DNA of 64,000 bases from Chloroflexota bacterium (GTDB taxonomy: Bacteria > Chloroflexota > Anaerolineae > Anaerolineales > Villigracilaceae): assembly GCA_019873655.1 (NCBI GenBank), contig JAIOAU010000001.1:209984-273983 (forward strand), given 5' to 3'. A program made the position numbers and the translations under genes. Of the stretch, positions 1 through 64,000 are shown one piece after another (position 1 is the first letter of the stretch; the number at the start of each line of letters is the position of its first letter). The notes beneath the pieces were generated by a model. The model made no database searches. It worked only from the letters and a program-made list of their open reading frames with translations, and was not told the DNA's origin.

Positions 1-910
1 TTTTGTAGTTCATCACGTAATCCAGGCCGTTCATATAGGGTGGAGAAGTGATAATCAAATCACACGGATCATCCGGTCGCGTTTGCATCGAATTCCCCCA
101 GAGAACCTCCGCTGGCGTATCAAGGCAACCGGCATACCGGCTCTGACAGAGGCGCAAATCGTCAGTAATCTGTTGAACTTTCTGGGAAAACAGCCGCATC
201 GGAGCGTCGTCTTCCACGACTTTTTTTGGCGCGTAGCCGAGACACGGCGCGCGTTTCAAATTGCTGCTATCTACCAGAATCGAAGCAAAGGCCAGCAGCA
301 ACAAGTCTTTGATTTGGGCATCCTCTTCATCCCCAGGCCGAAAAGAGTCAATGCCCCCTTTCAACCGCCTGAGATGAAAAAGCACTTGGGGGCGAAACTG
401 GGTTTCTGATTTTAGGAAAGGAGGGGGATCGGCTAGCGTCTGGCTGGCCAGCACGCCATCGGCGATCGCGAAGAGTCTCTCTACAGACACTTTCCAGGAA
501 TTAACCTTTGTGCGAGCAATGAAGTGCAATAAGGGATTTAACTCAATTCCCCACGACGACACCCCATTCATCTTTGCCTGCACCAGAACCGTGCCACTCC
601 CGGCAAAGGGATCCAGGACAACCGGATTCGCATACTCATGACGGTATCGCTCCAGCGTACGTTGGACAAAACTAGCCGAAAACCCTTGCACGTAAGGCGA
701 CCAGCGGTGAACTGGCTCTGCCGTATTCGGCTGGAATTGAATGGCTTGCGGAGCGGGAATGAGTTCCTGTCCCAGTGCAGCCAGGTACGGGCGCGCGTCC
801 TCATCAGCGCTACCATATTGCTTGGGCGAACGCAATACGTTTTTGCGACGCGCTGTCAACTCAGTAACTGTCGTTAGATCGAAAAGGGTTTCCTGAAGAG
901 GCCTGCTCAT
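1..910 (-). CDS. Site-specific DNA methyltransferase, truncated by window edge
   Basis: The minus strand is open from ATG at 910 to the left edge (303 residues, no stop in the window), so the C-terminus lies outside. Residues 100-107 are DPFAGSGT, the AdoMet-binding motif I, and residues 288-292 are TSPPY, the catalytic motif IV of N6-adenine/N4-cytosine amino-methyltransferases. About 180 residues separate them, which could hold the target-recognition region; the order I then IV resembles the alpha arrangement. No restriction endonuclease is visible on this side. Base composition is clearly AT-richer than the rest of the window, suggesting acquisition by transfer. The start is supported by a TATAAT box 8 nt upstream, implying a leaderless mRNA. 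Target base and sequence specificity cannot be read from this fragment. Confidence 0.85.
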   Translation of the reverse strand, partial: MSRPLQETLFDLTTVTELTARRKNVLRSPKQYGSADEDARPYLAALGQELIPAPQAIQFQPNTAEPVHRWSPYVQGFSASFVQRTLERYRHEYANPVVLDPFAGSGTVLVQAKMNGVSSWGIELNPLLHFIARTKVNSWKVSVERLFAIADGVLASQTLADPPPFLKSETQFRPQVLFHLRRLKGGIDSFRPGDEEDAQIKDLLLLAFASILVDSSNLKRAPCLGYAPKKVVEDDAPMRLFSQKVQQITDDLRLCQSRYAGCLDTPAEVLWGNSMQTRPDDPCDLIITSPPYMNGLDYVMNYK

Positions 911-918
911 TGAGAGCG

Positions 919-924
919 ATTATA
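919..924 (-). promoter_or_regulatory. -10 box of the methyltransferase gene (leaderless)
   Basis: A perfect TATAAT on the minus strand lies 8 nt before the ATG at 910, so transcription should begin at or next to the start codon. No good -35 hexamer is visible. Confidence 0.5.
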
Positions 925-944
925 CATGAAACTAGGCATTCTAC

Positions 945-978
945 AGAGGCCAGGCTTCTTGTAAAAAACCTGGCCTCT
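945..978. terminator. Inverted repeat, terminator-like
   Basis: Arms AGAGGCCAGG (945-954) and CCTGGCCTCT (969-978) pair perfectly around a 14-nt loop and are followed on the plus strand by CGTTTTT. It lies between the stop of the ABC permease and the methyltransferase promoter. The U-tract faces the plus strand although neither neighbour is on that strand, so it may be a dispersed palindrome rather than a dedicated terminator. Similar hairpins occur at 12055-12089 and 46136-46174. Confidence 0.5.
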
Positions 979-1010
979 CGTTTTTCGACTGAGTCAATAG
1001 TTATCCTTTG

Positions 1011-3566
1011 TTACTCATACCTCAGCGCCTCGACGACCTGCAACCTGGCCGCCTGCCGAGCCGGGATGACCGCCGCCAGCGCGCCGAAGAGCAGACCGAC
1101 GGCAATCGCCGCCAGGACGCCCGCCAGCGGGAACTCGTAGGTCATCGGGAACATGACGCCGATTCCGGCGACGATGACATAGCCCAGGTACAGCCCGGCC
1201 AGGATGCCGAAGGCCGTCCCGACCGCCGCCAGGAGCAGCGCCTCGGCCACCACCAGGCGGCGCACCTGCTTGCGGGTCGCGCCCACGGCGCGCACCATGC
1301 CGATTTCGCGCGTCCGCTCGATGACGTTGATGGCCAGCGTGTTCATCATCGCAATCAGCGAGGGGATGGCCAGGAAGATGAGCAGGAGGAACATGACCGC
1401 CCAGACGGCGTTCATGTACTGCATCATGTCGTCAATGTATTTCTTGCCGGCCATGACGGTGAACTGCGGATAATCGGCGGCGATGGCCTTGATTTGGGCC
1501 TCCACGTCTTCGAGCGCCACGCCGGGCTTCAGGTTGAGCATGATGAAGACGTCATCCGTGCGGCCAAAGTCGGCGGCGAGGTTGGCCTGCGAGATGTAGG
1601 CCGTGACCACTTTGGCGTTCAGCAAGTCCACCGCCTCGGCGACGATGGTGTACGAGCGCGGACCTTCGGGCGTAGTCACCTCGACCGTATCGCCGACCTT
1701 CACGCCCAGGGTGGCGAGGAACGCGCCGTTGACAATCATGTTGCGGCCGGAGGCCAGGGCGGCGTAGGCTTCGGCCTCGTCTCCTTCGGTGAAGTCCAGC
1801 CCGGCGACCTGTGGGAAGGTCTGCGGGTCGAGGCCCAGCACCGAGACGGCCTGCCCGTTGATGGCTCCGGCGGCGAAGCGCAAACTGGCGACGGCCTCCA
1901 CGCCTTCCACCTCCCCCAGGCGGGCGGCAAAGTCGGGACTTGCGCCCAGATCGCTGTTCCAGACGGCGACCGAGGGCGGGATGAAGAGATAGTCGCTGCC
2001 GAGGGTCTTGTGCAGGATGTCGTCCATCATGCCGGTCAGGCTGGTGGTCATGCCGCCCAGGGCGACGATGATGGCCAGGCCGATGAGCGTGGCGCTGGCC
2101 GTGACGGTGACGCGCCCCGGCTGACGGGTGAGATTCCCCTGCGCCAGGTCGGCGATGCCCTGCCGGGCGTAGAACCAGGCCAGCAGGCGGCCAAAGGCCC
2201 AGGCAATCGGGCGCAGGAGCATGGGCGCGGCCAGAATCAGCCCGCCCAGGAAGAGCAGGCCGCCCAGGGCAATCAGGCCCATGTTCCCGCTGACCAGGCC
2301 GAGCAGCGCAATCCCAATCATCACCACGCCGGAGATGAAACTGGCCCCGGCGCGGCGTTTGTATTCCACCTCGGCCAGCGAGGGACGCAGGGCGTCCATC
2401 GGCGTGACGCGGCTGGCGCTGCGCGCCGGCAGGAGGGTCGAGAGCAGGGTCACGCCCACGCCCATCAGCAGGGAGGTGACGACCAGCGCCGGAGACACGA
2501 CCGGACTGCCCATGTTGATGTTCAGGAAAGATTTCATCGGCTCGGCGGACAGGCGGACGACGAACGCACCGAATAGATACCCCAACACGATGCCGATGAG
2601 CGAGCCGAACACGCCCTGCACCAGGCCCTCGGTCAGGATGGCGCCGGTGATGGTGCGGCGGGTGGCGCCCAGGGCGCGCAGCATACCGATATCGCGCCGC
2701 CGCTCGGCGACCACCGTGCGGAAGGTATTGAAGATGATGAATCCGCCCATGAAGAGGGCCAGCACGCCGAACATGTTGAAGGCCGCCTGCCCCAGTTTGA
2801 GACTGGCGAACATCTCCGAGCCGGGGTCGAGCGCGCCGACCTGATAGCCGCTCCCCAGGGCGGACTGGATGGCGGCCGTCGCTTCGGCGCGCGCCGACTC
2901 GTCCACGCTGGTCAGGGCGATGCGGATGGTGTTGATTTGCCCCTCCTGGCCGGTCATGGCCTGCGACTGCGCCAGCGGGACCAGCACTTCTTCGTTGCCG
3001 GGCAGGGTGCGCGGCGGCAGGATACCGACGATGGTCAGGTCGGTCAGGCCGCTCACCGAGGGCAGGGAAATCGTATCGCCGAGGCCCACGCCCCAGGCGT
3101 CGGCCAGGGATTCGGAGATGACGGCGGCGTTGGTGTCATTCGCCTGCAGGAAGCGGCCCGGTTCGTCAATCAGATAGACCTGCAGACTGCGCGCCGCTTC
3201 GGGGTCGAGGCCGACCAGGTTGACGGCGCTGACGCGGTCGGGACGGGCGGGGTCGCCGTCCACGAAGTCGGGCGGCAGGTTGACGGTCCGCTCCAGCGAG
3301 ACGGCGTAGGCGCTCAGGCCGGGGATGCCGTCCAGTTTGCGGGCGACCTCGGCCGGGAATCCGCCGCCGGAGACGTGCGTCACGGTCACGTCCACCACGC
3401 CGCCGGCGGCCATCATGTTGGCCTTGAAGCCTTCCATCATCGTCGGCAGGACGATGTTCATGCCGAAGATGACCAGCACGCCGAAGATGACGGCGAAGGT
3501 GGTCAGGGTGGTGCGCAGGACGCGCCCTGTCAGGTAACGCCAGGCAAGGGTAAGTTGGAAGTTCAT
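1011..3566 (-). CDS. ABC transporter permease, MacB/FtsX family with two FtsX domains
   Basis: An 851-residue inner-membrane protein. The start at 3566 is chosen because GAAGGAG lies just upstream; an extension to 3650 would add implausible sequence. A first transmembrane helix near residues 16-40 is followed by a large extracytoplasmic MacB-type domain, an FtsX core with the conserved ERRRDIGMLRALGATRR loop, a second periplasmic domain, and a C-terminal FtsX core with ERTREIGMVRAVGATRK. The two fused permease halves fit the type VII mechanotransmission ABC family, which drives lipoprotein or peptide export or extracellular signalling rather than import. It is downstream of its ATPase (3643-4380) and of a PadR regulator in one minus-strand operon. 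The substrate is unknown. Confidence 0.9.
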   Translation of the reverse strand: MNFQLTLAWRYLTGRVLRTTLTTFAVIFGVLVIFGMNIVLPTMMEGFKANMMAAGGVVDVTVTHVSGGGFPAEVARKLDGIPGLSAYAVSLERTVNLPPDFVDGDPARPDRVSAVNLVGLDPEAARSLQVYLIDEPGRFLQANDTNAAVISESLADAWGVGLGDTISLPSVSGLTDLTIVGILPPRTLPGNEEVLVPLAQSQAMTGQEGQINTIRIALTSVDESARAEATAAIQSALGSGYQVGALDPGSEMFASLKLGQAAFNMFGVLALFMGGFIIFNTFRTVVAERRRDIGMLRALGATRRTITGAILTEGLVQGVFGSLIGIVLGYLFGAFVVRLSAEPMKSFLNINMGSPVVSPALVVTSLLMGVGVTLLSTLLPARSASRVTPMDALRPSLAEVEYKRRAGASFISGVVMIGIALLGLVSGNMGLIALGGLLFLGGLILAAPMLLRPIAWAFGRLLAWFYARQGIADLAQGNLTRQPGRVTVTASATLIGLAIIVALGGMTTSLTGMMDDILHKTLGSDYLFIPPSVAVWNSDLGASPDFAARLGEVEGVEAVASLRFAAGAINGQAVSVLGLDPQTFPQVAGLDFTEGDEAEAYAALASGRNMIVNGAFLATLGVKVGDTVEVTTPEGPRSYTIVAEAVDLLNAKVVTAYISQANLAADFGRTDDVFIMLNLKPGVALEDVEAQIKAIAADYPQFTVMAGKKYIDDMMQYMNAVWAVMFLLLIFLAIPSLIAMMNTLAINVIERTREIGMVRAVGATRKQVRRLVVAEALLLAAVGTAFGILAGLYLGYVIVAGIGVMFPMTYEFPLAGVLAAIAVGLLFGALAAVIPARQAARLQVVEALRYE

Positions 3567-3642
3567 GTTGACTCCTTCGGAGCAGGTAGTCAGGTACACA
3601 GGTAAGAGGGGAAGGCTTCCCTGTTTCCTGCTGCCTGATTCC

Positions 3643-4380
<738 letters not shown>

Positions 4381-4398
4381 GTTGGACTCCGGATTGTT

Positions 4399-4433
4399 GA
4401 TTGAAGATTGAGGATTGAAGATTGGAGATTGAG
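4399..4433. repeat. 7-bp tandem repeat (GATTGAA/GATTGAG), five units
   Basis: Five contiguous heptamers of the form GATTGAA, GATTGAG or GATTGGA fill the gap between the PadR gene and the ABC ATPase gene. No coding role is visible. Confidence 0.85.
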
Positions 4434-4474
4434 GATTTTGTGAAGTTTGCGGCTTCACTGGCAACTGTTCACTG

Positions 4475-5101
4475 CTAACTGTTCACTGGAACCGGCGGCG
4501 GGTAAGTCGAGCCTTTGTCGCCTTTGGGAGGGCGGCCACGGCGGCGCAATTCCGGCTCGGGCAGGGGCTGGCGGCGGACTTCCTCAAGGCGTTGTTCGGC
4601 GATGTCCAGCCAGCGCAGGTCGGCCTCCAGGTGCATGATGGCCTTGTCGAGGAGCAGGATTTGCGCCATCTCGGTCTGCGGGTTGCAGGCTTCGCGGCGG
4701 GTGGTCAGGTCGTGTAGTTCCTGGTACAGGCGGCCGCGCTGGGTCTGGATGAGATGCGCCGGGTCGGATTCACCGCTGGCCAGTGCCACAATCAGTTTGA
4801 CGAAGAATTCGTCGCGCTGATGAGTCGGGGTCACGCCCTCGGCCAGCCACTCGGAGAGCGCCTGCCGGCCCGGTTCGGCCAGGGCATAGATGCGGCGGGC
4901 GGGTTCCGCTCCCTCGCCCAGGTCGGAGACGCAGGTCACCAGCCCGGCCTCCTCCAGCCGCTCCAGGGTGGTGTAGATTTGGGCCGGCTTCACCTCCCAG
5001 GCTTCCTCCCCGCCGACGACTGCCTCGAAGGCGGCGCGCAGTTCGTAGCCGTGACGGGGCTTTTGGGCAAGAAGACCGAGGATGGCGTGGCGGACGGACA
5101 T
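4475..5101 (-). CDS. PadR family transcriptional regulator
   Basis: A 208-residue protein starting MSVRHAILGLLAQKPRHGYE, the usual N-terminal winged helix of PadR proteins (about residues 1-80), followed by a helical C-terminal dimerisation domain of the AphA/Vir type (about 90-180). The last residues (PPPVPVNS) are encoded by repetitive sequence, so the natural C-terminus may have been altered. It leads the operon with the MacB-like ABC ATPase and permease, a frequent arrangement in which PadR represses an export system. The strong promoter upstream (5222-5250) overlaps an inverted repeat suited to autorepression. Confidence 0.88.
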   Translation of the reverse strand: MSVRHAILGLLAQKPRHGYELRAAFEAVVGGEEAWEVKPAQIYTTLERLEEAGLVTCVSDLGEGAEPARRIYALAEPGRQALSEWLAEGVTPTHQRDEFFVKLIVALASGESDPAHLIQTQRGRLYQELHDLTTRREACNPQTEMAQILLLDKAIMHLEADLRWLDIAEQRLEEVRRQPLPEPELRRRGRPPKGDKGSTYPPPVPVNS

Positions 5102-5110
5102 AGTCGAAGT

Positions 5111-5145
5111 GAATAGTGAGTAGTGAATAGTGAGTAGTGAATGGT
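5111..5145. repeat. 14-bp tandem repeat in the PadR leader
   Basis: GAATAGTGAGTAGT occurs twice in tandem (5111-5124, 5125-5138) followed by a partial copy, within the predicted 5' leader of the PadR transcript, next to the start codon. Confidence 0.75.
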
Positions 5146-5196
5146 AAATAGTTGAGCGTTGGCGATGCAAATCGCGCCATTGAAAAATGGTAAACG

Positions 5197-5230
5197 GGTT
5201 GTTATTTTCTGGCGGCGGAAAATAATAAAC
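5197..5230. promoter_or_regulatory. Inverted repeat, putative PadR operator
   Basis: Arms GGTTGTTATTTTC (5197-5209) and GAAAATAATAAAC (5218-5230) match at 11 of 13 positions around an 8-nt centre. The right arm contains the -10 box of the padR promoter, so a bound dimer would block transcription. The operator role is inferred from position only. Confidence 0.45.
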
Positions 5231-5250
5231 GAGTTAGTATTTTTTGTCAA
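5222..5250 (-). promoter_or_regulatory. Sigma-70-type promoter of the padR-ABC operon
   Basis: On the minus strand TTGACA (5245-5250) is followed after exactly 17 nt by TATTAT (5222-5227). This near-consensus promoter predicts a transcript start near 5215 and a leader of about 114 nt before the padR ATG at 5101. Confidence 0.7.
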
Positions 5251-5352
5251 GGGGCGAGGCTGGTGCGGACCAAACTTTGTCAAATTCGTTTCATTCGTGG
5301 CAAACATTCAAGAGTAAAATTAGGCACTTCACCTCGCTAAAGGAGGTCACTC

Positions 5353-6147
5353 ATGGAACTCTTCACCCTCGAAAACGCCATCGCCCTGCTCACCCTGGCC
5401 GCCCTCGAAATCGTCCTGGGCATTGACAACATCGTCTTCATCTCCATCCTCGCCGACCGCCTGCCCGCCTCGCAGCAGGGCAAGGCGCGGCGGCTGGGAC
5501 TGGGCGCGGCGCTCATCACCCGTATCCTCTTGCTCCTCTCGCTCAGCTGGATTATCCGCCTGACCGAGCCGCTCTTCACCCTGTGGGGCTTCGAGGTCTC
5601 CGGCCGCGACCTGATTCTGCTCGGCGGCGGCCTGTTCCTGCTTTACAAGAGCACCCACGAGATTCACGAGAAACTGGAAGGCAAAGAGGGCAAGAAGGAA
5701 AGCAAGGCCGCGGCGACGCTGGCCGGCGTGGTGCTCCAAATCGGCATCTTGGACATCATCTTCTCGCTCGACTCGGTCATCACGGCGGTCGGCATGGCCA
5801 ACGAACTGGCCGTCATGATTGCCGCCATCGTCATCGCCGTCGGCGTCATGCTCTACGCCTCCGGCCCCATCAGCGACTTCGTCAACCGCCATCCCACCCT
5901 CAAAATTCTGGCGCTCTCCTTTCTCCTGCTCATCGGCATGTCGCTGGTCGTCGAGGCGCTGCACGCTCACATCCCCAAAGGGTACATCTACTTTGCGATG
6001 GGCTTCTCCGTCCTGGTCGAGATGCTCAACCTGCGGATGACCGCCCACATCGAACCGGTCAAACTGCGCCAGCCTTACCTGCCGGCGGCGGCAAGGACCC
6101 CCAATCCGCTGGGCATGCCCCAGCCCCGCCAGCGGGTGAAAAAGTAA
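5353..6147 (+). CDS. TerC/Alx family integral membrane protein
   Basis: A 264-residue polytopic membrane protein. The family signatures are LGIDNIVFISILADRLP near residues 22-38 and ILDIIFSLDSVITAVG around residue 135, each placing an acidic residue inside a helix. Seven or so hydrophobic segments are apparent. AAAGGAGGT, a perfect ribosome-binding site, lies six nt before the ATG. TerC-type proteins are linked to metal-ion (manganese) handling and to partnering with membrane protein secretion; the tellurite-resistance label should not be assumed because no other ter gene is here. It is divergent from padR and is followed 52 nt later by the helicase gene. Confidence 0.9.
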   Translation: MELFTLENAIALLTLAALEIVLGIDNIVFISILADRLPASQQGKARRLGLGAALITRILLLLSLSWIIRLTEPLFTLWGFEVSGRDLILLGGGLFLLYKSTHEIHEKLEGKEGKKESKAAATLAGVVLQIGILDIIFSLDSVITAVGMANELAVMIAAIVIAVGVMLYASGPISDFVNRHPTLKILALSFLLLIGMSLVVEALHAHIPKGYIYFAMGFSVLVEMLNLRMTAHIEPVKLRQPYLPAAARTPNPLGMPQPRQRVKK

Positions 6148-6199
6148 GAATTTTCGTGCAATTCGTGAAATTCGTGGCAACACAACGCTTTGGGCGACC

Positions 6200-8770
6200 A
6201 TGAGCCTCGACCGTTTGCTCGACCGCTGGCGCGCCGACCCGGAGACGGGTCCGCATGTCGCCGCCTGGGTCTCCCTCCCGCCTCGTCCCGCGGACCTGCG
6301 GCCGTTCCCCTCCGACCTGCCGCCCGCTCTGGCCGAGGCGCTGCGCGCCCGCGGCGTTGAGCGTCTCTACAGCCATCAGGTCGAGGCGTGGGAGGCGGCC
6401 CGCGCCGGGGAAAACGTCGCCCTTGCCACCGGCACCGCCTCCGGCAAGACGCTGGCCTACAACCTGCCCGTCCTTTCGGCGTTGTTGGAAGATGAATCTG
6501 GGCGGGCGTTATATTTGTTTCCAACGAAAGCACTGGCACAAGACCAACTTTCCACGTTGGCACGTTTCCACGTTCAAACGTTTGAGCGAGCCAACGTTCC
6601 AGCGTCCATTTACGATGGGGATACCCCCCAGCGCGACCGCAAGTCCATCCGCGAGCGCGCCCGCATCGTCCTCACCAACCCCGACATGCTCCACACCGGC
6701 ATCCTGCCGCACCATACCAACTGGGAGGAGTTTTTCCGTCATCTGCGCTTTGTGGTGATTGACGAAATGCACACCTACCGCGGCGTCTTCGGCTCGCACG
6801 TGGCGAACGTCCTGCGGCGGCTGAAGCGGGTGGCCGGGTTCTACGGCGCGGCTCCGCAATTCCTGTTGACCTCGGCCACCATCGGCAACCCGCGTCAACT
6901 GGCCGAGCGGCTCATCGAGGCCCCCGTCCGCCTGATCGACCGCGACGGCTCCGGCCGCGGCCCGCGTCACTTTCTCCTCTACAACCCGCCCGTCGTGGAC
7001 GAAGCCCTCGGCCTGCGCAAGAGCGCCCTGATGGAAAGCGTCCGCCTCTCGGAGCAGATTCACGCCGAGGGCCTTCAGCAGGTCGTCTTTGCCCGCTCGC
7101 GGCGGAGTGTGGAGATGATTTTGAAATATTTGCAGACCCCCACCCTGCACCCTCCCCCATTTTCGCAGAAAATGGGGGAGGGATGGAGAGGGGGGATCCG
7201 CGGCTACCGCTCCGGCTACCTTCCCTCCCAGCGCCGCGAAATCGAAAAAGGACTGCGCGACGGCTCGGTGCGGACGGTCGTCGCCACCAATTCGCTGGAG
7301 TTGGGCATTGACATCGGCGGGCTAGAGGTCGCCCTGCTGGTCGGCTATCCGGGGACGGTCGCCAGCGCGCGTCAGCAGGCCGGGCGCGCCGGCCGCGGGT
7401 CCGCGCCTGCCGCGGCCGTGCTGGTCGCCTCCGCCAGCCCGATTGACCAGTACCTCGTCCGCCATCCCGATTACCTCTTCGACCGTTCCCCGGAGCAGGC
7501 GCTCATCAACCCTGACCATCTGCTCATCCTGCTCGCCCACCTGCGCTGCGCCATGTTCGAGTTGCCCTTTGCCCGGGGCGAGAAGTTCGGCGCGCTGGAC
7601 GTGGACGAGTTCCTCGAATTCCTGGTCGCCAACCGCGAGGCGCACCGCTCGCAGGAAAAATACTACTGGATGGCTGATTCCTATCCGGCGGCGGACATCT
7701 CCCTGCGCTCGGCCTCGCCGGAGACGTTTGTGTTGCAGACGGCGGACGGCGGAGGGCGGACGGTCGGCATCGTGGACGGCGAATCGGCGCTCTGGATGGC
7801 GCATCCGGGCGCGGTCTATCTGCATGAGGCGCAGGCGTACCTGGTCGAGAGCCTCGACCTCGAACAGAAGTCCGCCCGCCTGCGTCCCTTCGACGGCGAC
7901 TACTTCACCGAACCGCTCAAACAGACCACGATTCAGGTGCTCTCGGTCGGCCAGGTGGAAACGCTCGCAACTCGCAACTCTCCACTCGCAACTCATTCGA
8001 AAGGCTGGGGCGAATTGCAGGTCACAACGCAAGTCGTCGGCTTCCGCAAACTGCGCTGGTACAGCCGCGAGACCCTCGGCGAGGAGCCGCTCGACCTGCC
8101 GCCCACCGACCTGCAAACGACCGGCTACTGGCTTTCGATTTCCGATGCAACCGTGGAACGCCTGAGCCGCGAGGGGCTGTGGACGAACGCCCCCAACGAC
8201 TACGGCCCCGGCTGGCCGCGCCTGCGCGACGCCGTGCGGGCGCGCGACGGCTACCGCTGTCAGGTCTGCGGCAAGCCCGAAGGGGCGCGCCAGCACGATG
8301 TGCATCACAAAATCCCCTTCCGTATGTTCCGCGACGAAGCCGGGCGCATCCTGCGCGAGAAGGCCAACGACCCCGCCAACCTGGTCACCCTCTGCCCGGA
8401 GTGCCACCGCCAGGCGGAGACGAACGTCCGCGTCCGTAGCGGGCTGGCCGGGCTGGCCTACGTCCTCGGCAACCTGGCCCCGCTCTTCCTGATGTGCGAC
8501 CCCGGCGACCTGGGGACGCACATCGAGCCGGTCAAGTCGGCCGCTTTCCCCCAGCCGACGGTCGTCCTGTACGACCTCGTCCCGGCGGGGATTGGCTTCA
8601 GCCAGAGCCTCTATGAGATGCATGACGACCTGCTGGCGCGGGCGCTGGAACTGGTGTCGGCCTGCGCCTGCGAGGACGGCTGTCCCTCCTGCGTCGGCCC
8701 GGGCGGGGAAAACGGGCTGGGGGGCAAGCACGAGACGATCGCCCTGCTCAAGAGTCTGGTTTCTCCTTGA
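6200..8770 (+). CDS. MrfA/YprA-like DEAD-box helicase with HNH insert and DUF1998 domain
   Basis: An 856-residue DNA helicase. Q-motif YSHQ ends at residue 60, Walker A ATGTASGKT is 76-84, DEMH 188-191, TSAT 224-227, and motif VI QQAGRAGRG 392-400. An HNH nuclease-like zinc module follows (C687-x2-C690, VHH 701-703, C732-x2-C735-H736), placed before the DUF1998/MZB domain, which ends in a four-cysteine cluster (C822, C824, C828, C831). MrfA proteins repair mitomycin-type crosslinks in an excision pathway; the exonuclease partner MrfB is not seen nearby. Three low-complexity stretches are inserted in frame: residues 119-137, 313-333 (palindromic DNA) and 587-604. Whether the HNH domain cuts DNA is unknown. 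Confidence 0.88.
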   Translation: MSLDRLLDRWRADPETGPHVAAWVSLPPRPADLRPFPSDLPPALAEALRARGVERLYSHQVEAWEAARAGENVALATGTASGKTLAYNLPVLSALLEDESGRALYLFPTKALAQDQLSTLARFHVQTFERANVPASIYDGDTPQRDRKSIRERARIVLTNPDMLHTGILPHHTNWEEFFRHLRFVVIDEMHTYRGVFGSHVANVLRRLKRVAGFYGAAPQFLLTSATIGNPRQLAERLIEAPVRLIDRDGSGRGPRHFLLYNPPVVDEALGLRKSALMESVRLSEQIHAEGLQQVVFARSRRSVEMILKYLQTPTLHPPPFSQKMGEGWRGGIRGYRSGYLPSQRREIEKGLRDGSVRTVVATNSLELGIDIGGLEVALLVGYPGTVASARQQAGRAGRGSAPAAAVLVASASPIDQYLVRHPDYLFDRSPEQALINPDHLLILLAHLRCAMFELPFARGEKFGALDVDEFLEFLVANREAHRSQEKYYWMADSYPAADISLRSASPETFVLQTADGGGRTVGIVDGESALWMAHPGAVYLHEAQAYLVESLDLEQKSARLRPFDGDYFTEPLKQTTIQVLSVGQVETLATRNSPLATHSKGWGELQVTTQVVGFRKLRWYSRETLGEEPLDLPPTDLQTTGYWLSISDATVERLSREGLWTNAPNDYGPGWPRLRDAVRARDGYRCQVCGKPEGARQHDVHHKIPFRMFRDEAGRILREKANDPANLVTLCPECHRQAETNVRVRSGLAGLAYVLGNLAPLFLMCDPGDLGTHIEPVKSAAFPQPTVVLYDLVPAGIGFSQSLYEMHDDLLARALELVSACACEDGCPSCVGPGGENGLGGKHETIALLKSLVSP
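7150..7182. repeat. Palindromic element inserted in frame in the helicase gene
   Basis: Arms CCCTCCCCCATTTT (7150-7163) and AAAATGGGGGAGGG (7169-7182) are perfect inverted repeats with a 5-nt loop. They encode part of residues 317-328 of the helicase, in the linker between the two RecA-like domains. A hairpin with a related core (CCCCCCAT...ATGGGGGG) lies in a non-coding gap at 34989-35018. Confidence 0.8.
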
Positions 8771-8797
8771 GCAGGGCTTTGCGCGTAGCCAAAGGAA

Positions 8798-10015
8798 TTA
8801 TTTGTTTTCGCAATAACTCGGCGCCAATTGATTCGGAGGCACAATATGCCACTGGCAGGCGGGGTTGGCGACGCAGGATTGGGGGTCGGTGTATTGCGAG
8901 CAGTTGACGGTCGTCGGCGGCGCCTCGGTGAGGGTCGGTTCGAAGATGACCAGCGGCGGGGCTTCGACGATTTCGACGCCGCTGGTATCGCCCTCTACGT
9001 CCACCTGCTCTGCCCAGACCCAGCAGCGCGCCCCGCGCGTCGGGCTGGTGATCAGCCACCAGCCGCCGTCGGCGCTGCGGCCCTCGATGGGCGCCTGTTC
9101 GCCAGCGTAGAAGGCATCCTCGATCGGATAATCGGGGGAAGGCCCAAGCCTACAGTTGAGGTCGAGGCGGGCGATGGCGATGGGAAATTCAGGACGGAGG
9201 CCGCTCGGCGGGCATAAGATCCCCTCTGGCTGCACGAACAGGCTGCGGACTTCGGAGATGGGATCATCCAAGGTCCCGTTCACATCGGTCACGACTCGCC
9301 AGTAGTAGCGTTTGCAGGATTCCCATCCGAGAGCGGCGGGTGAGACTGTATAATCGGTTCTTAATGATGTTGATCCGCCATATATAGACGACATCGTAGG
9401 AGTGTCGGAAAAATCGATCTCGTATCGTGCGTTGGGCAGGCATGAGGTGGGATCGTCCCAGACGAAGTTGATTTCTTCATCAGAGGCGACGCTGGCGCCA
9501 TCGGGCGGGTTGAGGAGATTAACGGGTTGTATTGTCTCCGTTGTGCATCTCGGCCCGGTGTAGAAATGTCCCAGCGCGCTGGGGCCTTTCACGTCTGGGC
9601 CGGGGCCGGTTTCCAGCCCGGCATAGACTCGCCAGTAGTAACTGTTGCCCGGTTGCAGGGGAATGGGCCAGGACAGTTGCCAGACGCCGGGAGAGACCTC
9701 GTCATCGTAATTCACCCGGCCGGTCATGCCGGGGCTGGCTGGCTCCGCGCCGGTCCAGACGTAGAGTTCGAAGAAGTCGGGCTTGCAGGTGACCGTTGCG
9801 TAGGGATAAATGGGGTAGGTGACGGGGTAACTCCATCGCAGGGTCACCAGGTTGGCCGGATCCACAACCTCGATTTCGCTATTGGGACTGAGACTGATGG
9901 GCGCCCGCAACTGTTCGGGGGTGCAGCGGGGGACTTCGGTGGGCAGGCTGCAGCCAGCAGTTGCCCACAATAGCCCGGCGACCGCCAGGCAGGTGAAGAG
10001 AGGCAATCTTTTCAT
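8798..10015 (-). CDS. Lipoprotein with beta-sandwich repeats and SH3-like domain
   Basis: A 405-residue exported protein. The start at 10015 is chosen because GGAGGT sits at the right distance. The N-terminus has a lysine-arginine pair, a hydrophobic stretch and a lipobox ending in C22 (ATAGC), so it should be lipid-anchored outside the cytoplasmic membrane. Two fibronectin-III-like modules follow (each with a YYWRV strand, near residues 120 and 230), then a bacterial SH3-like segment beginning CRLGPSPDY and ending GARCWVWAEQVDVEG. A Cys-rich tail (CSQYTDPQSCVANPACQW) closes it. The architecture suggests wall or carbohydrate binding; no catalytic motif is visible. It stands alone with an AT-richer 5' region. 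Confidence 0.75.
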   Translation of the reverse strand: MKRLPLFTCLAVAGLLWATAGCSLPTEVPRCTPEQLRAPISLSPNSEIEVVDPANLVTLRWSYPVTYPIYPYATVTCKPDFFELYVWTGAEPASPGMTGRVNYDDEVSPGVWQLSWPIPLQPGNSYYWRVYAGLETGPGPDVKGPSALGHFYTGPRCTTETIQPVNLLNPPDGASVASDEEINFVWDDPTSCLPNARYEIDFSDTPTMSSIYGGSTSLRTDYTVSPAALGWESCKRYYWRVVTDVNGTLDDPISEVRSLFVQPEGILCPPSGLRPEFPIAIARLDLNCRLGPSPDYPIEDAFYAGEQAPIEGRSADGGWWLITSPTRGARCWVWAEQVDVEGDTSGVEIVEAPPLVIFEPTLTEAPPTTVNCSQYTDPQSCVANPACQWHIVPPNQLAPSYCENK

Positions 10016-10035
10016 CTCTAACCTCCACACTATAT

Positions 10036-10055
10036 ATAGCCGGTTGGCCGGCTAT
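10036..10055. promoter_or_regulatory. Short inverted repeat upstream of the SH3 lipoprotein
   Basis: ATAGCCGG (10036-10043) and CCGGCTAT (10048-10055) pair around TTGG, next to a TATATATA run that could serve as the -10 region of the minus-strand lipoprotein gene. It may be an operator or a 5' leader hairpin. Confidence 0.35.
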
Positions 10056-10242
10056 TGATGAAAACCGGTGATGGAGCCTCAAAGTCTTTGGCTTACCCCT
10101 CTCGTGATTCATTGTAGTGCGCCAGGGCGAGGCAATCAATATGACTTAAGGGTGCTTTTTCATTTGGGATGCGCCGTGGCAACGCCGCGGGATGCAACGA
10201 GCAGGCTGGGATTCTTCTCTCTGGAGCGGGGAGGCCCCCAGT

Positions 10243-11154
10243 TCAGCGCTGTGGAAGAGGATGGGACTGGAAGAATTGCCACATCAGGCGGGTGGCGTCG
10301 ATCTCGGTCGTTGTCGGGCCGGTGAGCCATACGGGCAGGGGCTCGCCGCCGGGCCAGGTATGTCCGCCGCCCTGGATGGTGTAGAAGACGACATCGGCGG
10401 CGCAGCCTGAGTAGCGCCGCTCGATCACATGGGCGCTGATTTGCGTCTCGACAGGTCGAGAGGCGCATCCATTTCGGAGGGCAAGAATCTCGACCCAGGA
10501 GGGGATGTTCGGGAAGGGAACGTCGAATGACTCCGACGGGCCGCCCTGGTAGGGGACGATGGGATCGGCGTCGCCGTGGAAGAGGATGGCGGGGACGGGA
10601 CGCGCGGCCTGGCACGCCTCCCAAGGGTACAGATAGGCGCCGCCGACCCCGCCGAAGGCGGCAATGCGCTTGGAGAGTTGACAGGCCAGGGCAAAGGACA
10701 TCCCGCCGCCGTTCGACAGGCCGTTGACGTAGATGCGCGCCGGGTCGATGTTGTATTGGGCTTCGAGTTCGTCGAGCAGGGTGGTCAGGAAGGCTACGTC
10801 TGGACTGCTGAGGCTGGCGTCGCTGGCGCGCCAGCGTTTGGGGAAACCCGTTCCGGAGGGGTGAACGAGGATGAACCCGTATTCATCGGCCAGTTCGTTC
10901 CAGCCGGTCAGCCGGCTCTGGTGGGCTGGCCACTGGGCAAAGCCGTGAAGGCTGATGACCAGCGGAGCCGGCGCGGCTGGGTCGTAAGATGGAGGAACAT
11001 AGAGTAAGTAGCGGCGGGTTTCCTCGCCTATTGACAGACGCCCATTTGTTCGATCGGAAAGACGGTAGGCGAGGAAAGCCAGGGCGGGGGGAATGGCCAG
11101 GAGGAGGAAGAGGACAAGGACGAAAGCCCGGATGAATTTTAGAATTCTTTGCAT
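10243..11154 (-). CDS. PHB depolymerase/LpqC-family esterase, membrane-anchored
   Basis: A 303-residue alpha/beta hydrolase. Residues 9-30 form a hydrophobic N-terminal anchor or uncleaved signal. The oxyanion motif SLHGFAQWP is followed by the nucleophile elbow GLSNGGGMS, the acid in HGDADPIVPYQGG and the histidine in GGGHTWPGG, completing a Ser-Asp-His triad. This matches the poly(3-hydroxybutyrate) depolymerase/feruloyl esterase family, which hydrolyses polyester or aryl-ester substrates outside the cell. It follows the endonuclease V gene with a 19-nt gap, so the two are probably co-transcribed. The native substrate cannot be predicted. Confidence 0.85.
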   Translation of the reverse strand: MQRILKFIRAFVLVLFLLLAIPPALAFLAYRLSDRTNGRLSIGEETRRYLLYVPPSYDPAAPAPLVISLHGFAQWPAHQSRLTGWNELADEYGFILVHPSGTGFPKRWRASDASLSSPDVAFLTTLLDELEAQYNIDPARIYVNGLSNGGGMSFALACQLSKRIAAFGGVGGAYLYPWEACQAARPVPAILFHGDADPIVPYQGGPSESFDVPFPNIPSWVEILALRNGCASRPVETQISAHVIERRYSGCAADVVFYTIQGGGHTWPGGEPLPVWLTGPTTTEIDATRLMWQFFQSHPLPQR

Positions 11155-11173
11155 TTCCTGGTTTCTCGATTCC

Positions 11174-11866
11174 TCAAAACAAACGCTCTTGCTGGGCGCG
11201 CTGAATCGGCAGTTTTTCTCCTCCGGCGACGCGGTGCGCCCAGCGGGTCGGCTCCGGCAGACGGAAGCCCCGGCAGCAGTCCAGGGTGAAGGAGACAGCG
11301 TGGGGCAGGTCCATGAGATGACCGGGGGAGATGTAGAGCGGTTTGGTCTGCTCGCGGGTGCGCAGAACCGCCCCGATGACCTGACCGCGCTCATCGAGCA
11401 GGTCGGCTCGGTCGCCGCGGCGGGGGCCGGGTTCGGCGTGTCGGCCGTAGAGGCGGGATTTGGCCACCCCGATGGTCGGACGCTCCAGCCAGAGTCCCAT
11501 CTGCGAGGCGATGCCCAGGCCGCGCGGGTGGGCAATCCCCTGTCCATCAAATAGGACCAAGTCGGGCAGGTGTTGCAGTTTCTCCCAGGCGGCCAGCACG
11601 GCCGGGCCTTCGCGGAAGGCCAGCAGGCCGGGGATGTAGGGAAAGGTCAGGGGAACCTCGGCAACGGCGGCCTCGACCGGTTCGAGGTCGGGGTAGGTCA
11701 GGACGACGATGGCGCAGGCGCAGGTCTCGGCGCGGACGCTGACATCCACTCCGGCGACCAGCGAGACGGGTCTTTTGTCCCAGGCGAGAACGAGTCGCTC
11801 TCGCAATTCGCTCTGGAGATGGGCGGCCTCTTCGGGAGGAAGATTCCAGGGGTGCAGAGATTTCAT
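11174..11866 (-). CDS. nfi: Endonuclease V
   Basis: A 230-residue DNA repair nuclease that cuts near deoxyinosine and other deaminated bases. VAGVDVS carries the first catalytic Asp (D41); the wedge PYIPG is at residues 76-80, the following acidic residue is E86, and LFDGQGIAHPRGLGIA supplies D107 and H113. Length and motifs fit the family. The ATG at 11866 has no strong ribosome-binding site, and the gene overlaps the run-on part of the Cys-rich ORF upstream. It precedes the esterase gene by 19 nt. Confidence 0.93.
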   Translation of the reverse strand: MKSLHPWNLPPEEAAHLQSELRERLVLAWDKRPVSLVAGVDVSVRAETCACAIVVLTYPDLEPVEAAVAEVPLTFPYIPGLLAFREGPAVLAAWEKLQHLPDLVLFDGQGIAHPRGLGIASQMGLWLERPTIGVAKSRLYGRHAEPGPRRGDRADLLDERGQVIGAVLRTREQTKPLYISPGHLMDLPHAVSFTLDCCRGFRLPEPTRWAHRVAGGEKLPIQRAQQERLF

Positions 11867-12806
11867 CGCGAGTCTGCGTAAGTATAACAGAACCTTGAGA
11901 TGTGAGGCGGGGATGGGGCTGTTTAGCGCCCGGCTGGAGAGAATGAGGCGCGGCGCTTTCCTCAATGGCCTGGACGCTCGGAGGCCGTCTGCAATCCCGG
12001 CTCCTTTGCCAACCAGTCGTGACATTTTTTATCAAAAAGTCCCTAATTCTTGGTGAAGAGCCCGTTTCCTTGAAGGAAACGGGCTCTTCCAGGGGACAGC
12101 CCCATGAGCAGGTGGTGTAGTTGCAAATGGGGTAGGAGCCGGGGCCGTTGGCCGGTGTAGCAGGGCAGTTTGGAGTGGGTTGACTGCCGCATCCGGGGCA
12201 GTTAGAAGAGGAGCATATGCAGGTATTACCAGATTTCTCACATTTGAGGCCGATATTACAGGAGCCGGAGCATTGATTATTATATAAGCCGCAAGGGCCG
12301 CTGGGTTTGATTGGGGGTTGGGTCGGGCTGGCGAGCGGGTCTGTTGGTTTTGGCGTGTCGGTTGGGGCGGGGGTGGGGGTGGGGGTTTTTATGGGTTTTG
12401 GAGCGCATTTATCAGTATTGATGGTGTCGCAATAGCCAGAACAGCATTGATAATCATGAGCACACATTTGTCCATTTGCTCTACATGACGGAGTAGGTGT
12501 ATTGGTCGGGGGACAGTCTCGACAAACTCCGCCAGAGCAGTTGATTTCAGAGCATCCACAAGTACAATACCAAGAGCAATAAGGATCAGGCGCGCAAAGA
12601 CTACCAGAACAACCACATGAACAGTTTTTTACAAAAATCCATGTACTGCCGTCACAATAATATTGTTTGCTATAACTACAACATGAACTTCCTTCAAGGT
12701 AGCATCTATCACCGCTTTTACAAGCAGCAAAAGAGGGTTTTGGAAAAGCAAGAGAGATAAAGGTTATAAAAGTTATAAAGGTTATAGCCAGCGCTTTTCT
12801 CCCCAT
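11547..12806 (-). CDS. Cys-rich secreted protein of unknown function; 3' end uncertain
   Basis: From ATG 12806 the first 25 or so residues form a signal peptide containing a tripled ITF unit encoded by a tandem AT-rich repeat. The mature part has over thirty cysteines in short CxxC/CC patterns, two Thr-Pro linkers (TNTPTPS; TPTPTPAPTDTPKPT) and no recognised fold, suggesting a disulfide-knotted surface protein. After CNYTTCSWGC the frame enters a 17-bp-arm palindrome (12055-12089) and then runs about 500 nt of non-homologous GC-rich sequence overlapping endonuclease V in another frame. The true protein probably ended near 12090 and lost its stop when the palindrome was inserted, or the frame is shifted. 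The region is distinctly AT-richer than its neighbours. Confidence 0.55.
   Translation of the reverse strand: MGRKALAITFITFITFISLAFPKPSFAACKSGDRCYLEGSSCCSYSKQYYCDGSTWIFVKNCSCGCSGSLCAPDPYCSWYCTCGCSEINCSGGVCRDCPPTNTPTPSCRANGQMCAHDYQCCSGYCDTINTDKCAPKPIKTPTPTPAPTDTPKPTDPLASPTQPPIKPSGPCGLYNNQCSGSCNIGLKCEKSGNTCICSSSNCPGCGSQPTPNCPATPANGPGSYPICNYTTCSWGCPLEEPVSFKETGSSPRIRDFLIKNVTTGWQRSRDCRRPPSVQAIEESAAPHSLQPGAKQPHPRLTSQGSVILTQTRDEISAPLESSSRRGRPSPERIARATRSRLGQKTRLAGRRSGCQRPRRDLRLRHRRPDLPRPRTGRGRRCRGSPDLSLHPRPAGLPRRPGRAGRLGETATPARLGPI
12055..12089. terminator. Strong palindrome, terminator-like
   Basis: GAAGAGCCCGTTTCCTT (12055-12071) and its exact complement (12073-12089) form a 17-bp-arm hairpin. On the minus strand a weak T-run (ACTTTTTG) follows about 20 nt later. 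It lies at the apparent end of the Cys-rich domain and is read in frame by that ORF. Confidence 0.6.
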
Positions 12807-12828
12807 AATCTTTAGTATAACAAAAAAT

Positions 12829-12897
12829 GCAAAATTCAAAATGCAATCCTGCCCTTCGCGAAGGGCGGGACAAAATGACAATGCAAAATGCAAAATT
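12829..12897. repeat. AT-rich imperfect repeat around a small hairpin
   Basis: Copies of AAATGCAAAATT and variants flank the hairpin CTGCCCTTCGCGAAGGGCGG in the gap between the Cys-rich protein gene and the lipoprotein gene at 12924-14264. No gene is visible here. Confidence 0.6.
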
Positions 12898-12923
12898 AGG
12901 AGGGAATAGGACTAATAAAAATC

Positions 12924-14264
12924 TTATGGATTAGTTGGCCATAATCTTTGAGTTGAAGCAGGAGTTATCAGCTGGAGCTCGGGAGGGAGAGGGTATCGCA
13001 TTCCTTGAGTTTCAAGAACCCTGGTGTCTGTGTCAAGCATATCTAGATATCCCAAGTTGCCGGAAATATTTGCCCAATCGTTTCCATTTCCATCATCAGT
13101 TGGTAAATCATGCGGATCATTCCCCGTGCTCAAGAGCTGGGCATAAATGGAATTGCGGGGAAGGATAACAGCTGGGCTGTTTGGATCGTCTGGATTAAGA
13201 TGAGGCCGGATAACAATATTTTCAGGGTCATTGGGGTCAAGGTTGGGGTTGGTGGCAAAAAGGACAAGGGTTGGAAAAACCGGATTGGTTCTTCGAAAAG
13301 CCAGTCTTAAGCCAGTATCAGAATAAAAAAGTTCTTCAGCATTTTGCGGCTGTCCTTCAATAGTGGCGTCAACACATATGTAAAAATTCCAATTACCCAG
13401 TTCTTCAGGGTCAGGGTTTTCTTGATTTTGAGGGTTGAAGGCGGCAACAACAGTAAACGGGTATCTTTGGCCGTTTATAATGATTTCGCCGCCAATATCC
13501 ATATATCTCATGGTCAGGCCGGCTAACTGCTGTTGGTTTCCGCCGTCATTGCCTTTGGCTTTGAGGCTGGCAATTCTTGTGCCGTCTGGAAGGATTTCAA
13601 AAAGCAGAGAGTTTCCGCCGAGGTTCTGCCAGTTTTGCCGGACAGCATCGGGGTCCATATGGAGGATGTCGGCAAGGCTTTCGCCTTTGTCCATCCGCTC
13701 AAGGATGTAGGAGAGAATAAAGCGGGTGGCATCCCCGGACTGGACGTCTTCGATGGTGAGGGTGGGGAGATTGTCAAGGGCTTCTTCGTTGAGCCGGGGG
13801 TTGTCGGTGTTGACGCCGGTGTAGAGTTCTTGAAAATTGGGGACAACGCGGAATTCGGCGGTGTCGGGGAGCCAGAGGAGGGTGACTTCCTGTCCGTTTT
13901 GGTCCAAAGCGCGGACGGTGTAGGGGGCGAGGGGGTTGTGGGCGCGCAGGTCGTCATTCGTAGAGAAGGTATCAGGAAGCAGGGCGAGTTCTACGGTCTC
14001 CCGTCCACCGTCCACGGTCTGCACCGCGGAGACGAGCCAGCGGCCGTTTTCGGGGTCGTAGCGGATGAGGCCGCGGGCGAAGGCGGGGTCAAATTCAGAA
14101 GGGTGAGGGAGTTCGGGGAGAGGGGTGGGAGTGGCAGTGGCAGTGTTCAGTGGGCGGTGTTCAGTGTTCAGTGGAACGGCGGTCTGCGGGCCGACGTCCG
14201 CGGTCTGTCCGCAGGCGGCGAGCAAGACGACAAAAAGGATGAGCAAGAGAAATGAACGGGGCAT
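12924..14264 (-). CDS. Lipoprotein of unknown function
   Basis: A 446-residue exported protein I do not recognise. A hydrophobic leader ends in lipobox LAAC (C18). Residues 25-55 are a Thr/Pro-rich low-complexity linker (VPLNTEHRPLNTATATPTP) whose DNA is an 8-bp-period repeat. The rest is soluble, with no transmembrane segment, rich in Asn and Asp. The 5' part is GC-rich like the genome while the last two thirds (about 12924-13700) are clearly AT-richer, hinting at mosaic origin. SD-like AGGAGAC precedes the ATG and a TATAAT lies at 14297-14302. It is adjacent to the Cys-rich protein gene; a shared surface role is possible but unproven. Confidence 0.7.
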   Translation of the reverse strand: MPRSFLLLILFVVLLAACGQTADVGPQTAVPLNTEHRPLNTATATPTPLPELPHPSEFDPAFARGLIRYDPENGRWLVSAVQTVDGGRETVELALLPDTFSTNDDLRAHNPLAPYTVRALDQNGQEVTLLWLPDTAEFRVVPNFQELYTGVNTDNPRLNEEALDNLPTLTIEDVQSGDATRFILSYILERMDKGESLADILHMDPDAVRQNWQNLGGNSLLFEILPDGTRIASLKAKGNDGGNQQQLAGLTMRYMDIGGEIIINGQRYPFTVVAAFNPQNQENPDPEELGNWNFYICVDATIEGQPQNAEELFYSDTGLRLAFRRTNPVFPTLVLFATNPNLDPNDPENIVIRPHLNPDDPNSPAVILPRNSIYAQLLSTGNDPHDLPTDDGNGNDWANISGNLGYLDMLDTDTRVLETQGMRYPLPPELQLITPASTQRLWPTNP

Positions 14265-14380
14265 GATCCGTCTCCTGGCGCAGAACGTTTTACCAAATTA
14301 TACGGCGAGTTGGCAAATCAAAAAGCGCTGGGAGATGACATGCATCTCGTCGCGCTTTTTGGGTCGGATAGAGGTCGAAA

Positions 14381-15067
14381 TTAATTTTCTGCCATCGCTG
14401 TCGCCGGTTGCTGCGCCGGGGCAAAGCGGCGGTACAATCCCAGGCCAAGGCCTCCTAATATCAGCCCCGCGCCGATGACTGTCAGCGCCGTATGCCAGGC
14501 GTCGGCCCAGTTGACGCCGCCGATGGTGTGGGTGGGGGCCATCAGATAGGGGATGACCAGGGTCAGCAGGCCGGTCAGCGCCAGGGAGATGGCGGCGGCG
14601 TGTTTGCCGGTCTCTTTTTCGCCGGCGGGCTTCTCGTAGTTCACGCCCTGCCAGATGGTCGGCAGGCGGAACAGGAGGAAGACGATCAGGGTGAGGACGT
14701 TGGTGTAGAGGACCGCGTCCACGGGCATGGATGCGCCGCGCAGGGCGCGCGAGGCGAAGACGTGAATCAGGTTCAGGCCCGTCCCGAGGAGCAGGGCGAT
14801 CAGAGCGGCGCGGTAGGCGTCGCGGCGGCCGCGCACGAGCAGGACGACGGCGCGCACGCCCAGGATTCCGGCGGCGATTCCCACCAGGACGAACAGAATC
14901 CACAGCCACTGGAACGGTTGAATGGCGTCGAATTTGCCGCCCCAGCCGGTCGGGTTGAGGGCGACACAGGTCGTCCCGGCTCCGCCGAGCAGGGTGAAGG
15001 CGGCGGTCAGGCTCATCAGGACGATGCCAAGGATGCGAAGGGTTTTGGCCCACCAGGTGTGTCTCAT
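14381..15067 (-). CDS. Six- to seven-helix membrane protein of unknown function
   Basis: A 228-residue hydrophobic protein with about six transmembrane segments (roughly residues 10-32, 52-77, 86-106, 118-138, 158-178, 188-208). Two cytoplasmic-type loops contain RGRRDAYR and EKPAGEKETGK. Histidines lie in or near helices (LIHVFASRA, APTHTIGG, DAWHTAL). AAGGAGAA precedes the ATG. It is the last gene of the minus-strand run that starts at 21747 and includes CtaB, so a role in the same membrane process is plausible. No family is recognised. Confidence 0.7.
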   Translation of the reverse strand: MRHTWWAKTLRILGIVLMSLTAAFTLLGGAGTTCVALNPTGWGGKFDAIQPFQWLWILFVLVGIAAGILGVRAVVLLVRGRRDAYRAALIALLLGTGLNLIHVFASRALRGASMPVDAVLYTNVLTLIVFLLFRLPTIWQGVNYEKPAGEKETGKHAAAISLALTGLLTLVIPYLMAPTHTIGGVNWADAWHTALTVIGAGLILGGLGLGLYRRFAPAQQPATAMAEN

Positions 15068-15073
15068 ATCATT

Positions 15074-15182
15074 CTCCTTTTTTCAACACAAAGTGCTTTC
15101 AACACAAAGTGCACGAAGGGAACACGAAGGGCGCGAAGAATAAAATAAAATTTTGTGTCCCTTTGTGCCCGTTGTGTTTTTC
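15074..15182. repeat. Inverted array of CACGAAG/CACAAAG repeats
   Basis: AACACAAAGTGC and AACACGAAGGGCGCGAAG units are followed, after an AT spacer, by their rough complement TTTTGTGTCCCTTTGTGCCC. The gap can fold into a long imperfect hairpin between two minus-strand membrane-protein genes. The units belong to the same sequence family as the 51-bp repeat at 50932-51238. Confidence 0.7.
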
Positions 15183-15185
15183 TTT

Positions 15186-15791
15186 TTACGCCAGTGCGAA
15201 GCCGGCGACGAACGCGGCGGTCATCAGCAGGAGCAGGGCCGGCAGGATGCGCAGAATCGTCTCGCGCGGGACGATGGGGCGGCCGGCCTTCAGGAAGGAG
15301 AGCAACAGCCCGCCCAGGCCAATCAGCGCGCCGCCCAGGCCGACCAGCGCGAAGCCGGGGCGCGCCGCCCCCTGCGCGGCGAGTACGCTCGGCAGGAGGA
15401 AGATGACCATCCCCGCCACGCCGTGGACGACGGTCAGGACGATGACCGGCAGGCGGCCCTTGAGCGGCAGGGAGCGGGTGAGGAGGACCGCCAGGAATCC
15501 GCCCAACACGAAGAGCAGGTACGGGGTCCGCCAGGCGGCGAGGCGCTCCCAGACCAGCCCCAGCGAGAGGCTGAGCGGGATGACGGTCGAGACGATGACC
15601 ACGACTGGGCTTTCGAGCACGTCCAGGCCGAGGATGATGAGCAGCAGGCAGGCGACCAGCAGGACGCCGAATCCAATCGTGTAGGCCAGCACGGGGACGC
15701 GTTCCAGCCCTTCGATGCCGACCGCCACCTGCCAGGCGGCCAGCAGGGCGGCGAGGAGGAGGAAGAGGCGGAGGAGGGGGGAGGCTTTCAT
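15186..15791 (-). CDS. Multi-pass membrane protein, paralogue of the 19344-19961 product
   Basis: A 201-residue protein with six or so hydrophobic helices. From about residue 75 to the end it matches the product of 19344-19961: SLGLVWERL against SLGLVEQYF, HGVAGMVIFLLPS against HGAAGLVIFIGPF, and VGLGGALIGLGG against VGIGGLLIGLGG, with the same LTPLLLLMT-like last helix (LPALLLLMT). The conserved histidine in the HGxAGxVIF motif sits inside a helix and is the best candidate ligand. No ribosome-binding site is visible because the upstream gap is repeat DNA. Function unknown; both copies lie in the CtaB-containing cluster. Confidence 0.75.
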   Translation of the reverse strand: MKASPLLRLFLLLAALLAAWQVAVGIEGLERVPVLAYTIGFGVLLVACLLLIILGLDVLESPVVVIVSTVIPLSLSLGLVWERLAAWRTPYLLFVLGGFLAVLLTRSLPLKGRLPVIVLTVVHGVAGMVIFLLPSVLAAQGAARPGFALVGLGGALIGLGGLLLSFLKAGRPIVPRETILRILPALLLLMTAAFVAGFALA

Positions 15792-15793
15792 GG

Positions 15794-15848
15794 TGGACGG
15801 TGGACCGTGGACGGTGGACGGTCTACGGTCTACCGTCCACCGTCTATT
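15794..15848. repeat. Short tandem repeat with inverted end (GGTGGAC type)
   Basis: Repeated GGTGGAC/GGACCGT/GGTCTAC units end in CCGTCCACC, which is complementary to the beginning. It fills the whole gap between ctaB and the next membrane-protein gene. Confidence 0.7.
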
Positions 15849-15849
15849 G

Positions 15850-16692
15850 TCAAAGCGAAAGCAGAATCATCGAAGCCAGCATATACAGCGAGGCGTACTT
15901 GAACAGGCTGTAGTTGACCCGCTCGGAGGGGCGGAAGACGGTGGCGAATGAAAGCACCAGCAGCCCGGCGGAGAGGACGGCCATCAGGCGCAGGAAGCCG
16001 GCCTGGACGCCGATCATCACGCCCGCCACACCCATGCTGGCGGCGGCGATGATGGCCGAGAGGGCGATGACGGCCCGCGTCGTCTCGAAGCCGTAGGCGG
16101 AGGGGAATGTCGGGATGCGCGCCGACTGATAGTCGGCGAAGTAGCGCATCGAGAAGGTCAGGATGTGGGTCGGAATCCAGAACAGGACGGCCATGCTGAG
16201 CAGGACGCCGATGAGGTCAATCTGGCCGGTTGCCATCACCCGTCCGGCGAGGATGGGCATGCCGCCCGAAATCCCGCCCCAGACGATGCTCCAGCAGGTG
16301 CGGCGCTTGAGCCAGATGGTGTACACGATCACGTCGAAGAACAGCCCGGCGAAGACGACCAGCCCATAGAGCGGACTCATCGCCACAGCCCAGCCGACGC
16401 CGAGGGCGGAGAGAATCAGTCCCAGGCGCAGGGCTTCCGCGGGCGAGACGCGGCCGTCGGCCAGCGGACGGTGGTGGGTGCGGTTCATCACGGCGTCAAT
16501 GTCGCGGTCGTACCACATGTTGAGCACGGTCGAGCCGCTGATGGCCAGGAAGAGGCTGCCCGCCACGCCGAGCAAGATCAGGCCCGAAGGCGCGGTGTGG
16601 GCGCTGAGATACCCCGCCAGCCCGGTCGCCAGCAGGAGGCCGGTCTGGAGGGTTTTGATGAGGGGGAGGTAGAGGCGGAGTTTTTTGAGCAT
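15850..16692 (-). CDS. ctaB: Heme O synthase (protoheme IX farnesyltransferase)
   Basis: A 280-residue UbiA-superfamily membrane enzyme that adds a farnesyl group to heme B to give heme O for heme-copper oxidases. The first Asp-rich motif NMWYDRDID is at residues 58-66, followed by MNRTHHRPLADGR; the second conserved segment is DVIVYTIWLKRRTCWSIVWGGISGG, split here between two helices. Around nine transmembrane helices are expected. The frame is open upstream through a 15-bp tandem repeat, but MLKKLRLYLPLIKTLQ at 16692 is the natural start. The neighbouring genes are uncharacterised membrane proteins rather than standard cox genes, which is unusual. Confidence 0.93.
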   Translation of the reverse strand: MLKKLRLYLPLIKTLQTGLLLATGLAGYLSAHTAPSGLILLGVAGSLFLAISGSTVLNMWYDRDIDAVMNRTHHRPLADGRVSPAEALRLGLILSALGVGWAVAMSPLYGLVVFAGLFFDVIVYTIWLKRRTCWSIVWGGISGGMPILAGRVMATGQIDLIGVLLSMAVLFWIPTHILTFSMRYFADYQSARIPTFPSAYGFETTRAVIALSAIIAAASMGVAGVMIGVQAGFLRLMAVLSAGLLVLSFATVFRPSERVNYSLFKYASLYMLASMILLSL

Positions 16693-16711
16693 GGTTTTTC
16701 TGTGAGGGAGG

Positions 16712-16801
16712 CAGGTATTGGGTAAACAGGTATCAGGTATACAGGTATCGGGTACACAGGTATCAGGTATACAGGTGTCAGGTATACAGGTAACCAAGTA
16801 T
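16712..16801. repeat. 15-bp tandem repeat, six units
   Basis: Units starting CAGGT occur exactly every 15 nt (16712, 16727, 16742, 16757, 16772, 16787), consensus CAGGTATCAGGTATA. On the minus strand the array keeps an open frame that would read as CIPDT pentapeptides, continuous with ctaB. It is followed by CTGCCTCCCTG, complementary to the sequence just before the array. Confidence 0.9.
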
Positions 16802-16823
16802 ACCTGCCTCCCTGTTTTCTTGT

Positions 16824-17756
16824 CTACTTGTCGCGAGCGCAGCGAAATCCCACCGCCGGGCCGTAGTACATCGGCGGGGCGGAGTTGCGCACCCAGACGC
16901 GCAGGTCCATGTCGTAGGTGTTGCGCGAGCCGCCGTGCATCAGCCGGTCGCTGAAGCCTTCCTGCGGCTGGACGTCGCCCACCCACTGCCAGACGTTGCC
17001 AGCCATGTCGTAAAGGCCGTAGGGCGAGGCGGCGTTGATGGTTTGAAACCCATCGTACGAGCGGCCGTTGTAGAAGCCGACCGGCGTGGTCAGCGAGCCG
17101 TAGGAGGACATGTCCTCGAAGGGGTCGCGGCTGGCGTAGAAGTTGGCGTGCTGACGGGTGATTTCGTCGCCCCAGGGGTAGGCGCGGGCGTCGTCGGAGC
17201 CGCGGGCGGCCTTCTCCCATTCGAGTTCGGTCGGCAGACGCCAGCCGTAGGAACCGCAATAGGCCCAGGCCCCGAACCAGGAGACGTTCGTCATCGGGTG
17301 ATTCTCCCAGCCGGGCTTGACGGCGAAGGTCTGCCCGTCGAAGGTGAAGCGCGAGGCCGGGTCGGCGAGCGGGACGAGCAGGTAGTTGCCCGCGTCGATG
17401 CGGATTTCGTGCTTCTTGCCGTGGAAGGGGTCGCCGGGGTAGAAGGCGACGGCGTAGTCGCCCTCGATGAGCACGCTTCCGTCGGCCAGGGCGGCGTTGA
17501 GGAAGTCCACATATTGGGCGACGGTGACTGGCGTGACCATGATCTCGTAGTCGTAGGGAATCTCTTCGAGTTCGGCTTGCTGCCCGTGATAGAAGGGGCC
17601 GGCCGGGACGCGCGCCCAGGCCGCGGGGTCCACGCCCGTGTCGTAGACCGGAATGGCCGGGTCGAGGTCCACGGGGGCGCAGGCGGCCAGGAGGACGAGG
17701 AGCAGGCCCAGGGTCTGTACTGAGCGAAGTCGAAGTGTCAGGACGATGCGCTTCAT
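16824..17756 (-). CDS. SUMF1/FGE-like lipoprotein, probably non-catalytic
   Basis: A 310-residue exported protein with lipobox LLAAC (C26) and a full formylglycine-generating-enzyme-sulfatase-modifying-factor fold: VPAGPFYHGQ, PVTVAQYVDFLN, HPMTNVSWFGAWAYC, RLPTELEWEKAARG, YPWGDE, YGLYDMAGNVWQWVGD, and a final VGFRCARDK. The copper-binding active-site cysteine pair of true FGE, expected in the RGGSW-CR region, is absent: here it is HGGSRNTYDMDLRVWVRNS. It is therefore likely a binding protein. The N-terminal LRSVQT is encoded by a CTTCGCTCAGTACAG insert. The ATG overlaps the stop of the gene upstream (ATGA), so translation is coupled to the polytopic protein at 17753-19222. Confidence 0.82.
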   Translation of the reverse strand: MKRIVLTLRLRSVQTLGLLLVLLAACAPVDLDPAIPVYDTGVDPAAWARVPAGPFYHGQQAELEEIPYDYEIMVTPVTVAQYVDFLNAALADGSVLIEGDYAVAFYPGDPFHGKKHEIRIDAGNYLLVPLADPASRFTFDGQTFAVKPGWENHPMTNVSWFGAWAYCGSYGWRLPTELEWEKAARGSDDARAYPWGDEITRQHANFYASRDPFEDMSSYGSLTTPVGFYNGRSYDGFQTINAASPYGLYDMAGNVWQWVGDVQPQEGFSDRLMHGGSRNTYDMDLRVWVRNSAPPMYYGPAVGFRCARDK

Positions 17757-19222
17757 TTCGACACCTCCTCGGCGAGTTCTTGGGCGGATTCTTCCGTCCA
17801 GCGGCCTTTCTTCTTGAACAGGTCGGCCAGCCGCCAGATCATGACCATCGCCAGGACGACCAGCAGCATGCCCAGGCCGAAGTCCATCAAAATCATGACG
17901 GTGTTGACCAGCGGCTGCTGGGAGGCTTCGTCAATGAACAGGCGCTTGGTCTCGAAGATGGTGACGGCGGCAAAGGCCAGGTCGGAGAGGATGATGATGG
18001 CCCAGCCGTATAGGCGGCGGAGTTTGCCCTTCAGGCCGATGATGTCGCCGTAGTAGAGCAGGATGATGGTGGCGATGATGGCCGAGAGGACGTGCCAGTG
18101 GCCGGTCAGTTCGATGCGCTCCTCGCGGTGCGGCCACAGACGGAAGATTTCGTCCAGGCGCACGGCGTAGAAGATGCCGATGCCGCTGACGGTGAAGTTC
18201 ATGAAGACCATCTGCCAGAGCGGGCCGAAGCGCAGCGGGTCGCGCAGGAGCGCCTTGAACTTCTGCCAGCCGGAGGGCTTTTCGATTCCGGCCACGCCCT
18301 CGCGGATGAGTTTGTCCCAGCCGAAGATGACCAGCATCAGCGCGCCGAGCATGGCGGGCGTCGCGCCGACGTAGATGATCATGTGGGCGATCGGCTCCAG
18401 CGGCGTCACCACGCCCCAGACGCCCAGGTTCAAGATGATCGTGCCGAAGATGATGAGCGGCATGGCGATCTTGTGCAGGATGCCCTTGAAACCCAGCCAG
18501 CGGCCAATGATGAGCGTAATCATGATGGCAATCAGCGCCAGCATGATGTGCAGGTGGCCGATGACCGAGTATTCCATCGTGGTCTTTTCGGGCAGGCGGA
18601 TGATGTTCTCGGCCAGGAAGACCTCGAAGCCGTTGCCGAAGTACGAGCCGGGGACGGCCCCGAAGAGCGCCGAGATGACCGTGGTCAGCGCGGTGGCGAA
18701 GAAGGCGGCGCGCTCCAGGTCCACGCGGCCCTTGCCATCTTTCCCACCGGGGAGCAGGTAATCTTTCTCCCAGGGCCAGAGGGCGATGGTCAGCAGGACG
18801 CCGGCGAAGAAGATGAGCGCCAGGCCGGTGATGTAGAGGCCGTGGAAGACCCACTCATGCCCCCAGTAGGCGAACAGCAGGCCGAAGATCATCGCCAGCA
18901 GGTAGCCGACCGTGATGAGGACGCGCACGGCTTTGCGGTAAAAGGCGCGCATCCCCAGCAGGCTGGTGATCATGTAGACCTCGATCGCGACGACGGCCAT
19001 GGCAATCGAGTGGTACAGGATGATGATGCGCCCCTCGCGCTCGGCCGGGTGCAAATCCATGCCCAGGGCGCGGACGATGACCTCGCGCACGCCCATCTCG
19101 GCCATCGGGCCGGAGAGCATGCCGAAGAGCGCCGTCGTCACGGCAATCATCGCAACCGCGACCAGGATGAGGCCTTTGGTCGTGCCGAAGAGGTATCTGA
19201 AGCGTTCTTTGATGAAATGCAT
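17753..19222 (-). CDS. Histidine-rich polytopic membrane protein, candidate heme protein
   Basis: A 489-residue protein with about twelve transmembrane helices. The start at 19222 is preferred because GGAGAG precedes it; an upstream ATG at 19234 overlaps that site. Histidines cluster in or at helix ends: YHSIAM, YWGHEWVFHG, two GHxH motifs (VIGHLHIMLAL and LTGHWHVLSA) and IAHMIIYVG. GHxH motifs of this kind coordinate heme in cbb3/NOR-type oxidase subunits, but no His-His pair for CuB is seen. The helix count, His pattern and proximity to ctaB make a heme-bearing electron-transfer subunit a reasonable guess. I do not recognise a named family. It is translationally coupled to the SUMF1-like lipoprotein. 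Confidence 0.72.
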   Translation of the reverse strand: MHFIKERFRYLFGTTKGLILVAVAMIAVTTALFGMLSGPMAEMGVREVIVRALGMDLHPAEREGRIIILYHSIAMAVVAIEVYMITSLLGMRAFYRKAVRVLITVGYLLAMIFGLLFAYWGHEWVFHGLYITGLALIFFAGVLLTIALWPWEKDYLLPGGKDGKGRVDLERAAFFATALTTVISALFGAVPGSYFGNGFEVFLAENIIRLPEKTTMEYSVIGHLHIMLALIAIMITLIIGRWLGFKGILHKIAMPLIIFGTIILNLGVWGVVTPLEPIAHMIIYVGATPAMLGALMLVIFGWDKLIREGVAGIEKPSGWQKFKALLRDPLRFGPLWQMVFMNFTVSGIGIFYAVRLDEIFRLWPHREERIELTGHWHVLSAIIATIILLYYGDIIGLKGKLRRLYGWAIIILSDLAFAAVTIFETKRLFIDEASQQPLVNTVMILMDFGLGMLLVVLAMVMIWRLADLFKKKGRWTEESAQELAEEVSK

Positions 19223-19239
19223 AACACTCTCCATGTTTT

Positions 19240-19343
19240 GACGTTGGAACGTTTGAAGGTTGGAACGTTGGAAAGTTGGCGTTTATGCCCAACGTTCCGA
19301 CCTCTCAACTTGCCGACTTGCAACATGCAAACTTGCCAACGTC
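19240..19343. repeat. Imperfect GTTGGAACGTT repeat with inverted half
   Basis: Repeats of the form GTTGGAACGTTTGAAG and GTTGGAAAGTTGG run from about 19245 to 19278 and are followed by complementary CAACGTTCCGACC and CAACTTGCCGACTTGCAA units. The gap could form a long imperfect stem. Similar sequence is embedded in the helicase gene at about 6550-6610. Confidence 0.75.
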
Positions 19344-19961
19344 CTATTTCCGAATATCCTTCACGAACCCAAACGTAAACGCCAGCGTCATGAGCAGCAG
19401 AAGCGGGGTCAGGATGGTCATGACGAACTGCGGGCTGAAGAAGAGCAACTGCGAGCCGAGCGAGAGGAAGGCCAGCGCAATCCCGCCCAGGCCGATGAGC
19501 AGTCCGCCGATTCCGACCCACCAGAAGCCTTTCGCCGCGCCTTTGGCGATGAACGGCCCGATGAAGATGACCAGCCCCGCCGCGCCGTGGAAGAGCGGCA
19601 CGGCAATCTTGCGCAGCAGGTCGATCCCGCCGAAACTGGCGGCCGCAATCGCCAGGAAGCCCACCAGCGCGAACCACTTGAAGGCCTTCTTCCACTGCGG
19701 GAAGTACTGCTCCACCAGGCCCATCGAGATGCCCAGCGGGATGAGCGAGGCCACGGTCAGCACGGCCGGCTTGCCCAGGATGCCCAGCCCCAGGAAGATG
19801 AGCAGCAGCCCGGAGACCAGCAGGACGAGGAAGCCCATCATGTAATAGACATCGTAGAGGGCTTTGCCCCTGCTCCAGCGCGTGTAGAAGCGCCAGAGCA
19901 GATAGATGGCCACGAGGCCGGTCAAGAGAAGAAACAGATTATCGAGGGTGAACAGGTTCAT
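19344..19961 (-). CDS. Multi-pass membrane protein, paralogue of the 15186-15791 product
   Basis: A 205-residue protein with six or so helices and an AAGGAG ribosome-binding site. It shares the last two thirds with the 15186-15791 product, including HGAAGLVIFIGPF and GIGGLLIGLGGIALAF. N-terminal MNLFTLDNLFLLLTGLVAIYLLWRF is a membrane helix followed by TRWSRGKALYD. It is the first gene after a Crp/Fnr-type palindrome at 20064-20079, about 100 nt upstream of the start, and is followed by the His-rich protein. No known family is recognised. Confidence 0.75.
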   Translation of the reverse strand: MNLFTLDNLFLLLTGLVAIYLLWRFYTRWSRGKALYDVYYMMGFLVLLVSGLLLIFLGLGILGKPAVLTVASLIPLGISMGLVEQYFPQWKKAFKWFALVGFLAIAAASFGGIDLLRKIAVPLFHGAAGLVIFIGPFIAKGAAKGFWWVGIGGLLIGLGGIALAFLSLGSQLLFFSPQFVMTILTPLLLLMTLAFTFGFVKDIRK

Positions 19962-20063
19962 GACAATCTCCTTTTCTGGAGGGGAAAGACCTCCATAGAT
20001 TCAAACCCGCACGCCTTGCGCGGGGTATCTATGTGAATTATGGCACATGAACCGGTTCGATTC

Positions 20064-20079
20064 TGTGATAAAGGTCACA
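20064..20079. promoter_or_regulatory. Crp/Fnr-type palindrome TGTGATAAAGGTCACA
   Basis: TGTGA-N6-TCACA, the half-site spacing bound by Crp-like regulators. It lies in the 138-nt gap upstream of the minus-strand gene starting at 19961. Inferred to be bound by the Crp/Fnr protein encoded at 21996-22673. Confidence 0.6.
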
Positions 20080-20099
20080 TTCCGTTTCTTCCTGGACCC

Positions 20100-20888
20100 T
20101 CAGCCGGCATCCTGTTTCTCGAGCAGGGCGCGCCCTGCGGGCAGGAGCAGATAAATCAACAGGCCTGCGCCGAGGAGCGGGGCGGGCAGGAACATCGAGA
20201 AGCGCCCCAGCCGCAGCACGTCGCTGACCCCGAGCGGAAAGCCGCCCAGCATGGACATCAGCGCCGCGAAGACGCCCAGCGGCAGCGCCCATTCTTTGCG
20301 CTTCAGCGTCGCGAAGATGAACACCGCCCAGGCCGCCGCGCCCCACCAGTTGACCATCTGCGTCACGGCATAGACGCCGTGCAGGAACGGGTCGGGGACG
20401 GTCTGATAGCGCGAAATGCTGGCGACGCCGTCCATGAAGGTCAGCACGTAGGCCAAACCGGCGACGAAGGTCAGGGCGATGCGCTTCCAGGCCGCGCCGC
20501 CGACAATCAACATGCCGAACCACAGGACGGCGGCCAGGCCGAAGGTCGGGGCGGTGGGCGAGGGCAGGCCCACGCTGGCGGGCGGGATGATAGGGAAGAA
20601 GGCGGTCAGCATGTAAATGGTCGCCGCGACCGTTCCCCAGAACCAGGCCCAGGGCTGGCGGCGGGCGAATCCGTAGGCCGAGACGCCCATCAGCGCCGCC
20701 CCGGCCAGGGTCAGCCAGCCCAGGATGGCAAAGACAATCTGGACGGTGATGCCCTCGTCGGGCCGCCCCTCGGCCACCTTGCCGTCGATCGTCGGCTGGT
20801 AGATGCTGGCAATCTGGTAGGCCAGCAGCAGACCGGTCAGCAGGCCGAGCAGGGCCAGCGCCAGGCCGAGTGTTCGGTTGCCTTTCAT
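20100..20888 (-). CDS. Membrane protein of unknown function
   Basis: A 262-residue protein with seven or eight hydrophobic segments, starting MKGNRTLGLALALLGLLTG. Features shared with its neighbour at 20899-21747 include an RRQPWAWFWG segment (compare ARKAWGWRLAL) followed by a long helix, and a QPVQW/TQMVNWW-like helix, so the two may be distant relatives. Only 10 nt separate it from that gene, so they form an operon. No catalytic or cofactor motif is obvious. Position in the Crp/Fnr-flanked cluster suggests a role in the same membrane process. Confidence 0.7.
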   Translation of the reverse strand: MKGNRTLGLALALLGLLTGLLLAYQIASIYQPTIDGKVAEGRPDEGITVQIVFAILGWLTLAGAALMGVSAYGFARRQPWAWFWGTVAATIYMLTAFFPIIPPASVGLPSPTAPTFGLAAVLWFGMLIVGGAAWKRIALTFVAGLAYVLTFMDGVASISRYQTVPDPFLHGVYAVTQMVNWWGAAAWAVFIFATLKRKEWALPLGVFAALMSMLGGFPLGVSDVLRLGRFSMFLPAPLLGAGLLIYLLLPAGRALLEKQDAG

Positions 20889-20898
20889 GGTTGCCTCC

Positions 20899-21747
20899 TC
20901 ACGCGTTTGGGTCGGTCAGCGCCGCCTTGAACTTCGGGAACAGCAGCGTAAACAAAAGCCCGATGATGACCGGCAGGCCGTAGGAATAATCCCACGAAGT
21001 GGATTTCGCGATGACCAGGCGGATGATTTGCATCGGCACGTCTATCGTCACCAGCGAGACGACCGCCAGCAGCGCCAGCCGCCAGCCCCAGGCTTTGCGC
21101 GCCGCCAGCAGGTAGATGGCGACGAAGAGCAGGATGACGCAAATCCACTGAACGGGCTGCGACCAGGCCAGCACCCACCAGCCGATGCCGTCGTAGAGCG
21201 GCTTGTCGGGGCGGGTCAGCAGGGTGCGCAGGTTGCCGGTCCCGACGATGAAGGCGTGCGTGGTCAACATGCCGGCGAAGGTCAGCGCCAGGAACTGCCC
21301 CCACTTCAGCCACTTGTCCACCTTGCGCAGCAGGATGAGCGACCAGAAGAAGACCAGGCCGACGAAGGAGACGGCCATCGGCAGGGGGAAGCCGTCCACG
21401 AAGGAGACGTAGGGCATGAACATGAACATCCCGCCCGCCGAGGGGAAGGCCGAAGCCAGCAGGGCGGCCGGGAACGTCCACTCCTTGCCTTCGGCAATCG
21501 GCTTTGCCAGCAGCAGCAGGGCGATTCCGCCGATGAAAATCAGGCCGCGGTAGAGCGGAAAGGCGTACGAGAAAATCAGGATGCCGCTGGCGTAAGCCGG
21601 CTTTTCTTGCGAAACGACCACCAGCGCCGAGATGACCCGTTCCAGCGAGGTCTGGATGATGAACGGGGCGACGGCGACCATGAACAGGCCGACGATGACC
21701 GCCAGCGCGGCCAACAGCAGACGGATGTTGCGAGGCGTGTTTTCCAT
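20899..21747 (-). CDS. Membrane protein of unknown function, first gene of the minus-strand cluster
   Basis: A 282-residue protein; MENTPRNIRLLLAALAV at 21747 is preceded by AGGAGAAG. About eight transmembrane helices. Notable segments are FPSAGGMFMFMPYVSFVDGFPLP, TTHAFIVGTGNLRTLLT with a histidine in a helix, and WAWSQPVQW-like aromatic residues. It is the promoter-proximal gene of the minus-strand run down to 14381 and faces the divergent Crp/Fnr gene, with two palindromes (21920-21935, 21952-21967) in between. Family not recognised. Confidence 0.7.
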   Translation of the reverse strand: MENTPRNIRLLLAALAVIVGLFMVAVAPFIIQTSLERVISALVVVSQEKPAYASGILIFSYAFPLYRGLIFIGGIALLLLAKPIAEGKEWTFPAALLASAFPSAGGMFMFMPYVSFVDGFPLPMAVSFVGLVFFWSLILLRKVDKWLKWGQFLALTFAGMLTTHAFIVGTGNLRTLLTRPDKPLYDGIGWWVLAWSQPVQWICVILLFVAIYLLAARKAWGWRLALLAVVSLVTIDVPMQIIRLVIAKSTSWDYSYGLPVIIGLLFTLLFPKFKAALTDPNA

Positions 21748-21919
21748 ACACTTCTCCTGGAGGTGGAATGTTGTATGCAACAGGACTTACGCAAAATGAT
21801 GTCCATTTTTCACCGTCAAGTCGCCAACACATTCGAGAGTTCGCCAGGGATGCCTGGCGTCTCGATACACCCGTTGGCGTTCTCTGGGTCTTGGCGGTTC
21901 GCTATGTAAAGCCCTGTTA

Positions 21920-21935
21920 TGTGATATGTATCACA
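21920..21935. promoter_or_regulatory. Crp/Fnr-type palindrome TGTGATATGTATCACA
   Basis: TGTGA-N6-TCACA with the two central bases of each half also symmetric. It is in the divergent gap between the membrane-protein operon (start 21747) and the Crp/Fnr gene (start 21996), closer to the latter. Confidence 0.65.
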
Positions 21936-21951
21936 AGAAGAGTCAGAAGTC

Positions 21952-21967
21952 TTTGACTTAAGTCAAA
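21952..21967. promoter_or_regulatory. Perfect 16-bp palindrome TTTGACTTAAGTCAAA
   Basis: TTGAC-N4-GTCAA, the layout of Fnr/Dnr-type sites. Its centre lies about 36 nt upstream of the GTG start of the Crp/Fnr gene, which has a TATAAT box at 21984-21989, so it is placed for autoregulation. Confidence 0.65.
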
Positions 21968-21983
21968 TTTCCCTCAAAGCGAA

Positions 21984-21989
21984 TATAAT
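21984..21989 (+). promoter_or_regulatory. -10 box of the Crp/Fnr gene (leaderless)
   Basis: Perfect TATAAT 6 nt before the GTG at 21996. The mRNA should begin at or next to the start codon. Confidence 0.5.
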
Positions 21990-21995
21990 CGGGGC

Positions 21996-22673
21996 GTGAC
22001 GAACGAACTGCTCGAACTGCTGGCGGCGCATCCGGTCTTTTCTTCCCTCAGCGAAGCGGACCGTTCGCGGCTGGCCGACCTGGCCGTTCCGCGGCGCTGC
22101 GCCGCCGAGGAGTTCCTCGTCCTCGCCGGGGACTGCTGGCCGTATCTGTTCCTGGTTGTCGAGGGGTGTTTGCTGGCGCTCAAAGAGTCGAGTGAAGGGC
22201 GCAGTCTCATTGTCGCCGACGTGGAGGCCGGGGAGGTCTTCTGGGGGCTGGCCTTTTTCGAGCCGGGGATGCCGAATCCGGTCAGTTTGCAATCTCGCGG
22301 CGCGACTCGCCTGTATCTTTGGATGGCCGAAGATTTGCAGCCTCTCCTTCTCGAGAATGGCCGCCTGATGTGGGAACTGGCGCGGGCGATGGTGCGGCGC
22401 ATGCTGCGCGCCAGCGAGGTCATCGAGGGGTTGGCCTTCCAGCCGATTGCCAGCCGCCTGGCGCGTTTGCTCCTCGACCAGATTCCCGCCGACCGGCCGT
22501 CGGTCCCGCGCTCGCTCACCCTGGACGAACTGGCCGCCCGCCTCGGCACCAGCCGCGAGGTCGTTTGCCGGGCGCTCTACCGTTTCGCCGGCGATGGGCT
22601 GATCAACGTCACCCGCACCGAGTTCACGCTGACCGACCGAGACGGCTTGTCCCGTCTGGTGGAGGGAGACTGA
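21996..22673 (+). CDS. Crp/Fnr family transcriptional regulator
   Basis: A 225-residue regulator with an N-terminal cyclic-nucleotide-binding-like beta-roll (about residues 10-120), a dimerisation helix and a C-terminal HTH (about 165-215). The recognition helix TSREVVCRALYRF keeps the Arg-Glu...Arg pattern that contacts TGTGA half-sites in Crp, which agrees with the palindromes in this locus. The N-terminus lacks the cysteine cluster of Fnr, so it should not bind a 4Fe-4S cluster that way; heme, nitric oxide or nucleotide sensing are open. Divergent from the membrane-protein operon and 34 nt upstream of the flavoprotein gene. Confidence 0.9.
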   Translation: MTNELLELLAAHPVFSSLSEADRSRLADLAVPRRCAAEEFLVLAGDCWPYLFLVVEGCLLALKESSEGRSLIVADVEAGEVFWGLAFFEPGMPNPVSLQSRGATRLYLWMAEDLQPLLLENGRLMWELARAMVRRMLRASEVIEGLAFQPIASRLARLLLDQIPADRPSVPRSLTLDELAARLGTSREVVCRALYRFAGDGLINVTRTEFTLTDRDGLSRLVEGD

Positions 22674-22707
22674 AGCGATTCACTTTTTTGATTCGGAGGA
22701 ATGAAAC

Positions 22708-24006
22708 ATGGCCCAAATCGTTGTCATCGGCGCAGGGATCGCCGGATTGGCGGCAGCCTATCGGTTGCAGAAGGCCGGTCATTCGGTTGTCGTGCTCGAG
22801 GCCGCCGACCACGTCGGCGGACGCATGATCACCATCGAGTGGAACGGCTGGAGAATCGACCCGGGCGCCAAGTTCGTCACCGGCGGGGATACCTACCTGC
22901 TGGAAATGGTCGCCGATCTCGGCTTACAAGATCAACTCTATCCGATGTACACCGAGGGCGTCCCCACGGTGATTTTGCGCGACGGCAAGCAGCACGCAGT
23001 CGATTTTGTCTCGATTGGCTCTTACCTGCGCTGGACGGGCGTCTCTCTGCCGGCGCGCCTGGCGATGTTCAAGTTGATCCCCTATTTTCTCAAGACGGCC
23101 TTGCAGGTCAAGAATAAGTACCGCATGGACCAGGTCCCCGGCCCGGATGGCGAGACGCTGGAGGAGTTCTTCTGCCGGCGCATCAGCGCCGAAATGTACG
23201 AGTATTGGGCCTTCCCGACCTTCGAGACCTATTGCAGTTACGGCCCAGATGACCTCTCGCGCAAGGCGTTTCTGTCTTTGTTGATCAGTTATCTCAACAC
23301 GAAAAGTCTTGGCCTGCGCGCCGGGATCGGGACGTTGCCCGAGGCCATTGCCGCCCGTTTGGACGTTCGCTTGAGCGCGGCGGCAAAGCGGCTGGAATTC
23401 GCCGCCGACGGCGTGCGCGTCGTCTATGATCAGGCGGGTAAGCAGGCGGACCTGACCGCCGACCTGGCGGTGATCGCCGTCCCCGGCGACCAGGCCCTGG
23501 ACCTGCTGCCGGCGCCGCGTCCGGCCTGGCAGGCCTTCTTCCCGACCGTTCATTACAGCGAGACGGCCTCGATTTTCCCGGAAGTCGAAGGCGATTTCGA
23601 CCCGGGCGGGCCTGGTGTGATGATTCCGCGCGCCGAGAATATGTACGTTTGCTCGATTGGGATTGACCAAAAGCGGCCCGGTCAGACGCTCCTGCTGGTG
23701 GATACTTCTGTGGCTCAATATGACCCCAATGAGCCAGATGAAGTTATCATTCGCAAGAGCAAGGCGGATGTGGAAAAAATCTATCCCGAACTCGCCGGGC
23801 GGCTGGGCGAAACGCTGGTCTATCGCTGGTCGCGCAAAGTGCCGACCTTCCGCCCCGGCTATCTGGAGGCGCTGGCCCGTTTCCGGGCGGATATGCAGGA
23901 GCACCCGGTCTACTTCTGCGGCGATTACTTTGCCGGTCCGAGCACGGGCGGGGCGCTCTACAGCGGCTGGGAATGCGCCGACCGCATCCTGGGCCGGCTG
24001 GGGTGA
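22708..24006 (+). CDS. Protoporphyrinogen-oxidase-like FAD amine oxidase
   Basis: A 432-residue flavoprotein. The Rossmann motif GAGIAG is at residues 8-13, followed by the acidic LEAADHVGGRM segment; the C-terminal FAD contact CGDYFAGPSTGGALYSG is typical of HemY/NAD(P)-binding Rossmann-like amine oxidases. The nearest well-known activity is protoporphyrinogen IX oxidation, one step of heme biosynthesis, but phytoene-desaturase-like or unrelated amine oxidation cannot be excluded. GGAGGAA precedes the ATG. It follows the Crp/Fnr gene by 34 nt and may be co-transcribed. A heme role would match ctaB in the divergent operon. Confidence 0.8.
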   Translation: MAQIVVIGAGIAGLAAAYRLQKAGHSVVVLEAADHVGGRMITIEWNGWRIDPGAKFVTGGDTYLLEMVADLGLQDQLYPMYTEGVPTVILRDGKQHAVDFVSIGSYLRWTGVSLPARLAMFKLIPYFLKTALQVKNKYRMDQVPGPDGETLEEFFCRRISAEMYEYWAFPTFETYCSYGPDDLSRKAFLSLLISYLNTKSLGLRAGIGTLPEAIAARLDVRLSAAAKRLEFAADGVRVVYDQAGKQADLTADLAVIAVPGDQALDLLPAPRPAWQAFFPTVHYSETASIFPEVEGDFDPGGPGVMIPRAENMYVCSIGIDQKRPGQTLLLVDTSVAQYDPNEPDEVIIRKSKADVEKIYPELAGRLGETLVYRWSRKVPTFRPGYLEALARFRADMQEHPVYFCGDYFAGPSTGGALYSGWECADRILGRLG

Positions 24007-24094
24007 GTCTTCCAAACCCGTTCTGGAGGGTCGTGCGAAGACGGCCGCGATGCGCTAGAATGATTTTGACTTCTGCTACAAAAGGATTCCTCCC

Positions 24095-25066
24095 ATGACA
24101 TCCATCCAATCCTTTGGCGAAAGATTGATCGCCAACCTGGAAAAAGTGATCGTTGGCAAGCGTCCGACCATCGAACTGATCGTCGTCGGCCTGTTGTGCC
24201 AGGGACATGTCCTGATCGAGGACGTTCCCGGCGTCGGCAAGACGGTGCTTGCCCGCAGCCTGGCAAAATCGCTGGGCTGTTCGTTCAACCGCTTGCAGTT
24301 CACGCCCGACATGCTCCCCAGCGACGTGACCGGCGTTTCCATTTACAACCAGGCGAGCAAGAAATTCGAGTTCCGCAAGGGGCCGATTTTTGCCCAGGTG
24401 GTGCTGGTGGATGAAATCAACCGCGCCACGCCCAAGACCCAGGCCGCCTTGCTGGAAGCGATGGAAGAGCGCCAGGTGACCGTGGATGGCGTGACCCATG
24501 CTTTGCCGCGTCCGTTCATGGTGCTGGCCACTCAGAATCCCATCGAATATGAGGGAACGTTTCCCCTCCCCGAAGCGCAACTCGACCGTTTTCTGTTGCG
24601 CGTCCGCCTGGGCTATCCCAACCTGACGGAGGAGATCGAAGTCCTGGAGCGTCAGCAGATGCAGCATCCCATCGAGACGCTGCAGCCGGTCATCAAAGTC
24701 CGGGAATTGTTGGAGGCGATCGAGGCCGTCAAGAGCGTGTTCGTTTCCAACCCGGTCAAGCGGTACGTGGTGGAACTCATCAATCGCACGCGCCAGAACG
24801 CCGACGTGTATTTGGGCGCCAGTCCGCGCGGCTCGCTGGCGCTCTTCCGCACCGGCCAGGCGCTGGCGGCTCTGGCTGGCCGCGACTACGTTCTGCCCGA
24901 TGACATCAAGCGCCTGGCGGTGCCCGTCCTGGCCCATCGCGTCATCGTCAACCCGGCGGCCCGTTTGCGGGAACTGAGCGCCGAGAAGATTGTGCAGGAG
25001 ATCGTCAGCAGTCTGCCCGTCCCAGGCGGCGATTTCGAGGCCCTGAGCCGCGACCGGAAGAAATGA
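24095..25066 (+). CDS. MoxR family AAA+ ATPase
   Basis: A 323-residue AAA+ protein. Walker A DVPGVGKT is at residues 43-50, Walker [10 protein letters not shown] near 102-110, followed by [15 protein letters not shown], the MoxR sensor region and ATQNP (sensor 1). MoxR ATPases act as chaperones that help assemble or activate protein complexes, usually together with a DUF58 and VWA-domain partner. Its stop overlaps the ATG of the DUF58 gene by 4 nt (ATGA), so the pair is translationally coupled. No VWA or transglutaminase gene follows. Confidence 0.93.
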
Positions 25067-26385
25067 GGCCGTCGTCTGGCATTCGCTGGCTGTTGGTCAT
25101 CCTGCTGGGGTTGAGCCTGTTTGGCTGGGCGGCAACTGGCTCGGCGGTCTACATCCGGCTGGTCTATGCTTTTGGCCTTCTGCTGGGGGGCGGCTATCTC
25201 TGGGCCGCGCTCGCCCTGCGCGGCGTTCAGGTCCGGCGCGCCTCGCGCCTGCGGCGTCTCAGCGTGGGAGACCTTTTCGAAGAGCAATTCGAGATCGTCA
25301 ACACCTCCCGCCAGCCGTGTCTGTGGCTGGAAGTGGTCAACGCCTCTCCTCTGCCCAACGCCGAAGGCTCGCGCCTGTTGACCGGCATCGGCGGACGGGA
25401 GCGGCGTTCCTATATGGCGCGCACCTGGCTCATCCGCCGGGGGGCCTTCCCGCTTGGCCCGACCCGCCTCGAATCGGGCGATCCCTTTGGCTTGTTCGTC
25501 GTCCGCAAAGAGGTCGCGGCGGACGAATCGCTCATCGTCCTGCCGATGAGCGTGCCGATCAAGACCTTTCCGCCGCCCCCGGGCATCCTGCCGGGCGGCA
25601 GGGCGCTGCGCCGCAAGACGATGGACGTGACTCCCCACGCCTCGGGCGTGCGCGAATACGTCCCCGGCGACCCGATGAAGCGCATTCATTGGCCCAGCAC
25701 GGTGCGGCGCGGCCGTTTCATGGTCAAGGAATTCGAGCAAGACCCGCAATCGGAAATCTGGCTCTTCCTCGACGCCCACGCCGCGGCCCATGTCAGCCGG
25801 CCAGCCGAGGAGGATTTCACCTTCAAAGTGGACCAATGGCTGCAAAGGCGGCCCCAACCGCGCTTGCCCTGCGACACCTTCGAATACATCGTCTGCGCGG
25901 CGGCGTCGCTGGCGCAGCACTTCCTCAAACAGCAACGCGCCGTCGGGCTGGCCTGCGCCGCGGGGCGGCTGACGGTCGTCTCGGCCGAGCGGGGCGACCG
26001 CCAACTGGGTAAAATCATGGAAATGCTGGCTTTGCTCGAGCCGGTAGGCGGCTTGCCGCTCCTCGGTCTGGTGCAACTGCAGGCCCGCTTGCTGCCCCTG
26101 GGCAGCAGCGTCATTCTCGTCACCTCTGCCGCTCAGCCCGACTTGCTCTTGGCCGCAGAAGATTTGCAACGCCGCAGTTTGTCCCCCTTCGTCCTCTTGA
26201 TCGCGCCGGAAACGTTCGGCGGCAGCGGTCAGAGCCAATCTCTGATAGAAGGCTTGCTCAACCGGGAGGTTCCGGCGGCGCAGGTCACTTATGGCGGCGA
26301 CCTGTCCTCTCAGTTGGCCGCGCCGGCGCTCTATTTCGAGCGCCCTCAGCAGCCCAATCCGGCCCATTTTGTTTACCCTTCTTGA
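25063..26385 (+). CDS. DUF58 domain-containing membrane protein
   Basis: A 440-residue protein. Two hydrophobic helices lie at about residues 8-24 and 30-48, then a beta-rich region and the DUF58 core with [23 protein letters not shown] near residues 195-217, the family hallmark. The C-terminal part looks like a degenerate VWA-like fold. MoxR/DUF58 pairs are found beside many membrane or wall processes; the client here is unknown. It is coupled to MoxR and followed 15 nt later by a metallo-hydrolase gene. Confidence 0.88.
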
Positions 26386-26400
26386 GGAACCGCCGATTCG

Positions 26401-27309
26401 ATGTCCGCGATTTTCCTGCTCGACCTGGATTTCAAAGGTACGGAAGACTCGATTGCTTCTTATCTCATCCCTCACGCCGACGGGGCCGTGCTGGTGGACC
26501 CTGGGCCCGCTTCCACGCTGACGGCGCTGCGACGCGGCTTGCGCGCCCACGGCCTCGACCTGGAGCAGGTCACGCACGTCCTGGTCACCCACATCCACCT
26601 CGACCATGTCGGCGCGGCCTGGGAACTGGCGCGGCGGGGGGCGAGGGTGCTCGTCCACCCGCGCGGCGCGCCGCATCTACTCGATCCCTCCAAACTGACG
26701 GCCAGCGCCGCGCGCCTCTACGGCGAGCGGATGGACGAACTGTGGGGGGAGTTCCGGCCGCTGCCGCCGGAGCGCCTACTCGAGGTCGGCGACGGCGAAG
26801 AAATCCAGATCGGCCAACTGCGCTTTGTCGCGCTGCACACCCCCGGCCATGCCGACCATCACGTGACCTACTTGTTCGAGGAGACCGCTTTCTGCGGGGA
26901 CGTGGGCGGCGTGCGGCGGCCGGGCCCGCTGTATGTGCGCCTTCCCTTCGTGCCGCCCGAAACGCATCTGGAGAAATGGGCGCGCAGCCTCGAGCGGATT
27001 CGGGCCAGCGGCGTCCGCCGCGTCGCTGTGACGCACTTCGGCCTCTACGATGACGCCCCGGCCCACCTGACCTTCGGCCTGCGCCTGCTCGAGGAGACGG
27101 CCGCCTGGCTCGAAGAGGTCATGCCCGCCGACCCGACGGCCGATGAACTGGCCGCCCAATTCCGCGCCTGGATGTGGAGGCGCGGCCGGGCGCTCGGCGT
27201 GGCCGACGAGGTGCTCTCGGTGTACGAGGCCGGCAACCCGGCTTCGTTCTGCGCCGCGGGGCTGATGCGCTACTGGCGCAAGACGCGAACGCTCGACTCG
27301 TCAATGTGA
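26401..27309 (+). CDS. MBL-fold metallo-hydrolase
   Basis: A 302-residue metallo-beta-lactamase-fold hydrolase. The metal-binding THIHLDH is at residues 63-69, with further ligands in LHTPGHADHH and the Asp of CGDVGG. Its C-terminal domain is helical. The fold covers glyoxalase II, lactonases and phosphodiesterases, so the substrate is not predictable. It lies 15 nt after the DUF58 gene and may be co-transcribed with it. Confidence 0.88.
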   Translation: MSAIFLLDLDFKGTEDSIASYLIPHADGAVLVDPGPASTLTALRRGLRAHGLDLEQVTHVLVTHIHLDHVGAAWELARRGARVLVHPRGAPHLLDPSKLTASAARLYGERMDELWGEFRPLPPERLLEVGDGEEIQIGQLRFVALHTPGHADHHVTYLFEETAFCGDVGGVRRPGPLYVRLPFVPPETHLEKWARSLERIRASGVRRVAVTHFGLYDDAPAHLTFGLRLLEETAAWLEEVMPADPTADELAAQFRAWMWRRGRALGVADEVLSVYEAGNPASFCAAGLMRYWRKTRTLDSSM

Positions 27310-27341
27310 TAAAATTCACGTGATGTCAGGCGAGTTTGCAC

Positions 27342-27370
27342 TTGACGGCAACTCCCGGCGCGCCGATACT
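27342..27370 (+). promoter_or_regulatory. Promoter upstream of argF
   Basis: TTGACG (27342-27347) and GATACT (27365-27370) are separated by 17 nt, a good sigma-70-type match about 33 nt before the ATG at 27403. Confidence 0.55.
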
Positions 27371-27402
27371 TAGCCTATGGACTTTTACTGGAGGTCTCTC
27401 CC

Positions 27403-28326
27403 ATGAAACATTTTTTGGCTGTTTCGGATCTCTCATCGGAAGAAGTCCAGGACTTGCTCGACCTGGCTGTTCGTCTCAAGAAAGAGTATTTCAAGAAGGG
27501 CAACCGGCCGCTGTTCAAGGGCAAGGTGCTGGGGATGATCTTCCAGAAACCCAGCCTGCGGACGCGCGTCTCGTTCGACATGGCCATGCGTCACATGGGC
27601 GGCGACGCGCTGTACCTCTCGCCGAATGAAATCGGGCTGGGCAAGCGCGAATCGATCGCCGATGTAGCCCGAGTCATGTCGGGCTATGTTCACGCCCTGA
27701 TGGCGCGCGTCTTCGACCACGCCCACGTGCTGGAACTGGCGCGCTGGTCGTCCATCCCGGTCATCAACGGCCTGAGCGATTACAATCATCCCTGCCAGGC
27801 GATGGCCGACGCCCTGACCATCCAGGAGAGATTCGGCCGCGTCAAAGGGCTGAACGTCGCTTACGTGGGCGACGCCAACAACGTGGCCGTCTCGCTGTTC
27901 CATGTTTCGGTCAAACTGGGCTGGAATTTCACCATCGCCAACCCCGAAGGCTACGACATGAATCCGAAGGCGGTGGAAATTGGCAAGAAAATCGCCGCCG
28001 AGACGGGTTCGAAGGTTGCCTTCCTGCGCGATCCGCACGAGGCGGTGCGCGGCGCTCATGTCATCTACACCGATACCTGGACGAGCATGGGCCAGGAAGA
28101 GGAGGCGGCCAAGCGCGAGGCGGTCTTCCCGCCCTATCAGGTCAATGCTCAACTGGTGAGCGAGGCTGACAAGGATGTGATCGTCATGCACTGTCTGCCG
28201 GCGCATCGCAACCACGAATTGACCGACGAGGTGGCCGACGGGCCGCATTCGGTCATCTTCCCGCAGGCGCACAACCGCCTGCACGCTCAGAAAGCGATTT
28301 TGGCGCGGCTGTTTGGCGTGGCGTAA
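27403..28326 (+). CDS. argF: Ornithine carbamoyltransferase
   Basis: A 307-residue enzyme that transfers a carbamoyl group to ornithine to give citrulline, or runs in reverse in arginine catabolism. The carbamoyl-phosphate loop is SLRTR at residues 51-55 (usually STRTR), HPCQ is 129-132, the SMG ornithine loop lies at 224-232 (DTWTSMGQE), and HCLPAHR at 263-269 is diagnostic of ornithine rather than aspartate carbamoyltransferase. GGAGG precedes the ATG. Downstream neighbours are ornithine aminotransferase and alanine dehydrogenase, pointing to arginine/ornithine breakdown. Confidence 0.95.
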
Positions 28327-28434
28327 TTCTTTTGCACCGAAGGACGCGAAGTTCACGAATAACGTTTGTCATGAATCGGATTGCCTCTCGACTGCGTGGC
28401 GCTCGGGGCTGAATCAGAATCGAAAAGGTGAATC

Positions 28435-29637
28435 ATGAACACGCAGGATTACATTCGGCTCGAAGAGCAGTACGGGGCCCACAATTATCATCCGCTCGAC
28501 GTGGTCATCGCCCGGGCGGAGGGCGTGTGGGTCTATGATGTGGAGGGGAAGAAATATCTCGATTGCCTGAGCGCCTACTCGGCCGTCAACCAGGGGCACG
28601 TGCATCCCAAAATCCTGGCGGCGCTCATCGAACAGGCCCAGAAGGTCACTCTGACCTCGCGCGCCTTCCGCAACGACCAATTGCCCTTGCTCTACAAAGA
28701 ACTGGCCGAACTGACCGGCTACGACATGTCCTTGCCGATGAATTCGGGGGCCGAGGCGGTCGAGACGGCCCTCAAACTGGCCCGCAAATGGGCCTATCGG
28801 GTCAAGGGGGTCGAGCGGTACAAGGCGGAGATCATCACCTGCGCCGGCAACTTCCATGGCCGGACGATCAGCATTGTGACCTTCTCCACCGAGCCGCTCT
28901 ATCGCGACGACTTTGGCCCCTTCACGCCGGGATTCGTCAACGTCCCGTATGGCGACGCGGCGGCCATCGAGAGGGCCATCACGCCGAACACGGCGGCTGT
29001 TCTCCTCGAGCCGATTCAAGGCGAGGGCGGGGTAATCATCCCGCCGGCGGGTTACCTGAAGCGTGTGGCCGAGATTTGCAAGCAGAACAACGTCCTGTTC
29101 ATCGCCGACGAGATTCAAACCGGCCTGGGCCGGACCGGGAAACTGTTCGCCTGTCAGCATGAAGACGTGCGCCCCGACATGGTGGTGATCGGCAAGGCGC
29201 TGTCGGGCGGATTCTATCCGGTCTCGGCTGTCCTTGCGGATGCCGATCTGATGGGACTGTTCACTCCCGGCGAGCACGGTTCGACGTTTGGCGGCAATCC
29301 GCTGGCGGCGGCGGTGGCGCGCGCTTCTCTAGCCGTCCTGCGCGACGAAAAGCTGGCCGAGCGGGCGGCGCGTCTGGGCGAGTATTTCATCGAGCAGTTG
29401 AGCGAGATTTCCAGCCCGCACGTCAAGGAGGTGCGCGGCCGAGGGCTGTTGATCGGCGTCGAGTTGAAACCGGAGGCGGGTGGAGCGCGGCGGTTCTGCG
29501 AGGCGTTGCAGGCGCGCGGTATCCTGGCGAAGGAAACTCATGAGCATGTGATTCGCTTTGCCCCCCCGCTGGTGATCGACAAAGAGACTATTGACTGGGC
29601 GTTGCCTTTCATCCGCGAGGTCTTGAATATGCCCTAG
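28435..29637 (+). CDS. rocD: Ornithine--oxo-acid aminotransferase
   Basis: A 400-residue class-III PLP enzyme converting ornithine and 2-oxoglutarate to glutamate semialdehyde and glutamate. Seen: [18 protein letters not shown] (PLP phosphate site), [15 protein letters not shown] with the pyridine-nitrogen Asp (D225), the PLP lysine in [12 protein letters not shown] (K254), and [11 protein letters not shown]. The N-terminal [13 protein letters not shown] is typical of OAT rather than acetylornithine aminotransferase. It follows argF after 108 nt and precedes alanine dehydrogenase. Confidence 0.93.
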
Positions 29638-29702
29638 TTTGTATCGAACGGCTTCCGTCAGATGCGGGCGGAGGCCGATTTTCATGAGGAGGTAGGTAAA
29701 CC

Positions 29703-30779
29703 ATGAATATAGGCGTGCCAAAAGAGCGCAGGCCGTTCGAATTCCGGGTTGGGCTTTCTCCCAGCGGCGTCGAATTGCTCTGCCAGAACGGTCACACCGT
29801 TTTTGTCGAGCATGACGCCGGGCTGGGGGCGGGGTTTTCCGACCAGGAGTACGAACGCGCCGGCGCTCGCATTGTGTATTCAGTCGAAGAGGTCTACGGC
29901 CGAACGGAACTCTTGCTCAAGATTGGCCGCCCGATGGACGATGAACTCGAATGGCTCCAACCGGGCTGCACCATTGCTGGCTTGTTGCATCTGGCCTCGA
30001 CCCGTCAGAACAAGATCGATCTCTTGTTGAAGAAAAAGGTGACCTCCATCGCCTACGAGCAGATCGAATTGCCCGACGGCTCCTTGCCGGTGCTGCGTCC
30101 TTTCAGCCAGATTGGCGGGGCGATGGCGGCCGAGGTGGCCTCGCGGCTCTTGCAGAACAATTTCGGCGGCAAGGGCGTCCTGCTGGGCGGCATTCCGGGC
30201 GTCCCGCCGGCGGAGGTGGCGATTCTGGGCGCAGGCGTGGTCGGGACCTTCGCGGCCCGCGCGTTCAACGGCCTGGGCGCCCACGTTACGGTTCTCGACA
30301 AGAGCATGGATGCCCTGACGCGTCTCTCTCAGTGCGTTTCTCCGGTCGTGACGATGATTGCTACCGAGCGCAACATCGAGCGCGTCTGCTCGTTTGCAGA
30401 CGTGCTGATCGGCGCGGTGCTGGTGCCGGGCGAGCGGGCGCCCATGCTGGTCTCGCGTGAATTGGTGCGCGGCATGAAACCGCGCTCGGTCATCCTCGAC
30501 ATCAGCATTGACCAGGGCGGTTGTGTGGAAACCTCCCGACCGACCACGCACGACCATCCGACCTACGTGGAAGAGGGAGTCATCCACTATTGTGTGCCGA
30601 ACATGCCGGGCGTGGTGGCGCGTACGGCGACGAACGGCTTTGTCAATGCGGCCATTGACTACATTCTCGAAATTGCCAATCTAGGCGTGGATAAGGCCAT
30701 TGCGGAAGACCCGGCTCTTGCCGCCGGCGTCACCACCTACAAGGGTGAACTTCGCAACCTTACCCGCCTATCCCAATAA
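29703..30779 (+). CDS. ald: Alanine dehydrogenase family protein
   Basis: A 358-residue NAD-dependent enzyme of the AlaDH/PNT family, interconverting alanine with pyruvate and ammonia. Seen: N-terminal IGVPKERRPFEFRVGLSPSGV, the substrate Lys in LLLKIGRP, and the nucleotide-binding VAILGAGVVGTFAARAFNGLG. Length fits alanine dehydrogenase. GAGGAGG precedes the ATG. Assignment is by family only; a specific variant such as lysine or ornithine-linked activity is possible because the genes around act on ornithine. Confidence 0.85.
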   Translation: MNIGVPKERRPFEFRVGLSPSGVELLCQNGHTVFVEHDAGLGAGFSDQEYERAGARIVYSVEEVYGRTELLLKIGRPMDDELEWLQPGCTIAGLLHLASTRQNKIDLLLKKKVTSIAYEQIELPDGSLPVLRPFSQIGGAMAAEVASRLLQNNFGGKGVLLGGIPGVPPAEVAILGAGVVGTFAARAFNGLGAHVTVLDKSMDALTRLSQCVSPVVTMIATERNIERVCSFADVLIGAVLVPGERAPMLVSRELVRGMKPRSVILDISIDQGGCVETSRPTTHDHPTYVEEGVIHYCVPNMPGVVARTATNGFVNAAIDYILEIANLGVDKAIAEDPALAAGVTTYKGELRNLTRLSQ

Positions 30780-30789
30780 GGAGTCAACC

Positions 30790-32097
30790 ATGGACTGGAA
30801 TAGCATCTACAAATCCCGCGTTTGCACCGCGGAAGAGGCGGTCAGAGCCATCAAGTCAGGGAACCGCGTGTTCATGACCGGCAACGTGTCGGTGCCGCAG
30901 AAATTGCTGGCTGCGCTGGTCGAATACGCCCCCGAAGTGGAAAACGTCGAAATCTGCCAGGCGCTTTCGGTCGGTCCGGCCGATTATGTCAAGCCGGAGA
31001 TGGAAGGCCATCTGCGGGTCAATACGCTCTTCATCAGCGCCAACGTCCGCCAGGCCGTTTGGGAAGGCCGCGCCGATTTCACGCCAGTGCTGCTCTCCGA
31101 ATTTACGCTGCTTTTCAAGAACGGCTATTTGCCGGTGGATGTGGCGATGGTTCATGTCTCGCCGCCCGATGAACACGGCTTCTGTTCGTTGGGCGTCGAA
31201 GTCGGCCTGACCAAGACGCCGGCCGAGTCGGCCAAGATCATCATCGCCGAGGTCAATGAGCAGATGCCGCGCACCTTGGGCGATTCTTTCATTCACGTCA
31301 GCCGCCTGACCCACATCGTGCCGGTCAATTACCCGATCGTCGAGATGCCGATGGGCGGCGAAGGCGACGAAATCAGCAAGAGAATCGCCGGTCACATTGC
31401 CGACTTGATTCCCGACGGCGCGACCCTGCAGATGGGCATCGGTGCCATCCCCGACGCCGTCCTCAACTTCCTCGATCACAAACACGATTTGGGCATTCAC
31501 ACCGAAATGTTCTCGGATGGCGTCATCCCGCTGGTGGAAAAGGGCGTCATCAACAATTCGCGCAAGACCCTCCACCCGGGCAAGATCGTGGCGGGCTTCA
31601 TCCTGGGGACGCAGAAATTGTACCGCTGGGTGGACGACAACCCCCTGTGCGAATTCCACCGCGAGGAATACGTCAACGATCCTTTCGTGATCGCCCAGAA
31701 CGATCGCATGGTGGCCATCAACTCAGCCATCGAAATCGACCTCACCGGCCAGGTCTGTTCGGACAGCATCGGCCCGAAATTCTACAGCGGCATCGGCGGC
31801 CAGTTGGACTTCATCTACGGCGCCTCGCGCTCCAAGGGCGGCGTGCCGATCATCGCCATGCCGTCGACGGCGACGATGAAAGACGGCACAGTCGTCAGCA
31901 AGATCGTCGCCATGCTCAAACAGGGCGCGGGCGTGGTGACGGGCCGCAATCACGTCCACTATGTGGTGACCGAGTACGGCGTCGCCGATCTCTATGGCAA
32001 GACCATCCGCCAGCGCGCCCGGGCGCTGATCAATATCGCCCATCCCGATTTCCGCGCCGACCTCGAAAAACAGGCCAAGGAACTGTGCTGGCTCTAA
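30790..32097 (+). CDS. Acetyl-CoA hydrolase/transferase family (4-hydroxybutyrate CoA-transferase-like)
   Basis: A 435-residue CoA-transferase. The start at 30790 follows AAGGAGTC; an upstream in-frame extension is spurious. Family segments include VEICQALSVGPADYV, the PPDEHGFCSLG loop, IGAIPDAVLNFL, and the catalytic Glu in LGIHTEMFSDG, with YGVADLYGKTIRQRARALI at the C-terminus. Such enzymes move CoA between acyl-CoAs and acetate or 4-hydroxybutyrate in fermentation. It ends the argF-rocD-ald block. Confidence 0.9.
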   Translation: MDWNSIYKSRVCTAEEAVRAIKSGNRVFMTGNVSVPQKLLAALVEYAPEVENVEICQALSVGPADYVKPEMEGHLRVNTLFISANVRQAVWEGRADFTPVLLSEFTLLFKNGYLPVDVAMVHVSPPDEHGFCSLGVEVGLTKTPAESAKIIIAEVNEQMPRTLGDSFIHVSRLTHIVPVNYPIVEMPMGGEGDEISKRIAGHIADLIPDGATLQMGIGAIPDAVLNFLDHKHDLGIHTEMFSDGVIPLVEKGVINNSRKTLHPGKIVAGFILGTQKLYRWVDDNPLCEFHREEYVNDPFVIAQNDRMVAINSAIEIDLTGQVCSDSIGPKFYSGIGGQLDFIYGASRSKGGVPIIAMPSTATMKDGTVVSKIVAMLKQGAGVVTGRNHVHYVVTEYGVADLYGKTIRQRARALINIAHPDFRADLEKQAKELCWL

Positions 32098-32125
32098 CCT
32101 AACCGTAAGGAGAAGAGCAGGCGTT

Positions 32126-32153
32126 CGCAGGGCGGCCAGTTGGCCGCCCTGCG
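32126..32153. terminator. 13-bp inverted repeat, terminator-like
   Basis: CGCAGGGCGGCCA (32126-32138) and TGGCCGCCCTGCG (32141-32153) pair perfectly 28 nt after the CoA-transferase stop. It is followed by the TATAAT of pyk rather than a T-run, so it may both terminate the upstream operon and touch the pyk promoter. Confidence 0.6.
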
Positions 32154-32155
32154 GG

Positions 32156-32161
32156 TATAAT
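32156..32161 (+). promoter_or_regulatory. -10 box of pyk (leaderless)
   Basis: TATAAT 7 nt before the pyk ATG at 32169. Confidence 0.5.
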
Positions 32162-32168
32162 TCAGCCT

Positions 32169-33599
<1,431 letters not shown>

Positions 33600-33600
33600 A

Positions 33601-34473
33601 TCATTCGCGGCTGGCGATGACCAGGCCGACGGCAATCAGCGCACCCCCCGCCAGGAAGAGGGGGGTGATTTTGTCCCCCAGGAAAATCGCGCCCAGCGCC
33701 GCGCCGACCACCGGCTGGGCGAAGAAAGTCAGGGCGGCGACTCCCGCCTCCAGCCGCGCGAAGGCGGTGTTCCACAGGAACATGGCCAGGGCGGTGGAGA
33801 TGATTCCCAGGAAGAGCACCCCGGCGACCACGGCCGGCGTAATCGGGCCGTAGCCGACGACGGCGGCCTCCCAAATCCCAAGCGGCAGGCAGACGGGCAG
33901 CCCGCCGGCAAAGGCGATCAGGCTGGTGGTCAGCACGTCCACGTCGCGGGTGGCGCGGCGCACCAGCACCGAGTACAGCGCCCAGGTCAGCGCCGCGGCG
34001 ACCAGGCTGAGGTTGCCCCAGAAGAGTTGCGGCGAGAGTTGGGCGGCGCGTGGGTCGATGACGGCCAGGACGCCCAGCGTCGCCACGACCAGGGCCAGCA
34101 GGCGGCGGGGGGTGATCTTTTCCTTCAAGATCAACGCCGCGAACAGCAGGACGAAGGCCGGGGTGGCCGAAGTGACCAGGGCCCCGTTGGCCGCCGTCGA
34201 GAGGTCCGTGCCGACGAATTGAAAGCCGAGCGAGACCCCATAGCCGACCAGACCGGCCAGGAAGATGTCCCGGAACTGACGGGCGGTGATTTTCCGCCGT
34301 TTGCGAATCAGCAGCGCCAGCGCCAGGGTGAGCATGCCCAGCGCCAGGCGCAGAAAGATGAGCGAGAAGGGCGGAATGACGGCCATGACCGCCTTGCTGA
34401 CGACGTACATGCCGCCCCAGATGGCGGTGGCGCTCAACCCAGCCAGGATTCCGGTCAGGGAGGTGGTTTTCAT
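33601..34473 (-). CDS. EamA/DMT-family transporter
   Basis: A 290-residue membrane protein with ten predicted helices in two EamA repeats (about residues 8-140 and 150-290). Typical marks are ATAIWGGMYVVSKAV, RKRRKITARQ, VTSATPAFVLLFAALILKEKIT and QPVVGAALGAIFLGDKIT. DMT exporters move amino acids, nucleosides or metabolites outward; the substrate is unknown. It is convergent with pyk, with one nucleotide between the stops. Confidence 0.9.
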   Translation of the reverse strand: MKTTSLTGILAGLSATAIWGGMYVVSKAVMAVIPPFSLIFLRLALGMLTLALALLIRKRRKITARQFRDIFLAGLVGYGVSLGFQFVGTDLSTAANGALVTSATPAFVLLFAALILKEKITPRRLLALVVATLGVLAVIDPRAAQLSPQLFWGNLSLVAAALTWALYSVLVRRATRDVDVLTTSLIAFAGGLPVCLPLGIWEAAVVGYGPITPAVVAGVLFLGIISTALAMFLWNTAFARLEAGVAALTFFAQPVVGAALGAIFLGDKITPLFLAGGALIAVGLVIASRE

Positions 34474-34556
34474 CGGCGGCGTCCTCGATTTGCATCGAAT
34501 TGCACGAATTTTACGAAAGGTTGGCGCAATTTGTGGAATTCGAGACTCGAATCTCG

Positions 34557-34964
34557 CTACTCTTCGTCGGTTCTGGTCTGCCGCAGGCGCTTGACGGCGG
34601 CGCGGCGTTTCTTGGCTTCCAGGCGGCGGGCGCGGGCGGCCGCGCTCGGCCGGGTGGGACGGCGCGGCCTGGGAGGCCGAGCCGCCCGCTGAATCAGGTC
34701 GTTCAGCCGGCGCAGGGCGTCGGCGCGGTTTTGTTCCTGGGTGCGATAACGTTTGGCCTCGATGACCAGCACGCCGTCCCGCGTGGCGCGCTGTCCGGCC
34801 AGGCGCAGGAGCCGCGCTTTGACCTCCTCCGGCAGGGAGGGCGAGGCGCGCACGTCGAAGCGCAACTGGACGGCGCTGGCGACCTTGTTGACGTTCTGTC
34901 CGCCCGGCCCGGCGGCGCGGATGAAGTCGAAGACGATTTCGTCTTCGGGCAGAGGAGGAAACAT
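34557..34964 (-). CDS. arfB: Peptidyl-tRNA hydrolase ArfB
   Basis: A 135-residue release factor that rescues stalled ribosomes. The GGQ motif is in RAAGPGGQNVNKVASAVQLRFDV near residues 17-36, and the C-terminal tail is rich in Arg and Lys (PPRPRRPTRPSAAARARRLEAKKRR), as in ArfB/YaeJ, where it enters the mRNA channel. A TAAAAT box ends 6 nt before the ATG, indicating a leaderless transcript. Confidence 0.92.
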   Translation of the reverse strand: MFPPLPEDEIVFDFIRAAGPGGQNVNKVASAVQLRFDVRASPSLPEEVKARLLRLAGQRATRDGVLVIEAKRYRTQEQNRADALRRLNDLIQRAARPPRPRRPTRPSAAARARRLEAKKRRAAVKRLRQTRTDEE

Positions 34965-34970
34965 AGCCGC

Positions 34971-34976
34971 ATTTTA
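34971..34976 (-). promoter_or_regulatory. -10 box of arfB (leaderless)
   Basis: TAAAAT on the minus strand, 6 nt before the ATG at 34964. Confidence 0.4.
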
Positions 34977-34988
34977 CCTTAAATGCCG

Positions 34989-35018
34989 GCCCCCCATCTC
35001 GCGGGCGAAATGGGGGGC
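34989..35018 (-). terminator. Hairpin after korB
   Basis: GCCCCCCAT (34989-34997) and ATGGGGGGC (35010-35018) form a stem 24 nt past the korB stop. No T-run follows. The core resembles the palindrome inside the helicase gene. Confidence 0.5.
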
Positions 35019-35041
35019 GCGGGTCGAAGCCGATGGCGGGG

Positions 35042-36085
35042 CTAGAACATCATGGCGTTGATTTGGGCGATCGTCTCGGGGCGCGGACGCAGGTCGGCCT
35101 CCGTCAGACGGTTGAGCGGGGTCTCGGGCAGGTTGTGCATTTCGGTCAGCGTCGGCTTGTTCGGGTTGATGTAAATCAGACCGGTCAACAGCCAGTTGTT
35201 CTTTTGGGCCTCCTCCAGCACCTGGAAGGCGTGCGCCCGGTCGGTCGGGTCGTAATCCTTTTCGAGTTTTTTTAGGATGACGGTCGAACCGTCGTGCATG
35301 GTCACTTCGCGGACCTCGCCTTCCGCAAACTCGCCCTCCAGTTGGATTTCGGCCAGTTTGGGGACGTAGGCGATTTCGTGCAGCGGGGCCTCGTGGTCTT
35401 TGCCCCAGGTGTAGGAGTGGAAGGCGTTCTCCTGGTTGTTGAAGGTGACGCATGGGCTGATGATGTCGAGCACGGCGATGCCCTTGTGGGCGAACGCAAC
35501 CTTGATGAGTTCCTTGACCTGTTTCGGGTCGCCGGCGAAGGAACGGGCCACGAAGGTGGCCTGGGCGGCCAGGGCCTCCATGCAGATGTCCACCGGCATG
35601 TACTGGTTGACGCCCTGGTGCTTGAGTTGCAGCCCCTCCTCGGCGGTGGCCGAGAACTGGCCCTTGGTCAGGCCGTAGACGCCGTTGTTCTCGACGATGT
35701 AAATCATCGGCACGTTGCGGCGCACGGCGTGCTTGAAGCCGCCCATGCCGATCGAGGCGGTGTCGCCGTCGCCGGAGACGCCCAGGGCGCGCACCGAGAG
35801 GTCGGCGAAGACGGCGCCGGTCGCCAGGGGGGCCATCCGCCCGTGCAGGCTGTTGAAGCCGAAGGAGCGATTCAGAAAATAGGTGGGACTCTTCGAGGAG
35901 CAGCCGATGCCGCTGAATTTCATCACCTTTTCGGGGATGATGTCCATTTCGTAGCAGGCGGCGATGATTTGGCTGGCAATCGAATTGTGGCCGCAGCCCT
36001 GGCACAGGGTGCTGGGCGCGCCTTTGTAATCGAGTTTGGTCAGGCCGACTCGGTTGACTTGCGCGGCGGCAGGGGTAGCCATCAT
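35042..36085 (-). CDS. korB: 2-oxoacid:ferredoxin oxidoreductase, beta subunit
   Basis: A 347-residue TPP-binding subunit. Seen: LCQGCGHNSIASQI near the N-terminus, the TPP/metal motif ALGVSGDGDTASIGMGG, and KGIAVLDIISPCVTFNN. With the gamma-alpha subunit upstream it should oxidatively decarboxylate 2-oxoglutarate or another 2-oxoacid to the acyl-CoA while reducing ferredoxin. Its ATG overlaps the korA stop. Substrate preference (KorB versus PorB) is inferred. Confidence 0.9.
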   Translation of the reverse strand: MMATPAAAQVNRVGLTKLDYKGAPSTLCQGCGHNSIASQIIAACYEMDIIPEKVMKFSGIGCSSKSPTYFLNRSFGFNSLHGRMAPLATGAVFADLSVRALGVSGDGDTASIGMGGFKHAVRRNVPMIYIVENNGVYGLTKGQFSATAEEGLQLKHQGVNQYMPVDICMEALAAQATFVARSFAGDPKQVKELIKVAFAHKGIAVLDIISPCVTFNNQENAFHSYTWGKDHEAPLHEIAYVPKLAEIQLEGEFAEGEVREVTMHDGSTVILKKLEKDYDPTDRAHAFQVLEEAQKNNWLLTGLIYINPNKPTLTEMHNLPETPLNRLTEADLRPRPETIAQINAMMF

Positions 36086-37874
36086 TTCACCTCCTGAGCG
36101 AGGATGGCGTCTTTGACCCAGCGGGCGGTGAGGGGCAGCCCGTCGGTGTGACAGGCCGAGCGCAGGCGGGTCGCCTGGTCGGGCAGGGCGACGGTGAGAA
36201 TCTGATGCAGTTGGCCGTCGCGGTTGGATTCGACCACGTAGACGCGCTCGTGGCTCTCGACGAATTGGCGGACCTCCGGCGTGCAGGGCAGGGCGCGCAG
36301 GCGCAGGAAATCCGTTTTCAGACCCGCCTCCTGCCTCAGCAGGAAGCGCGCTTCCTCCACCGCCGGCGTGGACGAACCGAAAGCAATGACGCCGATTTGC
36401 GCGCCCTCGACGGCGTCGATGACGGGGCGCGGCACCAGGCCGCGGGCGGTCTCGTATTTCTTCTTCAGACGCAGCAGGTTGTTTTCCCAGTTATCGGGTT
36501 CTTCCGAGTAACGGGCGTTCTCGTCGTGGCCGGTGCCGCGGGCGAAGTACGCCGCCGCGGGGTGACGGTTGCCGGGCAGGGTGCGGTAGGGAATGCCGTC
36601 GCCGTCCACGTCCTTGTAGCGCGCCCAGATTCCGTTCAGTTTTTCCAAATCCTCTTCCCACAGCACCTTGCCGCGATCCATCGGGGCGTCGGGGTACTCG
36701 AAGGGCTTGCTCATCCATTGGTTCATGCCCAGGTCGAGGTCCGACATGACGAAGACCGGCATTTGCAGGCGCTCGGCCAGGTCGAAGGCTTTCCAGCCGA
36801 ACTCGAAACATTCCTGAACCGAGCCGGGCAGGAGCATGACCTGGTTGGTGTCGCCGTGGCCGAGGAAATAGACCTGGGTCAGGTCGCCCTGGGCGGTGCG
36901 GGTCGGCAGGCCGGTCGAGGGGCCGACGCGCTGGATGTCCCAGACGACGATGGGCACTTCGGCGAAGTAGGCCAGACCGGCGTACTCGGTCATCAGGCTG
37001 ATGCCCGGCCCGGAGGTGGAGGTCATCGCCCGCAGGCCGGCCCAGCCGGCGCCGACGGCCATGCCGATGGCGGCCAGTTCGTCTTCGGCCTGGATGACGG
37101 CGTAGGTGTGCTTGCCGTCGGCGGTCTTGCGCAGTTTCGGCAGGTACACGTTGAGGGCCTCGGCCAGCGAGGAGGCCGGGGTGATCGGATACCAGGCGGC
37201 GAACTGGACGCCGCCGTAGATGGCCCCCAGCGCGGCGGCGGTGTTGCCGTCGGTCATGATGTAGCCGGAGGTGGCGTCCATCGGTTCGACCACGTAGGGG
37301 TCCGATTTCGTCAGGTTTTGGGCGGCCCAGTCGAAGGCGGCGCGGACGACGCCCATGTTCGATTTAATGGGCGCTTCCTTGCCCTTGAAGTGGAAGGACA
37401 ACGCCTGTTCGATTTTGTCCAACTCGATGCCCAGGACTTGCGCCAGGACGCCGACGTAGACCATGTTGGCGATGTAGTCGCGCAGGTTGGGGTGACGTCG
37501 GCGGCGCGCGCCAGGGCCTTGACCGGCATCGGATAAACGGTGATGTCCTTGCGCTCGATGGGCAGTTTGATGTCGTCGGCGTAGAAAAAGGCCCCGCCGG
37601 GCAGGACCTCGGCCAGGTCGCGGCTGAAGGAGTTGGGATTCATGGCGACGACGATTTCATGCTCGTCGCGCCGGGCGATGAAGCCGTCCTTGTTGACTCG
37701 GATGGTGTACCAGGTGGGCAGGCCCTGGATGTTGGAGGGGAAGAGATTCTTGCCCGAGACCGGGATGCCCATCTTGAACAGCGCCCGCAACAGGGTCACG
37801 TTGGCGGTCTGCGAGCCGGAGCCGTTGATGGTCCCGATGGTGATGGAAAAATCGTTGACGATTTTGTTTGGCAT
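36082..37874 (-). pseudogene. korA: 2-oxoacid:ferredoxin oxidoreductase, fused gamma-alpha subunit, frameshifted
   Basis: The gene is split between two frames. From ATG 37874 the gamma domain reads MPNKIVNDFSITIGTINGSG to about residue 127 (KALARAADV). The rest, YIANMVYVGVLAQVLGIEL onward to the stop at 36082, continues in another frame with the alpha domain (AAWYPITPASSLAEALNVY, STSGPGISLM). The shift lies near 37488-37497, where one A or C is missing from an expected ADVNPNLRDY stretch. Because everything else is intact and korB is coupled to it, a sequencing or assembly deletion is as likely as true inactivation. AGGAG precedes the ATG. Confidence 0.85.
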
Positions 37875-38003
37875 GGGATCTCCTGCAGATTAGATGCCAA
37901 TTCCGACAAAAAGAGGCCGAAAGATGATAAATCAAACCGGCGGCGGGGTCAAGGGGAGGCGAAGTGCCACCGGACGGGGCCGTTGCAGCGAGGGGCAAAT
38001 GAA

Positions 38004-38029
38004 GCCCGACAGGCGGTTTCCTGTCGGGC
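38004..38029 (-). terminator. Hairpin after the M20 peptidase gene
   Basis: GCCCGACAGG (38004-38013) and CCTGTCGGGC (38020-38029) pair with a 6-nt loop directly after the stop at 38035. The following TTCATTTG is only weakly T-rich. Confidence 0.6.
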
Positions 38030-38034
38030 GCGCC

Positions 38035-39213
38035 TCATGCTTTCAGCAGGTCGGCTATGGCGGCGGCCATCAGCGCCGCGGCGCGCGGCAGGGCCTGCTC
38101 ATCGAAGTCGAAGCAGGGATGATGATGGGCGGCGTCCAGATTCTTTTCCTTGTTGGCCGAGCCGACGAAGAAGAAGCAGCCCGGCACCTGCTCCATCATG
38201 AAGGCCATGTCTTCCGACCCCATGGTGACGTTGTGGCTGGCGTCGATGCTGGCTTCGGGGAAGAGGCGGCGGGCGACGGCCTCGACCCGGGCGGCGGTTT
38301 TGGCGTCGTTGATGACCGCCGGCGTCAGGCGGGTCAATTCGACCTCGGCCGTGCAGCCGAAGGTCTCGGCCAGGCCGTAGGTGATGATTTCGAAGCGTTC
38401 GAGAATCTTCTCGCGCACCTCGGGTTCGAAGGTGCGGATCGTGCCGCTCAATTCGACCTGCTGCGGGATGATGTTGAAGGCCTCGCCGCCGTGGATGGTG
38501 CAGACGCTGACCACCGCCGACTGCAGGGGCGCGATGTTGCGGGAGACGATGGTCTGCAGGGCGTTGACGATCTGGCTGGCGGCCAGGATGGGGTCGTGGG
38601 TCTGGTGCGGGGCGGCGCCGTGCCCGCCCTTGCCGCGCACCTTGACTTTGAAGATTTCGGCCCCGGCCATGGCCGCCCCGCGGGCGACGCCGATCCAGCC
38701 GAGCGGCTGGTCGTTCCACAGGTGCAGGGCGAGGGTCACATCGGGGCGCGGGTTTTCGAGCACGCCCGCCTCGACCATGCGGGCCGCGCCGCCCAGGCCC
38801 TCCTCGGCGGGCTGGAAGACCAGTTTGACCGTCCCGGCCAGTTCGGCGCGGTGGGCGTGCAGCAGTTTGGCAACCGTCAGCAGGATGGCGGTGTGGCCGT
38901 CGTGGCCGCAGGCGTGCATCACGCCGGGGGTCTGGGAGGCGTAGGGGGCGCCGGTCTCTTCGGTGATGGGCAGGGCGTCCATGTCGGCGCGCGCCAGCAC
39001 CACCGGGCCGGGCTTGCCGCCCTCGAGCAGGGCGACCACGCCGGTCCCGGCGACGCCGGTCTGGACGTTCAGGCCGAGGGCGTTCAGTTCTCTGGCGACG
39101 ATTTCGGCGGTGCGGATTTCCTGGAAGCCCAGTTCGGGGTGCATGTGGAAGTCGCGTCGCAGGGCCTGCGTGTATTCGAACAGGACGGCGGCTTCGGCCA
39201 GGTAGTCGGTCAT
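38035..39213 (-). CDS. M20 family amidohydrolase (N-acyl-amino-acid/hippurate type)
   Basis: A 392-residue metallopeptidase-family protein. Seen: the ADMDALPITEETGAPYAS metal site, MHACGHDGHTAILL with the catalytic and metal His, and PAEEGLGGAARMVEAG, all typical of the HipO/AmhX branch that hydrolyses N-acyl amino acids. GGAGGAGAC precedes the ATG. It heads a minus-strand run but is separated from the PIG-L gene by 18 nt, so the two are probably co-transcribed. Confidence 0.93.
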   Translation of the reverse strand: MTDYLAEAAVLFEYTQALRRDFHMHPELGFQEIRTAEIVARELNALGLNVQTGVAGTGVVALLEGGKPGPVVLARADMDALPITEETGAPYASQTPGVMHACGHDGHTAILLTVAKLLHAHRAELAGTVKLVFQPAEEGLGGAARMVEAGVLENPRPDVTLALHLWNDQPLGWIGVARGAAMAGAEIFKVKVRGKGGHGAAPHQTHDPILAASQIVNALQTIVSRNIAPLQSAVVSVCTIHGGEAFNIIPQQVELSGTIRTFEPEVREKILERFEIITYGLAETFGCTAEVELTRLTPAVINDAKTAARVEAVARRLFPEASIDASHNVTMGSEDMAFMMEQVPGCFFFVGSANKEKNLDAAHHHPCFDFDEQALPRAAALMAAAIADLLKA

Positions 39214-39231
39214 GTCTCCTCCGTGAAAGGG

Positions 39232-39957
39232 TTAATGGAACAGGATGCGGCGGAATTTCTCTTCGTAGCGCGGGGCGTCGTCACGGCTGTCTTCGGTGTG
39301 GCGGGCGCGCATGCGCTTTTCGAATTCGACGGGGTCGCCGATCTGGGATTTGTGCTCTTTGAGGGCCTGCAGTTTGATTTCCCAGGTATCGGTGACATCG
39401 AGGACGACGTTGGGCTGGGCAGTCAGGGCGAGCCAGACCTCGCGCGGGGTGTGCGGCTGGAGGCCCTCAGCGAGCAATTCGGGGAAGTAGTGGGGGTTGC
39501 CGGCGGCAGGGAAGACGGCGTCCAGCACCACCTGACCGGCGGCGCGGTGGTCGGGGTGGTTCAGGCCGTAGCCGCTGGAGGGGAAGAGGTTGGTGGGATC
39601 GCAGGAGACCAGGATGTCGGGCCGCTCCTGGCGCAGGACACGCACCACCTCGCGGCGCAGGTCGAGGGTCGGGACGAGGTAACCGTCCTCGTGGTCGAGG
39701 AAGCGAATCTCGGCGACGCCGATGACGTCGGCGGCGCGGCGCTGCTCCTGACGGCGGTCGGTGCACAGTTCCTGGGGGGTGACGTCCATGCCGCCGCCCT
39801 TGTCGCCGCAGGTCAGCAGGCAGTAATGGATGCGGTGGCCGGCGCGCGCCCAGCGGGCGAGGGTCGCGCCGCAGAAAAATTCGGGGTCGTCGGGGTGGGC
39901 GAGGACGACCAGAATCTTTTGAGGCTCGGCCCAGACGCCGGGCGATTCCTCGTTCAT
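39232..39957 (-). CDS. PIG-L family deacetylase
   Basis: A 241-residue LmbE-like zinc deacetylase. HPDD at residues 21-24 follows ILVVLA, and the later HxxxH zinc ligand is in GLNHPDHRAAGQV. Family members remove the N-acetyl group from GlcNAc-based substrates, including bacillithiol or mycothiol precursors. Its ATG overlaps the stop of the PSP1 gene upstream by 4 nt. The substrate is not evident. Confidence 0.9.
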   Translation of the reverse strand: MNEESPGVWAEPQKILVVLAHPDDPEFFCGATLARWARAGHRIHYCLLTCGDKGGGMDVTPQELCTDRRQEQRRAADVIGVAEIRFLDHEDGYLVPTLDLRREVVRVLRQERPDILVSCDPTNLFPSSGYGLNHPDHRAAGQVVLDAVFPAAGNPHYFPELLAEGLQPHTPREVWLALTAQPNVVLDVTDTWEIKLQALKEHKSQIGDPVEFEKRMRARHTEDSRDDAPRYEEKFRRILFH

Positions 39958-40835
39958 GGTTTTTCTCTCTCGGTGCAGTTTTCGCAGGGTTGTTGGGCTT
40001 TGCGCCGCAGGGCTTCGAGTTCGTCCCAGGGCTGGAGTTCGTCGCGGTGGAATTCGCGGGCGCCGATTTCGGGCAGTTCGACCCGCACGCGCAGTTGCAG
40101 CGGCGAGACGTCGATGACCTTGCCTTCGCCGAGGGGGGTGACGACGCGCTTGTTGCGCTTGGGCAGTTCTTTGCGGGCGGCGGCGTATTGCTCGTACTCA
40201 TAGACCAGGCAGCAGCGCAGGCGGCCGCACATGCCGGTGATTTCGTCGGGCGTCAACGAAATGCCCTGCTCTTTGGCCATCTTGATGGAGATGGGGCTGA
40301 AGTCGGTCAGGAATTTCGAGCAGCAGCGCGTCTCGAGGCCGCAGGCGCCCATGCCGCCCAGCAATTTGGCGACGTCGCGCGGCCCGATCTGGCGCAATTC
40401 CACCTGCGCCGGGGCGAATTTTTTCTGCATATCATGGCGCAGGGATTTGAGATCGACTTTTTCCTCGGTCTCGGTGCTGAACATGATGGCCAGGCGGGCG
40501 CCGTCGAAGGAGTACTCGGCGGCCACGATCTTGACGCCGGGCAGTTTCAACTGGGCGGCGCGTTCGCGGCAGTCGATCAGGGCCTCGACTTCTTTCTGCT
40601 GCCAGACGCGGCGCAGGACGAGGTCGCGCGGGGTGGCGCGCCGCTCGACCGGTTTCCAGCCCTCGGGCGGTTTGACCGGATTTTCGATGATGGCGGTCAC
40701 CTCGCCCAGTTGTTTGCCGCGCGTCGTCTCGACGATGACGTGCTCGCCGGGGCGGATGTCGGGGACGGAGGAGGCGTCGAAATGATAGACTTTTCCGATG
40801 GGCGCAAAGCGGACGCCAACGATGAGCGGTTGCAT
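39954..40835 (-). CDS. PSP1 domain protein, RicT/YaaT-like
   Basis: A 293-residue protein. N-terminal GVRFAPIGKVYHFDASSV leads into the PSP1 domain with VIVETTRGKQLGEV, RDVAKLLGGMGACGLETRCCSKFL and GMCGRLRCCLVYEYEQYA; the last two carry the cysteines that help bind Fe-S clusters in RicT. A short tail has CENCTEREKP. RicT proteins act with RicA/RicF on RNase Y-dependent mRNA processing, but those partners are not here. Leaderless start with TATAAT 7 nt upstream. Confidence 0.9.
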   Translation of the reverse strand: MQPLIVGVRFAPIGKVYHFDASSVPDIRPGEHVIVETTRGKQLGEVTAIIENPVKPPEGWKPVERRATPRDLVLRRVWQQKEVEALIDCRERAAQLKLPGVKIVAAEYSFDGARLAIMFSTETEEKVDLKSLRHDMQKKFAPAQVELRQIGPRDVAKLLGGMGACGLETRCCSKFLTDFSPISIKMAKEQGISLTPDEITGMCGRLRCCLVYEYEQYAAARKELPKRNKRVVTPLGEGKVIDVSPLQLRVRVELPEIGAREFHRDELQPWDELEALRRKAQQPCENCTEREKP

Positions 40836-40842
40836 GGGGGGA

Positions 40843-40848
40843 ATTATA
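40843..40848 (-). promoter_or_regulatory. -10 box of the PSP1 gene (leaderless)
   Basis: TATAAT on the minus strand, 7 nt before the ATG at 40835. Confidence 0.5.
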
Positions 40849-40877
40849 CCGTAACGCAGACTTCGGAAGTCTTGCGA

Positions 40878-41927
40878 CTAGACGACGTTGATGGTGGGGG
40901 CGTTGTTCTGGCGCATGGCCTCGACGCTCAGGCGGGCGGCGACCTGTTCGGCGATCGCCCGCAGCGCCTGGGCGGCCGGCGACTCGGGATGGGCGACGAC
41001 CGCCGGCTGGCCGCTGTCGCCGCTGACGCGCACGCTCGCTTCCATCGGCACCGCGCCCAGGAAGGGGACTTTGGCGATGCGCGCCAGGTCCTCGCCGCCG
41101 CCTGCCCCGAAGAATTCGCCGCGCATGTTCTCGACCACGCCCAGGATCGGCACTTCGAGGGTCTGGAACATGCTCAGGCCGCGGCTGGCGTCTTCGAGCG
41201 AGACGCTCTGCGGGATGGTGACGATGACGACGCCCGAGAGCGGCAGAGTCTGGGCCAGGGAGAGGGCGGCGTCGCCGGTGCCGGGCGGCAGGTCAATGAT
41301 GAGATAGTCCAGTTCGCCCCATTCCACATCGGCCAGGAACTGGCGGATGGCCGAGTGGAGCATCGGGCCGCGCCAGATGAGCGGCTGGCCGGGTTTGACC
41401 AGGAAGCCCATGGACATCAGTTTCACGCCGTAGGCCTCGGCTGGGATCAGTTTGTTGTCCTTGGCGCCGGGGATTTCGCGAATGCCCATCATGGTCGGGA
41501 TGTTGGGGCCGTAGATGTCGGCGTCCAGCAGGCCGACCCGCGCCCCGCTCTGGGCCAGGGCGACGGCCAGGTTGACCGAGATGGTGCTTTTGCCCACCCC
41601 GCCCTTGCCGGATGCGACCGCGATCGCGTTGCGCACCGGCAGGCTGAGCAGGCCGCGCAGACGCCCATCGTGCGGGACGCTGGCGTCCATTTTGATGTCG
41701 ACTGTTTTGACGCCGGGCACGCCCATCACGGCCTGACGGGCGGCCTGTTCGATGCTGCCTTTGAGCGGGCAGGCCGGGGTGGTCAGAACAATCGTAAAGG
41801 AAACGCGGTCGCCTTCGATTTGCAGGTCGCGAATCATGTTCAGGCTGACCAGGTCTTTGTGCAGTTCGGGTTCTTGCACCTGGCTGAGAGCCGCCAGGAC
41901 GGCTTCGGGGGAGATTGTTTTGCTCAT
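40878..41927 (-). CDS. Mrp/NBP35 (ApbC) family Fe-S carrier ATPase
   Basis: A 349-residue protein. Residues 1-90 are a MIP18/DUF59-like domain; the P-loop [11 protein letters not shown] is near residues 105-115, with [16 protein letters not shown] and [17 protein letters not shown]. Such ATPases carry or assemble Fe-S clusters, and Mrp members are needed for complex I maturation. The usual C-terminal CxxC cluster ligands (after VVENM) are absent: the segment reads [12 protein letters not shown]. It is translationally coupled (ATGA) to the small Cys protein and lies behind nuoI, so an Fe-S role for complex I fits. Confidence 0.9.
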
Positions 41928-42295
41928 GGGGTATCCATTTCGAGGGTCCGCGCGCTGGGCGCGAGAGAGGGCGAGGGTTTGCGCGCCAGGTGCGCCTCCA
42001 CGTCGCGGCAGGCGGATTCGAACAGGCGCAGGAGGTCTTCATCGGAGCCGCGGAAGCGCTTCAGCGTTTGCTGTGAACAGGTCAGGCAGCCCTGCATGGC
42101 GCGGTACGAATCGGCGTTGCAAGAGGCGCAGGCGTTCAGCCGCACCATCATCAGGACGAAGGCCGTCTGCTCGAGCGAATTGGCCCCGGCGGCGGCGACG
42201 CGCTGAACCAGCGCCCGCCAACCGGCAGAGCGCAGGTCGGCCAGGAGCGGGATGAGGCGGTCGGAGAAGAGCAGTTCGGTGTCGTTGGGGCGCAT
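41924..42295 (-). CDS. Small Cys-motif protein, unknown function
   Basis: A 123-residue protein starting at 42295. The core is [29 protein letters not shown], with five cysteines including two CxxC pairs that suit a zinc or Fe-S site. The remainder is helical and charged. I recognise no family. It lies 28 nt after the NuoI stop and its stop overlaps the Mrp ATG, so it is part of the nuoB-nuoCD-nuoI-mrp operon. A role in complex I or cluster assembly is an inference from position. Confidence 0.7.
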
Positions 42296-42323
42296 GGCTG
42301 CCGCGCCTGCTTGGGTGGAGGTC

Positions 42324-42959
42324 TCAGGCTTCGGGTTTGGCGCTTGCGGCAAGGCGGGCGGCCTCTTTGGCGGCGCGGGCGGCGTTCTCGCGGGCGGCGT
42401 TGAGCGGGCGGATGCTTTCGTAATAGGAGACCGGTTTGGCCAGTTTCTCCTTGTCGTACACGCTGCGCCCAAAGGAGGCCAGTTCGTAGTCGTGATCCAT
42501 CTTGATGGCGTCGAAGGGGCAGAATTCGGCGCACAGGCCGCAATTCATGCAGATGTCAATGTCAATGTAGAATTCCGCCGGGTCGGGGATCGGGCGGCCG
42601 GTCTCCGGGTCGGTGGTGCGGACGATCCAGATGCACTGCGGCGGGCAGACCCGCGAGCAGATACCGCACGAGGTGCAGCGCATCACCTTTTCGCCGTTCG
42701 GCCCTTCCTCGTAGACCAGGAAGGGGACGAAGCGGAATTCCTCCGGCACGGGCAGTTTTTCTTCGGGGTATTGAACGGTGAAGATGCCGCGCGTGTTCTT
42801 GCTGGCGCGGTGGGCGATTCCTTCCGGCGAACGGTAGCGCCGCTCGCCGCGCGTCACCTGCCGGAACAGCCAGACGGCGTCTTCCCAGTAGGTGTCCCAG
42901 AAGCGCTTGAGTGTGACGCCGAGACCTTTCAGAATACCTTTTCCATACATTTCGCTCAT
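42324..42959 (-). CDS. nuoI: NADH-quinone oxidoreductase subunit I
   Basis: A 211-residue 8Fe ferredoxin-type subunit of complex I. It has two CxxCxxCxxxC motifs, CTSCGICSRVCPPQC and CMNCGLCAEFCPFDA, for clusters N6a and N6b. An Ala-rich helical tail (ARENAARAAKEAARLAASA) extends the C-terminus beyond the usual length. GGAG precedes the ATG at 42959. The gene follows nuoCD by 13 nt. Confidence 0.95.
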   Translation of the reverse strand: MSEMYGKGILKGLGVTLKRFWDTYWEDAVWLFRQVTRGERRYRSPEGIAHRASKNTRGIFTVQYPEEKLPVPEEFRFVPFLVYEEGPNGEKVMRCTSCGICSRVCPPQCIWIVRTTDPETGRPIPDPAEFYIDIDICMNCGLCAEFCPFDAIKMDHDYELASFGRSVYDKEKLAKPVSYYESIRPLNAARENAARAAKEAARLAASAKPEA

Positions 42960-42972
42960 GGGTGGCTCCTCG

Positions 42973-44715
42973 TCAGCGGTCGCATTCGCCCAGCACGATG
43001 TCGATCGAACCCAGGATGGCGACCAGGTCGGCGATTTTCTGGCCGACGCACATCGGCCCAAAGGCGGTCAGGTTGATGAAGGACGGGGCGCGGACGTGAT
43101 AGCGCCAGGGGCTGGATTTGCCGGTCGAGACGATGTAGAAGCCGAGTTCGCCTTTCGGACCCTCGACTCGTCCATACGCTTCGCCGGGCGGGACGCGCAC
43201 CTGATAGGCCGGTTTGACGGCCATGATTGGCCCGGCCGGAATCTGCTTGACGGTCTGCTGGATGATGCGCAGACTCTGGCGGATTTCGTCGAAGCGAATC
43301 ATCATCCGGTCGTAGATGTCGCCGTTCGGGCGGCAGGCGACGTCGAACTCCAGGCGGTCGTAGATGCTGTAGGGTTCGGCCCGGCGCACGTCGTAGGGGA
43401 TACCCGAGGCGCGCAGCAGCGGCCCGGAGGTCGAGTAGCGGATGGCGTCCTCGGCCGTCAGCACGCCCTGGCCGATTCCGCGGGCGCGGATGATCTCGTT
43501 GTCGGCCAGCAGGTTTTCCAGTTCGTCCACTTTGCGCGGCAGGCGGTCGAAGGCCAGGTCGCGGACTTTTTCCAGCACGCCGTCGGGAAGGTCGCGCGCC
43601 ACGCCGCCGAAGCGGAAGTAGTTGCACATCATGCGCGAGCCGGAGACCGCCTCGAAGATGTCGAGAATCAATTCGCGCTCTTCCTGGGCGTAGAGCATGG
43701 GGGTGAAATACGCGCCCAGGTCGTTGAGCAGGAAGCCGATCGCCCAGACGTGGTTGGCGATACGGGTCAGTTCGGCCATCATCACGCGGATGTACTCGGC
43801 GCGTTCGGGCGGGGTGATGCCCATCAGTTTTTCCACCGCCAGGGCGTAGCCGAAGTTGTTGCTCATCGAGGTCAGGTAATCCAACCGGTCGGTGTAGGGC
43901 ATGTTCATCAGGAAAGTGTTGCGCTCGCCGATTTTCTCGTGGTTGCGGTGCAGGTAGCCCATGACCGGCTTGAGGTTGACGATGGTCTCGCCGTCCAGGA
44001 CGACGGCGACGCGAAAGACGCCGTGAGTGGAGGGGTGGTGCGGGCCGATGTTGACCAGCAGGTGCTCGGTCTCCAGACCGCTTTCGGTCTTCTGATATTG
44101 CCGGAGCGCCTCGTAGAGCGCCTTTTCGGGGTCGAAGTCGGTCTTCTTGCGGGGGTCGAACCCGGCCGGGAAGGAGAGGTTGTCGCCCAGACGGGCCTTG
44201 TCTTCGGCCATCTGGAATTTGCCTTCCGGCCAGCGCGATTTGAAGGGCTTGAATTCTTCTTCGAAATAGGCCTCGCGCCAGTCCTTGCGCAGGGGGTGAC
44301 CGGCGAAATCCTCCCACATCAGGATGCGGCGCAGGTCGGGGTGACCGGTGAATTTGATGCCCAGCAGGTCCCAGGCCTCGCGCTCCTGGAACTCCGCGCC
44401 GGGGTAGATGGAGACCAGGGAGGGCACCTCGACGGGGTCGCGGCGCTCGACCTGGACCTTGAAATTGACGCCCGGCCCGCCGGTCGTTTTATAGGCGTGA
44501 TAGACGACTTCCATCTTGCCTTCGGGCAGGTAGTCCACGCCGGTGACGGAGGAGAGGTAATCGTAGCCGAGGTCGTCGCGCAGGGCGCGGGCAAAGTCGA
44601 GCAGTTTGTCTTTTTCGACGATCCAGCCGGAGTAGCCGGGGCGGGAGTCGGGAGTCACCCAGCCGGGGAAGCGGGCGGCCAGGTCGAGGGTCTCGACAGG
44701 AGCGGGAGCGGTCAT
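42973..44715 (-). CDS. nuoCD: NADH-quinone oxidoreductase fused subunits C/D
   Basis: A 580-residue fusion of NuoC (about residues 1-165, with [27 protein letters not shown]) and NuoD (about 205-580, with [25 protein letters not shown], and the C-terminal DIVLGECDR). The quinone-site His and Tyr of NuoD ([15 protein letters not shown]) are present. The NuoCD fusion is common in several bacterial lineages. Just one nucleotide separates it from nuoB. Confidence 0.96.
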
Positions 44716-44716
44716 C

Positions 44717-45343
<627 letters not shown>

Positions 45344-45376
45344 CGCTTCTCCTTGTCCGGCATTGGAAACGGGGCG

Positions 45377-45405
45377 ATTATAGCGTTTGGGACGCCTCCA
45401 GTCAA
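45377..45405 (-). promoter_or_regulatory. Promoter of the nuoB operon
   Basis: TTGACT (45400-45405) and TATAAT (45377-45382) on the minus strand with exactly 17 nt between, one of the best sigma-70-type promoters in the window. Predicted transcript start near 45370. Confidence 0.7.
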
Positions 45406-45449
45406 CCGAATTAAGAAAATATATATTTGCGTAATTCACAAAAGATGAC

Positions 45450-45455
45450 TATAAT
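45450..45455 (+). promoter_or_regulatory. -10 box of the SufR-like regulator gene (leaderless)
   Basis: TATAAT 7 nt before the ATG at 45463. A TCACA (45436-45440) and TGTGA (45455-45459) inverted pair brackets it and could be an operator. Confidence 0.5.
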
Positions 45456-45462
45456 GTGACAA

Positions 45463-46089
45463 ATGACACCCACTCCCTCGCCTTCGCGTTTGCCCACCCG
45501 CCTGCGCATTCTCGATTATCTGCGCAAGCATCAGGCGGCCAGCGCCCTCGAACTCAGCCGGGCGCTGGGGATGACGGTCGCCAACATCCGCCATCACCTG
45601 GCCGTGCTGGCCGCCAACGACCTGGTCCAGGCGGTGGGACGGCGGCGGGAGGGACTCGGCCGCCCGAAGCAGGTCTATGGTCTCTCGCGCCGCCTGCTCG
45701 GCGACGGGCTGGACGAACTTTCGGGGCGGTTGTTGTCCGAGTGGCTGGGAGGTCTGCCCGAGGAGCAGCGCGATCCGGCGCTGCGCCGGCTGGCGGACCG
45801 GCTGGCGGGGCCGGCGGCCGGTCAGGGGGGCGCGCTGCCGGCGCGGCTGGCGCGCCTCGTCCAGCGCCTGGACGCGCTCCATTACCAGGCGCGCTGGGAG
45901 GCCGGCCCGACGGGGGCGCGCATCCTCCTGGGGCATTGTCCCTACGCGGCCATCATCGCCGACCATCCCGAATTGTGCCGCATGGACGCCTTTCTGCTCG
46001 AAGCCTTCCTGGGGCTACCGCTGACTCAGACGGCCAAACTGGAGCGCGCCGCCTCGGGGTTGCCGCAGTGCATCTTCGTGGCCCGCTGA
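45463..46089 (+). CDS. SufR-like winged-helix regulator with C-terminal Cys cluster
   Basis: A 208-residue protein. Residues 10-75 form an ArsR/DeoR-type winged helix (ALELSRALGMTVANIRHHL). The C-terminus has C159 (GHCPYAAIIADHPE), C172 (LCRMDAFLLEAFLG) and C203 (PQCIFVA), the spacing of SufR-type regulators, which bind an Fe-S cluster to sense iron or redox state. It is divergent from nuoB, so control of the complex I and Mrp operon by cluster status is plausible. Confidence 0.82.
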   Translation: MTPTPSPSRLPTRLRILDYLRKHQAASALELSRALGMTVANIRHHLAVLAANDLVQAVGRRREGLGRPKQVYGLSRRLLGDGLDELSGRLLSEWLGGLPEEQRDPALRRLADRLAGPAAGQGGALPARLARLVQRLDALHYQARWEAGPTGARILLGHCPYAAIIADHPELCRMDAFLLEAFLGLPLTQTAKLERAASGLPQCIFVAR

Positions 46090-46135
46090 GACCTTTGCGA
46101 GGCCGGACAAAATCGGGTATAGTTATGGCGTCGAG

Positions 46136-46174
46136 TTCAGAGACCCGGCCTCTCGAAGAGACCGGGTCTCTGAA
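46136..46174. terminator. 13-bp-arm palindrome, terminator-like
   Basis: TTCAGAGACCCGG (46136-46148) and CCGGGTCTCTGAA (46162-46174) pair perfectly. It lies between the SufR-like gene and the DegV gene. No T-run follows, so it may be a dispersed element of the AGAG-CCC-GG type. Confidence 0.55.
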
Positions 46175-46207
46175 GCGACGAGGAAATTTCTCTTTAGAGG
46201 AGCAGCC

Positions 46208-47044
46208 ATGACCATTCATATTCTGACGGACAGCACAGCCGATTTGGGAAAGGATTTGGCCGCCGAGTTCGGCGTGGAGGTCATTCCCCTGACGGTCACC
46301 CTGGGCGAGAACGCCTATCTCGACGGCCTCGAAATCGACCAGCAGAAACTCTTCGACCTGGTCGCTCAGACCGGGGTTCTGCCCAAGACGGCCGCGCCGT
46401 CGGTGGGGGAATTCGTCCGTTTCTTCGACCGCGACGGGGAGAGCGTGTTCATCGGCATTTCGTCCAAACTCTCGGCGACCATCCAGAACGCCCGCCTGGC
46501 GGCGGCCGAAAAAGGCGAGGGCCGCGTGCGGGTGATCGATTCGCTCAACCTTTCGACCGGCATCGGCCTGCTGGTCCTGCGCGCCGCCGAACTGCGCGCC
46601 GCCGGCCGCTCCGCCGCCGAGATCGAGCAGGAGATTCTGGCCTGCGTTCCGAAGGTGCGCACGTCCTTCATTATTGACACGATGGAATACCTCTACAAGG
46701 GCGGGCGTTGTTCGGCCTTGCAGGCGCTGGCCGGCAGCGTGCTCAAGATTCATCCCATCATCGAGGTGCGCGCCGACGGGACGCTGGGGGTCAAGGGCAA
46801 GGCGCGCGGCTCGCGCGAGAAGGGCTTGCAGATGATGCTCGACGACTTCGCCGCCGACCTGGAGCGCCTCGACCGCCGCCGCGTCTTCGTCACCCACACC
46901 GCCTGCCCGGAGGACGCCGAATTCCTGAAGCAGGAAATCATCCGTCTGGCCGCGCCCGACGAGGTGCGCATCACTCTGGCGGGGAGCGTCATCTCCAGCC
47001 ACTGCGGGCCGAGGACGATCGGCATCCTGTACCTGTTGAAGTGA
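46208..47044 (+). CDS. DegV family fatty-acid-binding protein
   Basis: A 278-residue EDD-fold protein. N-terminal ILTDSTADLGKDLAAEFGVEVIPL is the family signature; KTAAPSVGEF and the TGIGLLVLRAAELRA region follow. DegV proteins bind fatty acids and can act as FakB partners of a fatty-acid kinase, but no FakA is visible here. AGAGGAGC precedes the ATG. Confidence 0.93.
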   Translation: MTIHILTDSTADLGKDLAAEFGVEVIPLTVTLGENAYLDGLEIDQQKLFDLVAQTGVLPKTAAPSVGEFVRFFDRDGESVFIGISSKLSATIQNARLAAAEKGEGRVRVIDSLNLSTGIGLLVLRAAELRAAGRSAAEIEQEILACVPKVRTSFIIDTMEYLYKGGRCSALQALAGSVLKIHPIIEVRADGTLGVKGKARGSREKGLQMMLDDFAADLERLDRRRVFVTHTACPEDAEFLKQEIIRLAAPDEVRITLAGSVISSHCGPRTIGILYLLK

Positions 47045-47049
47045 AACGA

Positions 47050-47073
47050 ATCGGGCCTCGCCAGAGGCCCGAT
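47050..47073 (+). terminator. Hairpin after the DegV gene
   Basis: ATCGGGCCTC (47050-47059) and GAGGCCCGAT (47064-47073) pair with a 4-nt loop, six nt after the stop. No T-run follows. Confidence 0.6.
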
Positions 47074-47090
47074 GGTTTGGGAGAAATCCG

Positions 47091-48443
47091 ATGACGCTGG
47101 CAGTTCTGATTCACGCCCTCCTCTTCCTTGCCTTCTGGCTGATGAATCTACCTTTTCGAGGAACGCTCAACAATTTCCTCGCCGAGGAGACCGGCCTGCC
47201 GGTGGATTACCTCTCGGTTTTCCTGACCTTTGCGGCTGCCATGGCTCTCTGGAGCGAAGAGCGCCTGGCCCGGCGCGGCCGTGTCCGTTGGGCCGGATCG
47301 ACGCGGCTGTATCACGCGGCCGGGGTTTTCTTCCTGCTCTTCTTTTACGGCAGTTTCACGGTCCTCTTTCTGAAGAATCCTATCCAGGTTGTCCGTCTGG
47401 GACAACTGATTCAGTATTTTCGATACGTTGTGGACTTCGGCCTCTTGCTCTTCCTGGCTTGGGGCCTGCGGAGGGGGATGAAAAGTGAAGCGGTCTCTGG
47501 CAAGGCTGTGTCGTTTGTGGTTCTGTTGGCCCTCTGGTGCATTCCGCTCTTCTGGCCGCCTGGCAACGTCTATCGCCGCCCTCTGCCGGAAAAGCCGCGT
47601 CTGATCGCCCATCGCGGCGCTTCGACCCTGGCGCCCGAGAACACGCTGGCTGCCATGCAGGCTGCCGCCGATTTGGGCGTCTATGGACTGGAGACCGATG
47701 TTAGTGTCAGCCGCGACGGCGTTCTGTTCCTGATGCACGATTCCACGCTGCGCCGAACCACGAATGTGGCGCAGGTCTATCCCGGGCGGGAGGATGACCC
47801 GGTCGAGTCCTTCACCTGGGACGAACTTTCCCGACTGAACGCCGGCAGTTGGTTTGCCGAATCGTCCGCCTTTTGGGGCGAACCCATTCCGACCCTGGAA
47901 GAGATGCTCTATTTGGTCGCCGAGCATGACTTGATCTTGATTTACGACTTGCGCATTCCTCCCGCCGACCATCCCTACGCTGACCAGGCCCTCGATCTAT
48001 GTCTGCAGGAAATCGAAGCGGCCGGAGTCGCCTCTCGGACGTGGGTTTTGACCGGCCGCGACGAGATCGCCTACATTCGCCGCGCCTTGCCCGATGCAAT
48101 TCTGGCGGCGAGCGTCAATTACTGGAATCCCCCAGCGCCCTCTGACCTGCTGGCTGACGGCTACCGGGTGGTCAACAGCGAGTATGGCCTTTCGAACCGG
48201 GCCATCCAGGCCTATCGGCAGGCCGGGCTGTGGGTCAATCTGTGGACGGTGGATGAACCGTGGCAATACTCCCGCCTGTGGCTGGCGGGCGCAGATTCGG
48301 TGACGAGCAACCGCGTCCAGGTGTTCGCGGCCATGCAGCGGCCTATCGCTGCGCTGGCGTATCCTGCTTACTTGCTGGCGTGGAGCGGCGCGGGGTTGTT
48401 GGCGCTGGGGGTTCTCCTGGTGAAGAAGCGCGCCGCCCTTTAG
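47091..48443 (+). CDS. Glycerophosphodiester phosphodiesterase-domain membrane protein
   Basis: A 450-residue protein. The first ~160 residues are four hydrophobic helices; then comes the GDPD TIM barrel with the catalytic HRGASTLAPENTLAAM (His, Glu and Asn), GLETDVSVSRDGVLFLMHDSTLRRTT, and a C-terminal hydrophobic helix (SWSGAGLLALGVLL). It should hydrolyse glycerophosphodiesters or related lipid head groups at the membrane. The domain order (helices, barrel, helix) is an unusual but known variant. Its predicted SD is GGGAGAA. Confidence 0.9.
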   Translation: MTLAVLIHALLFLAFWLMNLPFRGTLNNFLAEETGLPVDYLSVFLTFAAAMALWSEERLARRGRVRWAGSTRLYHAAGVFFLLFFYGSFTVLFLKNPIQVVRLGQLIQYFRYVVDFGLLLFLAWGLRRGMKSEAVSGKAVSFVVLLALWCIPLFWPPGNVYRRPLPEKPRLIAHRGASTLAPENTLAAMQAAADLGVYGLETDVSVSRDGVLFLMHDSTLRRTTNVAQVYPGREDDPVESFTWDELSRLNAGSWFAESSAFWGEPIPTLEEMLYLVAEHDLILIYDLRIPPADHPYADQALDLCLQEIEAAGVASRTWVLTGRDEIAYIRRALPDAILAASVNYWNPPAPSDLLADGYRVVNSEYGLSNRAIQAYRQAGLWVNLWTVDEPWQYSRLWLAGADSVTSNRVQVFAAMQRPIAALAYPAYLLAWSGAGLLALGVLLVKKRAAL

Positions 48444-48487
48444 CATCGAAACGGTCAATCCGCGTTTTTCGACGCCGGTTTCATCAT

Positions 48488-50884
48488 TTATCCCATTTCA
48501 ACCAGGACTTCGTTGACCGTCCCGGCGGGCTGGGGCGGAATCGGACCCGTCACCGGCTGGCCGTTCAGCGTCACGGCGCGGACGCCCTTCTCGACCCGGC
48601 GCGGGTTGCGCACCCGGATGTGGTACGTCGCCCCGCGCCACTGACGCGTCACCTCGAATTCCTGCCAGTCCGGCGGGATGCAGGGGTCAACGGTCAGGCC
48701 GTCGAAGCCGGGGCGCACGCCCAGGATCCAGTGCGTGACGGCGTGGTACATCCATCCGGCCGAGCCGGTCAGCCAGGGATGGCGCGCCCGCCCGAAGGCG
48801 GTGTGGTCGCGTCCCATGATGAACTGGCAGTACGAGTAGGGTTCGGCCTGGCGGATTTCGATGATGTCGTTCTGGTTGTAGGGCAGGAGGGCGTCGTAGA
48901 ACTTCATCGCCCGCGCCCCGCGCCCCAGTTTGCACTCGGCGACGATGGCCCAGGGGTTCGGGTGGCTGAAGATGGCGGCGTTCTCCTTGATGCCCTTGTA
49001 GACGCGCGTCACGTAGCCGATGTCGTCATCGGGTTTCGAGAAGGCCGGCCAGAGCAGGTGGATGCCGTACTGCGAGTAGAGGTACTTGTCCACCGCGTCC
49101 ATGCACTGACGGGCGCGCTCTGGGCTGGCGGCCTCCGAGAGGACGGCCAGCGAGTTGCTCTCCAGGAAGATTTTGCCCTCCTCGTTCTCGCGCGAACCGA
49201 TCTTGAGGCCCTTTTTGGTGAAGCCGCGCAGGTACCACTCGCCGTCCCACAGATGGGCCTCGCAGGCCTGGCGGACTTTCTCGGCCAGGGCGGTGTACTT
49301 TTCCACGTCTTCGCGGCGGCCGAGGAATTGGGCCGCCTCGACGAAGTTGCGCAGCGCCCAGTAGTGCAGGAAGGAGACCATGGCCGATTCGCCGCCGCCC
49401 AGGTTGAGGCAGTCGTTCCAGTCGGCGCGCAGGCCCAGGCAGATGCCGCTGCGGCCCACCTGTTCGGCGGAAAAGTCGAGGGCGCGCTTGAGGTGCTCAT
49501 AGACGGTCGCTTCGCCCTCGTCGGCGAAGGGGATGACCTGGTCGAAGAAAGCAAGGTCGCCCGTCTCCTTGACGTACTCGCAGGTGGAGGCCACGATCCA
49601 CAGGTGGTCGTCGGAGCAGGTGTCCTTCAGGCCGTGGATGATGTCCTTCGGGCTGGGGGTGGGGACAACGGTCGGGAGTTTGACGCCGGGCAGGCGGTCT
49701 TCTTTGGGCTTGAAGACCTCGGGGTCGAACAGGTGCAGGCCGTAGCCCTGACTGACCTGCCCGTGGAACAGTTCCTCGAGCCGCTGCCGGACCTTGGCCG
49801 GGTGGGTGTGCGGGACGCTCATCACGTCCTGGGCGGTGTCGCGGTAGCCCAGGCCGGTGCGCCCGCCGACCTCGATGAACGAGGCGAAGCGCGACCAGAC
49901 GACGCAGGTCTCGGCCTGGTAGAGGGTCCAGGTGTTGGTCATCGTATCGAGGCCGGGGTGGGGGGTCTTGCACTGGAATTTGTCGAGTTTGCGCTGCCAG
50001 TAGGCTTTGAGGTCGGCGAAGGCGGCGTCGCGGGCGGCGGGGTCGGCGTATTTTTTGCGCATCGCCAGGCCCTGTTTGCGCGGGCCGACGCCGAGCAGGA
50101 AGGCCAGGCGCGTCTCCTCGCCGGGGGCGAGGATCAGGCGTTTGTGCAACGCGCCGCAGTGATTGCCGCCCAGTTCGGCGGAGTTCGAGCAGAGGCCGCG
50201 CGCCACCGCCTCGGGGTCGGTCTCGGTGCGGTAATTGCCCAGGAAGGCGTCGCGCACGCAGTCGTAGGAATCCGGCTCGAAGTCGGCGGTCATGTAGTGG
50301 AAGGTCCAGGGTTCGTAGAAGAAATCGTACTCGATGACGCCGTCGGCGTAACTGGAACCGCTGGCGTAGAGCGACATTTGCAGGTTCTGGTTGTCGATTT
50401 CGATGTGATGGAAGGAGAATTCCACGTAGGAGAAGACGCTCAGGCGGCGCGGCCGCGCTGAGGCGTTGCGCAGACGCACGTCCCAGATTTCCACATCGTC
50501 TTCGACGGGGATGAAAATCAACTGGCTGGCCTGGATGCCCTGGTAGTCGCAGGAGAATTTAGAATAGGAGAGGCCGTGACGGCACTCGTATTTGGCCTGG
50601 GTCAAGTCCTTGCCGGTCGGCTGCCAGGAAATCGTCCAGAATTCGCCGCTTTCGTCGTCGCGCAGGTAAACGTAATGCCCGGGCCGGTCGAGGGGGACGC
50701 CGTTCTGCCGGAAGCGGGTGATGCGGCCGTGCTCGGCGGATTTGTAGAAGGCGTAGCCGCCGGCGTTGTGCGAGAGGACGGCGCACATGTCCCGGACGCC
50801 GATGTAATTGGTCCACGAGACGGGGATGTCGGGCCGCTCGATGACGTATTCGCGGTGGTCGTTGTCGAAGTAACCGTAGCGCAT
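48488..50884 (-). CDS. GH94 family glycoside phosphorylase
   Basis: A 798-residue enzyme. MRYGYFDNDHREYVI at the start and NTWTLYQAETCVVWSRFASF are family landmarks; the general-acid Asp lies in LGLRADWNDCLNLGGGESAMVS. Related enzymes phosphorolyse beta-glucosidic disaccharides or longer chains such as cellobiose or laminaribiose; the exact linkage is not predictable. The start ATG at 50884 is preferred over GTG at 50890, which overlaps the ribosome-binding site. The region downstream in transcription is convergent with the GDPD gene. Confidence 0.92.
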   Translation of the reverse strand: MRYGYFDNDHREYVIERPDIPVSWTNYIGVRDMCAVLSHNAGGYAFYKSAEHGRITRFRQNGVPLDRPGHYVYLRDDESGEFWTISWQPTGKDLTQAKYECRHGLSYSKFSCDYQGIQASQLIFIPVEDDVEIWDVRLRNASARPRRLSVFSYVEFSFHHIEIDNQNLQMSLYASGSSYADGVIEYDFFYEPWTFHYMTADFEPDSYDCVRDAFLGNYRTETDPEAVARGLCSNSAELGGNHCGALHKRLILAPGEETRLAFLLGVGPRKQGLAMRKKYADPAARDAAFADLKAYWQRKLDKFQCKTPHPGLDTMTNTWTLYQAETCVVWSRFASFIEVGGRTGLGYRDTAQDVMSVPHTHPAKVRQRLEELFHGQVSQGYGLHLFDPEVFKPKEDRLPGVKLPTVVPTPSPKDIIHGLKDTCSDDHLWIVASTCEYVKETGDLAFFDQVIPFADEGEATVYEHLKRALDFSAEQVGRSGICLGLRADWNDCLNLGGGESAMVSFLHYWALRNFVEAAQFLGRREDVEKYTALAEKVRQACEAHLWDGEWYLRGFTKKGLKIGSRENEEGKIFLESNSLAVLSEAASPERARQCMDAVDKYLYSQYGIHLLWPAFSKPDDDIGYVTRVYKGIKENAAIFSHPNPWAIVAECKLGRGARAMKFYDALLPYNQNDIIEIRQAEPYSYCQFIMGRDHTAFGRARHPWLTGSAGWMYHAVTHWILGVRPGFDGLTVDPCIPPDWQEFEVTRQWRGATYHIRVRNPRRVEKGVRAVTLNGQPVTGPIPPQPAGTVNEVLVEMG

Positions 50885-50931
50885 GGGCACCTCACGAGAT
50901 GGGGATTGGGGAAGGGCTGGAGGGTGGTTTT

Positions 50932-51238
50932 AACACGAAGGACAGGAAGGGGACACAAAGGCCACGAAGGTTTTTTGGGATAAACACGAAGGGTGCGAAG
51001 GAGACACGAAGGCCATGAAGGGGTTTTGGGATAAACACGAAGGGTACGAAGGAGACACGAAGGCCATGAAGGGTTTTTGGGGATAAACACGAAGGGCGCG
51101 AAGGAGACACGAAGGCCACGAAGGGTTTTTGGGGATAAACACGAAGGGTGCGAAGGAGACACGAAGGCCACGAAGGGTTTTGGGGATAAACACGAAGGGC
51201 GCGAAGGAGACATGAAGGCCGCGAAGTTTTTTTGAACG
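50932..51238. repeat. 51-bp tandem repeat, six units
   Basis: Six units of 50-52 bp start at 50932, 50983, 51034, 51086, 51138 and 51189. Consensus begins AACACGAAGGGTGCGAAGG and ends with GTTTTTGGGGAT. The array fills most of the 421-nt gap between the GH94 phosphorylase and the nucleotidyltransferase-mutase genes; no gene is visible in that gap. Partially complementary CTTTGTGTTTCCTTCGAG lies at about 51270-51300. Units have no variable spacers, so it is not a CRISPR. Confidence 0.92.
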
Positions 51239-51305
51239 AACACGAAAGATTAAATCGTTGTTTTTGTGCTCTTTGTGTTTCCTTCGAGTCCTTTGTGTTT
51301 CTAAC

Positions 51306-53495
51306 CTACTGGACGCAGAATCGCTTCAACCACTCGATTAATTCCTCGGCCTTGGCGGGGCTGTCGGCCTCGACCATCAGGCGCAGGACCGGTTCGGTGC
51401 CGGAGAAGCGCAGGAGCGCCCAGTTGTCGTTTTCGAGCAGGACTTTGGTTCCATCGTAGTGGGTGACGCGCACGACCGGATACGGCCCGACGGCGGTGAT
51501 GGGCGTCTCTTTGATGCGGCGGGGGATGTCGACGCGCATTTCGGGGGTGGCGGGCAGGTTCTCCTCGCGGCTGTAGAGGCGTCCAGCGATGTTCCAGACC
51601 TCTTCTTGAATCTCCGAGATGCGCTTGCCGGTGCGGGCCAGCATTTCGACCACCAGAGCGCAGGCGAAGATGCCGTCCTTGCCGAGGATGTGGCCGCGCA
51701 CGGTCAAGCCGCCGCTCGATTCGCCGCCCAGCAGGGCGTCGTGTTCGACCATGGCGGCGGCGATATGCTTGAAACCGACCGGCGTCTCGTAACTCTTCTC
51801 GCCGAAACGGGCCGCCATGCGGTCGAGCATGTGGGTGGTGGCCAGGTTGCGCACCACGCCGCCGCGCTGTCCCTTGACCTCGTGCAGGTACCAGTAGACC
51901 AGGCACAGGAGGTCGTTGGTGGAGATGTAGCGTCCTTTTTCGTCAATGATGGCGATGCGGTCGGCGTCGCCGTCGGTGGCCAGGCCGAGGTCGTAGCGGC
52001 CCTCCTGGAGTTCGTTGATGAGCAGGCGCAGGGCCTCCAGGTCGGGGGCCGGGGAGCGGCCGCCGAAGAGCGGATTGCGCCGCTCGTGGATGAAGGTGAC
52101 GCGGCAGCGCGCCTCGGTCAGGATGATGCCGAGGGTCAGTTGCCCGACGCCGTACATCGGGTCCACGATGACGCGCAGGCCGGCGCGGCGGATGGCCTCC
52201 ATGTCGATCAGTCTTTCGACCGCGTCGACGTAGTCGTTGGTCATGTCGCGGCGCTGGACGATGCCGGCCTCCAGCGCCAGGTCGAGGTCGAGTTTGACCA
52301 CCTGGGCGGCGGTCAGGCGGTTGGTCTCGGCGGTGATCTGGCGCGTTTCGTCGTCGAGCAGCAGGGAGCCGTCGCTGCGGAAGACTTTTAGGCCGTTCCA
52401 TTCGGGCGGGTTGTGGCTGGCGGTGAAGACCAGCCCGTAGGCGGCACCGACCTTGGCGGTGGCATAGGTGACCAGCGGGGTGGGAGCGTCTTCGCTGAGC
52501 AGGATGACCGAGATGTCGTTGCCGGCGAAGACCTCGGCGGCGGTCTCGGCGGCGCGGTCGGAGAGGAAGCGCCGGTCGTAGCCGATCAGCACGCCGCGCT
52601 TTTCCTCGCCGCGGCGGGTGATTTCGTTGGCCAGCGCCTGCGAGAGGCGGCGGACGTTGTGCATGGTGAAGCCCTCGCCGATGACAGCGCGCCAGCCGCC
52701 GGTCCCGAAGGCGACCTCAGTCTCGGCCTCCGGGCGGCGCGGCCGGAAGAGGCGCTTTTGCAGGATGCGCGCTGCCTGGGCCAGGTCTTCGTCGCTGTTG
52801 ATGCCCTGGACTTCGTCGGGGTCGTAGGTCTGGTAACTTTCGACCAGCAGGCCGGAATGCACCAGTTGGTGGACGCAGTCGGTCAGGCGGTAGCCGCCCT
52901 GACCGGCGGCGGGCGAGAGTTTTTCGAGGGCGGGGAAGATGACGTCGGCGCGCACGACGTAGGCGCCGATGTTGAGTTCGCGGATGGCGCGGATGCTCTC
53001 GGAGGCGTCGGCGGCTTCGATGATGTCAATGATGCGCCCGCCGGCGTCGCGCAGGACGCGCCCGTAGGGGTAGGGGCGATCGACGACCGCCGTGAGCAGG
53101 GTCAACTGCGCCTGGCGCAGGGTGTGACGGTTGAGCAGGCCGCGGATGGAATCGGGACGGAAGAGGGGCGTGTCGCCGTAGAGGATGAGCAGGTCGCCGT
53201 GGAAATCTTGCAGGAGCGGCTTGAGTTGCAGAACGGCATGCCCCGTGCCGAGTTGCTCTTCCTGGCAGACGTAGGAGTAATCCGGCCCGAGGTGGGCGCG
53301 CATTTCGTCGGCCTCGCAGCCGATGACGATGAACAAGTCTTCGGGGCGCACCACCTGGAGGGCGTTTTGCACCACGTAGTCAATAACTTTGCGCCCGCCC
53401 AAATCTTTGAGCAGGATGGAGCGCACATCGGCCGAATCGGATTCTTTCCCGGCGGCCAGAATGACGGCTTTGAGCGGCTGTTTGGATTCGGGCAT
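51306..53495 (-). CDS. Fused sugar nucleotidyltransferase and phosphohexomutase
   Basis: A 729-residue fusion. Residues 1-245 form a GlmU/NTP-transferase-like domain with QEEQLGTGHAVLQLKP (79-94) and LYGDTPLF (105-112); the first loop is LAAGKESDSADVRS, not the usual GxGTRM, so its activity may be altered. Residues 255-729 are an alpha-D-phosphohexomutase with TASHNPPEWNG (phospho-Ser at S360), DGDADR (508-513) and GGESSGG (590-596). The pair would make a sugar-1-phosphate and activate it to an NDP-sugar. GGAGGAGAC precedes the ATG at 53495. It lies beside a GH94 phosphorylase that also produces sugar-1-phosphate. Confidence 0.9.
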   Translation of the reverse strand: MPESKQPLKAVILAAGKESDSADVRSILLKDLGGRKVIDYVVQNALQVVRPEDLFIVIGCEADEMRAHLGPDYSYVCQEEQLGTGHAVLQLKPLLQDFHGDLLILYGDTPLFRPDSIRGLLNRHTLRQAQLTLLTAVVDRPYPYGRVLRDAGGRIIDIIEAADASESIRAIRELNIGAYVVRADVIFPALEKLSPAAGQGGYRLTDCVHQLVHSGLLVESYQTYDPDEVQGINSDEDLAQAARILQKRLFRPRRPEAETEVAFGTGGWRAVIGEGFTMHNVRRLSQALANEITRRGEEKRGVLIGYDRRFLSDRAAETAAEVFAGNDISVILLSEDAPTPLVTYATAKVGAAYGLVFTASHNPPEWNGLKVFRSDGSLLLDDETRQITAETNRLTAAQVVKLDLDLALEAGIVQRRDMTNDYVDAVERLIDMEAIRRAGLRVIVDPMYGVGQLTLGIILTEARCRVTFIHERRNPLFGGRSPAPDLEALRLLINELQEGRYDLGLATDGDADRIAIIDEKGRYISTNDLLCLVYWYLHEVKGQRGGVVRNLATTHMLDRMAARFGEKSYETPVGFKHIAAAMVEHDALLGGESSGGLTVRGHILGKDGIFACALVVEMLARTGKRISEIQEEVWNIAGRLYSREENLPATPEMRVDIPRRIKETPITAVGPYPVVRVTHYDGTKVLLENDNWALLRFSGTEPVLRLMVEADSPAKAEELIEWLKRFCVQ

Positions 53496-53598
53496 GTCTC
53501 CTCCGGCGAAGTTTATACCGTGTTTGATGTAACCCGTCAATGAAACAAATCGAATCGATTCAACTGTGAGGCTTCTGGAATAGCCTGGCAGGCTTAAA

Positions 53599-53645
53599 GC
53601 ATCGAATTGCGCGCATGACGCGACCCTTTTCGAAAACTTCGATGC
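53599..53645. repeat. GCATCGAA...TTCGATGC palindromic element
   Basis: GCATCGAA (53599-53606) and TTCGATGC (53638-53645) bracket GC-rich sequence in the 263-nt gap before xseA. A related element (AGCATCG...CGATGCT) is at 58527-58585. Confidence 0.5.
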
Positions 53646-53723
53646 AACATGGCTCATTGACCACGACTGGGCTTTTGGCGGGTTGCCTTGACTCAAGGCA
53701 TTTTGCTTCTTGCTTGCCCATCG

Positions 53724-53752
53724 TTGACAGTTCGGCGGAACGATAGTATTCT
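53724..53752 (+). promoter_or_regulatory. Promoter of xseA
   Basis: TTGACA (53724-53729) is followed after 17 nt by TATTCT (53747-53752). The GTG start at 53759 is 6 nt later, so the transcript is probably leaderless. Confidence 0.6.
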
Positions 53753-53758
53753 CACGGT

Positions 53759-54985
53759 GTGGAACCCTGGTCTCTCTTCGACGTCGCGCCGCGCTGGACG
53801 GTCACCGACCTGACCCGTTACCTGCGTCATTTGCTCGAGAGCGATGACTCCCTGCAGGGTCTGTGGGTGCAGGGCGAGGTCTCGAACTTGTCGCGGCCGT
53901 CTTCGGGGCATGTCTATTTCACGCTCAAGGATGCCGGGGCGCAGTTGCGCTGCGTGATGTGGCGCAGCGACGCGGCGCGCTTGCGCTTCCTGCCCCAGGA
54001 CGGCATGGGGGTCGAGGCTCACGGGCGAATCAGCGTGTACGAGGCGGGCGGCCAGTACCAATTGTATGTGGACGCCTTGCGGCCGCTGGGAGAGGGCGCG
54101 CTGTACCAGGAATTTCTGCGCCTGAAGTCTCTGCTGGAGGCGGAAGGCCTGTTCGACGCCGAACGGAAGCGTCCGCTGCCTGAACGTCCGCGGCGGATTG
54201 GAATCGTCACCTCGCCGACCGGGGCGGCGCTGCGCGACATGCTCAACACGCTGCGACGGCGCAATCCGCTGGTGGAGGTCGTCCTGGCTCCTACGCCGGT
54301 GCAGGGCGAGGAGGCCCCGCCGGCGCTGGTCGAGGCGCTGGAGAGACTCAACCGTCTGGCCGCGCCGGATGTGATTTTGCTGGCGCGCGGCGGCGGTTCG
54401 ATCGAAGACTTGTGGGCCTTCAACGATGAACGCGTCGTGCGGGCGGTAGCGGCTTCCGCCGCGCCGGTGGTCAGCGGCGTCGGCCACGAGACCGATTTCA
54501 CGCTGGTGGATTTCGCCGCTGACCTGCGCGCTCCCACGCCCACCGCCGCCGCCGAACTGGCCACCCCGCTGACGCTGCAGGATTTCTGGGCCGATCTATC
54601 CGCCATCCAGGGCCGGCTGCAGACCCGGATGAGCGCCCTCTTCGAGCGGCAGCGCGTCCGACTGGAGAATGCCGCCGATCGGCTGCGTTTCTTCTCGCCC
54701 CTCCGCCGCCTGCAGACCGAACGACAGCGTTTGGATGAGGCCGCCCGCCGTCTGGCGGCGGCGCAGGCGCATCGTCTGCAACTGGCGGCGGCGCGGCTGG
54801 GCGGCCTGGCGAATCGGTTGCAGGCCCTCAGCCCGCTGGGCGTCCTGGAACGCGGCTACGCCCTGGTCACCCGGCGGCGGGACGGCCGTCTGGTCACGAG
54901 CCGGGCGCAGGCGACGGTCGGCGAGGCGCTGGCGGTGCGCGTCCGCGATGGGACGTTCGCGGCGCGCGTTTCCGAGGAAGAGTAG
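53759..54985 (+). CDS. xseA: Exodeoxyribonuclease VII large subunit
   Basis: A 408-residue nuclease subunit with GTG start. The N-terminal OB fold contains QGEVSNLSRPSSGHVYFTLKD; the catalytic region has RIGIVTSPTGAALRDMLNTLRRR, GGGSIEDLWAFNDE, VVSGVGHETDFT and RAPTPTAAAEL, all invariant in XseA. Length is normal. It is followed 7 nt later by xseB. Confidence 0.97.
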   Translation: MEPWSLFDVAPRWTVTDLTRYLRHLLESDDSLQGLWVQGEVSNLSRPSSGHVYFTLKDAGAQLRCVMWRSDAARLRFLPQDGMGVEAHGRISVYEAGGQYQLYVDALRPLGEGALYQEFLRLKSLLEAEGLFDAERKRPLPERPRRIGIVTSPTGAALRDMLNTLRRRNPLVEVVLAPTPVQGEEAPPALVEALERLNRLAAPDVILLARGGGSIEDLWAFNDERVVRAVAASAAPVVSGVGHETDFTLVDFAADLRAPTPTAAAELATPLTLQDFWADLSAIQGRLQTRMSALFERQRVRLENAADRLRFFSPLRRLQTERQRLDEAARRLAAAQAHRLQLAAARLGGLANRLQALSPLGVLERGYALVTRRRDGRLVTSRAQATVGEALAVRVRDGTFAARVSEEE

Positions 54986-54992
54986 GTGAATC

Positions 54993-55232
54993 ATGGACAA
55001 ATCCGAAGCCAACGAAATCGAGGCGATGACGTACGAGCAGGCTTCCGCCGAACTGGAGGCGGTCGTGGCGGCGCTGGAGGCCGAGAGCCGTCCGCTGGAG
55101 GAGGCGCTGGCGCTGTTCGAGCGCGGCCAGGCGCTGCTCAAGCGCTGCGCGGCGCTCCTCGAGCAGGCCGAACTCAAGGTCCGTCAACTTTCCGGCGAGG
55201 ATCTCTCAGACTGGACCGATACGACCCCATGA
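54993..55232 (+). CDS. xseB: Exodeoxyribonuclease VII small subunit
   Basis: A 79-residue helical protein with MTYEQASAELEAVVAALE and SRPLEEALALFERGQALLKRC, the conserved XseB core. It partners XseA in single-strand exonuclease VII. Its stop overlaps the next ATG by 4 nt. Confidence 0.95.
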   Translation: MDKSEANEIEAMTYEQASAELEAVVAALEAESRPLEEALALFERGQALLKRCAALLEQAELKVRQLSGEDLSDWTDTTP

Positions 55233-55681
55233 TTCTGGAAGCGCTTCTTCGAAATTACGTCTTGTGGACGGCGCTGACGGCCTGGTTCCTGGCGCAAGCG
55301 TTCAAGGTGCCGATCGATTATTTCTTGAATCGCAAATGGAATTGGGCGGTTGCGGTGCGCGCCGGCGGCATGCCCAGTTCGCACTCGGCGCTGATCGTCT
55401 CGGCGGCGTACGCCATCGGCTTGCATTATGGCTTCGATACGCCGGTCTTCGCCCTGGCGGTGGCCATCGCCATGATCGTGGTCTACGACGCCGCCGGGGT
55501 GCGCCGTCAGGCGGGGATGCAGGCCGAGAAGATTAATGTGATCGTCAGCGAACTGCTCAAGGGGCACCCCATTTCGCAGCAGCAACTGCGCGAGGTGCTC
55601 GGCCACACGCCGCTCGAGGTGCTGGGGGGCATTCTGCTCGGCCTGGCGGTGGCGCAGGCGATGTGGTTTTTCTGGAAATAA
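55229..55681 (+). CDS. DUF212 (divergent PAP2) membrane protein
   Basis: A 150-residue protein of four or so helices. GGMPSSHSALIVSAAYAIGL and VVYDAAGVRRQAGMQAEKIN match the divergent PAP2 acid-phosphatase family, where the Ser-His motif recalls the PAP2 active site. The usual length is kept. It is translationally coupled to xseB. Confidence 0.9.
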   Translation: MILEALLRNYVLWTALTAWFLAQAFKVPIDYFLNRKWNWAVAVRAGGMPSSHSALIVSAAYAIGLHYGFDTPVFALAVAIAMIVVYDAAGVRRQAGMQAEKINVIVSELLKGHPISQQQLREVLGHTPLEVLGGILLGLAVAQAMWFFWK

Positions 55682-55691
55682 TTGAGGGGAA

Positions 55692-57266
55692 TTACCGACC
55701 CAGAGCGCGGCGGACGAAGCCCAAGAGAGACTGCCATTCGGGAACGCGCAGCAGGGCCAGCGCGAGCGCGTAGACCGCGCCGCCGACGGCGACGCCTCCC
55801 AGGGCGGCGACGGCGCTCGGCAGGCGATTCGTCAGCGGCAGCCAGGCCAGCAGCGCCAGGGACATGCCCCCCGTCGCCAGGGCCGCCGCGCCGAAGCCTT
55901 TGGCAAGGTCCCGGCCCTCGATTCCGTTCAGGCGGCGGCGCATCAGCAGGGCCAAGGTCAGCGCCTCGAGGGCGGTGGCCAGCGAATTGGCCAGCGCCAG
56001 CCCGCCGTGCGGCATCCAGCCGAGGCGTCCGAACAGGGCCGAAAGGCCGAAACTGAGGGCCACGTTCAGGCTCATCGCCCCCACGCCGACCAGGACGGGC
56101 GTGCGGGTATCGTGCAGGGCGTAGAAGGTGCGCGCAAGCACTTCCAGCACGGCATGGCCGACCAGACCGGCCGCGTACCACAGCAAAGCCCAGGACACCA
56201 GGGCGGCGGTCTCGGCGGTGAATGCGCCGCGCTGATAGATGAAGGCCACGATGGGGCCGCGCAGCAGAATCAACCCCAGGCTGGCGGGCAGCGCCAGGAG
56301 AATCACGCCCCGCAGGGCGGCGGCCAGTCCGGCGCGGACGCGGTCCAGCCGGCCCAGGGCGTAGTGGGCGGCAAAGGTCGGCATGGCGGCGGTGGCGATG
56401 GATTGGGCGATGACCGCTTGCGCCATCACGAACAGGGTGAAACCAATCGAGAGGCCGGTCACCGCGCCCTGCCAGCGCGAACCGAGCCAAGTGTTGACCC
56501 AGAAGTTGAGTTGCACGACCGCCACCCCCAGCAGGCGCGGCCCCATCAGCCGAAAGACCTCGCCCACGGCTGGATTTTTCCATCCCAGGGTCGGGGAGTA
56601 CTCGCCTTTTAATTTGAGCAGGGGAGGAATCTGAATGAGCAGGTACAGGGCCGCGCCGATCACGACGCCCCAGGCCAGGCCGTAGATTCCCAGGCGCGGC
56701 GAGAGCGCCAGGATGCCGAAAATCAGTCCCAGGCGGTACATGGCCGGGGCCAGCGCCGAGTACAGGAAAATCTGGCTTGAATTGAGGATGCCCACCAGCA
56801 GCCCGCCCAGCCCGAACAGGATGGCCGAGAGGATTTGAATGCGGAGCAGGTCCACCGTCAGCGCGAATTTGGCCGGGTCGGCGGCGAAGGCCGGGGCCAG
56901 GGCGTAGCGCACGATGGCCGGGGCGAAGATCGCCGCCAGGGCGGCCAGGCCGGTCAGCGTCAGGGTGATGAGGTTGCCGATGGCCGAGGCCAGCCGCCAG
57001 GCGGCCTGACGGTCGCCCCGCACCAGGAGGGCGGTGAAGGTGGGGATGAACGCCGAGCCGAGCGCGCCGCCGGCGATCAGGACGAACAGGGTCTCGGCCG
57101 GGCGGTTGGCGGCCAGGAAGGGGTCCAGTTCGGAGGCGGCGTCGAAGCGGCTGGCCGAGAGGATGCTGTAGGCCAGGCTGGTCAACTGGCTGATGATCAT
57201 CGCCAGCATGACCGTACCGGCGGCGCGGCCGATTTGTCGGTTGGAAACGGCGGGGGAGTCGGTCAC
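55692..57266 (-). CDS. murJ: Lipid II flippase MurJ
   Basis: A 524-residue MOP-family protein with 14 predicted helices that flips peptidoglycan lipid II across the membrane. Seen: ASRFDAASELDPFLAANRPAETLF (MurJ N-terminal signature) and ALHDTRTPVLVGVGAMSLNV. GTG start at 57266; TATAAT ends 8 nt upstream, so leaderless. Convergent with the DUF212 gene, 10 nt between stops. Confidence 0.93.
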   Translation of the reverse strand: MTDSPAVSNRQIGRAAGTVMLAMIISQLTSLAYSILSASRFDAASELDPFLAANRPAETLFVLIAGGALGSAFIPTFTALLVRGDRQAAWRLASAIGNLITLTLTGLAALAAIFAPAIVRYALAPAFAADPAKFALTVDLLRIQILSAILFGLGGLLVGILNSSQIFLYSALAPAMYRLGLIFGILALSPRLGIYGLAWGVVIGAALYLLIQIPPLLKLKGEYSPTLGWKNPAVGEVFRLMGPRLLGVAVVQLNFWVNTWLGSRWQGAVTGLSIGFTLFVMAQAVIAQSIATAAMPTFAAHYALGRLDRVRAGLAAALRGVILLALPASLGLILLRGPIVAFIYQRGAFTAETAALVSWALLWYAAGLVGHAVLEVLARTFYALHDTRTPVLVGVGAMSLNVALSFGLSALFGRLGWMPHGGLALANSLATALEALTLALLMRRRLNGIEGRDLAKGFGAAALATGGMSLALLAWLPLTNRLPSAVAALGGVAVGGAVYALALALLRVPEWQSLLGFVRRALGR

Positions 57267-57274
57267 GAGGGGGG

Positions 57275-57280
57275 ATTATA
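57275..57280 (-). promoter_or_regulatory. -10 box of murJ (leaderless)
   Basis: TATAAT on the minus strand, 8 nt before the GTG at 57266. Confidence 0.5.
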
Positions 57281-57353
57281 CAACAGAAACATTCCGGGTG
57301 TTCGCCAGGCGAAGGGCGGGCGCAGGTTCGCCGACAGGTCAGAACGGCTATGC

Positions 57354-57359
57354 TATAAT
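57354..57359 (+). promoter_or_regulatory. -10 box of the PLD-like lipoprotein gene
   Basis: TATAAT 23 nt before the preferred ATG at 57383; here a ribosome-binding site GGAG (57367-57370) exists, so this leader is short but present. Confidence 0.5.
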
Positions 57360-57382
57360 CGTTGCTGGAGCGGCGACCTCTG

Positions 57383-58477
57383 ATGAGAGACTTTGTGTAT
57401 CGTTGGGTACTTGCAGCCTGTTTGTTGACCGTTGTGCTGGCCGCCTGCCAGCCGGGGACGCCTTTGCCTGGCGAGCCTCAGCCGCCGACGGCTACCGCTG
57501 TCCCGCCGACGGCGGGAATTCCCTCTCTGCCGGCCTGGATTCAGATTTACTTCACCGATCCCGACGCGCCGTCCGCCGCCTCGTACCGCGGTGGGCCGGA
57601 CGAGGCCCTGGCAGCCGCCATTGACGAGACGCGCCTCTCGATCGACCTGGCGGTCTACAGCCTGAACTTGTGGAGCGTGCGCGACGCCCTCCTGCGCGCT
57701 TACCGCCGCGGAGTGGCCGTGCGGGTGGTGATCGAAAGCGACAACCTGGACAGCCCCGAGGTCCGCAGCCTGATTCAGGCCGGAATCCCGGTGCTGGGCG
57801 ACCGGCGGCAGGGCCTGATGCACCACAAATTCATCATCCTCGACCGCAGCCAGGTTTGCACCGGTTCGATGAATTACACGGCCGGCAGCGCCTACCGCGA
57901 CAACAACAACCTAGTCTGCATCCGCTCGGCGGCCATGGCCGAGAACTACCAGCGCGAATTCGACGAGATGTTCGTCGAGGACCGCTTCGGCCCCGATTCG
58001 CGCCCCGATACGCCGCGCCCGCGCCTGACCCTCGACGGCGTCCAGGTGGAGGTCTATTTCTCGCCCGATGACGGCGCGGCGGCGCGCATCATCGAACTCA
58101 TCCAGGGGGCGCAGCGCAGCATTCATTTCCTCGCCTATTCCTTCACCTCCGACGCCATCGGCGAGGCCATGCGCCAGCAGGCCATCTTTGTCAGCCTCTA
58201 CGGCGTGATGGACGATGGCCAGGCGTCCTCGAACACCGGCAGCGAGTACGAAGTCTTCTGGAACATGGGCCTGGACGTGCACCTGGACGGCAATCCGGGC
58301 CTGATGCACCACAAAGTGATCATTTTGGATCAGCAAACCGTCATTTTCGGCTCCTACAATTTCACCGAAAGCGCCGAACAACGCAACGACGAGAATCTGG
58401 TCATCGTTCACGACCCGGCCGTCGCCGCGGCTTTCCTGTCCGAGTTCTGGCGCGTCTACCGCCGGGCCGCGCCGTGA
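57383..58477 (+). CDS. Phospholipase D-like domain lipoprotein
   Basis: A 364-residue exported protein. Lipobox LAAC follows MRDFVYRWVLAACLLTVV. Two HKD motifs, MHHKFIILD and MHHKVIILD, each followed by SMN or SYN, form the PLD active site; both are complete. PLD-like enzymes act on phospholipids or nucleic acids. A lipid anchor places it outside the cytoplasm. It ends 213 nt before the ATPase gene. Confidence 0.9.
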   Translation: MRDFVYRWVLAACLLTVVLAACQPGTPLPGEPQPPTATAVPPTAGIPSLPAWIQIYFTDPDAPSAASYRGGPDEALAAAIDETRLSIDLAVYSLNLWSVRDALLRAYRRGVAVRVVIESDNLDSPEVRSLIQAGIPVLGDRRQGLMHHKFIILDRSQVCTGSMNYTAGSAYRDNNNLVCIRSAAMAENYQREFDEMFVEDRFGPDSRPDTPRPRLTLDGVQVEVYFSPDDGAAARIIELIQGAQRSIHFLAYSFTSDAIGEAMRQQAIFVSLYGVMDDGQASSNTGSEYEVFWNMGLDVHLDGNPGLMHHKVIILDQQTVIFGSYNFTESAEQRNDENLVIVHDPAVAAAFLSEFWRVYRRAAP

Positions 58478-58526
58478 GATTGAACTGATTCAACCTTTTT
58501 GCTACAAAGATTGTCTGGAAAGTAAA

Positions 58527-58585
58527 AGCATCGGATCGCGCAAATTTTCCAAATCTTTTTCGCAAAATTCGTGTCATTCGATGCT
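58527..58585. repeat. AGCATCG...CGATGCT palindromic element
   Basis: AGCATCG (58527-58533) and CGATGCT (58579-58585) enclose AT-rich sequence and lie inside a larger inverted pair, GATTCAACCTTTTTGCT near 58486 and AGCAAAAGGTTGAATC near 58610. The 213-nt gap 58478-58690 holds no gene. Confidence 0.5.
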
Positions 58586-58690
58586 GAAAAGCAGCAACGC
58601 CCCAGCCGCAGCAAAAGGTTGAATCGCCTCATTCCATTTTCGGGCGCGCCGACCGAATTTGCGCCCGCGCCGCTGATAAGGAGACCATCC

Positions 58691-61252
58691 ATGACCGACA
58701 AACTCTACCTGGGCCGTCTGCAGGACATGCAGGGCAAATTGCTCGATCAGCCTCTGCTCTACGATCCCGACGATTTGACCACCCACGCCGTCGTGACCGG
58801 CATGACCGGCTCCGGCAAGACCGGCCTGTGCATCGTCATGCTGGAAGAGGCCGCCTTGCAGAGCATCCCCGCCATTCTCATCGACCCCAAGGGCGACCTG
58901 ACCAATCTCCTGCTCCACTTCCCCGATCTGGCCCCGCAGGATTTCCAGCCCTGGCTGGACCCCGACCTGGCGCGGCGGGCCGGCAAGACGGTCGAGCAGG
59001 CCGCTTTGGAGGCTTCGACATCCTGGCGCAACGGCCTCAAAGAGTGGGGCATCGACCGCGAGCGCCTGCTGGCGCTCAAGAACGCCGCCGAGTTTGCAGT
59101 CTACACCCCCGGCTCCGACGCCGGCATCCCCGTCAGCGTGTTGACCTCCCTGGAAGCGCCGGGCCTGGACTGGGCCGGCAACCGCGAAATTCTCACCGAG
59201 CGCATCTCCAGCACCGTGACCGCCTTGCTTGGCCTGGCCGGCATGGACGATGTCGATCCCCTCAGTTCGCGCGAACACATCCTGCTGGCCAACATCTTCC
59301 AGGCCGCCTGGAGCCAGAATCGCTCGCTGGATTTGACCGAACTCATCCTGCAGATTCAGAATCCGCCCTTCGAAAAAATCGGCGCTTTCCCGGTCGATTC
59401 GGCTTTCCCGGCCAAAGACCGCACCGCCCTGGCGTTGCGCCTGAACAACATCCTGGCGTCGCCGTCCTTCGAATTGTGGCGGGTCGGCCAGCCGCTCGAC
59501 ATCCCGGCCTTCCTGCGCGCCCCCGACGGCCGCCCGCGCCATTCCATCTTCACCCTGGCCCACCTGGCCGATTCCGAGCGCATGTTCTTCGTCACCTTGC
59601 TGCTCTCGGCGGTCGAGACCTGGATGCGCACTCAGACGGGCGCGACCGGTCTGCGGGCGATTCTCTACATGGACGAGATCTACGGTTACCTGCCGCCGAG
59701 CCGCAACCCGTCTTCCAAGCCGCCTCTCCTGCGCATGCTCAAGCAGGCGCGCGCCTTCGGCCTGGGCATCATCCTGGCCACCCAAAACCCGGTGGACGTG
59801 GACTACAAAGGCCTGGCCAACGCTGGCACCTGGTTCGTCGGCAAATTGCAGACCGATCAGGACAAACAGCGCCTGCTCGACGGCTTAGAGGGGGCGGCGG
59901 CCGGCGCTCTCCGGCGCGCCGATTTCGACCGCCTGATTTCGGGCCTGGGCAAGCGCGTCTTCCTGATGCAAAACGTGCACGAAAAGCAGCCGGTTCTCTT
60001 CCAGACGCGCTGGGCGATGAACTTCCTGGCCGGGCCGCTGACCCGCGCCCAGATTCCGGCCCTGAACCGGCTGGCGGGCGTTTCCGGGCCGGCCGCGGCC
60101 GGGACGCCCCCTCAGCCGGTTGCCCCGGCCGCGGCGGAGGCCGTCCCCGAGGGGTTCGCGCCGATTCCGGCGGCTGCGCCCGCCGAACCCGCCGCGGTGG
60201 ACGCGCGCCCGCCCGTCGGCGCGCCGCCTCCGGCCGCCGCGGCGGCGACCGGCGTCAGCCAGACTCGTCCGCCCGTGCCGAGCGGTTTCGCCGAGTATTT
60301 CCTGCCGCAGAACATTTCCTTTGCCCGCGCCGCGGCGGCCCAGTCCCTGCCGGCGGAGGCCGTCATGCAGGCCATTCTCTACCGGCCGGCCCTGCTGGCC
60401 TCGGCCCAGGTGCGTTTCCTCGACCGCAAGTACAGCGTGGACACCCAGATCGAGCGGTCGGCGCTGGTGACCAATCCCGACCGGCGCGGCATCATCCGCT
60501 GGGATGACTTCGTCACCCCCCTGCCCGCCGACTCGGCCATGGACCCCGCCCCGGCGCCCAACGCCCGCTTTGCCCTCCTCGAAGCGCCGCTGACTGAAGC
60601 GCGCACACTCACTGCCCTGCAGAAGGATTTCCTCGATTGGGTCTATCGTTCCAGCCGCTTGAAGGTGCGCGCCAACGAGGCGCTGGGATTGTACGCCACC
60701 CCCGACGTTTCGCAGGCCGAATTCATGAAAGCCTGCGCCGAGGCTGCCCGCCAGGGACGGGACGCCGCCCTGGCCAAAGCCACGGCCGCCATCGACAAGC
60801 AGATCAAGACCCTGCAAGACCGCCTGGCGCGCGAAGAACGCGAACTGAGCATGGATCAGGCCGAACTGAGTCAGCGCAAGGTCGAGGAGATCGGCACGGC
60901 CGCCGAGAGCGTCATCAGCCTGCTAGGCGGGCGGCGCAGCGTGGGCCGTAAACTCTCCACCTCGCTCACCAAGCGGCGTCTGACCGAGCAGGCCAAGGCC
61001 GACGTCGAAGAGTCCATCCAGGCAATTGCCCAGTACAAACAGCAATTGGCCTTGCTCGAACAGCAGCGCCAGCAGGCGCTGGCCGAGGCCAGCGCCAATT
61101 GGGGCGACGTGGTCAACGACATTACCGAGATTTCCCTCGCCCCCAAGAAGACCGACATCTTCCTCGAGCGGTTCGGCGTCGCCTGGGTCCCTTATTACCT
61201 GGTCCAGGCGGGTGGCCAGACGATCGAACTGCCCGCCTTTGGGATGGAATGA
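58691..61252 (+). CDS. HerA/FtsK-like ATPase with coiled-coil tail
   Basis: An 853-residue P-loop ATPase. Walker A GMTGSGKTG is near residues 37-45, followed by ILIDPKGDLTNLL; the second conserved acidic site is ILYMDEIYGYLPPS, and ATQNPVDVDY is the sensor. An Ala/Pro-rich linker separates this from a C-terminal region with an obvious coiled coil (DKQIKTLQDRLAREEREL and AQYKQQLALLEQQRQQALA) and a small globular end. HerA-like motors move DNA or protein, but no NurA or other nuclease lies beside it. The start at 58691 follows AAGGAGA. Confidence 0.85.
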   Translation: MTDKLYLGRLQDMQGKLLDQPLLYDPDDLTTHAVVTGMTGSGKTGLCIVMLEEAALQSIPAILIDPKGDLTNLLLHFPDLAPQDFQPWLDPDLARRAGKTVEQAALEASTSWRNGLKEWGIDRERLLALKNAAEFAVYTPGSDAGIPVSVLTSLEAPGLDWAGNREILTERISSTVTALLGLAGMDDVDPLSSREHILLANIFQAAWSQNRSLDLTELILQIQNPPFEKIGAFPVDSAFPAKDRTALALRLNNILASPSFELWRVGQPLDIPAFLRAPDGRPRHSIFTLAHLADSERMFFVTLLLSAVETWMRTQTGATGLRAILYMDEIYGYLPPSRNPSSKPPLLRMLKQARAFGLGIILATQNPVDVDYKGLANAGTWFVGKLQTDQDKQRLLDGLEGAAAGALRRADFDRLISGLGKRVFLMQNVHEKQPVLFQTRWAMNFLAGPLTRAQIPALNRLAGVSGPAAAGTPPQPVAPAAAEAVPEGFAPIPAAAPAEPAAVDARPPVGAPPPAAAAATGVSQTRPPVPSGFAEYFLPQNISFARAAAAQSLPAEAVMQAILYRPALLASAQVRFLDRKYSVDTQIERSALVTNPDRRGIIRWDDFVTPLPADSAMDPAPAPNARFALLEAPLTEARTLTALQKDFLDWVYRSSRLKVRANEALGLYATPDVSQAEFMKACAEAARQGRDAALAKATAAIDKQIKTLQDRLAREERELSMDQAELSQRKVEEIGTAAESVISLLGGRRSVGRKLSTSLTKRRLTEQAKADVEESIQAIAQYKQQLALLEQQRQQALAEASANWGDVVNDITEISLAPKKTDIFLERFGVAWVPYYLVQAGGQTIELPAFGME

Positions 61253-61274
61253 CGGCCGCGCCCCGGATGAACGA

Positions 61275-61901
61275 ATGCACTGGTTGATTCTGGCTGTTCT
61301 CTTGTGGGGAGCGGGTCATTCCTGGCTGGCTTCCCGGCAGGCCAAAGACCTGGCCCGCCGCCATCTGGGCGAGCGCTTCATGTGCTTCTACCGCCTGGTT
61401 TACAACTTCTTTGCCGGGCTGAGTTTTCTTCCGGCGCTGGCGCTGTTCGTCTGGCTCCCTGACCGGCCTTTGTACCGGGTTCCGCTGCCCTGGGCGGGCC
61501 TGATGGTCGCCGGGCAGGCGCTGGCGGTCGCGGCCCTGGTCGCCGGCTTCTTGCAGTCCGATCCGGCCGAGTTCCTGGGCCTGCGGCAGATTGCCGGCGG
61601 CTGTCAGCGCAATGACCCGTTGGCGGCGCGGGGCGGCGAATTGATCGTCTCGGGCCTGTATCGTTACGTCCGCCACCCGCTCTACACTGCCGGTTTGGTT
61701 TTCATCTGGCTGCTGCCCGTGATGACGGTCAATCTATTGGCCCTCAACCTGGCGCTGACGGTTTACATCCTGGCGGGCGCGTTCTTCGAGGAACGCAAAC
61801 TCATTGCCGAATTCGGCGACCAATATCTTCGCTACCAGGCCCAAACCCCCATGCTCATTCCGTTTCTCAAGCGGCGTCGGCGGGGCGACGAGTCGCTTTG
61901 A
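61275..61901 (+). CDS. NnrU/isoprenylcysteine methyltransferase-like membrane protein
   Basis: A 208-residue protein with about five helices. RYVRHPLYTAGLVFIWLLPVM and EERKLIAEFGDQYLRYQAQTP are the ICMT/PEMT/NnrU hallmark, a cofactor-binding region of membrane methyltransferases. Function ranges from lipid methylation to denitrification-linked NnrU. It follows the ATPase gene by 22 nt. Confidence 0.8.
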   Translation: MHWLILAVLLWGAGHSWLASRQAKDLARRHLGERFMCFYRLVYNFFAGLSFLPALALFVWLPDRPLYRVPLPWAGLMVAGQALAVAALVAGFLQSDPAEFLGLRQIAGGCQRNDPLAARGGELIVSGLYRYVRHPLYTAGLVFIWLLPVMTVNLLALNLALTVYILAGAFFEERKLIAEFGDQYLRYQAQTPMLIPFLKRRRRGDESL

Positions 61902-61909
61902 CGAGCGGG

Positions 61910-61915
61910 TATAAT
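61910..61915 (+). promoter_or_regulatory. -10 box of the VanW gene (leaderless)
   Basis: TATAAT 7 nt before the ATG at 61923, only a few nt after the previous gene's stop at 61901. Confidence 0.45.
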
Positions 61916-61922
61916 TCCAGCC

Positions 61923-63818
61923 ATGAGTTTTGTGACCCAGCCTGTTCGCACGCGGCATGTCCGGCAGGAAGCGCGTCCCGCCCAGGCGGCGGCCGCCCTG
62001 GTGGGCGGCGTCCTGCTCTTCTTGCTGGCGGTCTCGTTGATTAACGGCCTCTTCCAGTTAATCTACGCCGGCCGCATCTTCCCCGGCGTCTCGGTGGCGG
62101 GGGTGGACCTTTCGGGTCTCACGCCCGACGAGGCCGCTGTGCGCCTGAGCCAGACCCTCTCCTACCCTTACACCGGTCAGGTCTTGTTCGTGGACGGCGA
62201 GCGGGTCTGGGCGGCCACGCCGGTGCAACTGGGGATGGTCTTCGACCTGGGGGCGACCGTCCAGTCGGCCTATCGGGTGGGCCGCGACGGCGGCATGTTC
62301 GCCAATCTAGCCAGCATCCTCAACGCCTCTCAGGCAGGCCTGGCGGTCGAACCGGTGGTGATGATCGACGAGCGCGTCGCCCATGCCTATCTGCAGCAAA
62401 TCGCGCTGCTCATCAATCAGCCGATGATCGAGGCCGACCTGCACCTCGAGGGGACGCAGGTGGTCTATCGGCCGGGGCAGGTGGGACGGGTCTTCAACGT
62501 GGACGCGACCATGGTCTTCCTGACCACCCGTCTGCGTTCTTTCCAGGAGGGCGAGGTGACGCTGGTCATCGAGGAACAGACCCCCCGTGTAGTGGACGCC
62601 TCCGCCCAGGCCCAGACTTTGCAGACCATCCTCTCGCAGCCCCTGGTTCTGGCCATCCCCGACATGCAGCCGGGCGACCCCGGCCCCTGGACGGTCGAAC
62701 CGGGCGACCTGGCTGCCATGCTGCGGGTGGAACGCGTCCCGCTGGAGGGGACGGAGACGATGCAGTATGTCATTCGCCTCGACAGGACTGCTCTCCAGCC
62801 GTTGATCGAGCGAATCGAGACCGAGGTCGATCGCGAAGCGGCCAACGCCCGTTTCATTTTCAACGACGACACCCGTCAGTTGGAACCCATCCAGTCGGCC
62901 GTCATCGGCCGCGCCCTGGACGCCGAAGCGACGATGGCGGCCATCGAAGCTGGCCTGCTGCAGGGACAGCATGCCATTCCGCTCGTCCTGACCTATACCC
63001 CGCCCGAAGTCACCGAGACGGCGACCGGCGAGTCCCTGGGCATCACCGAGCGCGTCTCTTCGCGCACCACCTATTTCCGCGGCTCCAGCCAGGCCCGCAT
63101 TCACAACATTCAGACCGCCTCGGCCCAGTTCCACGGCCTGCTCGTCCGCCCGGGCGAGACGTTTTCCATGGCGTCGGTCTTGGGCGATATCAGCCTGGAG
63201 GGCGGCTACGCCGAGGCGCTCATCATCTATAACGGCCAGACCATCAAGGGCGTCGGCGGCGGCGTCTGTCAGGTCAGCACCACCCTGTTCCGTACGGCGT
63301 TCTTCGGCGGCTATCCGATCGTCGAGCGGCACGCCCACGCGTATCGAGTCTACTATTATGAACAGACCCAATACGGCTATGACGCCTCGCTGGCCGGCCT
63401 GGATGCCACCGTCTATGTGCCGCTGGTGGATTTCAAGTTCACCAACGACACCCCTTACTGGCTGCTGATGGAAGTGTGGGTCAACGTTCCGGCGCGCAGC
63501 ATGACCTGGAATTTCTATTCCACCAGCGACGGCCGCGTGGTGACTTGGGAGACCACCGGGCCGCGCAACCTCGTCCCGCCGCCCGAACCGCTCTTCATCA
63601 TGAACCCGGAACTCGGCCCGGACGAAATGCGTCAGGTAGATTGGGCCGCCGAGGGTGCCGACGTGACCGTGCGGCGGGTCGTGACCCGCGACGGAATCGT
63701 CCTGTACCGCGACACCATCGATACCCATTACACCGCCTGGCAGGCGGTCTGCGAATACGGGCCGGGCATGGAAGCGCCGGAGGCCTTCGCCGCCGAGCAT
63801 GGCTACTGCCAGCCCTAG
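61923..63818 (+). CDS. VanW family protein with peptidoglycan-binding domains
   Basis: A 631-residue exported membrane-anchored protein. One transmembrane helix at about 21-45 is followed by two peptidoglycan-binding-4 units (GVSVAGVDLSGLTPDEAAVRL; PGDLAAMLRVERVPLEG) and a C-terminal VanW domain (FHGLLVRPGETFSM, IKGVGGGVCQVSTTLFRTAF). VanW function is unknown but linked to cell-wall processes. Confidence 0.92.
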   Translation: MSFVTQPVRTRHVRQEARPAQAAAALVGGVLLFLLAVSLINGLFQLIYAGRIFPGVSVAGVDLSGLTPDEAAVRLSQTLSYPYTGQVLFVDGERVWAATPVQLGMVFDLGATVQSAYRVGRDGGMFANLASILNASQAGLAVEPVVMIDERVAHAYLQQIALLINQPMIEADLHLEGTQVVYRPGQVGRVFNVDATMVFLTTRLRSFQEGEVTLVIEEQTPRVVDASAQAQTLQTILSQPLVLAIPDMQPGDPGPWTVEPGDLAAMLRVERVPLEGTETMQYVIRLDRTALQPLIERIETEVDREAANARFIFNDDTRQLEPIQSAVIGRALDAEATMAAIEAGLLQGQHAIPLVLTYTPPEVTETATGESLGITERVSSRTTYFRGSSQARIHNIQTASAQFHGLLVRPGETFSMASVLGDISLEGGYAEALIIYNGQTIKGVGGGVCQVSTTLFRTAFFGGYPIVERHAHAYRVYYYEQTQYGYDASLAGLDATVYVPLVDFKFTNDTPYWLLMEVWVNVPARSMTWNFYSTSDGRVVTWETTGPRNLVPPPEPLFIMNPELGPDEMRQVDWAAEGADVTVRRVVTRDGIVLYRDTIDTHYTAWQAVCEYGPGMEAPEAFAAEHGYCQP

Positions 63819-63824
63819 ACGTGG

Positions 63825-63830
63825 TAAAAT
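63825..63830 (+). promoter_or_regulatory. -10 box of the Trm112 gene
   Basis: TAAAAT 28 nt before the ATG at 63859; an AGGAG ribosome-binding site lies between, so this gene is leadered. Confidence 0.4.
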
Positions 63831-63858
63831 AGCCGTCTGTTGCAGATAGGAGAAGCCA

Positions 63859-64000
63859 TGTTGGACCAAGAATTGTTGGACATTCTGCGCTGCCCGGCCT
63901 GCGTGCGCGAGAAAGACGGCTTGCTCGATTTCCACCGCCAGGCCTGGCTGGTCTGTAAAGATTGCGGCCGCAAGTATCCGGTGGTGGATGACATCCCGGT
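63859..64000 (+). CDS. Trm112/YcaR family protein, truncated by window edge
   Basis: The first 47 residues of a small zinc-binding protein, MLDQELLDILRCPACVREKD and then CKDCGRKYPVVDDIPV. The CPxC and CxxC pairs bind zinc. AGGAG precedes the ATG. The 3' end is outside the window. Trm112 proteins activate methyltransferases. Confidence 0.85.

What the first reader, a model, noticed from the sequence alone, without database searches (positions are those of the whole stretch)
14381..24006. Crp/Fnr-controlled heme-linked membrane cluster of unknown function
Eight minus-strand genes in a row encode three unassigned membrane-protein types, a paralogous pair, a His-rich 12-helix protein, a SUMF1-like lipoprotein and CtaB; divergent are a Crp/Fnr regulator and a protoporphyrinogen-oxidase-like flavoprotein. 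Three palindromes of Crp/Fnr type sit in the two main control gaps. No cytochrome oxidase, nitrite or NO reductase subunit of standard type is present, yet heme farnesylation and possible heme synthesis are. This may be an undescribed membrane electron-transfer or gas-responding system. I see the genes and sites; the function is inferred.
Basis: partly seen in the sequence, partly recalled or inferred. Interest (0 to 1): 0.78.

Follow-up and report, generated by a model that had tools for sequence, protein, structure and literature searches.

The report
Hidden oxidase-like protein for nitric oxide
A conserved gene cluster in Anaerolineae bacteria encodes a membrane protein that sequence searches do not recognise but whose predicted shape is that of cytochrome oxidases and nitric oxide reductases; a gene for making heme O travels with it, and its control site is shared with nitrite-reduction genes, so it probably handles nitric oxide or nitrite.

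Summary
The cluster is real and conserved. The His-rich 12-helix protein (17753-19234, minus) has no Pfam, NCBIfam or PDB sequence match, but its AlphaFold model (pTM 0.85) matches heme-copper oxidase (HCO) subunit I: VIA-align Z 22, all 50 listed rows HCO or NO reductase entries. Seven His are invariant, including TM2 His and TM10 HxH as in HCOs; the TM7 His-His pair (CuB/FeB) is absent. TM6-7 and TM10-11 are an internal repeat (E 3.5e-10). Heme O synthase follows in 70 of 72 loci; 8 of 8 HCO-less genomes with this protein (host included) carry it. A Crp-type site at a predicted -41.5 controls the operon; the exact palindrome occurs four times in the genome: twice here, at nrfHA and at Rrf2-cydA. 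Presence tracks nitrite reductases NirS/NrfA (49 of 75 versus 10 of 75); nirS precedes it in two genomes. Best reading: an HCO-fold heme-O complex of nitrite/NO metabolism, perhaps a new NO-consuming enzyme; the chemistry is unproven. The neighbouring flavoprotein is not linked (0 of 80 loci).

The parts
17753..19234 (-). His493: 12-TM protein with HCO subunit I fold; invariant H75, H131, H227, H229, H284, H379, H381; core of the system
   Evidence: no sequence-family match
15850..16692 (-). CtaB, heme O synthase (protoheme IX farnesyltransferase)
   Evidence: TIGR01473 above cut-off; downstream of His493 in 70 of 72 loci
16824..17756 (-). FGE/SUMF1-domain lipoprotein, presumably outside the membrane; invariant H116, H153, C167, C306
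   Evidence: PF03781; 75 of 75 loci; residues 38 of 38
19344..19961 (-). C205: 7-helix membrane protein, first gene after the operator, paralogue of B201, one invariant His (H125)
   Evidence: C205/B201-type gene upstream in 44 of 75 loci
15186..15791 (-). B201: paralogue of C205, one invariant His (H123)
   Evidence: 56 of 66 loci
14381..15067 (-). A228: membrane protein with invariant C34 and H180 (31 of 31) and H102 (30 of 31), distant relative of D262
   Evidence: 48 of 62 loci
20100..20888 (-). D262: membrane protein, frequent upstream neighbour
   Evidence: 39 of 60 loci
20899..21747 (-). E293: membrane protein, occasional neighbour
   Evidence: 9 loci (window included) with a match of E <= 1e-10 and enough upstream sequence, of 63 searched; start ATG at 21747 read
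20064..20079 (-). Crp-type operator TGTGACCTTTATCACA of the C205-His493 operon, centred 41.5 bp upstream of the predicted start
20037..20042 (-). predicted -10 hexamer CATAAT, 37 bp from the start of the operator
   Evidence: a -10-like hexamer at exactly 37 in 18 of 29 orthologous sites against 0.38 expected per position
21920..21935 (.). Crp-type palindrome TGTGATATGTATCACA between E293 and the Crp/Fnr gene
21953..21966 (.). FNR/HcpR-type palindrome TTGACTTAAGTCAA between E293 and the Crp/Fnr gene
   Evidence: position read
21996..22673 (+). Crp/Fnr-family regulator; recognition helix ..SREVVCRAL.. resembles that of E. coli CRP (comparison recalled)
   Evidence: PF13545, PF00027; >=45% identical Crp within 6.5 kb in 16 of 56 loci
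22708..24006 (+). amine-oxidase-family flavoprotein; neighbour, judged NOT part of the system
   Evidence: 0 of 80 loci

Best explanation
The cluster encodes a membrane heme complex built round a highly divergent heme-copper-oxidase-fold protein (His493). Its own CtaB makes heme O for it; C205, B201 and A228 are small membrane subunits and the SUMF1-domain lipoprotein is a part on the outer side. A Crp/Fnr-family activator bound at -41.5 switches it on together with nitrite-respiration genes. Most likely job: to take electrons from the quinol pool or an outer donor and consume the nitric oxide that arises from nitrite (NO-reductase-like or detoxifying), at a heme/metal site that differs from known ones because the TM7 His-His ligand pair is missing. 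Shown by computation: predicted fold, invariant His, internal repeat, gene linkage, promoter architecture, shared operators, co-occurrence with NirS/NrfA. Inferred: heme O binding, subunit assembly, the electron donor, activation, NO as substrate.
For: Fold: pTM 0.85, Foldseek probability 1.00 for ba3, cbb3 and NOR entries, VIA-align Z 18.7-22.0 for all 50 listed rows, all HCO/NOR entries. TM2 His and TM10 HxH invariant. CtaB above cut-off in 8 of 8 HCO-less genomes with His493, host included. Operator in 30 of 38 loci, at a predicted -41.5 with a conserved -10. Genome-wide the exact operator occurs 4 times in the host: this cluster twice, nrfHA, Rrf2-cydA; it precedes nrfHA again in 5 of 12 relatives. 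With NirS or NrfA His493 is in 49 of 75, without in 10 of 75; CydA much weaker. nirS-C205-His493-SUMF-CtaB order in L064 and L065. Near His493: gNOR-like gene in 5 loci, DUF438-hemerythrin in 6, DUF1858 in 9, NnrS/COX1-like in 8 of 119 distinct loci.
Against: No TM7 His-His pair, so the canonical CuB/FeB site is absent. No significant profile match to ordinary HCOs (hhalign E 0.057 and 0.0092) and no COX1 match for any of 30 members. Foldseek E only 5e-3; 195-214 and 364-377 have pLDDT under 50. No subunit II with CuA or cytochrome c among the cluster genes. Ten genomes with His493 have neither NirS nor NrfA, and 24 of 62 NrfA genomes lack His493. All seven NirS genomes without His493 also show only A/B-band COX1 matches or small fragments, so His493 is not the only answer to a missing NO reductase. 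Three of 12 further His493 genomes (G024, G044, G109) have no exact operator palindrome.
Confidence: 0.45

Rival explanations
1. It is an electron conduit, not an NO enzyme: an HCO-fold di-heme protein that passes quinol electrons across the membrane to nitrite reductases (NirS, NrfHA), like a cytochrome b/NapC replacement.
For: No CuB/FeB His pair; extra invariant His (H227/H229) could make the second heme bis-His; nirS in the same gene row; shared operator with nrfHA.
Against: NrfHA already brings its own NapC-type protein (PF03264); heme O farnesylation and NO-linked neighbours (DUF438-hemerythrin, DUF1858, gNOR-like) fit NO chemistry better.
Confidence: 0.25
2. It is a protective or assembly/sensing heme protein like NnrS, binding NO or metal without turning it over.
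For: [quoted passage not shown] the neighbouring c19 protein is weakly NnrS-like.
Against: No NnrS match for any of 30 His493 members; the c19 gene, not His493, is the NnrS-like one.
Confidence: 0.13
3. It is a cryptic oxygen reductase for low oxygen.
For: HCO fold; heme O synthase; shared operator with Rrf2-cydA; Crp/Fnr-type control.
Against: No TM7 His pair and no TM6 HPxVY motif; association with CydA is weak (odds ratio 2.9, 2.0 within the family) against 12.2 for nitrite reductases.
Confidence: 0.1

Closest known systems
Heme-copper oxidase / NO reductase superfamily, subunit I (COX1, PF00115; cbb3 CcoN, ba3, cNOR)
   Same: 12-helix fold (Z 22.0 to 8smr_E of the bc1-cbb3 supercomplex, rmsd 4.3, 402 aligned); TM2 His, TM6 His, TM10 HxH (ligand roles recalled); genetic link to heme O synthase.
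   Different: No COX1 profile match; no TM7 His-His pair; HxH also on TM6; extra invariant His on TM4 and TM8; strong TM6-7/TM10-11 repeat that the canonical set tested here does not show; different partner genes.
NnrS (PF05940)
   Same: Multi-helix His-rich membrane protein in an NO-linked, Crp/Fnr-type regulon (NnrS side recalled and PMC1274295).
   Different: No PF05940 match.
HcpR regulons of nitrogen-oxide metabolism
   Same: Both operator types here, TGTGA-N6-TCACA and TTGAC-N4-GTCAA, match the cores of the two HcpR consensus types wTGTGAnnnnnnTCACAw and wyTTGACnnnnGTCAArw (PMC1274295, passages).
   Different: Regulator orthology not tested; Crp-type sites also serve other family members; the targets here are nrfHA, Rrf2-cydA and the His493 cluster; hcp was not looked for.
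Formylglycine-generating enzyme / SUMF1, GldK, EgtB-type FGE domains
   Same: FGE-sulfatase domain (PF03781).
   Different: Two invariant Cys (C167, C306) besides the lipobox Cys (36 of 38); NCBIfam matches all far below cut-off; likely not an FGE.

Membership tests
Heme-copper oxidase superfamily | 12-TM subunit I fold | tested here: met
   (predicted model)
Heme-copper oxidase superfamily | sequence match to COX1 profile | tested here: not met
   (0 of 30 members); hhalign E 0.057
Heme-copper oxidase superfamily | low-spin heme ligands: His on TM2 and second His of TM10 HxH | tested here: met
   H75 and H381 invariant; by helix number only, pocket geometry not seen
Heme-copper oxidase superfamily | high-spin heme ligand: first His of TM10 HxH | tested here: met
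   H379 invariant; by helix number only
Heme-copper oxidase superfamily | CuB/FeB ligands: TM6 His plus TM7 His-His pair | tested here: not met
   TM6 H227/H229 present, no His-His pair; only the single H284 at the start of TM8 is invariant there
Heme-copper oxidase superfamily | heme groups bound at these sites | not testable with these tools
   no coordinates or ligands returned
NO reductase (cNOR/qNOR/eNOR/gNOR) | characteristic active-site residue of each NOR type near the TM6 His (E, Q, N or D) | tested here: inconclusive
   TM6 reads GHLHIMLALIA; residue list in PMC8756737 Table A4 (passage); alignment to NORs not secure
NO reductase (cNOR/qNOR/eNOR/gNOR) | reduction of NO to N2O | not testable with these tools
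   needs biochemistry
NnrS | PF05940 match | tested here: not met
   window protein, 0 of 30 members; no genome of 63 has a match over cut-off
Heme O synthase (CtaB) | TIGR01473 above cut-off | tested here: met
   221.2 against 210.3 bits
Crp/Fnr class II promoter | palindrome centred at -41.5 with -10 hexamer | tested here: met
   18 of 29 sites at exact spacing; the start site itself is predicted, not measured
FGE (SUMF1) | active-site Cys pair near the C-terminus (recalled) | tested here: not met
   one Cys in the C-terminal part, C306

The most novel reading that the evidence does not exclude
A branch of the heme-copper oxidase superfamily invisible to sequence searches, with part of its threefold internal repeat still readable, forms a new class of NO-metabolising enzyme with a non-canonical metal/heme site, and supplies the NO reductase that many NirS-bearing Anaerolineae appear to lack.
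Probability: 0.3. Interest if true: 0.92.

Novelty: new variant of a known kind. Interest (0 to 1): 0.75.

Why it matters
If right, genome surveys miss a respiratory enzyme family in a common bacterial class of sediments, sludge and groundwater, and NO/N2O budgets inferred from marker genes are incomplete. Of 26 genomes with NirS and His493, only 6 have a COX1 match outside the A- and B-type E-value bands (five in the eNOR-like band, one untyped). The visible TM6-7/TM10-11 repeat also offers a new point of comparison for the origin of the threefold HCO fold. The protein occurs in a cultivated species, Thermanaerothrix daxensis (L097), whose genome paper lists an A-family HCO, bd oxidase, NirS and NrfA but names no NO reductase (PMC4653793, whole text), so it can be tested.

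Tried and rejected
Flavoprotein as part of the system: rejected, 0 of 80 loci. Mobile-element origin: no match in the plasmid or phage collections. NnrS identity: not met. Homology to canonical HCO by profile: not significant (E 0.057 against the COX1 set from relatives, and that alignment is out of register with TM10; E 0.0092 over 140 columns against three gNOR-like sequences). Pfam scan of 30 His493 members gave only weak unrelated matches (best DUF5654 E 0.002 in one member, DUF3169 E 0.0068 in eight). C205 fold: only generic 7-helix matches, Z up to 14.1, no conclusion. The first internal repeat (TM1-4) against the others is weak: E 0.0021 to 0.017 for the pairs tested against shuffles, which reach the observed score in 0 to 4 of 60. 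The idea that His493 stands in wherever NirS lacks a NO reductase: weakened, since the seven NirS genomes without His493 also lack one by COX1 band. Rex as regulator of the palindrome: set aside because the inner bases are Y...R as in Crp sites (consensus recalled). FNR-type oxygen sensing by the regulator: no conserved Cys cluster (C35, C47, C58 kept in 1-2 of 9). A farnesyltransferase near nirS in Anaerolinea thermolimosa, listed in PMC8756737, sits among SURF1, SCO and oxidase subunits, so it is not this cluster (passage).

Literature: ten searches. In the titles and abstract beginnings listed (2 to 12 per search; searches matched 21,241 and 2,508 papers, of which 10 each were shown) I saw no description of this protein or cluster. 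Only open-licence PMC papers are held and no preprints. Murali et al. and Hemp and Gennis on NOR families are recalled, not read. PMC8756737, PMC1274295 and PMC11748557 were seen as passages, PMC4653793 in full.
Full report
WHAT IS THERE. The window carries eight minus-strand genes at 14381-21747 and a divergent Crp/Fnr regulator at 21996-22673. CtaB (TIGR01473 above cut-off), the FGE/SUMF1-domain lipoprotein (PF03781) and the regulator fall in known families; the other six, including the 493-residue His-rich protein (His493), have no Pfam or NCBIfam match over a cut-off (the nearest is A228 to NMN_transporter, 20.5 against 27.3 bits). His493 has no Pfam match at E <= 1 and no PDB sequence match at E <= 10.

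CONSERVATION. His493 was found in 61 of 150 relatives (two of these are a 28-residue fragment and a marginal hit, dropped later), in 12 of 301 genomes drawn from the phylum and in 55 of 298 drawn from the class. Identity runs from 83% down to about 33%. Over 80 named loci, each gene counted only where the flank is long enough: SUMF 75 of 75, CtaB 70 of 72, B201 type 56 of 66, A228 48 of 62, C205 type 44 of 75, D262 39 of 60, a >=45% identical Crp 16 of 56, the flavoprotein 0 of 80. These 80 are the best-scoring of 291 loci. A distant clade shows His493-CtaB (L162, L163, L165) or, as far as the flanks reach, His493 without the other window genes. In G005 the His493 gene and the first part of the SUMF gene are missing while CtaB-B201-A228 remain: a decayed cluster.

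HIS493 IS AN HCO-FOLD PROTEIN. Its model (38 sequences, mean pLDDT 80.3, pTM 0.85) has twelve long helices. Foldseek against the PDB ranks Thermus ba3 oxidase first (E 5e-3, probability 1.00, TM 0.59/0.54), with cbb3 and NO reductases in the top 21. VIA-align gives Z 22.0 to chain 8smr_E of a bc1-cbb3 supercomplex (rmsd 4.3, 402 aligned), and all 50 listed rows are HCO or NOR entries, Z 18.7 or more; the tool's note gives a typical best Z of 14 for mostly helical models without a clear match. By sequence the link is below detection: no COX1 match for any of 30 members, hhalign E 0.057 and 0.0092. The relation therefore rests on the predicted fold.

INVARIANT HISTIDINES. Seven His are identical in 39 of 39 sequences and in all 30 of a set that includes the distant clade: H75 (TM2), H131 (TM4), H227 and H229 (TM6), H284 (start of TM8), H379 and H381 (TM10). 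HCOs have TM2 His and the second TM10 His on the low-spin heme, the first TM10 His on the high-spin heme, and one TM6 plus two TM7 His on CuB (recalled). Here the TM7 pair is missing and TM6 has HxH instead. A canonical CuB/FeB site is thus not met, and I do not file the protein as a standard oxidase or NO reductase.

INTERNAL REPEAT. Segment TM6-7 (200-278) against TM10-11 (356-434) aligns over 64 columns with E 3.5e-10, score 52.8; 60 controls shuffled in blocks of seven columns reach at most 28.6 and the reversed segment scores 11.5. The GHxH motifs and the following xxKG motifs match. TM1-4 against TM5-8 aligns over 132 columns with H75 opposite H229 and H131 opposite H284, but the score is weak (E 0.0043; 2 of 60 shuffles reach it). 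In a canonical COX1 set windows placed in the same way show a TM2/TM10 repeat (E 1.2e-5) but none for TM6/TM10 (E 0.13). So His493 shows part of the threefold architecture of the HCO fold in its own way.

HEME O. The known client of CtaB's product is the HCO superfamily (recalled). The host genome (99.8% complete) has no COX1 match at E <= 0.001 and one CtaB above cut-off, the one in this cluster. Of 63 genomes, 14 have no COX1 match; 8 of these (host included) have His493 and 8 of 8 have CtaB above cut-off. Of the 6 without His493, one (G005) is the decayed cluster, one (G106) has a CtaB piece at a contig end, four have only weak matches of 19 to 43 bits. This ties heme O to His493.

CONTROL. 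TGTGA-N6-TCACA (>=9 of 10, or an FNR-type site) lies within 300 bp upstream of C205 in 30 of 38 loci (1.2 expected); the 38 include some loci where the best C205 match is really B201. It is also upstream of His493 itself in 21 of 63 loci (1.95 expected), among them the distant L162, L163, L165. A TATAAT-like hexamer (>=5 of 6) starts exactly 37 bp from the operator start in 18 of 29 sites, 0.38 expected per position, which puts the operator at -41.5, the class II activator position, if the hexamer is the -10. In the whole 3.04-Mb genome TGTGAYNNNNRTCACA occurs four times (control pattern 0): the C205 promoter, the E293/Crp gap, upstream of nrfHA (NapC/NrfH-type PF03264 and NrfA PF02335), and upstream of an Rrf2 regulator plus cydA (PF01654). 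In 12 further genomes, all with His493, 9 have 29 such palindromes in all and 3 have none (control pattern: 4 palindromes in 3 of the 12). Of the 29, 8 are at His493 clusters; of 20 others fetched, 5 precede nrfHA, 1 precedes Rrf2-cydA, 1 precedes an Fe-S protein gene (L250), and 13 lie in or near other genes (one of them inside a molybdoenzyme gene, L258); 1 was not fetched. The nrfHA promoters share the operator/-10 spacing (36-37 bp in six genomes, read by eye). The two operator types in the window match the cores of those published for HcpR, a Crp/Fnr-type regulator of nitrogen-oxide metabolism (PMC1274295, passages); regulator orthology was not tested.

NITRITE AND NO. In 150 relatives His493 occurs in 26 of 33 genomes with NirS and 33 of 117 without (odds ratio 9.5, p 2e-7), in 38 of 62 with NrfA and 21 of 88 without (odds ratio 5.1), in 49 of 75 with either and 10 of 75 with neither (odds ratio 12.2, p 3e-11); for CydA 41 of 81 and 18 of 69 (odds ratio 2.9). 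Within the host family the NirS link holds (20 of 22 against 25 of 68) and the CydA link fades (p 0.09). Shared ancestry inflates these p-values. In two genomes nirS is the gene before C205-His493-SUMF-CtaB (L064, L065). Over 119 distinct loci the genes within about 9 kb include a gNOR-like COX1 protein in 5 (in L152 directly upstream, with a gene of weak cupredoxin match, E 0.014; TM6 reads DMVADGN, and gNOR has Asp per PMC8756737 Table A4), DUF438-hemerythrin in 6, DUF1858 in 9, an NnrS/COX1-like protein in 8, and in L151 a flavodiiron-type protein. Of 26 genomes with NirS and His493, 3 have no COX1 match longer than about 250 residues, 11 only A-band matches, 12 another band; I read the E 1e-90 band as B-type oxygen reductase (HPLVY, 5 loci read) and the E 1e-60 band as eNOR-like (HPAQQ, 1 locus read), the latter in 5 genomes, and G137 has one untyped match. 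But the 7 NirS genomes without His493 show no NOR band either, so this does not single out His493.

MECHANISM. Best reading: a quinol- or cytochrome-fed HCO-fold heme complex that consumes NO in nitrite-reducing anaerobes. Rivals: an electron conduit to nitrite reductases, an NnrS-like protector, a cryptic oxygen reductase. Fold, linkage and operator are well supported by computation; substrate and chemistry are inference.

NOVELTY. In the listings of ten text searches I saw no description of the protein or cluster (listings only, often a part of the matches). The T. daxensis genome paper lists the organism's respiratory enzymes without it (PMC4653793, whole text), although the cluster is there (L097). 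I call it a new variant of a known kind: HCO fold, different ligand set, new partners, new physiological setting.

Noticed in passing
L277:1071-1938 (also L278, L285, L287, L288): Tandem pairs of related small membrane proteins (mostly 133-150 aa) with weak COX1 matches and motifs like HLFMFGW..QLIFG..YWMFPR; such matches lie within 4 kb of nirS in G133, G045, G056 and G047. They look like single four-helix arcs of the HCO fold.
   Followed up: partly
L048:6110-7327: 405-aa membrane protein with weak matches to both NnrS and COX1 (its family against COX1: hhalign E 2.5e-5), close to a DUF1858 gene and the His493 cluster; relatives near His493 in 8 distinct loci.
   Followed up: partly
L152:10316-12379: gNOR-like COX1 protein with Asp in TM6 and a small protein of weak cupredoxin match without any Cys, directly upstream of a distant His493 homologue.
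   Followed up: partly
L142: A His493 locus labelled Candidatus Neomarinimicrobiota (62% identity): transfer between phyla or a binning error.
   Followed up: no
12001-14000: Lower-GC stretch (0.486 against 0.63-0.64 on either side) that overlaps a 446-aa lipoprotein gene (12924-14264) found in 0 of 80 related loci.
   Followed up: no
16712-16806: Short direct repeats (GGTATACAGGTATC-like) between the CtaB and SUMF genes, seen by eye.
   Followed up: no
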